Origin: an uncultured Aliivibrio sp.
Lineage (GTDB): Bacteria; Pseudomonadota; Gammaproteobacteria; Enterobacterales; Vibrionaceae
Length of the DNA: 52,404 bases
Direction of reading: 5' to 3'
Assembly (NCBI RefSeq): GCF_946479765.1
Contig: NZ_CAMLHO010000028.1
Coordinates: 1 to 52,404, forward strand
The notes under the pieces were generated by a model. That model worked only from the letters and a program-made list of their open reading frames with translations, had not been told where the DNA came from and made no database searches. The position numbers and the translations under genes were made by a program. Positions 1 to 52,404 of this stretch are shown here, one piece after another; positions within the stretch are counted from its first letter, which is position 1; every line of letters starts with the position of its first letter.

Positions 1-43
1 ATAATAGGACGATATACTTATTAATAGAACAATCAATTGCAGA

Positions 44-69
44 TGACATTAGGGTGTACCCTAATGTCA
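44..69. repeat. Palindromic recombination-site candidate (res site I-like)
   Basis: Arms TGACATTAGGGT and ACCCTAATGTCA are perfect inverted repeats around a central GT dinucleotide. The site lies about 90 bp upstream of the serine resolvase gene, where resolvase res sites usually lie. Closely related sites occur at 49141-49166 (centre AC) and 52351-52376 (centre TT), each with one divergent arm. Assignment as the crossover site is inference from shape and position. Confidence 0.55.
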
Positions 70-112
70 TTAGGTGAATTTCAACCCCACAACTCCTTTG
101 TCATTACCTTTT

Positions 113-146
113 TGTCATGTAGTATTAGATCATTACTTTAATGACA
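113..146. repeat. Possible resolvase accessory subsite (34 bp)
   Basis: A 34-bp segment is bounded by TGTCAT and ATGACA, immediately upstream of the resolvase start. In Tn3-type res regions accessory subsite II is also 34 bp, with inverted ends spaced further apart than in site I. The motif polarity is opposite to that of the palindrome at 44-69. The match is to geometry only, so this is tentative. Confidence 0.3.
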
Positions 147-160
147 CCTAGGCTCAATTC

Positions 161-790
161 ATGTACATATTTGGCTATCTAAGAGCATCAACCAAAGAAC
201 AAGACGCAAAAAGAGCACAAGACAGCTTAAAGTCTTTTGCTGAAGATAAAGGTGCTCGTATTGCTGGTTGGTATATTGAAAACGTTTCTGGCGCATCACT
301 ACAAAGACCTGAATTAATGCGATTACTTAAAGATGCAGAAAAAGGCGACGCTATCCTTATTGAGCAAGTTGATCGCCTTTCTCGTCTTAATGATGAAGAT
401 TGGGAAACACTCAAAGCATTAATCAATAAAAAACAATTAAAAGTGATCAGTTTGGATTTACCAACCAGTCATACAATATTGATGAAACATCATAATGATG
501 ATTTTACATCAGCCATGTTCAGAGCCATCAATAATATGATGTTAGACATGCTGGCGGCCATAGCACGAAAAGATTACCAGGATAGACGAAGACGTCAGGT
601 TCAAGGTATTGAAAGAGCCAAGATTGAAGGTTTTTACAGAGGCCGAAGACCTGATCTAGATATGCATGAAAAAATAATCCAACTTCGTGTACATAATCAG
701 CTAAGTGTCAATGCAACAGCGAAGTTGGTGGGTGTTACCGCAAGAACCGTGATACGAATAGTTAAGATATACAATGAAGACCAAGTTTAG
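161..790 (+). CDS. Serine resolvase/invertase-family site-specific recombinase
   Basis: A 209-aa serine recombinase. The N-terminal catalytic domain begins with GYLRASTKEQ, placing the nucleophilic serine at residue 10. The stretch QVDRLSRLNDEDW (about 69-81) is the usual resolvase signature. A long helix follows, and the C-terminal 45 residues (after GFYRGRRPD) form the helix-turn-helix that reads the site. Size and layout match plasmid multimer resolvases, so its likely job is resolving plasmid dimers at the palindromic sites just upstream and at the end of the window. It could instead be a transposon remnant, but no transposase lies beside it. The family call is firm; the dimer-resolution role is inferred. 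Confidence 0.93.
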   Translation: MYIFGYLRASTKEQDAKRAQDSLKSFAEDKGARIAGWYIENVSGASLQRPELMRLLKDAEKGDAILIEQVDRLSRLNDEDWETLKALINKKQLKVISLDLPTSHTILMKHHNDDFTSAMFRAINNMMLDMLAAIARKDYQDRRRRQVQGIERAKIEGFYRGRRPDLDMHEKIIQLRVHNQLSVNATAKLVGVTARTVIRIVKIYNEDQV

Positions 791-805
791 ATATTCAAAC
801 TCATA

Positions 806-880
806 TCATTCTTTGGATTTTACGCTCTTTTCCCAATCAGCATCAAACACATTTTCAGTCCCTTGAGACACTAAAACCAT
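806..880 (-). CDS. Possible 24-aa peptide coupled to the upstream gene
   Basis: A 24-codon ORF whose ATG overlaps the stop codon of the membrane wHTH gene (TAATG), a layout typical of translational coupling. The peptide is mixed and charged, with no recognisable domain. It could be a chance overlap. It is listed only because of the exact stop/start overlap. Confidence 0.25.
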   Translation of the reverse strand: MVLVSQGTENVFDADWEKSVKSKE

Positions 881-1890
881 TAAGCAAAGGCATAGCCTTT
901 TCTATATGACCGCAAAAATCCTGCGTGTTTCAGATCCATCAACACAAAATTAATCGTATCACGCCCTACCCCTTTAAATCTCTCACCAATACCTCGTTGG
1001 CTTGGTTTTACTTCTTTTGCCAGTACCGCTTGCTTAATTTCAAAATAGACTTGCTCATTACATTTTAAATGATCATCACTGAATGCTTCCTCTTCATGAC
1101 AATCAACTGGCTCAGAAACGCAGTCATTAAAATATTCGTCATTCACTGCGCGTGACTGTGTAACCACTGCGCACGACTGCGTTTCAATTTCTAACTGCGT
1201 TTGAATAACGTCAGGCTGAATAAGCTCTAGCGCAGACGATTTCTCATGACTGCGCACAACTGCGTTCGAGTGCGCGTGACTGCGTTTCAGTGCGTTAGAA
1301 ACCAACACTAACAACCAGCTCATTAATTCAAGTGCCGCAGAGGTAATATAACTAATCAATAAACCAAATTTATCAAAGACAGTCGATTCACTAGGTAGGG
1401 TAGATTGACGTTGATAAAGATCATCGATACGAACTAAAAGAGGTTCAACTTTTTCTAGCGTTCTTTCAGATTTAGTAATGAGGTTTGCGTTTTGTTGTTT
1501 GGCTGCAAGAAGACGTAACTCGTCTACTTGGGTTGTATATTCTTTAATTTGCTGAGAAGCCGCTTGATAAGCAGTACTGTTTTTTTGACTGGCAACAACG
1601 CCTTGCTCTAAAGCGGCCACGGATGCTGAGAACGAAACGACACTTAACGTCACGCTCAATGCCAAAGCAAAAAAAGCAGAAGCGTACTGTTTTTGTGAAA
1701 ACAAAAACAAAATAAACAACGGAGTGGCACATTTAGCCAAATCTAGCACTATGCCTAACGCTGTCATTAGTATAGGCTCACCCATAACTAACCCTATGCC
1801 ATACATGAATTGAGCCGTTAAAATTGCAGATAGAGAAGCCGTTGCGATAGATAGCACTATGCAAATAGGCTTTAAAATAGTAGAGTTCAT
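880..1890 (-). CDS. Membrane-anchored protein with C-terminal winged helix
   Basis: A 336-aa protein I cannot name. Residues 1-100 contain about three or four hydrophobic segments. A Gln/Leu-rich stretch (about 100-150) looks coiled-coil, followed by another hydrophobic segment near 175-200. After a variable, Ser/Glu-rich linker, the last 60 residues (QVYFEIKQAVLAKEV...GIGERFKGVGRDTINFVLMDL) read as a winged-helix DNA-binding domain. A membrane-tethered DNA-binding protein beside resolvase and parA suggests plasmid maintenance or tethering, which is inference. The linker is encoded by a DNA repeat array at 1145-1294 (separate entry). A terminator-like hairpin lies upstream at about 1932-1967. 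Confidence 0.75.
   Translation of the reverse strand: MNSTILKPICIVLSIATASLSAILTAQFMYGIGLVMGEPILMTALGIVLDLAKCATPLFILFLFSQKQYASAFFALALSVTLSVVSFSASVAALEQGVVASQKNSTAYQAASQQIKEYTTQVDELRLLAAKQQNANLITKSERTLEKVEPLLVRIDDLYQRQSTLPSESTVFDKFGLLISYITSAALELMSWLLVLVSNALKRSHAHSNAVVRSHEKSSALELIQPDVIQTQLEIETQSCAVVTQSRAVNDEYFNDCVSEPVDCHEEEAFSDDHLKCNEQVYFEIKQAVLAKEVKPSQRGIGERFKGVGRDTINFVLMDLKHAGFLRSYRKGYAFA
1145..1294. repeat. Phased 10-bp iterons inside a coding region
   Basis: Motif A(C/G)TGCG recurs at 1249, 1259, 1269, 1279 and 1289 (exact 10-bp steps). A second cluster lies at 1145, 1155 (ACTGTG), 1166 and 1176, plus a lone copy at 1194. Ten-base spacing is not a multiple of three, so the repeat is not a protein repeat. 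Helical phasing suggests an array bound by a protein. It lies in the variable linker of the membrane wHTH gene. Confidence 0.7.
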
Positions 1891-1931
1891 TTGTGATTAT
1901 CTCATGGTAAGAAATTAGTTAGTCGCACTAA

Positions 1932-1967
1932 ACCCCAAGTGCCCGCAAAGTACCTTGGGGTTTTTTA
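1932..1967. terminator. Terminator-like hairpin
   Basis: CCCCAAG and CTTGGGG form a stem followed on the plus strand by TTTTTT. It lies between the end of the partition operon and the start of the membrane wHTH gene, both on the minus strand. On that strand its T-run is weak (GGTTTAG), so its direction of action is uncertain. Confidence 0.5.
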
Positions 1968-2034
1968 ATTACAGCTATTGTATATACGCCTATGAATATA
2001 CAAAAACGCACATACTAAAATGTATTGCTACAAT

Positions 2035-2349
2035 TTATTTTTTTACTGCATTATTAATAATGCATGTTGAAATAGAAGTTTTACTTTGTTTAGCTTGAAC
2101 AAGTAATGATGCATACTCTGAAATAGAAAGACGTACAGAAATAGCTCCATTTTTAGGTAAATTAAGATCTCCACCCACAGAAATAAATTTATTCAATTCA
2201 TATATATCCATATCATCAATTTTAGATTTCGCGTGCTTCCATTCCAGCTTACCTATAGATATACATTTTTGTATATACGAATCGGTATTTACAGACAGCC
2301 CCTCGTCGTTAATAGATCTTTCTCTTGCTGTGTTCTTTATTAATGCCAT
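2035..2349 (-). CDS. ParA partner protein, RHH-type (ParG/ParB-like)
   Basis: A 104-aa basic protein whose start overlaps the parA stop at 2349, so the two are co-translated. The C-terminal part (GAISVRLSISEYASLLVQAK) looks like the beta-strand and first helix of a ribbon-helix-helix fold, followed by a second helix. Small RHH proteins directly downstream of a short ParA are centromere-binding adaptors and autoregulators (parFG-type systems). GTATATAC repeats upstream of parA, one inside this gene (2271) and one downstream (1980) are the likely target. No sequence-level match to a named ParG was recognised. Confidence 0.7.
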   Translation of the reverse strand: MALIKNTARERSINDEGLSVNTDSYIQKCISIGKLEWKHAKSKIDDMDIYELNKFISVGGDLNLPKNGAISVRLSISEYASLLVQAKQSKTSISTCIINNAVKK

Positions 2350-2891
2350 TAAACTAGCACCTCCAATAACAATGCAGATATATCATTAATCTCTCTTGAC
2401 TTTGGTTCGTCTGAAAATGCTTTACGTGAATTAATACACTTACGAGCAACTTTTATTCCGTAACTATTTAAAGTATCGATATAGTGCGAATAATTACTAT
2501 TCGCTACACACCCATTTAAAACAAAGACACACTTATGAGATATGTTAATTTTTGATAATCGCTCAGCGATTCTTTGTGCCTCTTTAAGATCATCATTAGA
2601 TGGTCTTACTGGAATTAAAACTAGAGCATCTTCATCTTTAGCTGCATCTAATAAATCAATATTTGTTTGTGTATGGGCACCTTGAGTGTCATATATAAAA
2701 AAGTCAGCATCCTTCTCATCAACTACATTCTTTTTATTTTCGGCCATCCAATTAGCATAATGCTGTTGAGGATCAGTATCATCACCTGCTACTTTTCTTA
2801 AATTATTGTTAGAAAGGACTGTGTGAATTAATTTTGCTAACGTAGACTTTCCAACGCCACCTTTTGTTGAATAAAGAATAATATATTTCAT
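2349..2891 (-). CDS. parA: ParA-family partition ATPase (short, type Ib-like)
   Basis: A 180-aa P-loop ATPase with a deviant Walker A, KGGVGKST (residues 10-17), right at the N-terminus and no preceding HTH domain. That is the layout of short type Ib ParA proteins, although 180 aa is at the short end of the family. The motif FFIYDTQG (about 64-71) supplies the Walker B region. It should form dynamic filaments or gradients on the nucleoid that segregate plasmid copies, driven by the RHH partner encoded immediately downstream. The promoter region 2892-3010 carries three GTATATAC palindromes and a variant, consistent with autoregulation and a centromere. Confidence 0.9.
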   Translation of the reverse strand: MKYIILYSTKGGVGKSTLAKLIHTVLSNNNLRKVAGDDTDPQQHYANWMAENKKNVVDEKDADFFIYDTQGAHTQTNIDLLDAAKDEDALVLIPVRPSNDDLKEAQRIAERLSKINISHKCVFVLNGCVANSNYSHYIDTLNSYGIKVARKCINSRKAFSDEPKSREINDISALLLEVLV

Positions 2892-2903
2892 GCTGTACCA
2901 ACC

Positions 2904-2993
2904 GTATATACAAATAAGTAATACAAAATAGTATATACCTAAATGAATAGCAGAGAAAGAAATACTTTAACGTAAATACACTTACGTATATAC
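2904..2993. promoter_or_regulatory. Partition operator/centromere candidate (GTATATAC repeats)
   Basis: The palindrome GTATATAC occurs at 2904-2911, 2931-2938 and 2986-2993, with a one-base variant GTAAATAC at 2972-2979. Further copies are at 2271-2278 (inside the partner gene) and 1980-1987 (downstream of it). Clustering upstream of parA fits the binding site of the RHH partner. Function is inferred from position. Confidence 0.55.
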
Positions 2994-3077
2994 ACAAGTG
3001 TATTTCAATCAATTTAGAGGAAAGAGTCATTTATTTGGGGACGTGGACTGTTGCAGAATAAAAGTCTGATAAGGCTT

Positions 3078-3680
3078 TTATTTTTCAGGGGTAGGGATTT
3101 TATGCAGTAATACAGTTGCACATCGATTATCAATTGATGTCGATAAATGCTCCGCAATAAACATCCCTCCATGATCATTAATAATATCCACCAATCGGCT
3201 AGGCTCATCCATAATGATAGAAATAGGCAGCGGCCTAGATAAGATATTTTCATCACTAAAACAGGTATCAATTAACTCACTGTCGGTATAAATAATACCA
3301 GGCTCTCGTTCAATCTCTGGATTGTCGAGCGTCGATTCAAAGCCATGCTGTTCATAAAGATAAGTCAGTAGAATAAATAAATGGTCTGCATCCGTAAATT
3401 TCTCGCCATATTGACAGTTCACTTTGTGTAGCTCCCCTAATTTTTTCTCGATGTTTTTACCTTGCCGCGCCTGAGTAATTAACACCTTAATGTCTTTCTT
3501 TATGATGGAGTTACCTTGTAACGCCATTTGTTTCTTTAGAAACTTAATCAGTAGCTCGCTGCGTTTCTTCATCGGTACAAAGCGCGATGACATTTCCATG
3601 TAGCTGTACAGATGAAGCAGAGCAAGAGTGGTCAAATTGGTAAAGGCTTGGTGATATTTAAGTTTGCTCATGGTGCTCAC
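3078..3680 (-). CDS. Hypothetical protein, 200 aa
   Basis: Not recognised. The protein is soluble and mostly helical in its first 140 residues, with a basic patch (KKRSELLIKFLKKQM) and an acidic, more beta-like C-terminus. No signal peptide, membrane segment or catalytic motif is visible. An alternative start four codons later (MSKLKYH) is equally plausible. It precedes the partition operon on the same strand and follows two other small minus-strand genes, so it may be part of a maintenance or SOS-linked group, but nothing in the sequence fixes a function. Confidence 0.6.
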   Translation of the reverse strand: MSTMSKLKYHQAFTNLTTLALLHLYSYMEMSSRFVPMKKRSELLIKFLKKQMALQGNSIIKKDIKVLITQARQGKNIEKKLGELHKVNCQYGEKFTDADHLFILLTYLYEQHGFESTLDNPEIEREPGIIYTDSELIDTCFSDENILSRPLPISIIMDEPSRLVDIINDHGGMFIAEHLSTSIDNRCATVLLHKIPTPEK

Positions 3681-3695
3681 TAAAAAAAGAGTAGG

Positions 3696-4100
3696 CTATT
3701 GTAGATAAGGTAATCCTAATGCCAATCGCCATAAAACATCCATTTTATCAGGAAAGGGAAGCGGTTGACCATTTTGATGTATTTTTACGGTATACGTCCC
3801 AAATCCATTATCATACAACCCTTTCTTTTCTGTTACAGGGAGTGCTTTAGGGAGGGGCGTCGTCATTTTTTCTATCACCTCACTCATATTCACTCTCGCA
3901 TACGTTACCGATTCATGCAGCGACCATCCTTTTTTCATTCGAGCAATCAAAAGCGACAAAGGGACGTTGTATTCCAAACTGATTTTTTTCAGGCCGCGAA
4001 CGCCTTTATAGACATAGTCGTCCCATCCTTTATTTTTCTCATAATAGACAGGCGTATTGGAATTCATATTGTTAAATTCACGACGACAACGCTCACACAT
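3696..4100 (-). CDS. Small zinc-ribbon-start protein, hypothetical
   Basis: From ATG 4100 the protein is 134 aa and begins MCERCRREF, where CxxC suggests half of a small zinc-binding knuckle. An upstream in-frame ATG at 4136 would overlap dinI by 44 bp, so the shorter form is preferred. The middle (YKGVRGLKKISLEYNVPLSLLIARMKKGWSLHESV) resembles the small DNA-binding helix-turn-helix repeats seen in homing-endonuclease-type proteins, though no nuclease motif is present. It overlaps the end of the dinI-like gene slightly and so probably shares its LexA-controlled transcript. Confidence 0.55.
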   Translation of the reverse strand: MCERCRREFNNMNSNTPVYYEKNKGWDDYVYKGVRGLKKISLEYNVPLSLLIARMKKGWSLHESVTYARVNMSEVIEKMTTPLPKALPVTEKKGLYDNGFGTYTVKIHQNGQPLPFPDKMDVLWRLALGLPYLQ

Positions 4101-4323
4101 AAAGCCATTCCTCAGCATCATTAAACATTTCTTCAATCAGTTTGTTGGCCGCTTCTTTGTCATTTTTAGGGGCATAGATTTCTAAGTGATTGTTTGTGCC
4201 TTTACGCAACCGAATACGTGCATCAGGGTAACGTTGCCATACTCGACGCTCCATTTCTTGTTGAATAAGTGCGGTTCCATTTTTTGGTAATAAAGCGGAA
4301 TTTAAAATCATTTCAATACGCAT
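4093..4323 (-). CDS. DinI-like SOS protein
   Basis: From ATG 4323 the 76-aa protein starts MRIEMIL, has RIRLRKG in mid-protein and ends with a helix NKLIEEMFNDAEEW. This is the size and pattern of DinI (MRIE start, basic core, acidic C-terminal helix ending in A-x-x-W). DinI-type proteins bind RecA filaments and tune the SOS response. A good GAGG ribosome site lies 8 bases upstream, which decides against the longer upstream reading. A consensus LexA box lies at 4341-4356. The neighbouring zinc-ribbon gene overlaps its end. Confidence 0.8.
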   Translation of the reverse strand: MRIEMILNSALLPKNGTALIQQEMERRVWQRYPDARIRLRKGTNNHLEIYAPKNDKEAANKLIEEMFNDAEEWLYV

Positions 4324-4340
4324 AATAACCTCACAATTAA

Positions 4341-4356
4341 CTGTATATATAACCAG
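4341..4356. promoter_or_regulatory. LexA (SOS) box
   Basis: CTG-TATATATAAC-CAG matches the CTG-N10-CAG SOS operator with an AT-alternating centre. It lies 18 bp upstream of the dinI-like start codon. A further ATACAG half-site lies at about 4367-4372. Consistent with DNA-damage induction of the dinI-like operon. Confidence 0.85.
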
Positions 4357-4392
4357 TACATTTTTATACAGTATGTAGGAAAAGTAAATCAT

Positions 4393-5214
4393 TATTTACT
4401 CTCTTTTTACACGTTAAAATTTGCATAAATAACAATAGGTTAATACGCTTATCGTTGTTTTCTGCTCCATTGTGATCTAACTTTGAAAAGATAATTTAAT
4501 GTGCTGTATTTCATTTAAAAATGTGTTTTAACTCGTTAAAACCTTTTTTAAATACAAAGCGATGCACAAAAAGATGCCTACAAGGGTCATGACTCGATGA
4601 TGCGATAGGTTAGTAGGCCAGAGTCACCCACTACCACAGAATTGCTTGTAAGCGCATAGGGTAAGAAATAACACCTAATTAAAAGTAACCTCAGTCCCTT
4701 TCCTGCAAGAATGCTCTTTAGTGTGTTGGTTTGTCAGAGTGCGCTTTAGTTTCCTGTCGGATGACAAAAGAAATGTTCAGCGCAGCCAGTAGGGTGATGA
4801 ACTATTCATGTGTGATGGAATTGAACTGGCTGGGGGCCTGTTAATTTTCTTCTGAAATCTTTTTTTGTGTCTGGAGAGTAAATTGAAAATTAATGGGAGG
4901 TACTTAATGCTCTGCTCTTAGTTTCTCTTAAATATTTATTTAATTATTTATATAAATACAAAGTACTAATACGTAGTACTCATAAGCGCAGCTATGTATT
5001 CATTGCCATTATTGGACTTTTTTTTAAGGATAATTTATTGCACTACCTTTATTGTGGATAACAAAATTAATCCACAGCCACACGAAAATAAGGCAAAAAC
5101 CACAAAAATTATTATCGGAAATTAGTTAAACAGGTCAGAATAGGAGGTAAAAGTTAGGATCTATGAATTTTAGGCGTGACAATGCCTCCGCTTTCGCGGA
5201 TACAATTATCAATA
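4393..5214. other. Probable replication origin region (oriV)
   Basis: About 820 bp without a convincing gene, downstream of repA in its direction of transcription, as in IncFII, IncB and IncL/M-type replicons where the origin follows repA. It holds a perfect DnaA box on the minus strand (5053-5061, TTATCCACA), a one-mismatch box nearby (5068-5076), a very AT-rich stretch (4927-4960) and a perfect hairpin AGTACTA/TAGTACT (4962-4980). A second small hairpin TCCGC/GCGGA (5187-5200) precedes the repA stop. The inverted pair CAGCCAGT/ACTGGCTG lies near 4785-4835. Origin function is inferred. Confidence 0.6.
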
Positions 5215-6105
5215 TTAGTGAGGATTAAGTTGAGGTAGGTATGCTTCAAATACAATCGTCGTACTTCGTGCAACATCATTTAACTTATTCGCATTAAATA
5301 CTTCTTGTACGGAAGCTGCAATCGTTCTAAATGATACCCAAGAAAAACGTAAGCCTTTTTTCTCTTGCCGCTTACGTGACGCGATAATAAGCTCACAAAT
5401 ATTACTATAGCGAACCACTTTCAAATCACTAAAGAAACGCTCAGAGAACTGTTTATAAGCTGGAGCACTGCGAATAGTGCCTTCTTTCATATCAACACAA
5501 ACATTTACGCGCTCACTGTGCAAATAACCAGCGCGTTTTAAGTAACGGACCGCTTTAGCAAACGATTTGGGTGAAATAAAACGTCCAAAGCGTAACGCAT
5601 AATCTTCTTGTAAGTGATCATAACTGATCGTTTTCAATCCAGCTTCTGTCGGTAAACCAATGCGGCCACCTATAAGATCGGTATTAACGATAATACATGC
5701 AAGTACGTTCGCAACAAGTCGTCGGCATTGAATATTATTGATACCATCACCTCCCCACGCATTTAATGCAGGGAAACGGTTTGGGTTAGCTATAAATTCT
5801 TCACACGATTTTAAAATACGAGCGTATTCAGGCGGCAAGGTTTCCCATTTGCCACTGCGCAGCAAACGACGAGAGCGAAAATCGAACTTAAACGGTGTCT
5901 TAGGCTTCTTTTTGTTTTCATCAGCAACAACAGAGCGATGAAGTTCAATCAGCTCATGCTTACGATTTTTACGTTTAGCACGATACTCTGCATCATATTG
6001 TTTTTTGATTTGAAGTTTAGAAGCGTCAACAACAGAGCAATGTGAATCAATTACTTGATATTCTGCATCATATTCAGCTTTAATTTGAAGATCAGAAATG
6101 CTCAT
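5215..6105 (-). CDS. repA: Plasmid replication initiation protein RepA
   Basis: From ATG 6105 the protein is 296 aa. The C-terminal two-thirds (PPEYARILKSCEEFI..., RLVANVLACIIVNTDL..., FAKAVRYLKRAGYLHSERVNV) matches my recollection of RepA of IncFII/IncL/M-like plasmids, including the paired winged-helix style segments. It should bind the downstream origin and open it together with DnaA. The start at 6105 has GAGGA at a good distance and lies 13 bp before the leader-peptide stop, implying translational coupling. An ORF extending to 6138 exists but lacks such support. The N-terminal part contains an internal echo (LQIKAEYDAEY / LQIKKQYDAEY), suggesting a small duplication. Confidence 0.82.
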   Translation of the reverse strand: MSISDLQIKAEYDAEYQVIDSHCSVVDASKLQIKKQYDAEYRAKRKNRKHELIELHRSVVADENKKKPKTPFKFDFRSRRLLRSGKWETLPPEYARILKSCEEFIANPNRFPALNAWGGDGINNIQCRRLVANVLACIIVNTDLIGGRIGLPTEAGLKTISYDHLQEDYALRFGRFISPKSFAKAVRYLKRAGYLHSERVNVCVDMKEGTIRSAPAYKQFSERFFSDLKVVRYSNICELIIASRKRQEKKGLRFSWVSFRTIAASVQEVFNANKLNDVARSTTIVFEAYLPQLNPH

Positions 6106-6214
6106 GAGACACATCCTCATCATAACGTCTGATAGCATAAGCTAAGGCATTACGGTGATAGGAATTGCGTCTTTGTGTTATGGGTTGCCAAAGGCAACAT
6201 TGAAATAGGTTCAT
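6092..6214 (-). CDS. RepA leader peptide (RepB-like, translationally coupled)
   Basis: A 40-aa ORF from ATG 6214 (the frame stays open to a TTG at 6301) whose TGA stop lies 13 bases inside repA, in another frame. In IncB/IncL/M replicons a leader peptide overlapping the repA start must be translated to expose the repA ribosome site, and antisense RNA blocks it. The overlap here has exactly that layout. A perfect hairpin GTTGCC-TTT-GGCAAC lies early in the leader (6184-6198). The start codon is uncertain. Confidence 0.55.
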   Translation of the reverse strand: MNLFQCCLWQPITQRRNSYHRNALAYAIRRYDEDVSHEHF

Positions 6215-6331
6215 CTTTAGATTCTCAACTGTTTTAAGGGATGCTTGGGTGCGAAACCAAACATTGCTAGTTAATCTATAGGAAAAGATCTCAAAGATCA
6301 ACTGATTGTTATTTCAACAAAATTTAGATAC

Positions 6332-6364
6332 AAAAAAAGCTGACCCAGTTGAGGAAATCAGCTT
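6332..6364 (-). terminator. Intrinsic terminator in the repA leader (attenuator candidate)
   Basis: Read on the minus strand, AAGCTGA and TCAGCTT pair around a 14-base loop and are followed by seven T. It lies between the predicted repA promoter and the repA leader peptide, on the same strand, so read-through would be needed for repA expression. Small hairpins at 6384-6402 (GTTAGA/TCTAAC) and 6425-6446 (nine-base stem ACTACATAG) lie upstream and could modulate it. It might instead end a short regulatory RNA. Confidence 0.6.
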
Positions 6365-6479
6365 CTTTTGCGAATGCTATACGGTTAGATTCGCGGTCTA
6401 ACACATTCTAAATTTGAAAAATACACTACATAGAAAGCTATGTAGTAACGTGCTATGTAATGCACTTTTCGCTTCAAAT

Positions 6480-6520
6480 TCTTACTACATATAATAGAGC
6501 TTAGTTAAAAGAAAGACAAC
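6480..6520 (-). promoter_or_regulatory. Predicted promoter of repA leader RNA
   Basis: On the minus strand TTGTCT, a 17-base spacer and TATTAT resemble a sigma-70 promoter. It lies upstream of the hairpins and attenuator-like terminator that precede repA. Prediction by eye only. Confidence 0.45.
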
Positions 6521-6549
6521 GATACTTTGCTTTACTTTTGAAAAAAGTA

Positions 6550-7185
6550 TCAATTGGCTAACGACGAAAACCAAAACACTTCACCAATAACATGAACCCG
6601 AGATTCTTTTTGCTTATATTCTTCATCTTTAAAGTCTGGATTATAACTACGTAGAATAATCTTGTCAGGTAACTGATGTAATATTTTAACTCTCAATAAT
6701 TCATCTTGTAGAACAAGATACATTCTCCCATCTCTGATAGTAGTACTCATTGCATTAACTGCAATAATCGAACCATCATAAAGAACAGGAATCATTGAGT
6801 CACCTTTTACGCTAACACAAAATATATGATCTTTATTACATTGATATTTCAAAAACCTTGTTGGTATTGGGATTAATTCATTCTCTGAATCTATATTAAT
6901 AAAACCATCTCCAGCTGATGCTTTTATTTTTTTATATAAAGGAGCCCAAAATACTGCATCATCTATATCTTCTTGTGTAGCAAAGAACTCACCAGTCAAC
7001 AACCACTCGACATCAACATCAAAAATACTTGCCAATGTTGACAATTTATCAGGCGCAACAGCGTTCCTGCCTGTTTCCCAACGAGAAACAGCAGCCTTTG
7101 TTGCTCCAACCTTTTGAGCTAACTTCTCTTGAGTTAAGCCACTCAATTTTCTTTTTGTCTTAATTCTTAAGCCTATATTTTTCAT
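6550..7185 (-). CDS. CI/LexA-like repressor, HTH plus S24 self-cleaving peptidase
   Basis: A 211-aa protein with an N-terminal XRE helix-turn-helix (LTQEKLAQKVGATKAAVSRWE, about 17-37) and a C-terminal S24 peptidase domain. The probable cleavage site is A91-G92 (KASAGDG), the nucleophile S130 in GDSM and the general base K167 in LLRVKIL. Such repressors cleave themselves when RecA filaments form, so the gene links DNA damage to plasmid gene control. It lies next to the repA leader and reads toward it, and it diverges from the small RHH gene at 7380, so either region could hold its operators. No clear operator repeat was identified. Confidence 0.88.
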   Translation of the reverse strand: MKNIGLRIKTKRKLSGLTQEKLAQKVGATKAAVSRWETGRNAVAPDKLSTLASIFDVDVEWLLTGEFFATQEDIDDAVFWAPLYKKIKASAGDGFINIDSENELIPIPTRFLKYQCNKDHIFCVSVKGDSMIPVLYDGSIIAVNAMSTTIRDGRMYLVLQDELLRVKILHQLPDKIILRSYNPDFKDEEYKQKESRVHVIGEVFWFSSLAN

Positions 7186-7379
7186 TCTTTTATTTTATAA
7201 CCTTTCGAATTTTATTCTTGGAAAAAAGATATATAAAGTGATAAACAGATAGACAGTAGAGCAAATAACCTCAACTACACGTAACTTTTCTTTACTTTTT
7301 ATTATAGTTTAATTATCATCCTTACCAATGATCATCCATACAGTCCTTTTTACAGGCTGAAAAACCTCAAGGTTATTGA

Positions 7380-7547
7380 ATGAGCAAAAAGAAAGACACC
7401 GTGGGCATCCATTTTCAAATGGACAAAATCACGAGTGACACACTAGAAAAAGAAGCAGAAAAAAATGGGCGCACTAAACGACAAGAAGCCGCTATTCGAC
7501 TTCGTGATCACGTTGCCCGTTACAGCTCCACTTACGTTAAAAAATAA
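7380..7547 (+). CDS. Small ribbon-helix-helix DNA-binding protein
   Basis: A 55-aa ORF with start ATG 7380 after an AAGG ribosome site. The protein (VGIHFQMDKITSDTLEKEAE then RTKRQEAAIRLRDHVARY) has the beta-strand, helix, turn, helix order of Arc/MetJ-type RHH repressors. It is divergent from the S24 repressor and precedes a boxA element and several small ORFs. It may regulate the early region; the target is unknown. Short but convincing by composition and ribosome site. Confidence 0.7.
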   Translation: MSKKKDTVGIHFQMDKITSDTLEKEAEKNGRTKRQEAAIRLRDHVARYSSTYVKK

Positions 7548-7577
7548 TTTTTTACCGTAATAAATCCTTTTAAAGGA

Positions 7578-7592
7578 TGCTCTTTAACAATT
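7578..7592 (+). promoter_or_regulatory. rRNA-type boxA antitermination element
   Basis: TGCTCTTTAACAATT matches the E. coli rrn boxA core, and no rRNA gene is present. A perfect seven-base hairpin ATCCTTT/AAAGGAT (7564-7578) abuts it on the 5' side. boxA RNA recruits NusB/NusE (S10) to make transcription resist termination. It lies upstream of a stretch of small ORFs and a highly structured segment. Sequence match is good; function here is inferred. Confidence 0.6.
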
Positions 7593-7787
7593 AGTGCCAA
7601 GGCTGATCATCTACCAGACTATTCGCGTGTGAACGTCAAGACTCTATTTTTGGTGATCGTAGACAAATGCCCGTAATAATTTGTCAGTGTCCAAAAGGAC
7701 ATATCACCCCCTAATTTTGGCAGGGTAATCAATAAATCCGATTGATTGTAATGTGAGTGGATTTTATTTTTTCACAAAGGAAGTGAT
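7593..7787 (+). other. Untranslated hairpin-rich segment
   Basis: About 195 bp without a plausible gene. It contains hairpins GTCC-AAAA-GGAC (near 7690-7703) and AATCAAT/ATTGATT (near 7728-7748), the latter shortly before the GTG-started small ORF. It looks like a leader transcript downstream of boxA. Confidence 0.4.
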
Positions 7788-7949
7788 GTGAGAGCATTTA
7801 AAAAAAACAGAGTGGATAAAGCTATTCAGTTAGCTGAGCATCCCACTTATCGCGCACTGCATTGGTATCGTGATACCAAGGGCAATGTAGTTAAGCGATT
7901 TACACCAGTAAAACCTTACCAAACCGTAACTAAAAAGGGCATGTTATGA
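7788..7949 (+). CDS. Hypothetical 53-aa basic protein
   Basis: A GTG-started ORF with a strong AAAGGAAG ribosome site. The peptide begins VRAFKKNRVDKAIQLAEHP (initiator read as Met) and has a basic C-terminus. Its TGA overlaps the ATG of the next ORF (ATGA), so the pair is coupled. No domain was recognised. It contains a run of eight A (7800-7807), so an indel there would alter it. Confidence 0.5.
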   Translation: MRAFKKNRVDKAIQLAEHPTYRALHWYRDTKGNVVKRFTPVKPYQTVTKKGML

Positions 7950-8155
7950 ACATGACACAAACAGAAATACGCGAAGCGGTTTCCGTTATTACACTCATGC
8001 GTGAAGGTCATAAACCGCGCACTGAGCGAATTGATAGACACGCAAAGCAACGCATTGATGACAAATGGTATCAATGGCAATTACGACAAATACATGAGGA
8101 CGGATTGATGTTATCACCTCCGCCTTGTTTGGGGTTTACTCAACGATGCACATAG
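7946..8155 (+). CDS. Hypothetical 69-aa protein
   Basis: A start codon overlapping the previous stop indicates coupling. The protein is basic and polar (VITLMREGHKPRTERIDRHAK...DDKWYQWQLRQIHEDG) with a helix-turn-helix-like look but no clear family. It precedes the 251-bp structured segment. Likely a small regulator or leader-region protein; unassigned. Confidence 0.5.
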   Translation: MNMTQTEIREAVSVITLMREGHKPRTERIDRHAKQRIDDKWYQWQLRQIHEDGLMLSPPPCLGFTQRCT

Positions 8156-8163
8156 CATCCAAG

Positions 8164-8414
8164 CTCACTCAGCGATAAATACTTGGTTTTAGTGTGTGAC
8201 AAACACTAAAGAAAACCCGTCTGTTAATGGTCAAACCATTCGTGAAGCCAACACGTAACAATACACACTCTTTTAATCTATTAGGGGGTATCAGTCTTGT
8301 AAGCACGTACAAACAGCAACATCCCTCAACGTGCAGTCTATTGGCAGTAGGCTAAAAAATAGCAAGCGTCCCGAACAACTATATACAGTACCCACGTATT
8401 TATCGCTGAGTGAG
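8164..8414 (+). ncRNA. Candidate structured RNA or DNA element with 19-bp terminal stem
   Basis: CTCACTCAGCGATAAATAC (8164-8182) is repeated exactly inverted at 8396-8414. Inside are hairpins TTTAGTGT/ACACTAAA (8188-8210), AATGGT/ACCATT (8226-8240) and GCACGT/ACGTGC (8303-8334). No convincing ORF fills the 251 bp. The nested layout suggests a folded non-coding RNA, or a single-stranded DNA structure. Strand is assumed from flanking genes. Confidence 0.5.
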
Positions 8415-8460
8415 TTTCAAACTTATTTACCCCATGAACTATTCCATTTAAGGGTGACCA

Positions 8461-8766
8461 ATGGCAAAAATAAAACAACACCTGAAGAGTGAAAAAATGA
8501 CGACTTTTTTTAATATTGATGATGAAGTACTCATTATTGATGGTGAGTACAACGGCCATTTTAAAGTCGTCTCTTCTCGCAATATCATTCAATCCCCTGA
8601 CAAAGATGGTACGTGTATTTTCGTAACCATCATTGAACCACTCGATATTGACGCTTTTGGAACCTTCTTGTTTGAAACCACTGGCATTGAAGCCTATGGC
8701 GACCAAGAGCCTATACACATATCCATTGAACCACACCAATTGCAACGCGCAGAGTCCTTACTATAA
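8461..8766 (+). CDS. Hypothetical 101-aa protein
   Basis: A small acidic protein with a beta-rich, KOW/SH3-like look (FNIDDEVLIIDGEYNGHFKVVSS...GTCIFVTIIEPL), suggestive of a nucleic-acid-binding barrel but not assigned. An alternative start at MTTFFN (codon 13) is possible. The end of the gene forms the first half of a terminator stem, so transcription from the small-ORF region stops here, just before the pilus operon. Confidence 0.6.
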   Translation: MAKIKQHLKSEKMTTFFNIDDEVLIIDGEYNGHFKVVSSRNIIQSPDKDGTCIFVTIIEPLDIDAFGTFLFETTGIEAYGDQEPIHISIEPHQLQRAESLL

Positions 8767-8780
8767 GGACTCTTTTTTTT
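8751..8780 (+). terminator. Intrinsic terminator before the pilus operon
   Basis: AGAGTCCTTA and TAAGGACTCT form a perfect ten-base stem with a CTA loop, followed by eight T. The stop codon of the preceding gene lies inside the stem. Confidence 0.9.
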
Positions 8781-8802
8781 ACTTATAAAACAGGACTTCA
8801 TC

Positions 8803-9156
8803 ATGAAACGATGGTTATTTGCCTTGAGCATGTCACTGGCTTTAAATGCCAATGCCGACTCTATGGCCGTCAACATAGACGCATTACAAGTGCCCGTTCG
8901 CACTATTTTCCCAACTCACATCACTCACGTTGAGCAAGCCGTAACGTGGCTGATTGAACCGATGGGGTATCGCATCCTCACCGATTACCCTGCACCTGAA
9001 AGTGCAAAACTGCTTTTAAACAGACCCATTCCACCGTCTGCAAAATTGCACCGAACTATGGCGTTAGTCGATGCCATCCAGTTACTTATCGGGGAAGAGA
9101 ACACCATCATCCTTGATAACGAACATCAACTTATTACGTTTTCACGAGGTAACTAA
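8803..9156 (+). CDS. pilL: PilL-like type IVb pilus periplasmic protein
   Basis: A 117-aa protein with signal peptide MKRWLFALSMSLALNANA. The rest follows the PilL N-terminal pattern known from conjugative elements (AVTWLIEPMGYRI, LLNRPIPP, TMALVDAIQLLIG, IILDNEHQLITF), which resembles a secretin N0-like domain. It is the first gene of the pilus operon, after a terminator and its own ribosome site, and overlaps the next start codon. It probably supports assembly or stability of the PilN secretin in the periplasm. It is much shorter than full-length PilL of R64. Confidence 0.7.
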   Translation: MKRWLFALSMSLALNANADSMAVNIDALQVPVRTIFPTHITHVEQAVTWLIEPMGYRILTDYPAPESAKLLLNRPIPPSAKLHRTMALVDAIQLLIGEENTIILDNEHQLITFSRGN

Positions 9157-9887
9157 TGCGTAAACCACATCTACTAGCGACCTCATTGTTGGTGATTTTA
9201 TCAGGTTGTGCGTCTGAGCCTGAATACCAAGGCGAGGGCGAATACTTTGAACTCACTAACCGCCATGTGATTGAACGTGATTTATCCGTATTTCGCTCAA
9301 CCACAGTGATTGATACCAATAAAGCCGTCGTTCAGGCTCCTATCGTTCCTGTTGCAGAATATTACGAAGCGGTAGTCAATAAGGATGAACCTTATAACTC
9401 CGCCATCAAGCGATGGCTTAAAGCCGAAGGCTACAGCAACATTGCATGGTCATTGACCGATACCAATCGAGCGTTGCTCTCTTCCTCCTCTGTTGTAGCG
9501 TTACCGTTCTCTGGCAGCTTAAAGCAAGCCCTTGTTGAACTCTCAGAGCATCTTCATATGCCGCTTAATCTCATCTTAGATGATAAAGCGCGTGTGGCTG
9601 GTATCTATGATTTTAATGACGATGTTCGGCTGACTCACGTACAAGGTGATTCGCTCCGTTTAGTGACCAAACGTCTTATCGAAAACTACGGCTTACGTTG
9701 GAACGACACCGAAGACAGTGCGCGTAGCTGGCTTGTCGAAACCAATTACGCGTTCAGTGCCGATTACTTCATCATCACTCAATACGATGACATCACCACT
9801 GCATTAGAAACAGTGCTTGATGGTTATCCTGTGTACTCAAGCATTCTTGAATCCACAGGCCAAGTGTTCATTCAAGAGGAATTATAA
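9156..9887 (+). CDS. TcpQ-like pilus lipoprotein
   Basis: A 243-aa predicted lipoprotein: lipobox LSGC with Cys18. The C-terminal region (YNSAIKRWLKAEGYSNIAWSL... and SLKQALVELSEHLHMPL) has the pattern of TcpQ-type domains, which help outer-membrane secretin assembly in type IVb pilus systems. Starts and stops overlap its neighbours by one base, indicating a tightly coupled operon. In R64 terms it stands where pilM would be, but I see no clear PilM match. Confidence 0.65.
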   Translation: MRKPHLLATSLLVILSGCASEPEYQGEGEYFELTNRHVIERDLSVFRSTTVIDTNKAVVQAPIVPVAEYYEAVVNKDEPYNSAIKRWLKAEGYSNIAWSLTDTNRALLSSSSVVALPFSGSLKQALVELSEHLHMPLNLILDDKARVAGIYDFNDDVRLTHVQGDSLRLVTKRLIENYGLRWNDTEDSARSWLVETNYAFSADYFIITQYDDITTALETVLDGYPVYSSILESTGQVFIQEEL

Positions 9888-11356
9888 TGTATCCATTATT
9901 AAAAAAAATAATCACACTGGTTATAGTATTGGGGGGGTCGTTGGTACTGGTTGTATTATCAGGCTGTGCCTCTCAAGAATTTAAAGACAGTCTTGCATTT
10001 AATGACTCAGTGCATCAAAACATCACTGAGCTGTCTAGCCCAACTCAATATAAAAAAGTGGGCTTTATTACCAAGCCACCTATGGTATTAAGCCCTATCG
10101 TTGAAAGTGAAAATACCGATTGGCTCAAAGAGCCAAGCGGCATTAATGCGGTTGATTTGCCGTTATCCGTAGTGCTTGAAAGCATCATGAGCGACGTCAA
10201 TATTCCTATCCATTTTTCAAAAGACGTTCAACCTTCCAAACTCGTGACGTTAAACTTCTCGTCCACACGTCAAGACGTGTTGAACTCTCTCTCAAAAGAG
10301 TCAGGCTACGGTATTGAGTTTCAAAATGACCGCTTGGAAATATCGAAATACATTACGCGAGTGTTTACGCTGAACATCCCTTCAGGAAGTATGTCAGGGC
10401 AATTAGGATCACAAGGCACGACCTCTGGTGAAGACAGTGCGCGTGTTGAAGGTCAATACCTAAACATTGAATACAAAGAAACAAAATTTGTAGAAGAAAT
10501 CGCAGCAAGTTTAGAGAAAGTACTCGGTGGGGGTGAATTAGCCAAAGAATCCATTGCCGTGTCTCCTGCTCTCTCTAGCATTACGGTCAAAGCAACCATT
10601 GATCAAATGCAAGACATTGAATACGTCATTAATCATTATCAGAATGAGTTATCTAAGCAAGTAACGCTGGACATTCAAATGATTGAATTTCGCTCAAACC
10701 TAGGGACTGAGCGAGGCATTGACTGGAATATAGTTAAAGACACTGGCAATGGGTTATTGCAATTTTTTGTTCCTGGTACTTCAACGATTTCAGAAGGAGC
10801 TGGCTACGGTCTTGCGTTTACTGGCACAGGAAAATGGACGGGCACAGAATCATTTATCAAAGTACTTGAACAACAGGGAAGTGTATCAACTCAAACCCCT
10901 ATCACGGCAATGGTGTTAAGTAATCAACCCGCAAAAATTACACAGCAGAATCAAATTCCTTACATTTATGAAGCTTCAAGCGAAAGCAGTGAAGGCGTAA
11001 TAAGTGCCAGCGTAACTCGTAAAGTGGAAGTGGAAGGCGTGGACATGATGGTGAACTCCATCGTTCAAGATGAATACGTCTCTTTGCGTATTTCAGGGCA
11101 ACTGCAAAAAATCACTAGTCGTTCAACAGAAACGGTCGGTGACATCAATCTTGGCATGTTAAGTACTCAAAAATCTGAAATTACGTTTGCCAACAAGTTG
11201 CGTTACGGCCAAACCTACGTTATCGCGTCGGTAAAACAAGCTTCAACCACGGCTGAGCAAACGAAAAGTTTTTGGCTTGAGCTGTTTGGTGGGACAGGAA
11301 CACGCAATGAAGCGATTGAAACTCTTGTGCTATTAACGCCTCGTAAAGTTCAATAA
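9887..11356 (+). CDS. pilN: PilN outer-membrane secretin (type IVb pilus)
   Basis: A 489-aa secretin lipoprotein with Cys27 in LSGC, as in BfpB/PilN. After a variable N-terminus there is an N0/N1-like segment (VDLPLSVVLESIMSDVNIPIHFS, about 86-108) and a C-terminal secretin barrel region (VTLDIQMIEFRSNLGTERGIDW ... QTPITAMVLSNQPAKI ... ISGQLQKI). It forms the outer-membrane pore through which the pilus emerges, with the two upstream proteins as likely helpers. Confidence 0.9.
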   Translation: MYPLLKKIITLVIVLGGSLVLVVLSGCASQEFKDSLAFNDSVHQNITELSSPTQYKKVGFITKPPMVLSPIVESENTDWLKEPSGINAVDLPLSVVLESIMSDVNIPIHFSKDVQPSKLVTLNFSSTRQDVLNSLSKESGYGIEFQNDRLEISKYITRVFTLNIPSGSMSGQLGSQGTTSGEDSARVEGQYLNIEYKETKFVEEIAASLEKVLGGGELAKESIAVSPALSSITVKATIDQMQDIEYVINHYQNELSKQVTLDIQMIEFRSNLGTERGIDWNIVKDTGNGLLQFFVPGTSTISEGAGYGLAFTGTGKWTGTESFIKVLEQQGSVSTQTPITAMVLSNQPAKITQQNQIPYIYEASSESSEGVISASVTRKVEVEGVDMMVNSIVQDEYVSLRISGQLQKITSRSTETVGDINLGMLSTQKSEITFANKLRYGQTYVIASVKQASTTAEQTKSFWLELFGGTGTRNEAIETLVLLTPRKVQ

Positions 11357-11366
11357 GGTATTGATA

Positions 11367-12497
11367 ATGAAATTAGCCAATCTTGCTATTTTCTCTTCTC
11401 AAAAAGAGCTAAAGCGGCATCAAAAACAATTCCCCTGTCAGTATGAACGCATCATTGAAGAAGGAGCAACATTTCGACGTTATCACTCAATGGAGCCAGC
11501 CGTACTTTATGGCGAGTTGATAAAAATAACGCATCAATTAAACAGCGACCTTGGTCGCTGTGTTTATATTGAACGTTTGAATGAAAACAAATGGTATGGC
11601 GCGACCTTTGAAAACGGTCAATTGCTGTATGAGCACATCGAACCATTCGATATTCTCATGCAAACCTTTGCATACGATTTTATTAAATCTGAGTCTATTT
11701 TAAGTCCTGTAGACGCTAATGCATTTTTAGCGTACACAGCAAGCGTGACTTCCGTAGACCCCATAGATATGGCACAGATTGATGACTATCAGCTTACAAA
11801 AATTGATAATTATCTTGCTGCAAAAATGATGGGCGGCATCGCGGCTCTAGTTATTAGTGTGTTTTTGTTGACGCATTTGTTTATGCCAAAGGAAACGCAA
11901 ACAGTAGAGCGAGAAATCATCATTGACCCTGCCATTGCGTTCATTCAAACCTACGGTTCGAATGTGCCAGCGGCCAACGCGTTGATGAATGCGACTCATC
12001 TGTTAGCAGAAACCGCACTACTGCCGCTACCGATAAAAGGTGACAGCGTCACGCTGAATAACCGCAATTTAACGGTTGCGGTCACTAAAAATGGCGGCAG
12101 TGAAAACACATGGCAACAATGGCTGATTAACACCCCCTCAATGAGCGAGTTATACCGTGATGGTGATATTGATGGAAATGGCACGTTTTCATTTCCATTA
12201 ACTCATCAAGTTCAATGGCAACCATTTGATGTCAGCCATTATTTACCCTCGTTATTGGATGCTCTCAAACGATTAAATATCGCCTTTACGATAAATAGCA
12301 CTATGCAAATAGGTGATATTACGTCTCGCACCATGACACTGACGCTGAGTGATGAACTCGGCAAAATCCTTGTACTGCGTGAGTTAATTGATAATCCAGC
12401 CATTACAACCGATAGCTTAACCTTAACTCGAACCTCAATGAATGAGTTTGCGTTATCACTTACCCTCTCTATACATGGAATGACTCATGGAAACTAA
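11367..12497 (+). CDS. pilO: PilO-like pilus assembly protein
   Basis: From ATG 11367 the protein is 376 aa. An AAGG ribosome site is 8 bases upstream, and a TTG two codons earlier is less likely. One hydrophobic segment near residues 155-172 (GGIAALVISVFLLTHLFM) separates a cytoplasmic N-terminal half from a periplasmic half. That topology, and the position between the secretin and pilP, match PilO of R64/BfpC-type systems, which helps form the inner-membrane platform. Identification rests on context plus topology. Confidence 0.7.
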   Translation: MKLANLAIFSSQKELKRHQKQFPCQYERIIEEGATFRRYHSMEPAVLYGELIKITHQLNSDLGRCVYIERLNENKWYGATFENGQLLYEHIEPFDILMQTFAYDFIKSESILSPVDANAFLAYTASVTSVDPIDMAQIDDYQLTKIDNYLAAKMMGGIAALVISVFLLTHLFMPKETQTVEREIIIDPAIAFIQTYGSNVPAANALMNATHLLAETALLPLPIKGDSVTLNNRNLTVAVTKNGGSENTWQQWLINTPSMSELYRDGDIDGNGTFSFPLTHQVQWQPFDVSHYLPSLLDALKRLNIAFTINSTMQIGDITSRTMTLTLSDELGKILVLRELIDNPAITTDSLTLTRTSMNEFALSLTLSIHGMTHGN

Positions 12498-13125
12498 GAA
12501 AAAAATAGCACTTGGCATTGGTGGCCTACTGATTGTTGGTATGGCCTCCTCAATCGTAATGGATATGATTGACAATCCAACATCTAGAACGGTAGCCGCC
12601 ACCTCAACGCACTTGGTCACAACCGCCCCTGTTATCACCGAAAAAGCAACGCCTACGACGTTGCAACCAATTGTTCTTGAACTGTCCGATAATGCCATTG
12701 ATGTGATTAGTGCATTAGATACCTCGTATCTAAGCACCATCAAGACCTACGCCATTAGCGCAGAAATCTTAGAAATAGAAGGGCAACAAAAGCTCGATGA
12801 ACTCAAAGAACATGCGTTGTATGGAAAGGCAACCATTGAGCCAGTCGTGGTTGTTCAACAAAAACAAGTTACACCTAGCGTGGTTGACCGTTTGCAGATT
12901 AAAAGCATTATCTCAAATCCAAATAACATGATCGCGTTTATTGGCATTTCAGGACAACTTATTCCTGTAAAAAAAGGCGAGTCGGTAGAAGGGGCAAAAG
13001 TGCATGACATTACTCGTAATGCCGTGGTGTTTAAGCTCGGTAATAAACTCATTACCAAATACATCAAGGCCGCACCGATTAAGGTTGTGATAGAAAAGGA
13101 GTCAGGGAATGCTAGACAGCAATAA
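12487..13125 (+). CDS. pilP: PilP-like pilus assembly protein
   Basis: A 212-aa protein with an N-terminal membrane anchor (IALGIGGLLIVGMASSIVM). The C-terminal domain (SNPNNMIAFIGISGQLIPVKKGESVEGAKVHDITRNAVVFKLGNK) looks like the small beta domain of PilP/GspC proteins, which connects the inner platform to the secretin. It overlaps pilO by 11 bp and pilQ by 17 bp, so the genes are co-translated. Named by order and fold pattern. Confidence 0.75.
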   Translation: METKKKIALGIGGLLIVGMASSIVMDMIDNPTSRTVAATSTHLVTTAPVITEKATPTTLQPIVLELSDNAIDVISALDTSYLSTIKTYAISAEILEIEGQQKLDELKEHALYGKATIEPVVVVQQKQVTPSVVDRLQIKSIISNPNNMIAFIGISGQLIPVKKGESVEGAKVHDITRNAVVFKLGNKLITKYIKAAPIKVVIEKESGNARQQ

Positions 13126-14668
13126 TGTTGTTCAGTTAGAGGATTTAAAATCCATCTACTTTCTCTATCAAGACACGGTATTGACCAACGATGGCGTGAT
13201 TTATACCTGTGATTTTGACAGTCCATCCATAGATAAAATGTTTGAGTTAATTGAAAAACACCCTGAACTCCTACCTAGTCATCATGGCGCATTGTCAGTT
13301 AAGAAAATTGAACGTACCGTGGTTAAACTCATTATTGACCAAATCACCCGTACCAATCATGACACCTTAATTGATACCGATACGCTCAATGCGGTTGCTC
13401 AACGAGCCGTTAATATGCTGCAAGATGCGGCATTGCGTGAAGTGTCCGATATTCATATCGAACTCTACGCACATGAAACCCGAATAGAAGGGCGTGTGGA
13501 TGGGAAAATGCAATCCTTACAACCGACCATTCCTGAGCATGAATACGGAAAACTCTTGTTCGGTTATCTGTTTAATGAACTCTCTGTTGATAAAACCTCT
13601 GACTTTTATCAAAACCAAATCAATAACGCCCGTATTGAGATTGAACTCAATACAAAGAATGGCCGTCGTGAAACGCTCTGGCGTATTGCGTATCTGCCAG
13701 CAAAGGATAACGGGGGGCAATTAACTCTTCGCTGGCTCAACAAAGACGAATTTGTTCCCTCACTCGATAACATCGGTTGGGAAATTGGACACGTTCATAT
13801 CATGCGAAACTTTACCCAAAGTGCCTCTGGGGTTTGTCTTATTGCAGGTCAAGTGGGATCGGGGAAAACAACCACTATTGCCAGTTCTCTTTTAGAGTTG
13901 AAAGGAAAAGGTCGCTCTATTAACACCTTAGAAGACCCCGTTGAATTTGATTTAGGTATCATTCAATCGTCGGTGGTTACTCAAAAAGACGATGAAGATT
14001 TAATGTTTACCTACGGTAAAGCCTTACTTCGTCATGATGTAGATATTGAGTCTCACGGTGAAATTCGAGACACAAAAGGAGCAATGAACGTATGTCGAAA
14101 AGGGGAAACAGGGCAAATTATGTTTTCAACCTTACATACTTCATCGGCTTTGGGTATTGCGCATACGCTCAATGAGCAAATGCACGTACCAAGTGCGTTA
14201 ATCGCAGCACCCAATCTCATGAAGTTGTGGATTTATCAAACGCTTGTTCGCACCTTGTGCCCTCATTGCTGCATTTCATTTAATGAAGCACAAGCGCACT
14301 TGGACGATGAGCAACGTAAAAAACTCAATCACTGGCTCTCTGAGCAAGGTGATTTAACCATCAAGAAGACGATGCGATTTAAACACCCTAGCGGCTGTAA
14401 CCATTGCAATGAAGGAGAGAAAGGCCGTACCACGCTGGTTGAAATGATTGTGCTTGATGATGAAGATCGTCTCTTTATCTCAAACAAAGATTATCTCGGT
14501 TGGAGTAAAGCGTTATTGGCAAAAGGGTTTAAGCCTATTAGTAGTCACGCTACGCTAAAAATCAAACGTGGCCACATTGATGTATTTTCAGCGAACGAGC
14601 GCGTGAATGGCTTGTTAAATGAAACCTCAATCAATGCCTATCAACAACTTTGGGAGGAAGCGTCGTAG
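13109..14668 (+). CDS. pilQ: PilQ secretion/assembly ATPase (GspE family)
   Basis: A 519-aa ATPase. Walker A GQVGSGKTTT is at about 246-255; the Asp-box segment and GEIRD (about 314-318) and the His box STLHTSSALG follow. Four cysteines in two CxxC pairs (CPHC and CNHC, about 391-432) form the usual zinc-binding insert. It powers pilus extension from the cytoplasmic side of the platform. The Walker B region reads HDVDIESHGEIRD, in which a His-Gly precedes GEIRD where most GspE proteins have a hydrophobic residue. No retraction ATPase is encoded nearby. Confidence 0.92.
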   Translation: MLDSNNVVQLEDLKSIYFLYQDTVLTNDGVIYTCDFDSPSIDKMFELIEKHPELLPSHHGALSVKKIERTVVKLIIDQITRTNHDTLIDTDTLNAVAQRAVNMLQDAALREVSDIHIELYAHETRIEGRVDGKMQSLQPTIPEHEYGKLLFGYLFNELSVDKTSDFYQNQINNARIEIELNTKNGRRETLWRIAYLPAKDNGGQLTLRWLNKDEFVPSLDNIGWEIGHVHIMRNFTQSASGVCLIAGQVGSGKTTTIASSLLELKGKGRSINTLEDPVEFDLGIIQSSVVTQKDDEDLMFTYGKALLRHDVDIESHGEIRDTKGAMNVCRKGETGQIMFSTLHTSSALGIAHTLNEQMHVPSALIAAPNLMKLWIYQTLVRTLCPHCCISFNEAQAHLDDEQRKKLNHWLSEQGDLTIKKTMRFKHPSGCNHCNEGEKGRTTLVEMIVLDDEDRLFISNKDYLGWSKALLAKGFKPISSHATLKIKRGHIDVFSANERVNGLLNETSINAYQQLWEEAS

Positions 14669-15687
14669 TGATTAAAAATAACATCAAGAAAGACAAACAA
14701 ATTGCCTTACTTGAAAAAATCGCTCAACTCTCTAGCTCTGGTATCAAACAACGTGATATTGCCTCTCAACTGAGTCTGTATGGTCACGGACTTGAAAAAG
14801 CCGTGGGGCAATCGTGTTTGGACTCAATAGGGAAAGGGTTATCGTTCTCTCATGGATTAAAACAATGGTTAAGCACCAGTGCCTACCAAAGTGTCTCAAG
14901 TGGCGAAAACGTCGGGCAATTTGTGGAAGGCATTAGTGAAGCCATTGGAACACTAAATGTAGATGAAGCCAGTACAGGGGCGTTATTGCGTGTGTTAATT
15001 TCACCCACGTTAGGGTTAAGTACCGTGTTTGCGATTAGTGCCTTGCTATCAAGCTATGCTTACCCAGCATTGATAAAGCAATTACCTATCCATCGATGGG
15101 GCGGTTTATCGCAGTTTTCTTATCACTTTGGCCTGTTTTGGGCAAATTATGGATTAGGCGTTCTTGTACTTGCACTTGCGCTCATTGCGTTTGTTATCGT
15201 CACGCTCCCCATGAGTGGTACGTTTCGAGCGAAACTCGATAACTTGCCTTTTTATCGTCAATATCGACTGATACAAAGCGCAAACTTACTCGCCTCAATT
15301 GCGCATCAAACCTTGGTCGGTAATAGCTTAAAAGAGTCATTGCAACACTACAAAGACTCCAGCTCAGCGTATTTAGCATCACACATTCAAATCATGCTAG
15401 ATACGATAGGCGGAGGAAAAAGTAACGTCGGGGATATTTTTAACTCAGGACTGCTGCTTGATGAGGAGCACAGCACGTTAGTTTTACTTGGGGGAACAGG
15501 AGAAACACCTGAAACACTACGCAAAAGCGCACTGATACATCGTACAAAATTACTTACTGACGTTAATCGTCTTAAACATTGGGGCAACTCAGGACTCAAA
15601 ATTGGTGCAGCGTTTACCGCTTTCATCGCGTTTGGGGGTCTTGTTAGCCTTATTTTCAACATTGCCATGAATCAAGGGGCATTTTAA
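14668..15687 (+). CDS. pilR: PilR inner-membrane platform protein (GspF family)
   Basis: A 339-aa protein starting with GTG 14668, whose G is the last base of the pilQ stop, with GGGAGGAAG as ribosome site. A TTG start at 14650 is less likely. Two GspF-like halves are visible (GLSFSHGLKQWL...GENVG and NSLKESLQHYK...GLLLDEEHSTLVLLGGTGET). There is a pair of hydrophobic segments in mid-protein (about 108-175) and one at the C-terminus. It recruits pilins and the PilQ ATPase at the inner membrane. Confidence 0.87.
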   Translation: MIKNNIKKDKQIALLEKIAQLSSSGIKQRDIASQLSLYGHGLEKAVGQSCLDSIGKGLSFSHGLKQWLSTSAYQSVSSGENVGQFVEGISEAIGTLNVDEASTGALLRVLISPTLGLSTVFAISALLSSYAYPALIKQLPIHRWGGLSQFSYHFGLFWANYGLGVLVLALALIAFVIVTLPMSGTFRAKLDNLPFYRQYRLIQSANLLASIAHQTLVGNSLKESLQHYKDSSSAYLASHIQIMLDTIGGGKSNVGDIFNSGLLLDEEHSTLVLLGGTGETPETLRKSALIHRTKLLTDVNRLKHWGNSGLKIGAAFTAFIAFGGLVSLIFNIAMNQGAF

Positions 15688-16200
15688 ATGACACGTACAA
15701 TCAAAACCAACGCACAACTGCGAAACAAACACGCAAAATCAAAACAAAAAGGGGCAATGAGTTTAGAGGCCATGATGATAGTCAGTGCCGTTGTCGTCGC
15801 TTTGCTCTTCATTATGTCAAAAGGCCCTGCCATCATGTACAAAATGAACACCATGATGTTCATGTCTCAAGCGGCTGATATTGCTCAAGCAACACAAGGC
15901 CGCCCAAACGTAGCCTTATTAACCATTCCGAAACTGTGTGAGCGTGACGCCCTTAGTAAAAAAATCTGTGGTGCGGCCAACAATGGACTTGGGACGAACC
16001 CGTTCGGGGGAGATTGGGTACTGAAAGGCAACGCAAGCTCAGTCTCATTAATCGATTTAACCGCAACAATGCCAAACGATGCCAATCGCGTGCTGGACGT
16101 GGCCGACTTAATGGCTCCCTCTACTCGCGCCGGTTGTGAAAGTGCGGACAGTTGTTCAACAATTAAAACAAGTGCAACGTCGATTACAATGACCTATTAA
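15688..16200 (+). CDS. pilS: PilS major type IVb prepilin
   Basis: A 170-aa prepilin with a 22-residue basic leader ending KQKG, then mature AMSLEAMMIVSAVVVALLF. Cleavage after Gly22 leaves Glu at +5, as in type IV pilins, and the long leader is typical of type IVb. Four cysteines in the mature protein (CERDALSKKIC and CESADSC) can form disulfides, including a C-terminal loop. It should be the main pilus subunit. No prepilin peptidase gene is present in the window, so processing presumably depends on a host PilD. Confidence 0.88.
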   Translation: MTRTIKTNAQLRNKHAKSKQKGAMSLEAMMIVSAVVVALLFIMSKGPAIMYKMNTMMFMSQAADIAQATQGRPNVALLTIPKLCERDALSKKICGAANNGLGTNPFGGDWVLKGNASSVSLIDLTATMPNDANRVLDVADLMAPSTRAGCESADSCSTIKTSATSITMTY

Positions 16201-16202
16201 TC

Positions 16203-16685
16203 ATGCGACACCTTCAACGTGGCTCCATCAGCGTTGATTATCTGCTTTATCTTTCGTTCTCCCTCATTGCTTTGGTGTTTGTCACCAGTACCTTACTCAA
16301 TGCCTTGGCCGATTATCGTTTATCAACAACGATAAACCACACCGTTCAAGAAATTCAGCACAACAGCGCACTGCATTACGCTGAGCAAGTCTTGCTCAGC
16401 CGATGCTTGCCACAAACTGAATTGACGATGGCACTGATTGACACACCAAGCAATGACGGGATAGCGACCTATGAGGTTCGGTATCTTCAACGAGCGCAAC
16501 CCAACAGCGCACCAACCGGAATAGAAATTAGCGTCACACCTATCGATGCAAAAATCATCGACAAAATGACGCAATTTTTATCGCCTACCAAACTCACCAG
16601 TACCTCGCTGATTTTTCACTACCCACTCAATAATCACTTGCACGATTGGCAAGAATTAAACGTGGCGACGGGGTGCATCAAATAG
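16203..16685 (+). CDS. Minor prepilin-like protein
   Basis: A 160-aa protein with a very short leader MRHLQRG, followed by SISVDYLLYLSFSLIALVFV. Cleavage after Gly7 would put Asp at +5 in place of Glu. The rest carries two cysteines (about 63 and 158). It starts two bases after pilS stops. Likely a minor pilin for initiation or the tip. R64 has no obvious equivalent at this position, so the assignment rests on the N-terminal signature. Confidence 0.7.
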   Translation: MRHLQRGSISVDYLLYLSFSLIALVFVTSTLLNALADYRLSTTINHTVQEIQHNSALHYAEQVLLSRCLPQTELTMALIDTPSNDGIATYEVRYLQRAQPNSAPTGIEISVTPIDAKIIDKMTQFLSPTKLTSTSLIFHYPLNNHLHDWQELNVATGCIK

Positions 16686-16694
16686 GAACATCCA

Positions 16695-17672
16695 TTGAGA
16701 AAACACATTAAGCCCAAAGGCAAACAAGCGGGTATGGCTTCGGTGGTTGCCCTCATTATCGCAATGGGGGCAGCATTACTGTTTGTGATGGAATTTACAT
16801 CCACACTCACAAAAAACAACATCAAGGCCAACAGTCAGTCGTTTTACAACCGACTTCTGTTTTTAAACACGCAGTTTCATGCGTTTGCGAATGACAGATA
16901 CCTTGCAGGGCAAGGGATTAATACTCCGCATATTTTCCCGTTTGAACTGCAACAATTGGAAGGTGACTACCTTCCGATTTGTTCAGATGCAGACAATAAA
17001 GAAGGGTATTGCTTTAAATACAATCAAACCCCGTGGGGCGAAATAGCAAAAGACGATTACCAAGTTTTACCCGTAGGCAATCCCGGTGCGCCCTCGCATT
17101 ATCGCGCTGAATTGACGCTAAAACTGCCAGATAAAGACAATGAAGCATTGAAATACGACAGACAAGCCACGCTTAGTATGCTTGCTAAAATGCCAAACCT
17201 CTTTTATGACGAACCTAACAGCACGTTAATTATGCGTATTGAGCGTCCAGATAAAGCGTTCGCGTATGAATCACTCATCAAGCGCAGTGGGGATGATTCA
17301 ACGTTGCTTGGTGATTGGGATGTGGGCGGTAATCATGCGATCACAAACGCAAAAGATTACACAATCAGAAATAGCGACGGGAGTCAGCAATTAGTGAGCA
17401 CAGGGTTAGTTCGGATAACCCAAGTACAACATGGTGATTTTATTGATAAACCCAAATGTCCTGTAGACCAAGAACCTGATTTAACTTTCAGTATCAATAC
17501 AGTAACGATAACGAAGGACTACACATTAACAGGAAGCATCAAGCCTTACGTTCTCTCTGAATCGGATACGCAATGGCAAGCTGGGCTTGAGATTAGAGCT
17601 GTACTCAATTCAACTGGTGGCGTAGAGAAGCGTCACACAGGCCATCTTACTGCTTTTGTTCAATGTAAATAA
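16695..17672 (+). CDS. pilV: PilV-like minor pilin/adhesin
   Basis: A 325-aa protein starting at TTG 16695 after AGGAAC. A basic leader ends KQAG, then MASVVALIIAMGAALLFV; Glu+5 is missing, as in many large minor pilins. A long C-terminal domain follows, with cysteines near 96, 103, 251 and 324. PilV is the tip adhesin of R64-type thin pili and selects recipient cells. No shufflon recombinase or inverted segments were seen at its 3' end, so its C-terminus appears fixed. Confidence 0.72.
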   Translation: MRKHIKPKGKQAGMASVVALIIAMGAALLFVMEFTSTLTKNNIKANSQSFYNRLLFLNTQFHAFANDRYLAGQGINTPHIFPFELQQLEGDYLPICSDADNKEGYCFKYNQTPWGEIAKDDYQVLPVGNPGAPSHYRAELTLKLPDKDNEALKYDRQATLSMLAKMPNLFYDEPNSTLIMRIERPDKAFAYESLIKRSGDDSTLLGDWDVGGNHAITNAKDYTIRNSDGSQQLVSTGLVRITQVQHGDFIDKPKCPVDQEPDLTFSINTVTITKDYTLTGSIKPYVLSESDTQWQAGLEIRAVLNSTGGVEKRHTGHLTAFVQCK

Positions 17673-17683
17673 AAAGGAAACTA

Positions 17684-18142
17684 ATGAAAATGAAAAAAAA
17701 GATATTAACCACCGTATTACTCGGCTGTTTATTTAATGGTTCAGCCTTAGCTGAAAAAGTGACTTACGATAAGGCGGTCGCGGATTCCAACGCTTATCAA
17801 GAATCATTACCCAACTATGAAAATGCAACCTCTGGTTTAAGTCCTGCGGAATCCAGCTCAACAGGCACACCAAACCAAATGGGAAAATGGGTGAATTTAG
17901 GAGGGGTATCTCTAGCAAGTGCTGGTGCTTACACCACAATGCTAACCCCCAACGCCTTAAACACCAGTTGCATTAAAGGTGAAAAAGGGTTTGTTCCAAA
18001 GAAAACAACAAAAACAGAAAGAGTGTGTACTTGGTGGCAAGGTACTGGAAGCGACGAATCTAACGCTCAAGTATGCCAACATTGGGAAACGAAAGTAACC
18101 CACTCTTATCATGACAACGGCTACAAAGCAGAATGCCGTTAA
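17684..18142 (+). CDS. Secreted protein, tandem paralogue A
   Basis: A 152-aa protein with signal peptide MKMKKKILTTVLLGCLFNGSALA. The mature N-terminus (EKVTYDKAVADSNAYQESLPNYENATSGLSPAES) is almost the same as that of the next gene, while the C-terminal part is different. It contains CTWW and CQHW, a Cys-x-x-Trp pair, and ends in a Cys-Arg. It lies directly downstream of pilV, apparently in the same operon. Position after the pilins recalls TcpF/CofJ, proteins secreted by type IVb pilus machines, but there is no sequence match and the role is inferred. Confidence 0.8.
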   Translation: MKMKKKILTTVLLGCLFNGSALAEKVTYDKAVADSNAYQESLPNYENATSGLSPAESSSTGTPNQMGKWVNLGGVSLASAGAYTTMLTPNALNTSCIKGEKGFVPKKTTKTERVCTWWQGTGSDESNAQVCQHWETKVTHSYHDNGYKAECR

Positions 18143-18163
18143 TTATTTCAACATAAAGAGAAT

Positions 18164-18586
18164 ATGATGAAAAAAAACATTATTGCTTCCGTATTACTCG
18201 GATGCGTATTTAGTGGTTCAGTCTTAGCTGAAAAAGTGACGTATGAGAAAGCCGTTGCCGACTCTAAAGCCTATCAGGAAGCATTACCTAATTATGAAAA
18301 TGCAACCACAGGTTTAAGCCCTGCTGAATCTAATTCAACGGCCACAGCGAATCAGATGGGGAAATGGGTTCGATTATCATTGATACCCTTTGATAATGCG
18401 GGTTCATACTCCAAAGTATTAACCTCTCGCTCAATTGGAGCACCATGCATTAAAGGATCGAAAGGGATCATTCCTACAACAAAGAATGGTAGCGGTAGTT
18501 GTGACAATAATAGTTGCAGCTATTGGAATGATGTCACTCAAACAACCTATAACTACAGCCACGGTTATACTGCGGAATGTCGATAA
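18164..18586 (+). CDS. Secreted protein, tandem paralogue B
   Basis: A 140-aa protein with signal peptide MMKKNIIASVLLGCVFSGSVLA. The first ~65 mature residues match paralogue A closely (EKVTYEKAVADSKAYQEALPNYENATTGLSPAES), then the two diverge. The C-terminus carries a CSYW motif and ends in Cys-Arg as A does. Tandem duplication with a changed C-terminal half suggests diversification of a surface or secreted ligand. It is the last gene of the pilus operon, followed by a terminator at 18606-18629. Confidence 0.8.
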   Translation: MMKKNIIASVLLGCVFSGSVLAEKVTYEKAVADSKAYQEALPNYENATTGLSPAESNSTATANQMGKWVRLSLIPFDNAGSYSKVLTSRSIGAPCIKGSKGIIPTTKNGSGSCDNNSCSYWNDVTQTTYNYSHGYTAECR

Positions 18587-18605
18587 GTAATAATTAATCG
18601 TTATT

Positions 18606-18629
18606 AAGGAGGTGTAAAAACCTCCTTTT
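18606..18629 (+). terminator. Intrinsic terminator of the pilus operon
   Basis: AAGGAGGT and ACCTCCTT form a stem followed by a short T-rich tail. It lies 20 bp after the last secreted-protein gene. The region 18630-18762 then holds the AT-rich promoter area of the protease gene. Confidence 0.75.
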
Positions 18630-18762
18630 ACGGTATATAACTTTTGATCATAAGTACCGTCCCTTTATACTAAAAGATCATATTTAATTTAGTAGAAAAA
18701 CAGATACTTACCCTAGATTCAATAGTATAATTAGCCCTATAAAATCAATAGGAATTATAAAA

Positions 18763-19821
18763 ATGAAATTAACAAATATTGCACTATTTATGGCTGGCTT
18801 ATCTTTTAATGCACTGGCTATTGAAAACGGTACACCCGTTAATTGGAACGAACAAAATGACTTTGTAAAGCTCTATTCTGCCGATGAGTATAATTCTTGC
18901 TCTGGTACGATTATCGCTGGTAAATACGTATTAACGGCAGCTCACTGTTTATTAGACAGCAATCCTATTGTGAAAATTACGTCAGCATCAGGCCAAAAAG
19001 CGAATATTATCACACCAAATACGCACTCTGCTTATTACGACAATTACAATGGCGGTACAGGTAACTGGCATGATGTCGCGGTATCTGAACTCAATAACCA
19101 TATTGATACTCAACAAATTCATTTTTTTTCTAGCTCAATGACAAATCCTATTCAAACCGATGATAGCGTTAATGTGTTTGGTTTTGGTGGTACATATGAA
19201 GATCTGAATTATGCAACTTTTACGATCACAAACAGAAAACCAGAAGAAGACAGTGTTTATGCTGCTATGATCGCTAATGGAGGTAACACTACAGGTGGTG
19301 ACTCTGGTGGCGCATGGGTAAATAGTAATAATGAAATCGTAGCGACTCACAAAGGTGGTGTTTGGACTGTTGACGTGAATGAAAACAGAACAAGAGAAAC
19401 CTACTCAACCAACTTACATTACAGTAAGGATTTTATCCTAGAAAAAGTAAATGGCTGGCACTACCCAACGCTTGCTAACACCTCTAATGGTGTGGCGACA
19501 ATTGAGATCCAATCACTTCATCAAGGTGATGTGGATTTATTAAGTGACCTTTACTTTTTTGGTGATGTTGACGTAGATGAAGCTCGTGGTACGTGTGTAA
19601 CAGACCGCACTATATCACCGTTTGAAGTTTGTACTCTTGAAGTAAGTAGTAATGGCGGTGAAGGTACAATTGTCCTAGCGAATGGCCAAGAAATCCAAAT
19701 AAACAAACCAGCTCCAACAGTTACCCCTCCCGTAACATCAGGTGGCGGTGAAAGCGGCGGTAGCCTTGGGTTCCTATCAATCATCGGATTACTTGGCCTT
19801 GGGTTCATCAGAAAAAAGTAA
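18763..19821 (+). CDS. Trypsin-like serine protease with GlyGly-CTERM
   Basis: A 352-aa secreted protease. The signal peptide ends near Ala19 and the mature protein would start IENGTPV, similar to the activated N-terminus of trypsins, with no visible propeptide. The catalytic triad is His61 (TAAHC), Asp104 (HDVAV) and Ser181 (GDSGG). The C-terminus has a Gly/Ser-rich stretch, a hydrophobic helix and a basic tail (GFIRKK), which is a GlyGly-CTERM sorting signal processed by rhombosortase in Vibrio-type species after type II secretion. Relatives include the Ves proteases. It has its own promoter region and lies between the pilus and secretion operons. Confidence 0.92.
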   Translation: MKLTNIALFMAGLSFNALAIENGTPVNWNEQNDFVKLYSADEYNSCSGTIIAGKYVLTAAHCLLDSNPIVKITSASGQKANIITPNTHSAYYDNYNGGTGNWHDVAVSELNNHIDTQQIHFFSSSMTNPIQTDDSVNVFGFGGTYEDLNYATFTITNRKPEEDSVYAAMIANGGNTTGGDSGGAWVNSNNEIVATHKGGVWTVDVNENRTRETYSTNLHYSKDFILEKVNGWHYPTLANTSNGVATIEIQSLHQGDVDLLSDLYFFGDVDVDEARGTCVTDRTISPFEVCTLEVSSNGGEGTIVLANGQEIQINKPAPTVTPPVTSGGGESGGSLGFLSIIGLLGLGFIRKK

Positions 19822-20045
19822 TACTTTGAATTTTAAATGTAAACTCTCAAAAACCAGTTTTCTGTCCATATTTGCTACTCATGAAAAACACGGATTTGTT
19901 TCATTAGAAAAATTAGGCTCATGGAATAAAGTGATTAATAAAAACAACGACCCAAACTTTAAGTGCAAAGAAGGATCAATAATGATGGACGAAAACAAAA
20001 AATACAAAACAAAATAACCGCCACCATCACCGTCAACCTATCCAC
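19822..20045 (+). other. Gap after the protease gene
   Basis: About 220 bp with a weak open frame encoding a Lys/Asn-rich peptide that runs out of the protease gene in another frame. It lacks a good start or ribosome site and is not called. Nothing else is visible before the terminator at 20046. Confidence 0.4.
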
Positions 20046-20077
20046 AAAAAAAGCAGACCAGCAGGTTTGCTTTTTTT
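20046..20077 (+). terminator. Intrinsic terminator upstream of the virB operon
   Basis: AAAAAAAGC and GCTTTTTTT form an A/T stem closed by GC pairs, with a loop rich in purines. It is roughly symmetrical, so it may act in both directions, and it separates the protease region from the virB genes. Confidence 0.7.
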
Positions 20078-20103
20078 ATTTCTGTCATTTACATGAGGCT
20101 TGT

Positions 20104-20811
20104 ATGACCCCTTTTACCTTACTCGTTGAACTGGTTGGTAGCACCATCATGTTCCTCGGTATTTTCTACCTGAGCTACCTTATCCAAACCGCACCATCAA
20201 CCATTATAGATATTCACCATCGCCTCCAAAAAACAGGAGGAATAGGGGCTTTATTGCTTGGCATGATGATGTTTGAATTACCCGAATTTAATACGATGTT
20301 TTTTATTGTTGTATGCGCGTTCTTGGTGTTTCATTACTGCTACGGCTTTTCAATGAGATCACGGTTTACGGATTCATTAGTAATTGTGCCCTCCGTTTTA
20401 GATAAACATCGTGTCCAGCTTCATTTAGCGACCCTGTCACAACCATTAACCCGTGAGGTCTACAACGATTTATTCTTAGTCCTTGATGAATTGTGTTTGG
20501 TTGGTGTTCATACCGTCCTACTGGAATCACCGTTATTCTCTAAAAGAGAACAATTACGAAGTACCTTGTATTTTGATTACATGCTAAAGAAAAAAGGCAT
20601 CGTTTTAGAAAGTAAATCTACTCCGTTCTACACAAAACCTTGGTCATGCTTATTATTGGCGATTCAAAAATACATACTGCACGTACCTAGCATCCAATCA
20701 CTGCCATTAACACGCTGGCATCGATACACACTGCTTTTACCTAACACGCCAAATCACGATTATCAGAATGATAATTGGGAATTGGCGTGCAACAAAGCGA
20801 AGCGACGTTAG
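20104..20811 (+). CDS. Hypothetical membrane protein at the head of the virB operon
   Basis: From ATG 20104 (MTPFTLLVELVGST) the protein is 235 aa. A longer frame to 19963 crosses the terminator and is rejected. Three hydrophobic segments occupy about residues 5-90, followed by a soluble domain (LVIVPSVLDKHRVQLHLATLSQPL...). I do not recognise it. It sits where virB1 is often found, but no lytic transglycosylase motif is visible. As the first gene of the operon it may be a regulator or an accessory of the secretion channel. Confidence 0.65.
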   Translation: MTPFTLLVELVGSTIMFLGIFYLSYLIQTAPSTIIDIHHRLQKTGGIGALLLGMMMFELPEFNTMFFIVVCAFLVFHYCYGFSMRSRFTDSLVIVPSVLDKHRVQLHLATLSQPLTREVYNDLFLVLDELCLVGVHTVLLESPLFSKREQLRSTLYFDYMLKKKGIVLESKSTPFYTKPWSCLLLAIQKYILHVPSIQSLPLTRWHRYTLLLPNTPNHDYQNDNWELACNKAKRR

Positions 20812-20853
20812 TTCTCTTCCTCTCTTAATCTTTAAATAAAGGAAAACCCTTAT

Positions 20854-21171
20854 ATGAACAATCCTGTTTCATACGCACCGGCACGCCCATTAGTTAGCCC
20901 TGTCTTTTGGGTTTTCTGTTTATTCGCTCTTGGTTTGGCTCTATTTCCTGAACTCGCTCACGCCGCTGGCCTAAATAAAATCAATGATTTTATGGATAAC
21001 CTCGAAGATATTTTACGTGGAGCCTCCATTGTTACTGTGACCGTTGCGGTCATGTGGGTAGGTTACAAATTTCTATTTACAGATTGGGATATTCGAGAGA
21101 TCGGGAAAATTCTAACGGGCGCGTTATTAATTGGCGGTGCTGCTGAGATTGCCCGTTACTTTGTGTCGTAG
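20854..21171 (+). CDS. virB2: VirB2 pilin of the type IV secretion system
   Basis: A 105-aa protein with a long signal sequence ending AHAAG (about residues 35-39). The mature part has two hydrophobic segments (ILRGASIVTVTVAVMWVGYKFLF and LTGALLIGGAAEIARYFV) separated by a short polar loop. That is the standard VirB2/TrbC pilin layout. It is followed nine bases later by virB3, as in most virB operons. It should build the conjugative pilus. Confidence 0.88.
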   Translation: MNNPVSYAPARPLVSPVFWVFCLFALGLALFPELAHAAGLNKINDFMDNLEDILRGASIVTVTVAVMWVGYKFLFTDWDIREIGKILTGALLIGGAAEIARYFVS

Positions 21172-21179
21172 GAGTAACT

Positions 21180-21485
21180 ATGTCTGAGCCTATCTTCAAA
21201 GCCTGCACACGCCCTGCCATGCTGTTTTCAGTGCCATTAGTTCCATTTATGCTGTCCAACACACTTATCTTTCTGATTAGTATGTATGCAGTGTTTTTTG
21301 GCTTTGGATTGTGGCTCATGGCGTTAGTTATCCCAAACTATCTTGCGCTACGGCTTATCACCAAACTGGATGATGCAAATCTCAGCCTTTACTGGCTGAA
21401 ATTCAGATGCCGTCGAACACACCGTAACCACGCTTTCTATGGGAAAGCAGTCTACAGCCCCTTGTCCTTTAAAAAGAGATCATAA
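21180..21485 (+). CDS. virB3: VirB3 type IV secretion protein
   Basis: A 101-aa protein with PIFKACTRPAMLFSVPLVPF at the N-terminus, the typical VirB3 opening, then one or two hydrophobic segments (about 20-56) and a basic tail. VirB3 sits in the inner membrane with VirB4. Gene order virB2-virB3-virB4 supports the call. Confidence 0.87.
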   Translation: MSEPIFKACTRPAMLFSVPLVPFMLSNTLIFLISMYAVFFGFGLWLMALVIPNYLALRLITKLDDANLSLYWLKFRCRRTHRNHAFYGKAVYSPLSFKKRS

Positions 21486-21489
21486 GGTA

Positions 21490-23919
21490 ATGAAATCTTC
21501 AAAATACGCCAGCACCATCAATCAAGAAGTCTCCCTTGCTTCTTTTATTCCGTACTCTAGTCACTTAACCGACTCAATACTCATTACCACCGATGGGGCA
21601 CTGCTTCAAACCTATCGTCTCGAAGGCATTGCCTTTGAGACAAAGAATGAAGATGAACTAGAGTTACTACACCAACGTTTAAACACCTTGTACAAAGGCT
21701 TATCAGAGTCAGGGGTGAGTTTATGGACTCACGTTATTCGTAAAAAAGTGACTCACTCCATTAATGGCGAATTTACCCAATATTTTAGTGCGCACATTGA
21801 TTCACTCTATAACGCCCAATTTGATGACGACGTCATGGTCAATGAGTTATACGTCACAGTGATCCAACGTGCCGATAAACTCAATAAACTGGCTCGTGAT
21901 TTGGACGTAATTAAAGCACGACTGGCTGAGCGCATGGATGGGTTTAATCAGGTGTGTGATCTGATTAAAAACAATCTAAACAGCTACGGGGCAACCTTAC
22001 TCAGTTGCTACACCAATGCCAACGGCATTGTGTTATCTGAACCATTAACGCTGCTCAATTATTTATTGACCCATGAATGGGTCAATGTTCGTAAACCCAA
22101 TGGAGAAATAAAACACGCCATTGGTAACGCATGGGTAAAAGTTGGCTCTGATACGATTGAGTTAGAGTCGATTTCTGGCACTTGTTATGCGCAAGGGCTA
22201 GACATTAAAGAATACGGCTCGTCGTCTTACAACGGAATGCTTAATGAGTTGCTTTACAGTGAGTTTGAATTTGTTCTCACCCAATCTTTTAGCTTCTTTA
22301 CTCGTAAAGTGGCCGCCAAATTCATCAAAACCCAAAAGCAACGGGGCAAAAGCTCAGGGGATGGGGCTATCAGTCAAATTCAAGACCTAGACCAAGCCTC
22401 AAATGACGTCCATGACGGTCACTTTGCTATGGGAGAATATCACTTCTCGTTATTGGTGTTTGGAGAGTCGATTAAGTCCGTTCGCCAATATCGCAGTGAC
22501 GCTCAAAAAAGTTTAAGCCATGCAGAATTACTTTGTGTTCCGATTAAAATAGCCACGGATGCGGCGTTCTTTGCTCAACTTCCAACGAACTGGAAATATC
22601 GCCCTCGTGTTGTTGGCCTAACCAGTCGCAACTTTGCCAGTTTCTCTCCGTTTCATAATTTCTTAATCGGAAAAAAAGAAGGCAATCCGTGGGGAGCTGC
22701 GGTAACTCGCTTAAAAACACTCTCAGGTCATCCGTTCTATTTTAACTTTCATTACACAGTGCTTGGTGATGATAACTTCAATGAAAAGGCCGTTGGTAAC
22801 ACAAGAATGATAGGCAAAACAGGCACAGGGAAAACCGTCGCGCTTGGCTTGTTGTATTGCCAAGCACAAAAGTACGCCCAAAATAGCCCGTTCAGTACGG
22901 TCTTTTTTGATAAAGACCGTGGGGCAGAAGTCATGATACGCGCACTTGGTGGTAACTACCTTCGCATTCAAAACGGAACACCAACAGGACTCAATCCGCT
23001 TCAAATGGAGCCTACCGCGCAAAACATCTCGTTTATTAAGCGTTGGGTTAGGTCCTTGATAGAAACCACACAGCAACCACTGACTCCCTTTGATGAGCGC
23101 AGTATCAGCCAAGCCATTGATACGGTCATGGCAATGGATAAACCGTTACGTCGATTGAGTGTAATAAATCAAAACATTGCGATTGGAACCTCGAATGAAG
23201 AGTTAAAAGACAGTATCAAGATACGATTGAGCAAATGGTGTCAAGGCGGTGAATTTGAATGGGTATTTGATAACCCTATCGATTTATTGGATTTCAACAG
23301 TGCAACCAACATCGGCATTGATGGCACTGAGTTTTTGGATAATCTTGATATTCGCACCCCAATTTGCCTTTATCTCTTGCATCGAATGGATGAAGTCATC
23401 GATGGCCGTCGATTCTTTTATGTCATGGATGAAGCGTGGAAATGGGTTAACGATGACGCCTTTTCAGAGTTTGTAGGGAACAAACAGTTGACCATCCGTA
23501 AACAAAATGGCTTTGGGGTATTTGCAACTCAACTGCCTTCCTCACTGCTTAACTCGCCTCAAGGCTCTGCTTTGATTGGATCATGCTCAACCGAAATATA
23601 TTTACCAAACCCAAACGCTAAACCCGACGAATACATCATGGGACTTGGATTAAGTGAAAAAGAGTTTTCAATACTCAAATCGTTTGGAGAAAAGAGTCGT
23701 TTATGCCTTATTAAACAAGGCAATCAATCGGCTATCTGCTCACTCTCTATGCCAGGCATGAAAGACGAACTAACGCTTCTCTCCGCCAGCTCAGAAGAGT
23801 TACCTTTTTTCGATGAAGCGATTGACGAAGTAGGGGACACGCCTAGCGATTGGATACCTGTCTTTCTTCAAAAAGTACAGGCCGATAAAGAACGTAGACA
23901 AGGAGTAATTCATGACTAA
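21490..23919 (+). CDS. virB4: VirB4 ATPase of the type IV secretion system
   Basis: From ATG 21490, after TAAGGT, the protein is 809 aa. A longer frame to 21439 overlaps virB3 and is not used. The N-terminal domain carries the CagE/VirB4 pattern. Walker A IGKTGTGKT is near residue 441 and Walker B FFYVMDEAWKW near 642. It powers pilus biogenesis and substrate transfer from the cytoplasmic base of the channel. Its last codons overlap the start of a virB7-like gene. Confidence 0.95.
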   Translation: MKSSKYASTINQEVSLASFIPYSSHLTDSILITTDGALLQTYRLEGIAFETKNEDELELLHQRLNTLYKGLSESGVSLWTHVIRKKVTHSINGEFTQYFSAHIDSLYNAQFDDDVMVNELYVTVIQRADKLNKLARDLDVIKARLAERMDGFNQVCDLIKNNLNSYGATLLSCYTNANGIVLSEPLTLLNYLLTHEWVNVRKPNGEIKHAIGNAWVKVGSDTIELESISGTCYAQGLDIKEYGSSSYNGMLNELLYSEFEFVLTQSFSFFTRKVAAKFIKTQKQRGKSSGDGAISQIQDLDQASNDVHDGHFAMGEYHFSLLVFGESIKSVRQYRSDAQKSLSHAELLCVPIKIATDAAFFAQLPTNWKYRPRVVGLTSRNFASFSPFHNFLIGKKEGNPWGAAVTRLKTLSGHPFYFNFHYTVLGDDNFNEKAVGNTRMIGKTGTGKTVALGLLYCQAQKYAQNSPFSTVFFDKDRGAEVMIRALGGNYLRIQNGTPTGLNPLQMEPTAQNISFIKRWVRSLIETTQQPLTPFDERSISQAIDTVMAMDKPLRRLSVINQNIAIGTSNEELKDSIKIRLSKWCQGGEFEWVFDNPIDLLDFNSATNIGIDGTEFLDNLDIRTPICLYLLHRMDEVIDGRRFFYVMDEAWKWVNDDAFSEFVGNKQLTIRKQNGFGVFATQLPSSLLNSPQGSALIGSCSTEIYLPNPNAKPDEYIMGLGLSEKEFSILKSFGEKSRLCLIKQGNQSAICSLSMPGMKDELTLLSASSEELPFFDEAIDEVGDTPSDWIPVFLQKVQADKERRQGVIHD

Positions 23920-24034
23920 ATTCATTTTTATGTGCCTTGGTGCGCTGTTGCTCAGTGGTTGCAGCTCTTCAACGCCAAACGCTCAACCCTCTTATGAACG
24001 CGCAACCATTGAGGTGATTAATGGAACTGATTAA
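23912..24034 (+). CDS. virB7: VirB7-like small lipoprotein
   Basis: A 40-aa lipoprotein: hydrophobic leader and lipobox LLSGC with Cys17, then a short Ser/Pro/Gln-rich tail. Its ATG overlaps the end of virB4 and its stop runs 14 bp into virB8, so all three are coupled. VirB7 lipoproteins of this size anchor VirB9 in the outer-membrane core complex. The position between virB4 and virB8 is unusual only in that virB5 and virB6 are missing here. Confidence 0.75.
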   Translation: MTKFIFMCLGALLLSGCSSSTPNAQPSYERATIEVINGTD

Positions 24035-24704
24035 AAAAGAGCAAGATACGTTATTTAAAGACACGGACGCGCTGGACTTTGAAGCCTCTAAATCATTAAT
24101 GATTGCCAACTCTGAGCATCGAGCATGGAGCATAACTAAAGGGGCGTGTGCATTAACCGTCCTTTCTTGGGTTGCTCTGGTGCTGCTTATGCCACTAAAA
24201 ACCGAAGTGCCTTATGTCGCTATGGTGAATGAAGTGACAGGGTATACCCAATTACTGACCACGCTCAGTGAAGAGACCATCAGCAAACAAGATGCACTGG
24301 ATGCGTTTTGGGTCGGTAATTACGTTCGTAATCGTGAAGTCTATGACTGGTATACGATTCAAGACAGTTACGATTCTACTTTGTTGATGTCCAGCCCCGA
24401 TGTCGGTCGTGATTACGCGAATATCTTTGAGGGCGACGACGCCCTTGATAGTGTGTGGGGGAAACGATTCAAAGCTCAGGTTCGCTTACTCAGCAAACCT
24501 ATCATCAAAAACAATATTGCAACGGTACGATTTGAGAAAACGCTTAGCTCAGTTGAAGAGTCACGCAAAGGGCAATCAACTACATGGATTGCAACCCTTG
24601 GCTTTAAGTACAAAGCCGATGCACAAAGCGACGAGCAACGCCTCAAAAACCCGTTAGGGTTTGAGGTGGTCAGTTATCGACTTGATCCTGAATTAATGGA
24701 ATAG
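24021..24704 (+). CDS. virB8: VirB8 type IV secretion protein
   Basis: A 227-aa inner-membrane protein with a cytoplasmic N-terminus, one transmembrane segment (GACALTVLSWVALVLLMPL, about 41-59) and a periplasmic NTF2-like domain containing VGNYVRNREVYDWYTIQDSYD, the conserved VirB8 segment. It nucleates channel assembly and contacts VirB9 and VirB10. Overlaps virB7, and virB9 follows five bases later. Confidence 0.92.
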   Translation: MELIKKEQDTLFKDTDALDFEASKSLMIANSEHRAWSITKGACALTVLSWVALVLLMPLKTEVPYVAMVNEVTGYTQLLTTLSEETISKQDALDAFWVGNYVRNREVYDWYTIQDSYDSTLLMSSPDVGRDYANIFEGDDALDSVWGKRFKAQVRLLSKPIIKNNIATVRFEKTLSSVEESRKGQSTTWIATLGFKYKADAQSDEQRLKNPLGFEVVSYRLDPELME

Positions 24705-24709
24705 CAGTT

Positions 24710-25621
24710 ATGAAAATCTCATTCTGGTGGTTAAGCAGTTTTGTGTTAACGCCATGTTTTGCTCTTGATATACCCGTTCAATCCCCTCTAGATTCAAATA
24801 TTCAATACTCAGATTATCAAGCCAATAACGTAGTCGAAATTACCGCCTACATCGGAATGGCGACACACATCGTGTTTGATAAAGGTGAAAAAGTGGAATT
24901 GGTTCGCTCTGGCTTTTCAGAAGGGTGGGAGTTTGAACAATCCGCAAATCATTTATTTTTAAAGGCAAGGTCAATCGCAGGGACGGAAATTGTGATTGAC
25001 CGAAGCGGTCAAGAAGTCACGCAAGAAATATCTATACCGCCCAATATCAAGGACTGGAAAACCAATCTTATTGTCGTGACCAGTAAACGCAATTACAGCT
25101 TTCTTCTTAGCTTAGCTTCTGGGGAAAAAGGCCGCAGACAAAACACCTATCGTTTGTCATTCCAGTACCCAACAGAAAAAGTGGTCCAAGATAAAGTGGC
25201 AGCCACAAAAGCCATTGAAAAAGAAAAGCTGGTGAAAGCGAAAGTCGCGGCGGTCTCTGCTATTGAAGCAAAAAACTGGAAATACGTTCAGCAGGTTGGT
25301 AAAGATTCCAGAAACATAGCCCCGTATCGAGCATGGGACAATGGCCGTTTCACCTACTTGTCGTTCAAAAAGAACAGCGAGATACCGGCTATTTTTATGG
25401 TATCGGAAACAGGACAAGAAACACTGGTTAATATCAACATTGATATTAACCATCCTGATACGGTCATTATCCAACGTATCGCTAAACAATTTGTGCTACG
25501 TCTTGATGATTCCGTCGTTGGTATCACCAATCAAGGATTTAATACGTTAAGCGTAGATAACGCCACAGGAACTACCATCAACAACGTGGTTCGTGAAGTA
25601 AAAGGACCTAATGGGTTATGA
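24710..25621 (+). CDS. virB9: VirB9 outer-membrane core protein
   Basis: A 303-aa protein with a signal peptide ending near CFA (residue 18-20). The N-terminal domain has NNVVEITAYIGMATHIVFDKGEKV, the usual VirB9/CagX opening, then a linker rich in Lys/Ala/Glu (about 160-185) and the C-terminal beta domain (RAWDNGRFTYLSFKKNSEIPAIF). It forms the outer-membrane core with VirB7 and VirB10. Its stop overlaps the virB10 start by four bases. Confidence 0.92.
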   Translation: MKISFWWLSSFVLTPCFALDIPVQSPLDSNIQYSDYQANNVVEITAYIGMATHIVFDKGEKVELVRSGFSEGWEFEQSANHLFLKARSIAGTEIVIDRSGQEVTQEISIPPNIKDWKTNLIVVTSKRNYSFLLSLASGEKGRRQNTYRLSFQYPTEKVVQDKVAATKAIEKEKLVKAKVAAVSAIEAKNWKYVQQVGKDSRNIAPYRAWDNGRFTYLSFKKNSEIPAIFMVSETGQETLVNINIDINHPDTVIIQRIAKQFVLRLDDSVVGITNQGFNTLSVDNATGTTINNVVREVKGPNGL

Positions 25622-26820
25622 GCAAAGAAGATCACCTAGAGGGGGAAGACGCCCTCCCAAACATTCCACAAAAAAAACACGGCATTAAGAAAATCGCAGG
25701 ATTTTCGGTATTTTGTGTCGTACTGTTTATCGTTATGTTATGGGTGGTATTCAGCCCCAACGATGAACCCATAAAAGAAACCAGTTCATCACAAACCAAT
25801 CTCAACACCTCAACCCACAAACCGTCTGACTCAACTTCTCAGTTGAAAAAAACGTTTTCATGGCTAACGGATGATATACCAACTGAAAAGGACAACGAGC
25901 CAACGCCAAAAGAGACGAAGAAAGACGAAGAGGAAACAAGCGATAAGGTCGATGCACCAGCCGCTAAGGTCGCACCACCAGACAATCCCTACAATGGGAA
26001 TAATGGCTATACGACAAAACGAATTGTCTCTCAGATAGACAAAAGCAAGTCGTCACTCTCTGCTAAACAAAACAATGGAAGTGGAGGAGGGTTACAGCTC
26101 ACGCCTACGTATCCGACCTACCCAACGGCTCCTAATGGTAATTCATCATCAAACTCATTCTTTGATACTCAAGAAGATGAAGGCAACAACCAAGGGATAG
26201 CGTCGATGCTCAATACCAACAAAACACAGAACTCTGTGGCTGCGGTGTTGTTTAATCGAGATTACTTACTGGCAAAGGGAGCGTTCATTGATTGTGTGCT
26301 AAACACAAGCATGAACTCAACCTTAGCAGGGATGACAAAATGCACCTTAACCCGTCACATTTACAGCGATAACGGCAACACGTTGTTGCTTGAGCGTGGC
26401 TCGGAAGTCACTGGGGAATATCGCGCTAACGTGGCACAAGGACAAGCGAGACTGTTTGTGCTGTGGGACAGAGTGAAAACTCCTCACGGTGTCATTGTTG
26501 ATTTGGCGTCACCAGCAACAGATAGCTTAGGCTCTGGCGGCGTAGATGGCTACGTTGATACCCATTTCTGGGCGCGATTCGGGGGAGCCATGATGTTGTC
26601 TCTGGTCGATGATTTAGCAGGGTATGTGGCAACCAGTGGCGGTAAGAGCGTCAATAACTTTGAAAGCTCCTCGGACGCTGCACAAAACATGGCAGCCGAA
26701 GCCCTTAAAAACACCATCAATATTCCACCGACGTTTCACAAGAACCAAGGTGAGCGTATCGGCATTTTCATTGCTCGTGATATTGATTTCTCCAAGGTCT
26801 ATCAATTAAAGGCACGATAA
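25618..26820 (+). CDS. virB10: VirB10 channel protein
   Basis: A 400-aa protein with a short cytoplasmic N-terminus, one transmembrane helix (IAGFSVFCVVLFIVMLWVVF, about 26-45), a proline- and charge-rich periplasmic linker (about 50-190) and the conserved C-terminal VirB10/TrbI barrel domain (KGAFIDCVLNTSMNSTLAGM ... LERGSEVTGEY ... ARFGGAMMLSLVDD). It spans both membranes and senses ATP use. The linker has low-complexity Ser/Asn stretches, which is common. Confidence 0.93.
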   Translation: MSKEDHLEGEDALPNIPQKKHGIKKIAGFSVFCVVLFIVMLWVVFSPNDEPIKETSSSQTNLNTSTHKPSDSTSQLKKTFSWLTDDIPTEKDNEPTPKETKKDEEETSDKVDAPAAKVAPPDNPYNGNNGYTTKRIVSQIDKSKSSLSAKQNNGSGGGLQLTPTYPTYPTAPNGNSSSNSFFDTQEDEGNNQGIASMLNTNKTQNSVAAVLFNRDYLLAKGAFIDCVLNTSMNSTLAGMTKCTLTRHIYSDNGNTLLLERGSEVTGEYRANVAQGQARLFVLWDRVKTPHGVIVDLASPATDSLGSGGVDGYVDTHFWARFGGAMMLSLVDDLAGYVATSGGKSVNNFESSSDAAQNMAAEALKNTINIPPTFHKNQGERIGIFIARDIDFSKVYQLKAR

Positions 26821-27836
26821 TGAACACCATCGGAAAAGACACCTCAATCAATCATTTGTTTACGCCCCTCAAGCACTGGCTTGAGGACGAAGACATCACC
26901 GAAATTGCCATCAACAAGCCTTTCGAGGTCTGGATTGAAAAACACAACGAATGGACGAGCCATTCTTGTGACGCGCTTTCATTTGCTTATCTCAATTCAA
27001 TGGCGATCGCAGTCGCATCGTATTGTGATACACAGATTGCGATTAACCAGCCGATATTATCGGCCACGCTACCCAAAGGGGAGCGTATTCAATGTGTCAT
27101 GCCACCAGCCTGTAGCCCTGACACGTTAAGTATCACTATCCGAAAACCCAACATGACCCAACGAACATTAACCGATTATGTTCAGGATGGTTTTTTCAAT
27201 CATGTGATACCACCAAACCAAGAACTATCTCCTATCGATGAAACACTGCTGGCACTGAAAGACTCGGATTTACCTGAGTTTTTAAAACTGGCAATCCTAG
27301 CTCAAAAAAACATTGTGATAGCAGGGGGAACAGGCTCAGGTAAAACCACCTTAATGAAAATGCTTGTTGATTTAATTCCACAACATCAACGCATCATCAC
27401 CATTGAAGATGTTCATGAATTATTTCTACTAAACACCCCTAATAAGGTGCATTTGTTTTACCCAAGTGAAGCGACTCAAAGTGATCCTATCACCTCTGGC
27501 AAACTGCTAAAAAGCTGTTTACGCATGAAGCCTGACCGTATTTTACTCGCTGAATTACGTGGTGCAGAAACCTTTGATTTTGTGAATATCGCGGCCTCTG
27601 GTCACGGGGGAAGTATCACCAGTTGTCACGCTGGCAGTGCAGCACTGACCTTTGAGCGATTGGTCGCAATGGCAATGAAAAACCCCGAAGCCGTCTCATT
27701 GCCTTATGAGATCATAATGAAACTGCTTCATCAGGTGATTGATATTGTCATTCACATTGAGAATGACGTCCATTCAGATAATCCAATTGGTCGCCATATA
27801 ACGGAAGTGTGGTTTAAACCAAGACTAAAGGAGTAA
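26820..27836 (+). CDS. virB11: VirB11 ATPase
   Basis: A 338-aa hexameric traffic ATPase. Walker A GGTGSGKTTLMKM lies near residue 169, the Asp box ITIEDVHELF near 197, Walker B RILLAELRG near 240 and the His box GHGGSITSCHAGS near 261. It switches the machine between pilus assembly and DNA transfer. It shares one base with the virB10 stop and closes the main virB block. Confidence 0.94.
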   Translation: MNTIGKDTSINHLFTPLKHWLEDEDITEIAINKPFEVWIEKHNEWTSHSCDALSFAYLNSMAIAVASYCDTQIAINQPILSATLPKGERIQCVMPPACSPDTLSITIRKPNMTQRTLTDYVQDGFFNHVIPPNQELSPIDETLLALKDSDLPEFLKLAILAQKNIVIAGGTGSGKTTLMKMLVDLIPQHQRIITIEDVHELFLLNTPNKVHLFYPSEATQSDPITSGKLLKSCLRMKPDRILLAELRGAETFDFVNIAASGHGGSITSCHAGSAALTFERLVAMAMKNPEAVSLPYEIIMKLLHQVIDIVIHIENDVHSDNPIGRHITEVWFKPRLKE

Positions 27837-27842
27837 CCCCGA

Positions 27843-28313
27843 ATGATAAGTAATTTTAAATCCCTGTTGCATGAATGGTTCGTCATGCCAAAGCAACAAA
27901 AAAATCAACCTTACAGCATCATTGACCCAAGAATAGCAGACTTAGTGGAAGCGTTTAATGCCATTGAGGGCGTCACGACTATCGCCTCATGCCAAGGTCA
28001 TTGCAGTGGACGTGATCATCATCCGTATGTGTACTTTTCAGCACCGATAGAATTTGCAGCGTGGTTATCAGAGCAATGCAGGGAGTCACGGAAAGATAAG
28101 CGGCATTACACACAGTGGGAAGTTGAAGGTGTATTTAATGGGGAAAACGAACTTACGTTTAGTCTATTTTCCCCATTATACCGCCAAAATTACTTACATA
28201 AAGGTTGGTGGTATTTAGGCTGGCATCGACAACGAATCGATCATGAATTAGAACTACTAACGGATATAGTTAAGCAATCCAAATTCATTCACGTAGTAAA
28301 TAAAGCCCGCTAA
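27843..28313 (+). CDS. Conserved-looking hypothetical protein, 156 aa
   Basis: Not assigned. The core VEAFNAIEGVTTIASCQGHCSGRDHHPYVYF has Cys and His residues in a pattern reminiscent of TYW3-like or other small metal-binding domains. The rest is rich in Trp, Arg and Tyr. It follows virB11 by six bases and is likely co-transcribed. Its 3' end overlaps a convergent minus-strand gene by 57 bp. No role in transfer can be assigned. Confidence 0.6.
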   Translation: MISNFKSLLHEWFVMPKQQKNQPYSIIDPRIADLVEAFNAIEGVTTIASCQGHCSGRDHHPYVYFSAPIEFAAWLSEQCRESRKDKRHYTQWEVEGVFNGENELTFSLFSPLYRQNYLHKGWWYLGWHRQRIDHELELLTDIVKQSKFIHVVNKAR

Positions 28314-28475
28314 ACCAATCGTAAATATGATAGCTCCAAATATTCGGCTATATCTTTCTTTACGCTTCTTAATCTCAAAAGGATCTGAGGAATGGCAATT
28401 AGAGCACGTATCAGCACTCTTCGACAATTCCTTACCACATTCAACACACTCTACTAACATAAAATTTAAACTCAT
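28257..28475 (-). CDS. Small zinc-ribbon membrane protein, opposite strand
   Basis: From ATG 28475 the protein is 72 aa. MSLNFMLVECVECGKELSKSADTCSNCHSSDPF holds two CxxC pairs of a zinc ribbon, followed by a basic linker and one transmembrane segment (IFGAIIFTIGLAGFIYYV). It is the only minus-strand gene within the virB-virD4 run and overlaps the end of the preceding plus-strand gene. Such zinc-ribbon/TM proteins are common but functionally vague. A start at 28508 is possible. Confidence 0.65.
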   Translation of the reverse strand: MSLNFMLVECVECGKELSKSADTCSNCHSSDPFEIKKRKERYSRIFGAIIFTIGLAGFIYYVNEFGLLNYIR

Positions 28476-28519
28476 ATAAATGTAAATGAGCTTATCAATT
28501 ATCACCAAAAGGCGTGAAA

Positions 28520-30391
28520 ATGAACAAAAAAATGCTCTTTTTTGCCTGTGGAAGCCCTTTTTTTATCGGACTTGGGTTTTATATCGCAGGAATTACCTAT
28601 TTCATACTCTTTGGGGCAAACATCGATGCCGTGACGCCCTACACCATCATTGAACAATGGCGTGACTATCATGACGATAATCGCTATCAAAAATCACTCA
28701 CGTTTTCTCTGCTTGTTGGGTTTGGAATTGCTGTGGTCGCACCATTTATCGCGCTTCTCTTTGCAAAGCATGACAAAGAAGAACTTCATGGATCGGCTCG
28801 ATGGGCTAAGCGCTCTGAAATCACCAACGACTACGCGCTCACCAAAAAAAAGAATGTCGATGATGGAAAAGGGATATTAATCGGACGTTCTGGAAAACGT
28901 TTCTTATATTACATGGGGTCTGCGTTCGTGTTCCTAGCCGCAGCCAGCCGAACGGGTAAAGGCATTGGGGTTATCATTCCCAATCTCTTACGATGGTTCG
29001 GTAGCTGCGTCGTCACCGACTTTAAAAAAGAAAACTTCTCTATCACCTCAAAGTTTAGAAAACTGGTACTAAAACAAGAAGTGTACTTATTTAATCCCTT
29101 TGATGAACAAGGCGAAACGCATCGATACAATCCGCTGAGTGTGGTTCGTGACGGTCACTTAACCATTCCTGACTTATTAACAATTGCTGAGATGCTTTTT
29201 CCTACCGATGGCGATTCAACCTCAAAATATTTTGCCTCTAGTGCGCAAACCCTATTTATAGGACTCGCGCTATACGTAAAACAAACACCAGTACTGCCTT
29301 TTACGATAGGAGAAATATTCAGGCAATCCAAAGGGAAGGGTAAATCACTGAAAGATCACCTTGAGGGGATTTTGTCTTCTCGCTCTGATTTAAGTAACGA
29401 TTGTTGTGAAAACCTTCTAGACTTTCTGGCTCTTGATGAAGACAAAGGGCAATCAGGCGTAATGAATACCATGAAAGCGGCTCTCATTGACTGGAATAAC
29501 CCCGTGTTTGATGCGGCCACCAGTGACAGTGATTTTAGTTTTCATGATCTTCGTAGAAAACGCATGACCATCTATGTAGGTATTACCCCTGACTACATTC
29601 CTGTGGCTGGCCGTATTTTGAATCTGTTCTTTAGTCAATTAATCAACATCAACACAAAAGAATTGCCTGAGCAAAATAAAGAATTGAAATACAAAGTATT
29701 GCTACTTATGGATGAGTTCACCGCAATGGGTCGCTCTGGAATAATAGCTAAATCAAACAACTACTTTGCAGGCTATGGCTTACAACTGCTGACCATCGTT
29801 CAGAATCCAGCGCAAATTGAAGCGAAAGAGCCAGAAGGGTACGGAAAAGATACCGCAAAAACCTATATCGGAAACCATGAAGCCCAACTTTTTTATACTC
29901 CAGAGAAAGGCGATGCCGACGATATTTCAAAGTTTTTGGGTAACAAAACGGTCAAGGTAAAAAGCGTTCAAGTAAGCCACGGAAAGCGAAGTATTACGAC
30001 CAGTGAGGGCAAACGCGCCCTTATGCTCCCTCAAGAATTGCAAGAAATGCCGTTTAAGAAAATGATCATAATGATGCGTGGTAAGAAACCGATTTATTGC
30101 GACAAGATCCATTACTTCCAAGAATCGCCTTTTATTGACCACTTAAAGGCTATGTCGCCCACGTTAGGCAAAATCAAAGGCATTCCCACAAAAGCTCAAC
30201 TCGATGATGTGATTGCAGATGGGGAGCTGCAAATAGACATACCACGGTTAGAGCTAGAGCAACCCAAACCGCAACAACCGTTGTTTGAGTCACCATTAGA
30301 TCAACCATTGCCAGTAGAAGAAGTGGAAGTACATTACGATGCGTCTCAGCTAGAGACGAATTATGACAATAGCGATTTACCTGATTTTTAA
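28520..30391 (+). CDS. virD4: VirD4 type IV coupling protein
   Basis: From ATG 28520, chosen because the AAAAGG site is too close to the GTG at 28514, the protein is 623 aa. Two N-terminal transmembrane segments (about 5-30 and 60-85) precede the conserved LHGSARWA motif. Walker A AASRTGKGIG is near 140-149 and Walker B LLLMDEFTAMG near 395. VirD4 delivers the relaxase-DNA complex to the channel. The C-terminal ~70 residues are acidic and Pro/Gln-rich, as in relatives that bind substrates with their tail. Confidence 0.94.
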   Translation: MNKKMLFFACGSPFFIGLGFYIAGITYFILFGANIDAVTPYTIIEQWRDYHDDNRYQKSLTFSLLVGFGIAVVAPFIALLFAKHDKEELHGSARWAKRSEITNDYALTKKKNVDDGKGILIGRSGKRFLYYMGSAFVFLAAASRTGKGIGVIIPNLLRWFGSCVVTDFKKENFSITSKFRKLVLKQEVYLFNPFDEQGETHRYNPLSVVRDGHLTIPDLLTIAEMLFPTDGDSTSKYFASSAQTLFIGLALYVKQTPVLPFTIGEIFRQSKGKGKSLKDHLEGILSSRSDLSNDCCENLLDFLALDEDKGQSGVMNTMKAALIDWNNPVFDAATSDSDFSFHDLRRKRMTIYVGITPDYIPVAGRILNLFFSQLININTKELPEQNKELKYKVLLLMDEFTAMGRSGIIAKSNNYFAGYGLQLLTIVQNPAQIEAKEPEGYGKDTAKTYIGNHEAQLFYTPEKGDADDISKFLGNKTVKVKSVQVSHGKRSITTSEGKRALMLPQELQEMPFKKMIIMMRGKKPIYCDKIHYFQESPFIDHLKAMSPTLGKIKGIPTKAQLDDVIADGELQIDIPRLELEQPKPQQPLFESPLDQPLPVEEVEVHYDASQLETNYDNSDLPDF

Positions 30392-30410
30392 ACAATAAGG
30401 AACACACACC

Positions 30411-30758
30411 ATGGCTGCAAAAGGCGTTAATAAAGTCACATTATTGGGTCACATTGGACAAGATCCAGAAATTCGCTATAACAACTCAGGCAAACCCATT
30501 GCGACCTTTACCACGGCCACAGGGGAATACTGGCGCGATAAAGCAACAGGGGAGCAACGCGAAAGCACTGAATGGCACAAAGTTGTGGTGTTTGGGAAGC
30601 TCGCTGAAATCATTAAAGATAAAGCGAAAAAAGGCACTCAGATTTATCTAGAGGGCAAGAACAAAACAACCAAATGGCAAGATGAAAACGGTAAAGACCA
30701 TTACACAACCGAAGTGGTTGTCGAAGGGTTTCAAGGGGTCATTCAAATTCTGAAATAA
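30411..30758 (+). CDS. ssb: Single-stranded DNA-binding protein (plasmid SSB)
   Basis: A 115-aa OB-fold protein starting MAAKGVNKVTLLGHIGQDPEIRY, the standard SSB opening, with TEWHKVVVFGKLAEI and GTQIYLEGK following. It stops after the OB domain and lacks the long linker and acidic DDDIPF-type tail of chromosomal SSB, so it may not recruit the host SSB-tail partners. It presumably coats transferred single strands. It follows virD4 in the same direction. Confidence 0.93.
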   Translation: MAAKGVNKVTLLGHIGQDPEIRYNNSGKPIATFTTATGEYWRDKATGEQRESTEWHKVVVFGKLAEIIKDKAKKGTQIYLEGKNKTTKWQDENGKDHYTTEVVVEGFQGVIQILK

Positions 30759-30853
30759 AGTGTGATCTTAAAATAAAGAACACAATAATATCGTTGTGGT
30801 TTTTCTGGTTTCTTTTACTCTGCAACCGTGGCTTATCATCAATAGAGAAGTTC

Positions 30854-30952
30854 ATGTCAAACGACAAACAGCAAAAGAAAAAAGAACCCAAAGAAGAACC
30901 ACCATTAAAAATGCCTGAGCAAGATTTTAGTAAGTACAAGCACTTGCTCTAG
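30854..30952 (+). CDS. Small charged protein, 32 aa
   Basis: An ORF with a GAGAAG ribosome site and a peptide made almost wholly of Lys, Glu, Pro and Gln (NDKQQKKKEPKEEPPLKMPE). It lies between ssb and a strong terminator. No family recognised; it may be an intrinsically disordered partner of SSB or not a real gene. Confidence 0.4.
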   Translation: MSNDKQQKKKEPKEEPPLKMPEQDFSKYKHLL

Positions 30953-30963
30953 GCAATACTTCA

Positions 30964-30992
30964 AACCCTCTTTTTTTTGACAGAGGGTTTTT
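30964..30992 (+). terminator. Intrinsic terminator after ssb
   Basis: AACCCTC and GAGGGTT pair around a T-rich loop, followed by a T tail. It ends the virB-virD4-ssb transcription block. Confidence 0.85.
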
Positions 30993-31007
30993 TATTGGTG
31001 GTATAAA

Positions 31008-31343
31008 ATGAACAATTTCAAACTGAAACTTTTCACTCTCTTGCAAAAGCTCAAGCTATTACCTGACAATGTTATTCTTACTGAGTCGCTAGATTTACAT
31101 CGAGGGGGGATCGAAAAGCAACTTGATGAATATCGAGAGTTGCTAGGAAACATTGAACTCGCAACAGGGTATTTCTCCTCACCACAAGGCGAGTTCTCAT
31201 GCTGTCACGCAACCACATTAGATAATTATTTATCGTATTTATACACGTTAAGGCATGGCACTGAACCCAATGATGTAAAGCACACTTACTTTTGTCATTT
31301 AGTTAATACCAAAGGAGGCACACAATGCCACAACGATGTTTAG
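31008..31343 (+). CDS. Hypothetical protein, 111 aa
   Basis: Not recognised. The first half is amphipathic (LKLFTLLQKLKLLPDNVILTESLDLHRGGIEKQLDEY) and the second half contains SCCHATTLDNYLSYLYTLRHG. It overlaps the next zinc-ribbon gene by 19 bp, so the two are probably translated together. Starts just after a terminator, so it has its own promoter or read-through. Confidence 0.55.
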   Translation: MNNFKLKLFTLLQKLKLLPDNVILTESLDLHRGGIEKQLDEYRELLGNIELATGYFSSPQGEFSCCHATTLDNYLSYLYTLRHGTEPNDVKHTYFCHLVNTKGGTQCHNDV

Positions 31344-31576
31344 ATTGTAAAAACGTTACGTTGCCAAACGATAGTACAGGAATATCTGTCAAGCAATGTG
31401 GCTTCTGTTTATCCACAAACCTAGAATGTGACCATCCAAGCAGTTCATATTCAAAAGAAAAAGGATGTTTTATTTGTAGCTCATGCGGATATGAAGACCA
31501 CAATGAAATTGAAAGAGTGAAAAAACACCTGAATGCTGATCCGACTCTTTCAAAAATCGTCAACTCATTAGGCTAA
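31325..31576 (+). CDS. Zinc-ribbon protein, 83 aa
   Basis: Contains CLDC and CGFC pairs, then CDH, CFIC and CGYEDH: enough Cys/His for two zinc sites. The second half (CFICSSCGYEDHNEIERVKKHL) resembles transposase or TFIIB-type ribbons. Its end overlaps a convergent minus-strand gene by 17 bp. Function unknown; probably binds nucleic acid or protein. Confidence 0.6.
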   Translation: MPQRCLDCKNVTLPNDSTGISVKQCGFCLSTNLECDHPSSSYSKEKGCFICSSCGYEDHNEIERVKKHLNADPTLSKIVNSLG

Positions 31577-32231
31577 ATGGTTTTTTCTTATGTTCATCGG
31601 ATGTCCAGCAGCAAGTTTTCTTACTTTTTTTCAAAGAAACTATAAATTGCTTGATAACATCAGAATCAGCATCGATGTATAAATACAATTTTCTCAACGT
31701 TTTTTCAGTTGGGTTCTTTTTAGTTTTACTTAAATCTCTTAATCCGATGAAATAGATCTTATCAGCTTCATTCAAAATTCCAGATAAATGAGGAGATACT
31801 CGTTTCCATATTGCTTTGAAATTATTCAACTTTTGTGAAAACGGCAAAAACTGAGGAATATTACTATTTAAAGAAGCAAAAAATCTTAATATGTCAAACT
31901 GACCAATACCACCTTGTATATTTAACTCATTCTTAATCGATTGAATATCATTCGGAGTAATATAAATAAAAAAATCGCCTGCTTTGTGGTTTGCATACAT
32001 TTTAAAATGAAGCATGTGATTAGTTCTTTTTAAATAAATATACAACTTATCTTTTGACGAATCATCTTCATCAAAAAACATCATAAACACAAAACACCCT
32101 TCCCCTTGATTTAACTCAAAGACGATTGTTTTCTCATCATCTTTCAACGCTTGATTATAAATTGCGTTCAAACCAGTTAGGTTAACTTTAGGGTTGATAT
32201 TAATAGTTCGTATCTTCTTACGAATCTTCAT
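31560..32231 (-). CDS. Hypothetical AT-rich gene on the opposite strand
   Basis: From ATG 32231, after GAGG, the protein is 223 aa. A start at 32252 also exists. The protein has many beta-like segments (KTIVFELNQGEGCFVFMMFFDED, KDKLYIYLKRTNHMLHFKMYANHKAGDFFIYITP) and no known motif. Codon use is more AT-rich than in the surrounding transfer genes, and it faces the other way, between the zinc-ribbon gene and topB. This suggests a separately acquired gene. It could be an antirestriction, immunity or defence function, but nothing shows which. Confidence 0.6.
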   Translation of the reverse strand: MKIRKKIRTININPKVNLTGLNAIYNQALKDDEKTIVFELNQGEGCFVFMMFFDEDDSSKDKLYIYLKRTNHMLHFKMYANHKAGDFFIYITPNDIQSIKNELNIQGGIGQFDILRFFASLNSNIPQFLPFSQKLNNFKAIWKRVSPHLSGILNEADKIYFIGLRDLSKTKKNPTEKTLRKLYLYIDADSDVIKQFIVSLKKSKKTCCWTSDEHKKKPFSLMS

Positions 32232-32267
32232 CTTTAAACCTCGTTTATACATAGTAAGGAATTCATT

Positions 32268-34262
32268 ATGCGCTTATTTATCGCAGAAAAACCGTCTTTA
32301 GGTCGTGCTATTGCTGCCTCTCTTGGCGTAGTAAAAGAAGAAACAGGCTACATTACCTGTGACAACGGTGACGTTGTCACATGGTGTTACGGTCATATGC
32401 TCGAACTCGCTGAGCCAGAAGCCTATGACGAAAAATACAAATCATGGTCATTCGATACCTTGCCTATCTTCCCGAAAGACTGGATCTTAATTCCAACGGA
32501 TTCATCAAAAAAACAACTTGATGTGGTTATCGCACAGATCAAAAAAGCCACCGTTCTTGTCAATGCAGGCGACCCCGACAGAGAGGGTGATTTACTGGTC
32601 AATGAAGTCATTGAGTACGCGAACGTATCCAATGAGATCAAAGATAATGCACTGCGTGTTCTGATTAATGACTTAAACCCTAAAGCCATTGAAACCGCCA
32701 TCAACAACTTAGAACCAAACAGCAAACACCTACCACGCTCGAATGCGGCCTTATGTCGTTCAAGGGCTGACTGGTTACTTGGTATGAACCTGACACGCGC
32801 CTGTTCCGTTCTGGCACGACGTAAAGGCCATGACAATGTGCTTCACGTTGGACGAGTTCAAACCCCAACGATTCAATTAGTGGTTAAGCGTGATATTGAA
32901 ATCGCTAACTTCAAGCCTGTAGACTTCTTTGAAGTCGAAGCGCTATTTACTCATGCAGATATGCAGTTCAAAGCAAAATTACAAAATGAGGCGCGTATTG
33001 AGAAAAAAGAGATTGCCGAAAGCATGAGCACCAATCTTGCAGGTCAATCCGCTGTCGTGACGTTATGCGAAACCAAACGAGCGAAATCTCAGCCACCGTT
33101 GCCCTTCTCATTACGAACCTTGCAAGAGGCAATGTCCTCTAAGTATGGTTATGGCGCAAAAGATACCCTAGATATTGCGCAAGCCTTGTATGAGAAATAT
33201 AAGATCACCTCTTACCCACGAACAGATAAGAACTACTTATCCACGAACAAAGAAGATGAGATCCAATTAATCATTGATAACCTTGAAGGGCTTAACGATA
33301 CGCCTTTAGCACAATGGGCTAGTGATGCTGATATAAGCCTACGTAGTCCGTGTTGGAATGATAAGAAACTTGAAGGCGCAGCACACACGGCCATCATCCC
33401 AACCACTCGCGCCCCTGACTTAGAAGAACTCAGTGAAGCTGAGCATAATGTCTATACCGCCATTGCCAGCCGCTACCTTGCTCAGTTCTACCCAACGGCC
33501 GAAGACGACAACACCACGATTAAAATTCAATCGGGTGAGCATGAGTTCAAAACCACGGGCAAGATTGAAATAACAAAAGGGTGGCGTGTCGTTCTTGGTA
33601 AAGAGAAAGAGGATGGTGAAGAGCAATCATTACCTGAATTAACCAAAGACCAAGCCATTGATTGCACCACGGCCGATGTTCTCAGTAAAAAGACCTCTGC
33701 CCCGAAACCTTACACCGAAGGTACGTTACTTTCGGCAATGTGTAACATTGGTAAAGACGTAACCGATCCAGCCCTTAAAGCGAAATTGAAAGAAACCGCA
33801 GGGCTAGGAACCGAAGCAACACGCGCTGGCATTATCGAAAAAGCCAAAGAGCGTGAATACCTCACCACCAAAGGCAAAAACATTGTCAGTACGCCTCTGG
33901 CAAAAATGCTCATTATGGCACTGCCGAATCGAGTTCGTGATCCAGCCATTACCGCGATTTGGGAGCAACAGCTCGATGTGGTTCAGAGTGGCGAATGCAG
34001 CGTTGACACCTTCATGGCCGCCATTGAGAAAACCGTACAAGGTTTAATTGATGATTTGAAATCAGGAAAAGAGCCGTTCACGTTATCAAAATCAACTGCG
34101 CCAGCCTGTCCACAACCAAACTGTACAGGGTTTGCCTTACCACTTGAGGGCAAAAAAGGCAACGCACACCAATGTCATGTGTGTGGCGTTAAATTCAAAG
34201 ATGATAAGGGTAAGGTCGGTAAAGCCATTATTAAGATCAAAAAACTCGACGTGAAAAAGTAA
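32268..34262 (+). CDS. topB: DNA topoisomerase III
   Basis: A 664-aa type IA topoisomerase. The Toprim domain starts at residue 1 (MRLFIAEKPSLGRAIA) and includes the acidic triad segment NAGDPDREGDLL. The catalytic tyrosine is Tyr316 in SYPRTDKN. The C-terminus carries a zinc finger (CPQPNC ... CHVC). It would separate linked DNA strands during replication or transfer, like TraE of RP4. Length is normal. The gene immediately upstream faces the other way, so the promoter lies in a short intergenic space. Confidence 0.95.
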   Translation: MRLFIAEKPSLGRAIAASLGVVKEETGYITCDNGDVVTWCYGHMLELAEPEAYDEKYKSWSFDTLPIFPKDWILIPTDSSKKQLDVVIAQIKKATVLVNAGDPDREGDLLVNEVIEYANVSNEIKDNALRVLINDLNPKAIETAINNLEPNSKHLPRSNAALCRSRADWLLGMNLTRACSVLARRKGHDNVLHVGRVQTPTIQLVVKRDIEIANFKPVDFFEVEALFTHADMQFKAKLQNEARIEKKEIAESMSTNLAGQSAVVTLCETKRAKSQPPLPFSLRTLQEAMSSKYGYGAKDTLDIAQALYEKYKITSYPRTDKNYLSTNKEDEIQLIIDNLEGLNDTPLAQWASDADISLRSPCWNDKKLEGAAHTAIIPTTRAPDLEELSEAEHNVYTAIASRYLAQFYPTAEDDNTTIKIQSGEHEFKTTGKIEITKGWRVVLGKEKEDGEEQSLPELTKDQAIDCTTADVLSKKTSAPKPYTEGTLLSAMCNIGKDVTDPALKAKLKETAGLGTEATRAGIIEKAKEREYLTTKGKNIVSTPLAKMLIMALPNRVRDPAITAIWEQQLDVVQSGECSVDTFMAAIEKTVQGLIDDLKSGKEPFTLSKSTAPACPQPNCTGFALPLEGKKGNAHQCHVCGVKFKDDKGKVGKAIIKIKKLDVKK

Positions 34263-34307
34263 CCGGCTTTTTATTTCCTCCTCTTTTTAAATAACAAGGA
34301 TTTACTC

Positions 34308-34856
34308 ATGAAACACAGCAAACTTCTTTTTGTTGGGACGCTGGCCGTCTTAGTATCGGCTTGCTCTAACACACCACCTGATATTCACGGTCAAGCAAAC
34401 CAAATTAACGACTTGCAGCAAGAAACCATTAACGCGCAATCCAAACAAATTGCCTCGTTAAATTACAAAGTTCAGCAATTGGTTGAGAATAACTTTCCGT
34501 CACCAATGATAAGTGTGACGCCTCGACTCTATCAGGTCTATTACCCTTATAACGTATCGAAACTCACGGTAACGCCTGAGCTGAGATACAGCATTTTAAA
34601 AGACGCAAAACAAGCGACTCGCATTAATCTACTCGGTCGAACCGATGGGGTAAGACCAACAGACAGCGATAAGAAAGTTGCTATGGCTCGTGCCATGTTC
34701 TTACGTGATTACTTTGTTCACAACGGCATTGACCCAACGCTTATTTACGTCAATTACGCCTCTGCAACGGATTATGCAGACAATAATTGGTCACGCATTG
34801 GCCGTAAAAACAATCGTCGTGTTGAGATTGAAATTTACCCACACGAAGAGGATTAG
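34308..34856 (+). CDS. OmpA-family lipoprotein
   Basis: A 182-aa lipoprotein with Cys19 in LVSAC, then a coiled-coil region (INDLQQETINAQSKQIASLNYKVQQLVE), then an OmpA-like peptidoglycan-binding domain (INLLGRTDGVRPTDSDKKVAMARAMFLRDYFVHNGI ... NRRVEIEIY). It probably anchors the transfer apparatus to the cell wall. It lies between topB and trbM, overlapping none, and three bases separate it from trbM. Confidence 0.82.
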   Translation: MKHSKLLFVGTLAVLVSACSNTPPDIHGQANQINDLQQETINAQSKQIASLNYKVQQLVENNFPSPMISVTPRLYQVYYPYNVSKLTVTPELRYSILKDAKQATRINLLGRTDGVRPTDSDKKVAMARAMFLRDYFVHNGIDPTLIYVNYASATDYADNNWSRIGRKNNRRVEIEIYPHEED

Positions 34857-34858
34857 CC

Positions 34859-35362
34859 ATGACGTCACGGCTTGTTAAAGGCGTGATGATGGGGGTGATG
34901 GTGTTCGCTTCAGCCCCTACGTTCGCCCTCAGTGAAGATGAATGCAATATCTGGATGTGCGCCCCAACAGGGTTTATTGACTCGGAATGCAAAGGTGCAA
35001 AATCCGCCTTAAAAAAACGGCTCAAGAAACATAAACCCCCTCTTCCTGATTTTGCGCGTTGCATGGTTCATAAAGATCAAATTCCAGAAGGGACGCATAT
35101 TAGCGAAATGACGTACATCGATGGGGTATCTGCCATTATTCGTGAAACCAAAGTGTGTACACAATGGGAAAATGTACACAACAGTAATAACAGCCAATCT
35201 TGCTCCTCATGGAAAACCATTCCTGAACACTTAATTAAAAACAGAAGATGTCAATGGGACAAAGACAGGCGAGAAAGCCCGAAAGACTGTATCGGCACGA
35301 TTAAATGGATTGAAACCTACATGGATGGTCAGTTATTGGGAGATATTTTTTATTACCGCTAA
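34859..35362 (+). CDS. trbM: TrbM-family conjugal transfer protein
   Basis: A 167-aa secreted protein with signal peptide MTSRLVKGVMMGVMVFASAPTFA. The mature start DECNIWMCAPTGF ... ALKKRLKKHKPPLPDFARC follows the TrbM pattern as I recall it (CNIWxC, PPLPxF). It has ten cysteines. A Cys-Thr-x-Trp ... Cys-x-x-Trp pair (CTQW, CSSW) resembles the CTWW ... CQHW pair in the secreted protein at 17684. TrbM is linked to mating-pair formation in RP4-type systems; its exact role is not settled. Confidence 0.8.
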   Translation: MTSRLVKGVMMGVMVFASAPTFALSEDECNIWMCAPTGFIDSECKGAKSALKKRLKKHKPPLPDFARCMVHKDQIPEGTHISEMTYIDGVSAIIRETKVCTQWENVHNSNNSQSCSSWKTIPEHLIKNRRCQWDKDRRESPKDCIGTIKWIETYMDGQLLGDIFYYR

Positions 35363-35365
35363 ACG

Positions 35366-35398
35366 TTAGGGGCTACGGCTTACTGCTGTAGCTCCTAA
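35366..35398. promoter_or_regulatory. Hairpin upstream of the mobilisation genes
   Basis: TTAGGGGCTAC and GTAGCTCCTAA are inverted repeats with one mismatch and an 11-base spacer. No T-run follows, so it is a poor terminator. Position just before mobC and the relaxase makes it a candidate part of oriT or of a relaxosome regulatory site. No recognisable nic sequence was found beside it. Confidence 0.35.
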
Positions 35399-35423
35399 TC
35401 ATCAACTTGATAGAGGCACGATA

Positions 35424-35459
35424 ATGACCACATCAAATGATAATGAAGCCTATGAGTAA
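35424..35459 (+). CDS. 11-codon leader peptide coupled to mobC
   Basis: ORF MTTSNDNEAYE with a good GAGG ribosome site. Its TAA overlaps the mobC start (ATGAGTAA). mobC itself has only a weak ribosome site at that ATG, so translation is probably handed over from this leader. It may equally be a chance short frame. Confidence 0.4.
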   Translation: MTTSNDNEAYE

Positions 35460-35802
35460 AAAGTCCTTAACCACTACTTATATCGGCTTTCGATTACTCA
35501 ATGAAGAGTATGACAAATTCAAAAAGAAAGCCGAAAAAGCCAACATGACCCTTATCGAGTTCTTGCGTGAAGGGGTATTAAAAAACAAAAGTTTTGTCGT
35601 TAGAAAAGAAAAACGCTCTATCGATAAACAACAACTGATTTTTCTTTACAAGAAAAGCTCCAATAACCTTAACCAAATCGCTAAACAGATCCACATCAGC
35701 AACAAGGCAGGGATCATTACTAAAAGTGAAATGAAGTCAGCCATTAAACACATTGAATCCATCACGGAATTACTTGAGAAAGGGATAAACGATGTTAGTT
35801 AG
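35452..35802 (+). CDS. mobC: MobC-like relaxosome accessory protein
   Basis: From ATG 35452 the protein is 116 aa. The N-terminal half (YIGFRLLNEEYDKFKKKAEKANMTLIEFLREGVL) is an RHH fold. The C-terminal half has SSNNLNQIAKQIHISNKAG, the typical MobC signature. It binds oriT DNA and helps the relaxase reach the nick site. It overlaps the relaxase gene by 11 bp, the normal mobC-mobA layout. Confidence 0.85.
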   Translation: MSKKSLTTTYIGFRLLNEEYDKFKKKAEKANMTLIEFLREGVLKNKSFVVRKEKRSIDKQQLIFLYKKSSNNLNQIAKQIHISNKAGIITKSEMKSAIKHIESITELLEKGINDVS

Positions 35803-38800
35803 AGTGGGCGGTGGTAATGCTGGTATTGGTGATTACTTGCGTAATGGCATCAAAAACGGTCGTGAGCATACACGCGATGAACTCGACCACAGGATCATTT
35901 TAGAAGGCAATTTAAACGCAACTGAACTCATTATTAATGGTGTGGACACCGACGCTGAACGATATTTGCATATCACCCTCTCTTTCAAAGAAGATCACGT
36001 AGATAACGACGTAATGAATAGCATTGTTACTGAGTTCAAAACCTTTGCTATGAAAGCCTATAGCGAAGATGAATACGACTTTTACGCAGAAGCGCACGTT
36101 CCTAAAATGAAAAGCCTAGTCGATAAAAAAACAAAAGATCTTATCGAACGCAAGCCCCATATTCATATCGTTATACCTAAAACGAATCTTCAAACGAATA
36201 AACGACTCGACCCTTTTGAGATCGTTGAACATAACCAAACCTACATTGACGCTTTTCAAGAAGTCGTGAATGAAAAATACGGCCTTGCCAGTCCTAAAAT
36301 GAACATCCGCAGTAATTTTACTAGCGAAAGTACAGTGATAGAGCGCAGTAAAGGCGACACCTTCAAAGGGGCAAATAAAGCGATTAAGGAAGAGGTATTA
36401 AAGCACGTTTTAACCATGCCCTCATCGAGCCTAAACGACTTATCAGCGCATTTAGTTGAGCAAGGTTATGAAGTAAAGGAGCGAAACAAAGGCAAAGAAA
36501 ATAACTACCTCAACATTAAAGAGCAAGGCAAATCAAAAGGAATAAACCTGAATGATACCGTGTTTACTGAGCGTTTTTTATCACTCCCCATAGAGCAAAA
36601 ACAACAAAACCTAAGCGGTTCTTCATCCAATGATTACATTGCGCCTGAGCAGGGAAACTATCAAGCCACCGAAAAACATCATGCAGATTTAGCGCATTGG
36701 AATGAGCATCGATCGCACGAAGTCAGGCACGTTAAATTTAGAAATCGAGCCGCTTACAAGGCCATGAGTACCCAAGAAAAAAACGCATTCATTCAACAAA
36801 AGAAAAAGGCATTTTTAAATGACGACATTATCCCAACAAGAACACAACGAGATTGTGTTGCAGACATTAACCGAAATCTCGACGCAGCAAAACGACATTT
36901 GTCTCATGCTCAACGAGATTGTGGGAACATTGAACCAGGAGCAAGAAATATCGCTCATCGACGAGATCTCCGCGCTCTTAGATCCGCTGTACAGAGAATT
37001 ACAGGACATCAAGAACCAACTAAACCCGTCCATGAACGACTCACAGGACACAGCAGAGTAACCCAACAAATTCAATCGGACATCATGGAAGGCGAGTTAG
37101 AAAAACAACTCCTACCCGACATTGCCCACATCAAAAAGCAACTCAACGCCACGGAATTACTTCGTGATTTATCGCAATCTCACGGCCTTATCACTCAAAA
37201 ATACGTCATTACCCAAGGTAAAGACGGAAGTGATCGCATTGTGTGTGGCACAAGGCAACTCAACGTTGCAGATTTTCTAACAAAAGAAATGGGCTTGTCA
37301 TGGAAAGAAGCCAAGCAACAGCTAGAGCATTCTTTCGCAAGACAACGTGATCCTAACGCTCAAAAAAGTACTGAGCACGACAGAGAAGACTTTTCTCAAC
37401 GCTGGCAACCTAGCCATAAAAAAGAGCGTAAACAAGCATGGAAAGCTCAATACGCCAATGAAAAAGCCTATCGCTTCACCATAAGAAAAACGTTCAGCAC
37501 TGAAAAAAACGCCATCTATGCCGACGATTCACTTTCAAAATCCGAACGCAAGATTGCCCTATCCATTTCAAGAATGAACAAAGTCATTGTAGATATGGAA
37601 TTTATCGAGCAACGAGAATGGGACAGAAACCAACTCAAGCAGAACTATCCGAATTTAATCACTGCTCAATACCAACAGTTTGAGCAACGTCATACCCCAA
37701 TAGAGAGTCTACTTATGAATAACAGCATTAACGGAACCATCGAAGAACACGGCACTGCCCCTTATGAGTTTAATAAGGAGAACAAGCAGAGCTACTACAT
37801 CAAGTTAAAACTGCCTAACAATCAGGTTAAAACGGTGTGGGGAGTTGGTTTACAATCCACGATTGAAGAAAGCAAAGTCCGTGTAGGTGACTCCATTTCA
37901 TTAACGAACGCAGGTAAAAAAGAGATCACAGTCCCAACGGACATTAAAGATGACAATGGCAAAGTGATAGGCACAAAGACTATTGATACGCACCGTAATC
38001 AGTGGGACATTGTTAAAACCCCAATAATCCAAAGCGATATTAATCAAGCCATATCATTAAACAATGAAGCCATTGAATTAGAAAACAAGGGGCTTGAAGA
38101 TCAAGCCGCTGATAAAGAATATGAAGCATCTATGCTCATGTATAGCATTGCAAAAACAGAAAAAGAAAACCCATTTAATTCTCATGAAGATCCTCGCCTT
38201 CATCAAATGTTTATTAAAGTTAAGAGTGAATTAATGGTTCAACCCCAAAAAGAAACACCTCAACCAGCACCAGTAAATAAACCTGAAACCATAACTAAAG
38301 CCGTTCTGGATAAAAAACTGGAAGCCAGTCGATTATTAATCATGTATCCAAAATTAAAAGAGTTGGGTATTAACGCTGAGCATATTTCTAAAACAGAAAA
38401 AGGGGATCGCATTCAATTTAATGACAAGTCACTAACGGTGACTGAATTAATGAAAGAAACGCATCAATTAAAACCAAAACAAATTGTGGATGAATTAACC
38501 CCTATTTACTCAGGGCAAGAAAGAGATAAGCAACGTGTCATTGATTATGCGAACCGTTATATAAACGACCCTTCAAATAAAATAGATACAGCAAAAGAAA
38601 AACCAATGGAGCTAACCATTAGTTCAGGTCAACCAGAGCGTGAAAATAACAAAGAAAGAGATATTGATAATATAAATGAGCCGAACAAATCAAAACAAGA
38701 GCAACATAACGAGCCAGAAAAAGCCCCACATTCTGAGCCTGAAAACACACGCAATAAGCAAGCTCCGCTTCCGCCTCAAGACTACGAAAACATCACGCAC

Positions 38801-39184
38801 CAAACCAACGAAAAAGGTCACGTCACCTACTTCATGGATAAAGAAGTTATCGTCGTTGATCGCGGTGAAAATGTTCATATTGCTCAGAACTCGGATAAGG
38901 CCATCGAAATAGGCTTGCGTCTTTCAATGGAGAAATTCGGTAATACGCTCGATATTCGAGGGACAGAAGAGTACAAGGCAAAACTGGTTGAAGTGGCAGT
39001 TAAGAACAACCTAAGCATTCAATTCTCTGATCCAAAACTGAACGAAATGATGAAAGAAAAAGCGCAACAATTTAAGGATGGTGAGAACATCATTCAAAAA
39101 GCAGAGCGCGATTACAAACCAGAAAATGAGTCACAAAAAGCCCCTACCATTGATAAGAAACAGAGCCACAGTTTCGATCGATAA
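35792..39184 (+). CDS. Relaxase (MOBP-type) with C-terminal LPD7-like domain
   Basis: An 1130-aa relaxase. The N-terminal ~200 residues include LHITLSFKED and the metal-binding PHIHIVIP (His near 123 and 125), a relaxase motif III. The exact catalytic tyrosine is not certain; Tyr19 is a candidate. A long basic, helical middle (about 330-640) follows. A beta segment containing KTVWGVGLQSTIEESKVRVGDSI lies near 680-710, as in primase/relaxase-associated modules. The C-terminus (VIVVDRGENVHIAQNSDKAIEIGL ... NNLSIQFSDPKLNE) is LPD7-like. It nicks oriT and leads the strand into recipients. A second ORF is nested in another frame at 36819-37061. Confidence 0.88.
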   Translation: MLVRVGGGNAGIGDYLRNGIKNGREHTRDELDHRIILEGNLNATELIINGVDTDAERYLHITLSFKEDHVDNDVMNSIVTEFKTFAMKAYSEDEYDFYAEAHVPKMKSLVDKKTKDLIERKPHIHIVIPKTNLQTNKRLDPFEIVEHNQTYIDAFQEVVNEKYGLASPKMNIRSNFTSESTVIERSKGDTFKGANKAIKEEVLKHVLTMPSSSLNDLSAHLVEQGYEVKERNKGKENNYLNIKEQGKSKGINLNDTVFTERFLSLPIEQKQQNLSGSSSNDYIAPEQGNYQATEKHHADLAHWNEHRSHEVRHVKFRNRAAYKAMSTQEKNAFIQQKKKAFLNDDIIPTRTQRDCVADINRNLDAAKRHLSHAQRDCGNIEPGARNIAHRRDLRALRSAVQRITGHQEPTKPVHERLTGHSRVTQQIQSDIMEGELEKQLLPDIAHIKKQLNATELLRDLSQSHGLITQKYVITQGKDGSDRIVCGTRQLNVADFLTKEMGLSWKEAKQQLEHSFARQRDPNAQKSTEHDREDFSQRWQPSHKKERKQAWKAQYANEKAYRFTIRKTFSTEKNAIYADDSLSKSERKIALSISRMNKVIVDMEFIEQREWDRNQLKQNYPNLITAQYQQFEQRHTPIESLLMNNSINGTIEEHGTAPYEFNKENKQSYYIKLKLPNNQVKTVWGVGLQSTIEESKVRVGDSISLTNAGKKEITVPTDIKDDNGKVIGTKTIDTHRNQWDIVKTPIIQSDINQAISLNNEAIELENKGLEDQAADKEYEASMLMYSIAKTEKENPFNSHEDPRLHQMFIKVKSELMVQPQKETPQPAPVNKPETITKAVLDKKLEASRLLIMYPKLKELGINAEHISKTEKGDRIQFNDKSLTVTELMKETHQLKPKQIVDELTPIYSGQERDKQRVIDYANRYINDPSNKIDTAKEKPMELTISSGQPERENNKERDIDNINEPNKSKQEQHNEPEKAPHSEPENTRNKQAPLPPQDYENITHQTNEKGHVTYFMDKEVIVVDRGENVHIAQNSDKAIEIGLRLSMEKFGNTLDIRGTEEYKAKLVEVAVKNNLSIQFSDPKLNEMMKEKAQQFKDGENIIQKAERDYKPENESQKAPTIDKKQSHSFDR
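36819..37061 (+). CDS. Nested ORF inside the relaxase gene (MobB-like position)
   Basis: An 80-aa protein in the +1-type alternative frame of the relaxase, with AAGG nine bases before its ATG. The sequence is strikingly protein-like: acidic, helical, regular heptads (HNEIVLQTLTEISTQQNDI, MLNEIVGTLNQEQEISLIDE, ISALLDPLYRELQDIKNQL), with no rare-composition signs. The relaxase frame over the same stretch is Arg/His/Asn-rich and low in hydrophobic residues, as if constrained by the overlap. ColE1 and RSF1010-type plasmids nest mob genes inside mobA. Homology to those was not established. Confidence 0.6.
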   Translation: MTTLSQQEHNEIVLQTLTEISTQQNDICLMLNEIVGTLNQEQEISLIDEISALLDPLYRELQDIKNQLNPSMNDSQDTAE

Positions 39185-39197
39185 GAAGTTGAAAATG

Positions 39198-39237
39198 CTG
39201 CGTCCGCAGTGAAGGGTTTCAAAGGGTTTACCCTTTG
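39198..39237. repeat. Two short palindromes after the relaxase gene
   Basis: CTGCG-TC-CGCAG (39198-39209) and CAAAGGGT-TT-ACCCTTTG (39220-39237) lie between the relaxase stop and the phased repeats. An inverted repeat near a relaxase and stb repeats is typical of an oriT region, so this stretch to about 39310 is an alternative oriT candidate. No firm nic sequence was recognised. Confidence 0.35.
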
Positions 39238-39318
39238 GCACAGGGCATGTTTTTACCAAATACGTAGTAGAGGGTGAAAACGTGCCTGTCGTGCCTATCT
39301 CTAGTTTTGTCACCATCG

Positions 39319-39425
39319 TTGAAGCATTAATGAAGCAAAGGATCATCATCGTTGAAGCAGAAAAGAAGCATGATTAAAGCAACGATCACCATAATTAAAG
39401 CGTTTATAGAGCATAGATGAAGCAA
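39319..39425. repeat. Phased 11-bp direct repeats (StbA-binding site candidate)
   Basis: Nine-base units close to ATGAAGCAA start at 39319, 39330, 39352, 39363, 39374, 39395, 39406 and 39417, that is every 11 bp with two vacant steps. They lie directly upstream of the stbA-like gene. R388 stbDRs, as I recall them (TTGCATCAT, complement ATGATGCAA, 9 bp with 2-bp gaps), have the same length, spacing and nearly the same sequence. Good evidence for an StbA binding and autoregulation array. Confidence 0.75.
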
Positions 39426-39450
39426 ATAATCACCAAAAAGTGAGCAAATT

Positions 39451-39972
39451 ATGCATTTTGCCATTGAAAAACTAAAAGACGGGATAAAACAGCTCGTTGA
39501 AATTCACGGAAGAACATCAAAAATGATGATAATCCGTGAATTATTTCATCCCTTAACCGAAGCCATGAACGACGGTGTAAAGCTAGAGTTAATTAATAAC
39601 TATCTTCACGAGCAAGGGTTAGAAATCACGTTACCAACGTTACGAAATATGATTTATCGCATCCGAAAAGAAAGAGGCATTTCACCTCAAAAAAGATCAA
39701 CACAAGATCTAAATGCTCAGCATCAAAACCAAACTCAAACCGTCGAAAGCGATAAATCGCTTTCGACGCCTAAAACCGAAATCGACTATCAAGCTCGATA
39801 CGATGACATCAATGGCCGCTTCAAAGCCACTGAATCATTTGAAGAGAAATACGCCATCTTAGGTGGCGATCCTAAAAAGCTAGACGGTCACACCCGTCGA
39901 AAACAACGTGAAATGTGCATTGAGTTACACATGGCCTTTCACAATCAATACAAACCATTTATCAAAATTTAA
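39451..39972 (+). CDS. stbA: StbA/TraK-like DNA-binding protein
   Basis: A 173-aa protein. The N-terminal domain (RELFHPLTEAMNDGVKLELINNYLHEQGLEITLPTLRNMIYRIRKERG) is the HTH pattern of StbA/TraK-type proteins. A Gln/Ser-rich linker follows, with a C-terminal helical region of unknown role. In R388, StbA binds repeats upstream of its operon and controls plasmid positioning and conjugation. The upstream phased repeats support the same here. Followed by stbB 14 bp later. Confidence 0.75.
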   Translation: MHFAIEKLKDGIKQLVEIHGRTSKMMIIRELFHPLTEAMNDGVKLELINNYLHEQGLEITLPTLRNMIYRIRKERGISPQKRSTQDLNAQHQNQTQTVESDKSLSTPKTEIDYQARYDDINGRFKATESFEEKYAILGGDPKKLDGHTRRKQREMCIELHMAFHNQYKPFIKI

Positions 39973-39986
39973 AAGAGATATTAACT

Positions 39987-40685
39987 ATGAAAATTGCAGT
40001 AATTAACTTTTCAGGCAACGTGGGAAAATCAATTATTTCTCAACACTTATTACAACCTCGCATGAATAACGCAAAAATTATCGCGGTTGAATCAATTAAT
40101 TCAGACGGCACAGATAATGAAACAATTAAAGGCAAAGAGTTTGCCGATATTATGGAAAGCGTCAGTGAATTAGATGATGTAATTGTAGATATTGGCGCAT
40201 CGAACGTCGAAGAGTTCATGAAAAAAATGAAATTCTTCACAGACAGTCAATATGACTTTGATTATTTTATTGTCCCGACAATAAATAAACCAAAGCAATT
40301 AACCGATACCCTATCCACAATTAACGAACTTCACGATTTAGATATTGAACCAAAAAATATTATAATCGTGTTTAACATGGTGGATATTGACGACAATATT
40401 CAACGCCTATTCTCTAGTTTAATTAACCATTCCGACGATATAGCTAATTTTAATACCAACGCCATTATTTACGAAAACGAGTTGTTCACTCGTTTAAAAG
40501 ATGAAGAAAAAAGCATTTCTGAATTAATTAACGACGATACCGATTACAAAGCGTTAATTCAAGCCACAGATGACCGCATTGAACGTCGTCAATTGTCTCA
40601 TAAGCTCGGAACCAAACGATTAGCAATGGGTGTATCAAAGCAGTTAGATAACACCTTTACGGTGTTATTTGGAAAAGGAGCATAA
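39987..40685 (+). CDS. stbB: StbB-like ParA-superfamily ATPase
   Basis: A 232-aa P-loop protein beginning MKIAVINFSGNVGKSIISQHLL. The Walker A is NFSGNVGKS, a deviant form with Asn-Val before the Lys-Ser, as in StbB/TraL proteins rather than classic ParA. VIVDIGAS (about 61-68) is the Walker B region. StbB in R388 is needed for transfer and opposes StbA in positioning the plasmid. Genes on both sides complete the stbABC order. Confidence 0.8.
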   Translation: MKIAVINFSGNVGKSIISQHLLQPRMNNAKIIAVESINSDGTDNETIKGKEFADIMESVSELDDVIVDIGASNVEEFMKKMKFFTDSQYDFDYFIVPTINKPKQLTDTLSTINELHDLDIEPKNIIIVFNMVDIDDNIQRLFSSLINHSDDIANFNTNAIIYENELFTRLKDEEKSISELINDDTDYKALIQATDDRIERRQLSHKLGTKRLAMGVSKQLDNTFTVLFGKGA

Positions 40686-40687
40686 GC

Positions 40688-41257
40688 ATGACTCCCGAAG
40701 AACTCGCAATTGTCAGTAAACCGATGACTACCATCACTACTATGCAAGAAGCTTATACCCGTGAAATTCTCAGCGAGATTTTTTTGCTACAAAAAAAACT
40801 CACTGAGATAGGCGGTGAATCTCAAATGCGTATCGGTATTACTCAAGACATCATCAATACGCACTTAAACCATGCAGCCAAAGCCCTTGATAATTACACT
40901 CAAGCGGCCAACGCGCATTTCTCTGTCACAAAGCAAGAACTCAAAGACATTGCCGATAATGAAGTCAAAACCAGTATCACAAAATCATTACTCGATGCTC
41001 ACCATAAATTATTGCTCGCTAATCCGCCTAGAATCGCTTTACAGGCGGTTCTAATGATGACAGTGGTCGCAGCTCTAGTAGGCGGCATTGTCGGCTTGAG
41101 TGGCGGTTATATTGCGTATCATGCGCAAAATACCAACCGCTTGAGCGTAAATGAAATTCAATTGATTGAAAAAGGACGATTGCTACAGCAATCGTTCTCA
41201 ACCCTTAGCCCTGCGACCAAGGAAGAACTGGAACAAGCTGCCATTAATTTTCAATAA
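40688..41257 (+). CDS. stbC: StbC-like/TraM-like membrane protein
   Basis: A 189-aa protein: soluble helical N-terminal part (residues 1-115), one transmembrane segment (ALQAVLMMTVVAALVGGIVGLSGGYIAYHA) and a short C-terminal tail. Position two bases after stbB fits StbC or TraM of RP4-like Tra1 cores. No motif beyond topology, so the name rests on operon order. Confidence 0.6.
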   Translation: MTPEELAIVSKPMTTITTMQEAYTREILSEIFLLQKKLTEIGGESQMRIGITQDIINTHLNHAAKALDNYTQAANAHFSVTKQELKDIADNEVKTSITKSLLDAHHKLLLANPPRIALQAVLMMTVVAALVGGIVGLSGGYIAYHAQNTNRLSVNEIQLIEKGRLLQQSFSTLSPATKEELEQAAINFQ

Positions 41258-41268
41258 GTCTTTCCTTG

Positions 41269-41341
41269 TTTCTGTTTACCCACAATCGGCTCACGAGTGG
41301 GGGTGAATATCTCTTACCGCCTCATGTTGGATAAACAGAAA
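41269..41341 (+). repeat. 73-bp covarying stem-loop element, copy 1
   Basis: Arms TTTCTGTTTACCCA and TGGATAAACAGAAA pair over 14 positions with a single C-A mismatch, enclosing a 45-base core that starts CAATCGGCTCACGAG and ends CCGCCTCATGT. Copy 2 lies 98 bp downstream in the same orientation and copy 3 at 43946-44023 inverted. Cores are nearly the same; arms differ but stay complementary. Nature unknown: structured RNA, or DNA hairpin. Confidence 0.8.
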
Positions 41342-41438
41342 AATAATCTCATCGTCATGATGGGGCTTTTTACTCCTCCCCTAAATAAATTACATCGAAA
41401 AGAAAAAGAGCAACAGCCACGTTGTGAGTTTTTCTGGG

Positions 41439-41511
41439 TTCCTATTTACCCACAATCGGCTCACGAGTGGGTGTGAATATCTCTTGCCGCCTCATGCTGG
41501 ATAAATAGGAA
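41439..41511 (+). repeat. 73-bp covarying stem-loop element, copy 2
   Basis: Arms TTCCTATTTACCCA and TGGATAAATAGGAA pair with the same single C-A mismatch as copy 1. The 45-base core differs from copy 1 at three positions. It ends 40 bp before the virB5 start, so as RNA it would sit in the virB5 5' leader. Confidence 0.8.
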
Positions 41512-41551
41512 TTGAACTGTGTGTTTTTAGGGGATTTTTTAAGGATTTACC

Positions 41552-42292
41552 ATGCAATTAAAAACAACCATGAAAGCGATAGTGTTAGGGCTATCACTTT
41601 CCCTACCCTCCGCACACGCTGGCTTTCCAACGTCTGTGTTGATTGATATTCCAGCCACCTTGCACCAGTTTCAGAATATGGGGCAAATGCTCAAAGAGTA
41701 CGCGACGATGTTAGACCAGCTCAATGAAATGCAACGCCAGTTACAACAAATGGAGCGCGAATACAATTCAATGACAGGTACACGGGGGCTAGGCAATATC
41801 TTAAATAACCCTGCGTTTTCAAAACATTTACCTGATAACTGGCAAACCGTGTTAAGCAATATCCGTTATAACGGATATGACGGCTTATCGGGTGCAGCCC
41901 AAGCTTTACGGGATGCAAGCAGAATTATTGATGCGTGCGAATACATTGAAGATAGGGCTGAGCGTCGAAACTGTGAAGCTCTTGCAGTAAAACCAGCACA
42001 AGACCAAGAATACGCAAGTAACGCTTATAAAACATCTTATGACAGACAAGAGCAAATCGAATCATTAATGAAAAAAATAGATCAAACTCGTGATCCAAAG
42101 GCTATCGCTGAATTAAGTGCCCGTATTCAAGCCGAACAAGCACTCATTCAGAATGACCAAAACAAATTAGCCATGTACCAAGCAACAACTCAGGCCGAGG
42201 ATCGTTTGTTGCAACAGCAACAACGAGAAATCAGCGCAAGAACATGGGGAAGTACAAAATATGGTGTCTATGTTGCACCTCTGGAGTTTTAG
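41552..42292 (+). CDS. virB5: VirB5/TrbJ-like type IV secretion protein
   Basis: A 246-aa protein with signal peptide MQLKTTMKAIVLGLSLSLPSAHA. It is helical throughout, with heptad-rich segments (LKEYATMLDQLNEMQRQLQQMEREYNSM and SARIQAEQALIQNDQNKLAMYQ), as in VirB5/TrbJ minor pilus proteins. TAAGG gives a good ribosome site. Its end abuts virB6 (the virB6 ATG begins one base after the stop). It lies 14 kb away from the main virB block, an unusual split. Confidence 0.83.
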   Translation: MQLKTTMKAIVLGLSLSLPSAHAGFPTSVLIDIPATLHQFQNMGQMLKEYATMLDQLNEMQRQLQQMEREYNSMTGTRGLGNILNNPAFSKHLPDNWQTVLSNIRYNGYDGLSGAAQALRDASRIIDACEYIEDRAERRNCEALAVKPAQDQEYASNAYKTSYDRQEQIESLMKKIDQTRDPKAIAELSARIQAEQALIQNDQNKLAMYQATTQAEDRLLQQQQREISARTWGSTKYGVYVAPLEF

Positions 42293-42293
42293 C

Positions 42294-43328
42294 ATGGACA
42301 TTAGCGTATTCAGTTATATTGGCGGAACAATTGATAATTTCACTTCAGACTTTATTGTTTCTGGTATCAGTGGATTAATCAGAGCAATAAGTCCCTTAAT
42401 CATGATGGGCGTTACTCTTTTCCTTATGGTGAAAGGATACTTACAAATTTTTGGTAAAACTGACGACTTAGCCCGTGATACGGTGATTTTAGGCATTCAG
42501 GTAATCACAATCACGACATTGGTATTGAACGTGGATAATTACACTTTCTATATAATTGATGGGGTAAATGCATGGTCAAGTGGTATCTCTAATGCAATCA
42601 GTAAAAATGGTAACAATCACAATATCTATCAAACATTAGACAGTTTACTAATGCAAGCTGTTGATATTACTGTTTACTGTTTATCAAAAGTAGGCTGGAC
42701 AGAGGGTTATTTGTGGTTCTTTGTTGGTATGGTAATTCTTACCGTCATTGCCATATTAACGATTATTTCAGCTATCATCATAATTGGAACCAAATTTTTA
42801 TTAACAATATTATTTGTTATTGGACCATTATTTATCGCTTTTGCAATATTCCCAATCACTCGCAAGTTCTTTGATTCATGGGTAACAAAAATTGTAGAAA
42901 ATGTATTGGTTCAGATATTTGGGGTTATCATCATTACGATGGCAATAAAAATCATCAGCAACTTTATTGGCAAAAATAATCCAGCGGTGCAAGACATTAA
43001 TCCGACCGCCGTAATGATACAAATCGTGGTTGTGGCTGGTATTCTAACGTGGGTAGTGAAACAGATACCAAACCTATCAGGCTCACTGGCTGGTGGGTTT
43101 GCATCTGGCTCTTTAACATTTAAAGAAGCTATGGCGGCCCCTGTTGCCGCTGCCGCTGCTAAATTCCTGAATGGCGCACCAAAAGGAGAAAGTAAGCCAC
43201 AACGGGATTCATGGACTGACCAGCAAGCGAATCAAGTAACAAAAGGCAATGCGCAAGCCTCGCCACAGCAAACCAAAGGAAGCCAAGCGATTAATGACAA
43301 AATCGCTGAGCATAACCGAAAATCATAA
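42294..43328 (+). CDS. virB6: VirB6/TrbL-like polytopic membrane protein
   Basis: From ATG 42294 the protein is 344 aa, with CTGGAG as ribosome site; a frame to 42261 overlaps virB5 and is not used. There are about five or six transmembrane segments between residues 20 and 275 and the conserved-type segment FLLTILFVIGPLFIAFAIFP. The tail is Gln/Ala-rich and hydrophilic. VirB6 forms the inner-membrane part of the channel. Terminators follow at 43380-43408 and 43496-43525. Confidence 0.85.
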   Translation: MDISVFSYIGGTIDNFTSDFIVSGISGLIRAISPLIMMGVTLFLMVKGYLQIFGKTDDLARDTVILGIQVITITTLVLNVDNYTFYIIDGVNAWSSGISNAISKNGNNHNIYQTLDSLLMQAVDITVYCLSKVGWTEGYLWFFVGMVILTVIAILTIISAIIIIGTKFLLTILFVIGPLFIAFAIFPITRKFFDSWVTKIVENVLVQIFGVIIITMAIKIISNFIGKNNPAVQDINPTAVMIQIVVVAGILTWVVKQIPNLSGSLAGGFASGSLTFKEAMAAPVAAAAAKFLNGAPKGESKPQRDSWTDQQANQVTKGNAQASPQQTKGSQAINDKIAEHNRKS

Positions 43329-43379
43329 GCTGAAAATAATGATACCCAAGCATCATAAGTTGAAATACAATCAACATAT

Positions 43380-43408
43380 CGACTATTTCCTAGCCTAAAT
43401 AGTCGATT
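43380..43408. terminator. Hairpin after virB6
   Basis: TCGACTATTT and AAATAGTCGA form a ten-base stem with an eight-base loop. There is no long T-run, so it may be a weak terminator or an mRNA-protecting hairpin. Confidence 0.5.
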
Positions 43409-43495
43409 CCTATTGTTTGCAGTAATGAAAATTACTACTCTTATTGTGTCACCAACTAGGTACACGCGCTTTATTTTCAGATTAATACTACTTTT

Positions 43496-43525
43496 GCCAA
43501 GCCTCTCAGTGCTTGGCTTTTTTTT
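43496..43525 (+). terminator. Strong intrinsic terminator of the virB5-virB6 unit
   Basis: GCCAAGC and GCTTGGC form the stem with an eight-base loop, followed by eight T. It overlaps the end of the convergent minus-strand gene. Confidence 0.9.
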
Positions 43526-43811
43526 AACTGGAATAAATTACATCAATCGCGTTCAGATACAGTAATGAACGTTCATTCATTAAAAATACCCTCTCAAAAG
43601 TATAGCCCTTCACGTACTTCTTTTTACTCAAATCGTAGACTAAATTACTTGGTTTTTTCTTCTTATATTTTGTGACAATAGCACTCGCAGTCGCTCGGTG
43701 AATACGAAATGTATCAGCGATAAACGGGACGTTAAATTCACCGTACAAATCTACGTGCGCATCAATAAACCTAAGTACAATAAGGTCTAGTTGTTCTTTT
43801 TGTGACAACAT
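43524..43811 (-). CDS. Small helix-turn-helix protein, 95 aa
   Basis: The middle (EFNVPFIADTFRIHRATASAIVTKYKKKKPSNLVYDLSKKKYV) reads as an HTH followed by a basic wing, like the regulator domain found on many plasmids. No effector domain. It is the first minus-strand gene after the virB5-virB6 unit, and copy 3 of the stem-loop element lies 135 bp upstream of its start. Probably a repressor of leading-region or transfer genes. Confidence 0.65.
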   Translation of the reverse strand: MLSQKEQLDLIVLRFIDAHVDLYGEFNVPFIADTFRIHRATASAIVTKYKKKKPSNLVYDLSKKKYVKGYTFERVFLMNERSLLYLNAIDVIYSS

Positions 43812-43945
43812 TTTCGATTTATCCTTACAAAAATAATATATAGTAATTTACCACATAGTAGTATATTACATCACTTAAATTAACTGTAGTTAAAAGCAAC
43901 ACTATAGCTTAAATCAATAGATAAGCTCACTGTAAAAGTGCGGAC

Positions 43946-44023
43946 TCTTTTCCACATATCCACATGAGGCGGTAAGAGACATTCAACCCCTCTCGTGAGC
44001 CGATTGTGGGTATGTGGAAAAGA
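43946..44023 (-). repeat. Covarying stem-loop element, copy 3 (inverted)
   Basis: On the plus strand, arms TCTTTTCCACATATCCA and TGGGTATGTGGAAAAGA pair over 17 positions. Read on the minus strand, the 44-base core matches copies 1 and 2 (CAATCGGCTCACGAG ... CCGCCTCATG) and retains their C-A mismatch, while the arms share almost nothing with copies 1 and 2. It lies between two minus-strand genes. Confidence 0.8.
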
Positions 44024-44031
44024 TTTTTTTC

Positions 44032-44062
44032 AAAAAATCCCCTTACTCAAAAGTAAGGGGAT
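44032..44062 (-). terminator. Intrinsic terminator of the LPD25-like gene
   Basis: ATCCCCTTACT and AGTAAGGGGAT form a perfect 11-base stem with a four-base loop. On the minus strand it is followed by TTTTT, directly after the gene ending at 44074. Confidence 0.92.
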
Positions 44063-44073
44063 GGGATCACGTA

Positions 44074-44997
44074 TTAATGCAATTTCGCGGTTTTTCTCTC
44101 GTCTTCTGCTCTGCAATAATCTACCCATTGCGCCCACTCGCCTTCTAACGTTGGCTCTCTAAAACAAATATCATGCCTAAACTGACATACCTCACCTGTC
44201 GCTAACGTTATTTCAACCTTAGTTTTATCGTATCCATACCCTTTACAATCTTCATGCTCTGCTAGGTATTGTTTTTGATCTGCAAGGGTCAACCATGCAA
44301 GGCGGTTATATTCTTCCATAGAAATCTCTTGATTAATATTACCGTTATTGTCTTGCTCTCGAAGCTCTTTATTAAATGCGTATGATTCTGACCATAGAAC
44401 GACGACTTTAACGATTTTTTTCTCTTCATCTTCTTGCGTTTTATCGGTAGCAACTAAACCATGATTAAGCGGTGAGATAAAACCAGAGTGTAAATAAGCC
44501 GCTACCGCTTGGTAGGTCATGCGTGGTTTCACTGGCTCTTGTTCGTCTTCTACCGTTAGCGTTTCAATTATCGCAGGCTCTACTTCTCCAAATGTAATCA
44601 CCATCGAAACAAAACACCAAACGCCTTTATTCATTACCAATTTAATTTCATCATTGTGACGATTTCGGATTAATTCGATTTTTAAATTATGGTATTCATT
44701 CGTCATATACTCTTGAACGTCTGCCAGTGTTGAAACCGTTTCAATCTCATTATAAGTACAAGAATCACTTGAATACGTTTCCTTAACTTTTACTATTTGA
44801 GTCGCTAGAGACAAAAGAAGCGCAATTTTTTTCACCGCATTTTTACGAATAGTCACACTATTTACTGACTCATTAGCAAACATTCCAAGCAATACGCTCT
44901 TGCTCTGAATTAATTCAGATTTGGAAGAGCCTGCTCTTGCTTTAATCGCGGCTGTTTCTTTAGTGATTGTTGAGTTGATAGCAAGTGAGTGAGTCAT
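44074..44997 (-). CDS. Leading-region protein, ArdC-like N-terminal tag plus LPD25-like C-terminus
   Basis: A 307-aa protein. The first ~28 residues (INSTITKETAAIKARAGSSKSE) are nearly the same as the start of ArdC encoded 1.9 kb away, after which the two proteins are unrelated. The middle is unassigned. The last ~75 residues (EYNRLAWLTLADQKQYLAEHEDCKGYGYDKTKVEITLATGEVCQFRHDICFREPTL) look like the large-polyvalent-protein domain LPD25. It probably acts early after plasmid entry, perhaps against host restriction or defence. Its leader is a copy of the structured repeat at 44925-45410. Confidence 0.7.
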   Translation of the reverse strand: MTHSLAINSTITKETAAIKARAGSSKSELIQSKSVLLGMFANESVNSVTIRKNAVKKIALLLSLATQIVKVKETYSSDSCTYNEIETVSTLADVQEYMTNEYHNLKIELIRNRHNDEIKLVMNKGVWCFVSMVITFGEVEPAIIETLTVEDEQEPVKPRMTYQAVAAYLHSGFISPLNHGLVATDKTQEDEEKKIVKVVVLWSESYAFNKELREQDNNGNINQEISMEEYNRLAWLTLADQKQYLAEHEDCKGYGYDKTKVEITLATGEVCQFRHDICFREPTLEGEWAQWVDYCRAEDERKTAKLH

Positions 44998-45410
44998 TGT
45001 CTGGTTTTCCTATGATTAAGTGAGTATTCATCTTCGTGGTCGCCTGACTGTTCGATTTCTTGCCATCGTTCTATTGGACAAGGGCGTGAAGCGTTCATAT
45101 ACCCTTGTCCAATAGGTTGTGGTGAGAAACGATTTACAGGAAGTAGCGAAACGATATGAATACTCATGCATAGGTAAACCAATGACTCAGGAGCCAGCTA
45201 TTAACGATTACAAGCACTTAGAAAGAGACGTGAAAGCTCTTAATTTTTCGCTCTAGCACTGGCTTTTGATGTGGCTTTTGCGTTGGGGAGAATGACGACA
45301 GGAACCCACTAGCCGTTAGAAACTCTGTTTCTTTACGGATTGGGGTTATCGGAGGGCGAGCACCGCGAGGAAATGACCCTTTTTCGATAGAAAAAAACGC
45401 CCTGAATAAT
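44925..45410 (-). repeat. Large direct repeat R1: structured leader/single-strand promoter candidate
   Basis: 486 bp that match 46816-47304 in the same orientation, spanning the first codons of the gene, its ribosome site and about 400 bp upstream. It includes a long imperfect hairpin (45003-45180) with an internal perfect 14-base stem (45071-45084/45102-45115). The upstream part has nested pairs AACCC/GGGTT, CCGT/ACGG and AAAC/GTTT, plus near-complete identity to R2. The outer arm of the hairpin covers the ribosome site of the gene. Confidence 0.85.
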
Positions 45411-45535
45411 GCTCATTAATTTATAAAGCAGATAACTACTGTGTAGTTATTTACTACAGGCTTTTAACCGCTTTTTTTAAACCACGAACTCAACGTTTAA
45501 GGGGGCGAAGCCCCCTCCCTATCAATAATAATTAA
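45411..45535. other. Short gap between R1 and the 99-aa gene
   Basis: AT-rich sequence. Near 45500 it contains GGGGGCGAAGCCCCC, a compact hairpin that, read on the minus strand, lies just after the 99-aa gene and may terminate it, though the following T-run is poor. No gene is visible. Confidence 0.4.
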
Positions 45536-45835
45536 TCAATATTCACTCGGTAATAAAACCGTTGTTACACTGCGATCCCATTCGGTAATGATCCAAATTT
45601 GAATGTCATCATAGTCATATTGCGACATAATGCGATCACCGTTATGCGTCGCCTCATTATTAACTAAGCTGTCTTCCTCGCACGTTGTCCCCCAATCGCA
45701 TGAATAATGACGATCTAAAAATGGTTTAAGTGTGTCATGCTCTCCCTGAATTAAATGGTTAATACCTTGTGTTAAAACAACCTTTCCTAGCTCAAATGAG
45801 ATAGGTAAAATTTCACATTGACAAATATCAGTCAT
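45536..45835 (-). CDS. Plasmid-type small acidic protein, 99 aa
   Basis: The sequence (FELGKVVLTQGINHLIQ ... RHYSCDWGTTCEEDSLVNNEATHNGDRIMSQY ... IWIITEWDRSVTTVLLPSEY) belongs to a small protein type I recall from many conjugative plasmids near ardC, often labelled only plasmid-related protein. Very acidic, with two cysteines. Its acidity would fit a DNA mimic, but that is inference. It follows ardC on the same strand. Confidence 0.7.
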   Translation of the reverse strand: MTDICQCEILPISFELGKVVLTQGINHLIQGEHDTLKPFLDRHYSCDWGTTCEEDSLVNNEATHNGDRIMSQYDYDDIQIWIITEWDRSVTTVLLPSEY

Positions 45836-45914
45836 GATTTTATATTCCTTACGTTAGTTAAAAATAGATAGGCTTAAAGCTACTTGTCATTAGGTGCTTT
45901 AAGCCTTTTCTTTT

Positions 45915-46889
45915 TTATCGCTTAATTAGCCATTGATGCGCCTTACTTGCTTGGCTTGCGGCTTTAAAAATAAATTTCTTATCGCCATTTAAACGCTCTA
46001 GCCAGCTTGCAATATAACTTTCATGTTGCACCTCGCCCACAATCCCCAAATCAGCACAGCAGAACGCTGAACCCAATTCCGCGATCAATTCTTCAAACGC
46101 ATAATCTTTAGAGCCAAAACTATTTTTTAAATTACGATCTAAACGGGTTTTGTGAGCTGTTGCGTGAACCAATTCATGCCATGTAGTCGCATAATAATCA
46201 CAAGACGAATTAAAACGATCAACCATAGGCAATGTGATCTCATCGTGTGCCGGCGAATAAAAAGCACTAACCCCACAATGATTGATTTTAATTTCTGTTG
46301 CATTGATGGCCTTAACAACGTGATCTAGCGTTACAAATTCGTTTTTCTCTCTTACTTCTGCCACTGTAACCGCTGGCTTTTCGATACCTTCCACTTGATC
46401 AATGTTGAACACTGTAAAACTTTTTAGCATTGGGATACGTTCCATTTTTCCGTCGTCGTTTTCTTTTTCCCAATTTTTATAAAAAATAATTGAAGTCCCT
46501 TTTTGGCCTTTGATAACATTACCGCCTAACTCAACGGCTTGGTTATAGGTCAACCAGTAAGAGCTTGTGAAACCTTTCATAACTGTTTCACTCCAAAGCA
46601 GTAGAATATTCACCCCTGAATAATTCGCTTTTGTTTTAAAGTTCATTGGTAACATTGAACATTCATTGGTTCTATCCCACGGACACGCCCACGGTTTAAC
46701 CCCACTTTCTAGTGCTGCCATAATGCGATCCGTCACCATTTGATAAATGTCTTTAGATACTTTTACGACTGCGCGTTTTTTTGTTGTTTTACGCTTTTTA
46801 CCCATTTCATTTTTGGGAGAGCCTGCTCTTGCTTTAGTCGCTTCTATTTCTTTAGTGATTGTTGAGTTGATAGTGTTTGAATAAGTCAT
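45915..46889 (-). CDS. ardC: ArdC-like antirestriction protein
   Basis: From ATG 46889 (MTYSNTINSTITKE) the protein is 324 aa; AGGAAA is the ribosome site, and a frame to 46922 is less likely. The N-terminal single-strand DNA-binding region has DIYQMVTDRIMAALESGVKPWACPW. The C-terminal zincin-like domain carries the HELVH metal motif (near residue 237). ArdC protects incoming single-stranded plasmid DNA in the recipient. It starts with the same 28-residue tag as the gene at 44074 and has the same repeat (R2) upstream. Confidence 0.9.
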   Translation of the reverse strand: MTYSNTINSTITKEIEATKARAGSPKNEMGKKRKTTKKRAVVKVSKDIYQMVTDRIMAALESGVKPWACPWDRTNECSMLPMNFKTKANYSGVNILLLWSETVMKGFTSSYWLTYNQAVELGGNVIKGQKGTSIIFYKNWEKENDDGKMERIPMLKSFTVFNIDQVEGIEKPAVTVAEVREKNEFVTLDHVVKAINATEIKINHCGVSAFYSPAHDEITLPMVDRFNSSCDYYATTWHELVHATAHKTRLDRNLKNSFGSKDYAFEELIAELGSAFCCADLGIVGEVQHESYIASWLERLNGDKKFIFKAASQASKAHQWLIKR

Positions 46890-47304
46890 GGCTGTTTTTC
46901 CTATGTTTAAGTGAGTTTTCATCTTCGTCTTCGCCTGACTGTCCGGCCTCCTAGCATGGTTCTGCCTTGCAAAAGCGCAACGCGGCGAAGCGAACTATTG
47001 CAAGGGAGGTTCTGATAGGAGACGGTTAACAGGAAGTAGCGAGGACGAAATGAAAAAGCACACATAGGGAAAACAATGACGCAATGAAACCACTATCAGC
47101 GATTACAAGCACTTAGAAAGAGAAGAGAAAGCTCTTGATTTTAGCTCTGGCACTGGCCTTTGATGTTGCTTTTGCGTTGGGGAGAATGACGACAGGAACC
47201 CACTAGCCGTTAGAAACTCTGTTTCTTTACGGATTGGGGTTATCGGAGGACGAGCGCAGCGAGGAAATGACCCTTTTTCGATAGAAAAAAACGCCCTGAA
47301 TAAT
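46816..47304 (-). repeat. Large direct repeat R2: structured leader of ardC
   Basis: Second copy of the repeat described at 44925-45410. The long hairpin spans 46894-47074 with outer arms GTTTTTCCTATG/CATAGGGAAAAC. The inner stems are CTCCTA/TAGGAG and CCTTGCAA/TTGCAAGG, different in sequence from the inner stem in R1 but in the same place. The distal ~190 bp are almost unchanged between the copies. Confidence 0.85.
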
Positions 47305-47626
47305 AAATAGAAGATCTAATATTGGGATTTAATACGGCAATAAAAACCAATTATAGCCCCGAAATATCTATAACAAATCGCAACACTGTAGGAAAATGCT
47401 ACATATATTTTCACGAAAAACACGGTAATACTAAGGCATAAACTGAGCTAGAAATGACGATATTGAAAGATAAGTAAATGAAAAGCTAGGATAAGAGAAA
47501 GTGTTTAATGTAGAATGTCGGTGGGTGCTTTTGGCTATCAACCGAAAGCATAACGCAAGTTTTGTAGACGGTAGATAAACAAAAACCCCGAAAGTTTAAT
47601 TTTCATTAACTAACGAGGTTTAAGTG
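47305..47626 (+). other. hok upstream region
   Basis: About 320 bp with no gene seen. It is AT-rich and contains a nine-base hairpin TGCTTTTGG/CCGAAAGCA (47526-47550). It should hold the hok promoter and the start of the hok mRNA. The end of the segment carries the sok-complementary region. Confidence 0.5.
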
Positions 47627-47642
47627 ATGTACCTAGACAATA
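47578..47642 (-). ncRNA. sok: Sok-like antisense RNA
   Basis: On the minus strand a short transcript would start near 47640 from TTGCCC, a 17-base spacer and TAAGAT, and end at a hairpin AACCTCG ... CGGGGTT with TTTTTG. The region TTAATTTTCATTAAC on the plus strand, followed by GAGG, is nearly the same as the sok target of plasmid R1 as I recall it. Sok would block translation of the mok leader and so of hok. Confidence 0.75.
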
Positions 47643-47686
47643 CGGATCTTAGCCTCTATTTTGATAAGGGGCAAGTAAAATGCTAA
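47627..47686 (+). CDS. mok: Mok-like leader peptide
   Basis: A 19-codon ORF (MYLDNTDLSLYFDKGQVKC) that starts in the sok target region and ends just inside hok. In classical hok/sok, mok overlaps most of hok; here it is short and ends right at the hok start. Coupled translation makes hok depend on this leader. Confidence 0.6.
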   Translation: MYLDNTDLSLYFDKGQVKC

Positions 47687-47829
47687 AAAAATCGGCTGTA
47701 ACGAGTTTAGTAGTCATTTGTGTGACTATTGTAATTAGTCTTTGGTTGGTGCGGGATTCACTGTGTGATATTTCGTATCAATCAGGTAGTACGATAATAA
47801 CGGCAACACTTGCCTACGAATCAAGGTAG
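47680..47829 (+). CDS. hok: Hok/Gef-family membrane toxin
   Basis: A 49-aa protein with one transmembrane segment (AVTSLVVICVTIVISLWLV) followed by RDSLCDISYQSGSTIITATLAYES, which carries the conserved Cys, the SLC-I-Y spacing and the C-terminal AYES of Hok. Ribosome site AAGGGG. Hok depolarises the membrane when the unstable Sok antisense RNA decays after plasmid loss, killing plasmid-free cells. A perfect ten-base hairpin follows (47838-47864), likely part of the stable mRNA 3' end. Confidence 0.93.
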   Translation: MLKKSAVTSLVVICVTIVISLWLVRDSLCDISYQSGSTIITATLAYESR

Positions 47830-47837
47830 AAGCTGGA

Positions 47838-47864
47838 CGGGTAGCTGAGTAAAGCAGCTACCCG
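47838..47864 (+). terminator. Hairpin at the 3' end of hok
   Basis: CGGGTAGCTG and CAGCTACCCG pair perfectly around AGTAAAG. No long T-run follows; it may be the stable 3' structure of the hok mRNA rather than an ordinary terminator. Confidence 0.65.
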
Positions 47865-47925
47865 ATTTCAGATTGTAAGGTATAGGCCACAAGCACCCAT
47901 GTTTTCACACTAAAAAATATGTACA

Positions 47926-48984
47926 TTAGCCTTTTATATCAGCACTTTTATTTTCAAGTAAGTTTATTTTGCTTTGTTCTATTAATTTATCTTTAAATAA
48001 TTCACCGACATCATGAACCTTATCATTAATTTCTATAACTGGTTGATCCCCTAATAATATATCCAATTTATTAGCGATCTTCTTAGTCGCAGAATTTAAA
48101 TTATCAGTAATCTCTGAAGTATCTATCCCTTGTTCGTTCAATTGTTCCGATATTTTCAATAACTCATTAACCATAGTTACTGACGCGGGCAATTGTTGTA
48201 ATTTACCTGTTGTTGTAAAATTATCTACATAATATGCAGATGCTGAGTTTAGAACACTAGTTAATATTGTTGCTGTTAAAGTATGCCCTGCTATTTTTAA
48301 CCACAAGCTTCCACTCTCGATGTACTCAATAATAATAGGATTATCGCTTGTAGATTCACCTAATAAAAAACACAATTCTTTATATATAAAGTCCACAGCT
48401 TCTAACTTTAAACCAAAAGATTTTAAATTATCAACATTCGATAAATAAACCTCTAAATGACATAAATTATCATTTATTTTTGATATAGGCATAGATGACA
48501 TCAAAAATATAGTTCTTTCAAATTCTTTAATTTTATTACTTAATGATAACGCTGCGAAAGATAATTCATACATAGCATAATGGGTATAACCATTCTTGTA
48601 TGACTCATATTTAACAATGAAAATTTCTAATGATTCTCTTAATTCATCCATTAGATTCATTAGAGTATTTTCATTTTCAATTTTATCTTGAAAAGATTGA
48701 AAAATCTCATCTACAAGATGTGAAGTAACTATAACTTTCCGATATTCAACCTCTGACTGCTCACTCCTAATGCAAGCAGTTACGTATGAAATCATTTGAT
48801 TACGTTCCTGATGGCTAGAGTTGTTATCATTAAGAAATATAGTGTAACGAGCCTTCGCTACATATTCTGCAACGGCACTAAGCAATTCACAAATATTAAG
48901 AATGTACTTAATTTTCCCGTTTTCAATTTCATTTATTATAACTTCAGATAACTGACGCAATTCTCTTTTATTCATACAACCCAC
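47926..48984 (-). CDS. Unknown AT-rich gene, 352 aa
   Basis: Not recognised. Mostly helical, with one hydrophobic stretch in IIIEYIESGSLWLKIAGHTLTATILTSVLNSASAYYV (about 222-258). The segment ESGSLWLKIAG resembles a motif I have seen in uncharacterised defence-island proteins, without certainty. A start at codon 4 (MNKRELRQL) is equally good. Codon use is markedly AT-rich compared with the transfer genes. It stands alone between hok and the recombination-site repeat at 49141, consistent with a recently gained cargo gene, possibly abortive infection. Confidence 0.65.
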   Translation of the reverse strand: MGCMNKRELRQLSEVIINEIENGKIKYILNICELLSAVAEYVAKARYTIFLNDNNSSHQERNQMISYVTACIRSEQSEVEYRKVIVTSHLVDEIFQSFQDKIENENTLMNLMDELRESLEIFIVKYESYKNGYTHYAMYELSFAALSLSNKIKEFERTIFLMSSMPISKINDNLCHLEVYLSNVDNLKSFGLKLEAVDFIYKELCFLLGESTSDNPIIIEYIESGSLWLKIAGHTLTATILTSVLNSASAYYVDNFTTTGKLQQLPASVTMVNELLKISEQLNEQGIDTSEITDNLNSATKKIANKLDILLGDQPVIEINDKVHDVGELFKDKLIEQSKINLLENKSADIKG

Positions 48985-49117
48985 AAACCGTATAATTTTT
49001 ATAAGCCAGATTATAAATGAAAACTCATTGTGTCCATAATTTTACTCTTGATCAATCAACGAGATTATCGTTTTAGTATCAACCAGACGCTTATATTGTT
49101 TTCTTGATAGTGACATT

Positions 49118-49137
49118 CATAGACTGATCAGTCTATG
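49118..49137. repeat. Perfect 20-bp palindrome
   Basis: CATAGACTGATCAGTCTATG is fully self-complementary. It sits four bases upstream of the recombination-site-like repeat at 49141 and is absent from the copy at 52351. Could be an operator for the gene starting at 48984 or part of the site. Confidence 0.6.
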
Positions 49138-49140
49138 TAA

Positions 49141-49194
49141 TGACATTAGGGTACGCCTTAATGTCACATGACAATGAAGTTATGACTCATTTTA
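49141..49194. repeat. 54-bp recombination-site-like repeat, left copy
   Basis: Matches 52351-52404 at 52 of 54 positions. The only two differences are AC versus TT at the centre of the palindromic part (TGACATTAGGGT/GCCTTAATGTCA). Arms are near those of the site at 44-69. The 3156 bp between the copies hold five genes and look like a module. Confidence 0.75.
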
Positions 49195-49231
49195 GCGAAA
49201 TTTGAATTAAAACGTGATCGTAAGCAACAAA

Positions 49232-49253
49232 AAAATCCGCTAAATTTTAGCGG
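49232..49253 (-). terminator. Terminator of the 35-aa membrane protein gene
   Basis: CCGCTAAA and TTTAGCGG form the stem; on the minus strand ATTTTTTT follows. A related sequence with a different but still paired stem occurs at 49984-50007. Confidence 0.8.
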
Positions 49254-49292
49254 CCTTTGCAGTTCTTACTTCGGGTTTTATGTTGAATTAAC

Positions 49293-49400
49293 TTATTTAG
49301 ACCTCTCAGTAAAGCTACCAAACCAAAAACCACAATTGAAAGCAATAACAAGCAATGTTACTCCACCAATACCCACAGAAAATAATTCAATTAATGTCAT
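49293..49400 (-). CDS. Small membrane protein, 35 aa
   Basis: MTLIELFSVGIGGVTLLVIA then a Phe/Trp-rich stretch and a polar end TERSK: one transmembrane helix. The ribosome site is weak. A clear terminator follows. It resembles neither hok nor known type I toxins closely. Probably a real small membrane protein. Confidence 0.45.
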   Translation of the reverse strand: MTLIELFSVGIGGVTLLVIAFNCGFWFGSFTERSK

Positions 49401-49663
49401 ATTTATTTACTCATTTATTTTACCATCAATTTTTCTACGTCAAGTGCCAGAGCATTTTAGGAATAACACTAACTAGATATCCAAGGGTACTTTGAGAGAT
49501 AAAAAAACACTGCAACATAAATTTTTTTCGGGTAAACAGCTTCTGCTGTTGTTAGCCCCAATTCGATGCGTGATATGCGCGTTGCGTTAAATCAGGTTCG
49601 AACTAACACGCACTAGTAACGCATCGATGATGCGAGGAAGGTTTCACAGTGTGAAACCACAAT

Positions 49664-49750
49664 TCACTTGATGTAAAGTAGGCCAATAAGACCGATTACA
49701 GCAATCCAAGCTAACTTTTCAGTGTTCACAGAAAGTAATTTTGCGATCAT
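49664..49750 (-). CDS. Small membrane protein, 28 aa
   Basis: MIAKLLSVNTEKLAWIAVIG followed by LIGLLYIK: one transmembrane helix with a lysine end. GGAG lies at a good distance upstream, and a perfect hairpin GGTTTCAC/GTGAAACC (49640-49658) follows. The arrangement is that of a type I toxin-like peptide, but no antisense RNA could be shown. Confidence 0.5.
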   Translation of the reverse strand: MIAKLLSVNTEKLAWIAVIGLIGLLYIK

Positions 49751-49983
49751 AATTTTATTCTCCAGCCATCTATACCTATTGGGTAGTTCAATTTGATAAC
49801 TTACCATTCAAACGGGATTAAATCCAGAAAATTCCTTGCAATTCAATCACTTGAGTAGCCATACTGATACAGTAGCGTACAAAGCAAAGTCTTTCTATAT
49901 AATTGATTACGGGAAAGCAAAAAAAATATCCCACGTTAAATCAGTTCAGAACGCGCGTGATCGTGTAACGTCCAGACACGAAA

Positions 49984-50007
49984 AAGGCCGCCAATTTAGG
50001 CGACCTT
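49984..50007 (-). terminator. Terminator of the 127-aa gene
   Basis: On the minus strand GGTCGCC and GGCGGCC pair, followed by TTTTT. The flanking bases resemble those around the terminator at 49232-49253 (CCTTTGC-GTTCTTACT), so the two gene ends share ancestry. Confidence 0.8.
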
Positions 50008-50027
50008 TGCGGTTCTTACTACAGGTG

Positions 50028-50411
50028 TTATGGTAAATAGTTATTGGCTTCTTGTTTAGTCACTTCAAGTAAAAGTTCTTTAGCTAATTTATAGGACTCA
50101 CCACTTCTAGGCAGAGGTAATAAATTTTGAGCTTTACGATATTTATTTTCCATAGCTTGTAATAAGCCAACCTCAACGAGAGCCTTACGATAAACTTCTA
50201 CATTTACCTTGATAATACGCTCCCCTTTAACCAGCGCATCATCTCTATACACGCTTGTTGGGTATGCAGAAACAAATAATATATTATTTGTTTTAATGCC
50301 TACAGTTAGGTAATAACCATAAACCTTATATCTTGTATTTAGCTTAAGAGGGCAATGTTCTTTAAATTCAGTTATATCATCATTTGTGATTGTTGCTTTT
50401 CTCTTTTTCAT
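50028..50411 (-). CDS. Hypothetical protein, 127 aa
   Basis: Basic N-terminus, then a beta-like part (TRYKVYGYYLTVGIKTNNILFVSAYP) and a helical C-terminus. No family recognised and no signal peptide. It follows the Sel1 gene by 12 bp on the same strand, so the two are likely one operon. It lies in the module bounded by recombination-site repeats. Confidence 0.6.
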   Translation of the reverse strand: MKKRKATITNDDITEFKEHCPLKLNTRYKVYGYYLTVGIKTNNILFVSAYPTSVYRDDALVKGERIIKVNVEVYRKALVEVGLLQAMENKYRKAQNLLPLPRSGESYKLAKELLLEVTKQEANNYLP

Positions 50412-50423
50412 AATCGATGCCTT

Positions 50424-50924
50424 CTATTTCTTTAATCTTGCATATGCATCGCAACCAGGTTGGTATTTCATATCACAAGCTTCACCATATGACATCAAGG
50501 CTTTTGGGGTATCTTGTTTTATAGACTTACCTCCAAATTCATAAGATAAACCTATCATATACACAGCGGAAGGAAGTCCCTGTATAGCAGCATCTAAATA
50601 CAACTCCTCAGCTCTAACTTCATTTTTTTTAACACCTTTACCTGTACTGTAAAGAACTGCTAATTGATATTGAGCATTTGGATTCCCTTGTTTAACAGAT
50701 TTTTCAAACCAATCAGCAGCTTTAAAATAATCTTGCTTTACTTCAGGGGTTAATTTTTCTCCAAAATAATAAAACATACCTAAAGAGTATTGTGCGGCAG
50801 CATTCCCGTTTTTTGCTGAAACTTCAATTATTTGAAAAGCATTAGAAAATCCTGCTGAGGCCAAAGAAGAAAACATAAAAAGTAAAGAAGCCAATAAAAA
50901 AGAGTACAACTTAAAAAGTTTCAT
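50424..50924 (-). CDS. Secreted Sel1-repeat protein
   Basis: From ATG 50924 the protein is 166 aa, with signal peptide MKLFKLYSFLLASLLFMFSS; a start at 50939 is possible. Three to four Sel1 repeats follow (AAQYSLGMFYYFG, AQYQLAVLYSTGKGV, AVYMIGLSYEFGG), the usual 36-residue helical pairs that bind other proteins. The last repeat has two cysteines (CDMKYQPGCDAYARL). Likely periplasmic. Such proteins also occur as immunity or adaptor partners, and the neighbour gene may be its client. Confidence 0.8.
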   Translation of the reverse strand: MKLFKLYSFLLASLLFMFSSLASAGFSNAFQIIEVSAKNGNAAAQYSLGMFYYFGEKLTPEVKQDYFKAADWFEKSVKQGNPNAQYQLAVLYSTGKGVKKNEVRAEELYLDAAIQGLPSAVYMIGLSYEFGGKSIKQDTPKALMSYGEACDMKYQPGCDAYARLKK

Positions 50925-50939
50925 AAATACAATCCACAT

Positions 50940-51319
50940 TGTAAAACCCGAACAAAATAAAATATTGTTCGGGTTGTAAATTTATCTATGTTATCACAAG
51001 ATTATGCGAAAAGAGGGCTACAAAAGTTGTACGCGATATGCCCCTTATGTAAAATAGCCAAGTTAGCCTATAAAAACCATGCTTTCCCAGCCTAAAATGC
51101 TCACAATGCCACTTTTTAGATGTAAACCACATTGATATACCCCAAATCATAGTTGAAAGTTTATGACACTTTCAGAGCGATTTACAGGGTAATAATATTG
51201 TAAGCAATTCCAAACAAAAATTACGTCATAGCCTCCATTTTAACCACTCTCAGACACTAAATTATTTTCCATTCGATTAGTGGTATACTTAACTTAATCA
51301 GTAGAGTGGATCACTTTTC
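50940..51319. other. Intergenic region between Sel1 and rpn genes
   Basis: 380 bp between divergent genes. A perfect 11-base hairpin AACCCGAACAA/TTGTTCGGGTT (50945-50975) sits directly before the Sel1 start, as a 5' leader structure or terminator. The rest is AT-rich promoter-like sequence with no visible gene. Confidence 0.5.
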
Positions 51320-52258
51320 ATGAGTAAGAAAAACACAACAACACCCCATGATGGGTTGTTTAAAGCCTTTTTAACAACGCCTGATACCGCTAAAGATATG
51401 TTGGAAATACACTTACCAACGCATCTTAAAACGTTATGCGACTTATCAACATTGAAACTAGAATCAGGTTCGTTTTTAGAAGACGACTTACGTCCGTATT
51501 ATTCAGACGTGCTCTACTCAATGAAGACAGAATGTGGTGACGGCTATATTTATGCTCTTATTGAGCACCAAAGTAGCCCTGACGAGCACATGGCCTTTCG
51601 GATGTTCAGATATGCTATTGCAGCCATGCAAAAGCATCTTGACGCTGGAAACAAAGATCTGCCATTAGTTGTTCCTCTGCTGTTTTACCACGGTAAAACA
51701 TCACCATATCCATACAGCATGAATTGGTTAGATTGTTTTACTAAACCAGAAATGGCGAAAGCTCTCTATAACAATGATTTTCCATTAGTGGATGTCACTG
51801 TTATGGATGACAGTGAGATAATGCAGCACAAGCGCATTGCACTATTAGAGCTAGTCCAGAAACACATTTACCAAAAAGACATCAATGATATTCTTGAATC
51901 GTTAGCCATCTTATTATTAAATGACTACCACACAGACAGCCAAGTCCGAACCCTGATTGAATACTTAGTAACGGTAGGGGAAACTCAGAACGTGAATACG
52001 TTATTGGAAGAGTTGGCGCAGCAAGTACCAAAACACGAGGGCACACTAATGACAATAGCAGAGCAACTAATTTTGCAAGGCGAGCAAAAAGGTCTTCAAC
52101 AGGGACTTCAACAAGGCCGTCAAGAAGGCGAACAAAAAGGCCGTCAAGATACATTGAAAGAAATGGCTCGTAACTTACTTCTCTCAGGCGTTGATAAAGA
52201 TGCAATCATGAAAGCGACTGGATTTAGCTCTCGTGAATTAGAACTTATTTCTCATTAG
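51320..52258 (+). CDS. rpn: Rpn-family (YhgA-like) PD-(D/E)XK nuclease
   Basis: A 312-aa protein beginning with HDGLFKAFLTTPDTAKDMLE, the Rpn opening. It has LRPYYSDVLYSMK and YIYALIEHQSSPDEHMAFRMFRY, where Asp and Glu plus the following Gln form the nuclease core. The C-terminus holds a Gln/Gly repeat (GLQQGLQQGRQEGEQKG), typical of this family. Often labelled transposase, it is a DNA endonuclease that promotes recombination and has recently been linked to phage defence. No inverted terminal repeats were seen around it. Confidence 0.9.
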   Translation: MSKKNTTTPHDGLFKAFLTTPDTAKDMLEIHLPTHLKTLCDLSTLKLESGSFLEDDLRPYYSDVLYSMKTECGDGYIYALIEHQSSPDEHMAFRMFRYAIAAMQKHLDAGNKDLPLVVPLLFYHGKTSPYPYSMNWLDCFTKPEMAKALYNNDFPLVDVTVMDDSEIMQHKRIALLELVQKHIYQKDINDILESLAILLLNDYHTDSQVRTLIEYLVTVGETQNVNTLLEELAQQVPKHEGTLMTIAEQLILQGEQKGLQQGLQQGRQEGEQKGRQDTLKEMARNLLLSGVDKDAIMKATGFSSRELELISH

Positions 52259-52350
52259 TACATTCCGTCATAATGTAATGCACATTTTGTGGATATGTAA
52301 GATTAAAGGGCGAACGGTGTTCGCTCTTTTTTTGTAATTTAAAAAGTAGG

Positions 52351-52404
52351 TGACATTAGGGTTTGCCTTAATGTCACATGACAATGAAGTTATGACTCAT
52401 TTTA
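52351..52404. repeat. 54-bp recombination-site-like repeat, right copy
   Basis: Second copy of the repeat at 49141-49194, with TT in place of AC at the centre. It stops exactly at the window end. If the molecule is circular, it lies 97 bp before the palindrome at 44, so the two could be subsites of one res region belonging to the resolvase at 161. Confidence 0.7.

What the first reader, a model, noticed from the sequence alone, without database searches (positions are those of the whole stretch)
41269..44023. Three-copy stem-loop with constant core and covarying arms
Elements at 41269-41341, 41439-41511 (same orientation) and 43946-44023 (inverted) share a 44-45-base core, with three differences between the first two. 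The flanking arms are TTTCTGTTTACCCA, TTCCTATTTACCCA and TCTTTTCCACATACCCA (third read on the minus strand), and in every copy the opposite arm changes to stay complementary, keeping even the single C-A mismatch four bases from the core. That is covariation, the signature of selection on folding, as RNA or as single-stranded DNA. An ordinary mobile repeat would keep its ends and lose its middle. Copies sit 40-210 bp before virB5 and 135 bp before the HTH gene, always in the orientation of that gene. I recognise no class. A CAA bulge facing CUCAU faintly recalls the twister-sister ribozyme loop, but the rest does not fit clearly.
Basis: partly seen in the sequence, partly recalled or inferred. 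Interest (0 to 1): 0.82.

Follow-up and report, generated by a model that had tools for sequence, protein, structure and literature searches.

The report
Shared hairpin of single-stranded mobile DNA
Three copies of a folded DNA element on a marine bacterial plasmid belong to a larger family that also occurs in tiny single-stranded DNA phages, and it most likely tells the host where to start making the second DNA strand.

Summary
The three copies are real, folded and covarying. The folding claim holds; the twister-sister lead does not (no such Rfam match at E up to 10). The C-A mismatch is a T·G wobble on the other strand, which folds better in 28 of 32 relatives. One relative matches 111 Vibrio/Aliivibrio plasmid records; in the ten plasmid records opened, copies lie near conjugation or leading-region genes, in either gene orientation, often as inverted pairs. 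The core (TCCACATGAG...CGATTGTGGG) also occurs on an inovirus-like contig and in GenBank Microviridae, and once (possibly by chance) beside an SSB gene in another class. Of 21 microviruses fetched by capsid, 11 carry a hairpin built on TTATCCAC (10 of 20 without the seed); 30 permuted words and 10 shuffles gave none. phiX174, G4, M13 and phiMH2K lack it. The shared biology is single-stranded DNA that the host must copy. Best explanation: a single-strand initiation site, plausibly of the DnaA-box (ABC-primosome) kind. Against the DnaA step: 13 of 32 plasmid elements, including window copies 1 and 2, have no consensus box; nothing was measured. New variant of a known kind.

The parts
41269..41341 (+). 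Element copy 1 (hairpin; arms TTTCTGTTTACCCAC / GTTGGATAAACAGAAA; the other strand pairs with a T-G wobble and one bulged base)
   Evidence: folds
41439..41511 (+). Element copy 2 (arms TTCCTATTTACCCAC / GCTGGATAAATAGGAA; one bulged base), 40 bp before virB5
   Evidence: folds
43946..44023 (-). Element copy 3, inverted relative to copies 1 and 2; most stable fold of the three
   Evidence: z -6.5 on both strands
41276..41284 (+). TTACCCACA, one arm of the DnaA-box-like stem of copy 1
   Evidence: sequence; conservation in relatives
39451..39972 (+). first gene of the stbABC/traKLM-like operon (context)
   Evidence: ORF; homologous position in pES100
39987..40685 (+). StbB-like ATPase (context)
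   Evidence: ORF; annotated stbB at this position in pES100; weak CbiA/ParA match just under cut-off
40688..41257 (+). third gene of that operon, small protein with a hydrophobic stretch; copy 1 starts 11 bp after its stop (context)
   Evidence: ORF; relatives beside elements in L049, L060, L066
41552..42292 (+). virB5 (context)
   Evidence: Pfam T4SS; annotated virB5 in pES100
42294..43328 (+). virB6-like gene (context)
   Evidence: Pfam TrbL/VirB6
43524..43811 (-). 95-aa HTH-like ORF between virB6 and copy 3 (context; no Pfam match)
   Evidence: 69% identical homologue at pES100 14-310
44074..44997 (-). LPD25-domain protein, minus-strand gene of the presumed leading region (context)
   Evidence: Pfam
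45915..46922 (-). ArdC-like anti-restriction protein of the presumed leading region (context)
   Evidence: Pfam ArdcN and MPTase-PolyVal

Best explanation
The element is a single-strand initiation site (ssi). When the DNA is single-stranded (a conjugative T-strand entering a recipient, or the genome of an ssDNA phage) it folds into a hairpin whose stem shows TTATCCAC(A)-like sequence with its TTA end at the base and its CAC(A) end towards the loop. A conserved host factor reads this stem and starts primer synthesis, so that the missing strand is made. The stem word is that of the DnaA box, so the likeliest factor is DnaA, loading DnaB-DnaC as in the ABC-primosome, followed by primase and Pol III. 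Because the two arms are inverted repeats, either strand shows the word the same way, so copies can work in either orientation. SHOWN: hairpin, covariation, the conserved wobble, a core shared by conjugative plasmids and ssDNA phages, enrichment of DnaA-box consensus. INFERRED: single-strand function, priming, DnaA as the factor, oriT position and direction of transfer.
For: Covariation. The common denominator of most carriers is an ssDNA stage: plasmids and contigs with relaxase, VirB, StbB or ArdC genes, an inovirus-like contig with a Zot-like protein and Microviridae; probably also a site in another class beside a Pfam-confirmed SSB gene. Microviruses fetched by capsid protein: 11 of 21 have a TTATCCAC hairpin (10 of 20 without the seed L134, itself found by the hairpin pattern); 0 of 21 in each of 10 shuffles and for each of 30 permuted words. 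In 10 of the 18 whose capsid start was examined it stands within 115 nt upstream of it. Viral contigs: the wobble pattern gave 27 hits, 15 extended hairpins (some related to each other); one permuted control gave 8 hits, 0 extended. phiX174, G4, M13 and phiMH2K have none; G4's record annotates its own complementary-strand origin. DnaA-box consensus TTWTNCACA: 24 in 2982 bases of 32 elements (8.0 per kb) against 29 in 280220 other bases (0.10 per kb); the elements are related, so these are not independent. Between bajarodmic virus 1110 and Dulem virus 211, both just after the replication gene, the inner part is replaced but TTATCCACA/TGTGGGTAA stays. DnaA-box hairpins on ssDNA prime replication in vitro (PMC6127211, PMC3737561; passages read).
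Against: No priming or binding was measured. 13 of 32 plasmid elements have no TTWTNCACA, among them window copies 1 and 2, whose word is broken by a bulged base. The word carries a T-G or other mismatch in most elements (a rough parser reads T-G in 36 of 46, with 5 more of 51 unread and L087, L093, L099 misread by eye; L128 and L131 were found by patterns that contain the wobble); this should not help DnaA. The inner words are not constant: CATGAG with CA before it (bulge allowed) in 23 of 32, CGATTGTGG in 23 of 32, and DnaA alone would not explain them. 10 of 21 capsid-selected microviruses lack the element, and R388, with a similar leading region, has neither element nor box. Which strand is used is unclear: the wobble strand is the complement of the coding strand in 7 of 10 small contigs with extended hairpins and in 4 of 5 GenBank records opened, the coding strand in the others and on the inovirus-like contig. 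Some copies lie in dispersed repeats, one IS3-like, where an ssDNA stage is not obvious. The nick site was not found.
Confidence: 0.55

Rival explanations
1. Single-stranded promoter of the Frpo kind: the folded T-strand is read by host RNA polymerase, giving early leading-region transcripts and possibly primers.
For: Copies lie in what looks like the leading region, some near ArdC-like genes. Copy 3 sits before a gene that the presumed T-strand would template. Frpo is a known ssDNA hairpin of conjugative plasmids, shown to drive early expression in vivo (PMC9849209; also PMC11541004, PMC7690428; passages read).
Against: Paired -35/-10-like hexamers are not enriched: 16 of 32 elements against 21.8 (sd 2.6) in mononucleotide shuffles. 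Several copies have no gene in the required direction (L061:18457, L065, L067). No direct comparison with Frpo sequences was made.
Confidence: 0.13
2. A structured RNA (self-cleaving ribozyme, cis-regulator or small RNA).
For: Covariation, wobble pairs and a 3x3 internal loop with possible tandem G-A pairs look RNA-like.
Against: Rfam gives nothing over the element at gathering level and only chance-level matches to unrelated families at E up to 10. The better-folding strand is antisense to the operon at the stb-proximal sites and to the coding strand in 7 of 10 small contigs. Orientation to genes is mixed. What the carriers share is ssDNA, not a gene.
Confidence: 0.12
3. A double-stranded site: inverted DnaA boxes, another regulator's operator, or a recombination site acting as a cruciform.
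For: The arms are inverted repeats of a DnaA-box-like word. Perfect inverted boxes without extended stems are common in viral contigs (only 22 of the 80 held, of at least 120 hits, were extended).
Against: Covariation of the outer arms and of the inner stem is not needed by a duplex site, and the conserved mismatch lowers palindromy.
Confidence: 0.12
4. A selfish dispersed repeat (REP or MITE-like) without function for its carrier.
For: Dispersed copies with shared flanks in genomes G365 and G645.
Against: Copies in plasmids and microviruses sit at homologous places while diverging with compensating changes. Constant ends and target duplications were not searched for systematically.
Confidence: 0.08

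Closest known systems
A-site of the ABC-primosome (DnaA-box hairpin on ssDNA; Masai and Arai, as described in PMC6127211 and PMC3737561)
   Same: ssDNA hairpin with a DnaA-box sequence in its stem; works on circular ssDNA in vitro.
Frpo / ssi of F-type plasmids
   Same: ssDNA hairpin in the leading region of conjugative plasmids.
   Different: No enriched -35/-10 pair; much shorter than the 328-bp Frpo region quoted in PMC7690428; shared with ssDNA phages.
phiX174-type primosome assembly site, G4-type primase site, M13 RNA-polymerase site (types recalled)
   Same: Complementary-strand origins of ssDNA phages.
   Different: Those phages lack the TTATCCAC hairpin; the AAGCGG motif (recalled as the PriA-site consensus) is in 0 of 32 elements.
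sso of Gram-positive rolling-circle plasmids and ICEBs1 (PMC4595007)
   Same: Folded ssDNA site for second-strand synthesis after conjugation.
   Different: ICEBs1 sso1 is predicted to form three stem-loops (passage read); no sequence comparison was made here.

Membership tests
ABC-primosome A-site | hairpin on single-stranded DNA | tested here: met
   predicted fold and covariation
ABC-primosome A-site | DnaA box in the stem | tested here: inconclusive
   TTWTNCACA in 19 of 32 plasmid elements, not in window copies 1 and 2; TTATCCAC hairpin (up to 1 mismatch per arm) in 11 of 21 microviruses; mostly with one T-G pair
ABC-primosome A-site | DnaA-dependent DnaB loading and priming | not testable with these tools
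   biochemistry needed
Frpo ssDNA promoter | -35 and -10 hexamers at 15-19 bp in the folded stem | tested here: not met
   16 of 32 elements, shuffles 21.8 sd 2.6, up to 2 mismatches per hexamer
Frpo ssDNA promoter | placed before leading-region genes on the T-strand | tested here: inconclusive
   true for copy 3 if transfer runs from the relaxase side to stbABC (inferred); not for L061:18457, L065, L067; nick site not found
Twister-sister ribozyme | match to the Rfam covariance model | tested here: not met
   no such match at E up to 10 for copies 1-3 and L049
phiX174-type PriA site | AAGCGG motif in a hairpin (motif recalled) | tested here: not met
   0 of 32 elements
RSF1010 ssiA/ssiB | similarity to the ssi hairpins | not tested
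   record not in the collections
REP/MITE repeat | dispersed copies with shared flanks and constant ends | tested here: inconclusive
   shared flanks in G365 and G645; not searched systematically in plasmids or phages

The most novel reading that the evidence does not exclude
Conjugative plasmids, filamentous phages and Microviridae, and perhaps ICE-like elements of other proteobacteria, share one hairpin code for second-strand synthesis: a DnaA-box stem with a kept wobble, often next to a TGAG/CGAT internal loop. It would be a widespread natural class of DnaA-type (or still unnamed) primosome sites, so far known mainly from one in vitro model.
Probability: 0.4. Interest if true: 0.85.

Novelty: new variant of a known kind. 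Interest (0 to 1): 0.72.

Why it matters
To my knowledge it is not known how most conjugative plasmids and most Microviridae start the second strand. PMC7690428 (passages read) describes it mainly through Frpo/ssi of a few plasmids. A motif that can be searched for in thousands of mobile elements would make the question directly testable, would link two kinds of ssDNA biology, and would give DnaA a role in gene transfer. The searches for print on DnaA-box hairpins in Microviridae or on conjugative plasmids (titles and abstract starts seen) listed no paper that describes this family; only open-licence PMC texts were searched.

Tried and rejected
Twister-sister and any other Rfam class. Bit scores of R1 and R2 say nothing on this, because each model scores best on the strand it was built from (R1: 102.8 against 31.0 bits on copy 3; R2: 53.5 against 36.7 the other way). 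Outside the one conserved wobble position the asymmetry is small: in columns 4-28 of A2, 30 G-U cells against 9 A-C, 20 of the 30 at that position. A partner gene beside the elements: none shared by all. A replication origin between the inverted copies: considered from annotation only, not tested. R388: no hit. The genome contigs match L011 reads as coding sequence and is judged chance. L130 is judged chance (stem does not extend). The G787 site is one pattern match in 398 genomes (reversed control 0); by my own estimate about one such match is expected by chance. Its inner 6-bp stem is reached by 80 of 3000 random loops, and a free fold of the stretch prefers another structure. Of the 24 R1 matches, L033, L034, L035, L037 and L041 (E 0.01-0.08) were set aside as weak; contexts of the first four were fetched. 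The 32-element set leaves out near-copies (pES657-44, g9_1, L046, L064, L012, L014). A2 keeps 23 of the 32 (8 lack the exact core words, L062b a near-copy); A3 keeps 13 with one inner-stem type. Seven of the 27 wobble hits are one gene in related contigs, not hairpins. Plasmid pairs L053 and L067 are in direct, not inverted, orientation.
Full report
What is there. The window is a contig of an Aliivibrio conjugative plasmid related to pES100 of A. fischeri ES114. Three hairpins lie at 41269-41341 (+), 41439-41511 (+) and 43946-44023 (-). They share a core and have different arms that stay complementary. Nine copies from the window, two Aliivibrio contigs and pES100 give 8 doubly changed pairs and a covariation score that none of 500 shuffles and no slid control reaches. 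Copies 1 and 2 keep their arms in pES100 while the loops are alike within each plasmid, which may mean gene conversion or adaptation to a common reader; this is unexplained.

Which strand. On the other strand ('R-sense') it is T-G, and a broken pair of one relative becomes a wobble too (row g11). R-sense is the more stable strand in 28 of 32 elements. Most of the signal comes from the one conserved position, and the covariance models cannot decide it, since each prefers the strand it was built on. In R-sense, 13 diverged plasmid copies give 11 doubly changed pairs and 43 such cells.

Architecture in R-sense: outer arm; [T]TATCCA(N)CA paired with TGTGGGTA[A], T-G at the fourth position of the box-like word, with an optional bulge N; an internal loop TGA/GAT that could form T-T and tandem G-A pairs (my reading); a GG/CC or GC/GC pair; and an inner hairpin that varies between groups. 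In Tortoise microvirus 6 a copy is reduced to TTATCCACATGAGC-GTTA-GCGATTGTGGGTAA, beside a fuller copy.

Distribution. A DNA search with copy 1 finds only two plasmids. The first covariance model matches 17 of 329 genomes of the family at E 0.1, the second 18 of 329 at E 0.01. One diverged copy matches 111 plasmid records at E 0.1, 107 Vibrio and 4 Aliivibrio, 22 of them over at least 80% of the query; Photobacterium plasmids have another type. In the class, 6 of 369 genomes match, one of them the window's own. G358 and G365 share the core CCACATGAG...CGATTGTGG; G645, G546 and G657 share mainly the stem, G645 also the inner loop words. A pattern search of 398 genomes of the phylum finds the window's own genome and one site outside its class, G787, about 0.5 kb from a gene with a Pfam SSB domain; this one match could be chance.

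Context on plasmids. In the ten plasmid records opened and the contigs the elements lie near relaxase, StbB, VirB5/VirB6, ArdC-like, H-NS or coupling-protein genes. In the window, pES100, L055, L060, L061 and L062 at least two copies are in inverted orientation; in L053 and L067 two copies are in direct orientation. That this is the leading region, entered first, rests on the similar gene order in R388 and on recalled knowledge of R388 and RP4; no nick site was found. Orientation to genes is mixed.

Phages. The same core sits on a 5.5-kb contig with a CTXphi Zot-like protein, taken as an inovirus; its other two large proteins match families of unknown function. It is also on microviruses (capsid and replication proteins confirmed for L128 and L134). 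In GenBank the best matches to these copies are Microviridae: bajarodmic virus 1110, Dulem virus 211, Capybara microvirus Cap3_SP_441, Tortoise microvirus 6 and Microvirus D_HF4_340 were opened, and bajarodmic viruses 469 and 580 and Tortoise microvirus 104 were seen in listings only. Some of these listings are weak on their own (E 0.06 for 1110, E 3 for Tortoise, E 6 for Capybara) and rest on reading the folds. The other listed hits are short partial matches, mostly in larger phages. Capsid-selected microviruses: 21 loci, seed included; 11 have the TTATCCAC hairpin, none of 30 permuted words and none of 10 shuffles gives any. The set is related to the seed by capsid, so it is not a random draw. 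In 10 of 18 loci the hairpin stands just upstream of the capsid gene; four negatives share another hairpin there. phiX174, G4, M13 and phiMH2K are negative.

Mechanism. What most carriers share is a DNA molecule that arrives or is made single-stranded and must be copied by host proteins. A hairpin read by a conserved host factor to prime the second strand explains covariation, mostly intergenic placement, several copies per plasmid, presence in unrelated mobile DNA and indifference to gene orientation. The stem word is the DnaA box, and DnaA-box hairpins prime ssDNA in vitro. An ABC-type site is therefore the first guess. I put the single-strand initiation reading at 0.55 and regard DnaA as the likeliest reader, not shown: 13 of 32 plasmid elements have no consensus box, including window copies 1 and 2, and the wobble is unexplained. 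An Frpo-type promoter is possible but its hexamers are not enriched. An RNA role is not excluded.

Novelty. ssi and sso elements are a known kind. A family shared between conjugative plasmids and ssDNA phages, with a kept wobble in a DnaA-box-like stem, is not described in the papers that the searches listed. Hence new variant of a known kind.

Noticed in passing
window 44074-44997 and 45915-46922 (-); L061:28506-28964; L063:6734-7018: Leading-region proteins of different kinds share an N-terminal stretch reading STITK; it may be a transfer signal or reflect a shared DNA element.
   Followed up: no
window 39184-39300: Inverted repeats between the relaxase gene and the stb-like operon, shared with pES100; a candidate oriT, nick site not identified.
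   Followed up: partly
window 47523-47690 (+): sok antitoxin RNA (Rfam RF01794); pES100 has an annotated Hok/Gef gene.
   Followed up: no
L115-L118, L101, L107 (genome G645): Seven copies of the hairpin share flanks, as near one end of a dispersed repeat; the reverse strand beside it in L107 reads like an IS3-type transposase end (my reading).
   Followed up: partly
L109-L111 (genome G365): A dispersed repeat of roughly 110 bp carries the element in a 1.5-Mb genome.
   Followed up: partly
L129:2140-2220: A microvirus-like contig where the same words also form a circularly permuted hairpin (stem closed by TAAT, loop motif at the open end).
   Followed up: no
L167, L169, L170, L172 upstream of capsid: Microviruses without the TTATCCAC hairpin share another hairpin, CGCGCGTGCG-like, at the same place; perhaps an alternative initiation site.
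   Followed up: no
L053, L061: Photobacterium-type copies lack the TGAG/CGAT inner words but keep the stem and wobble and share a loop reading GTTTTAATGTCT on the S-sense strand.
   Followed up: partly
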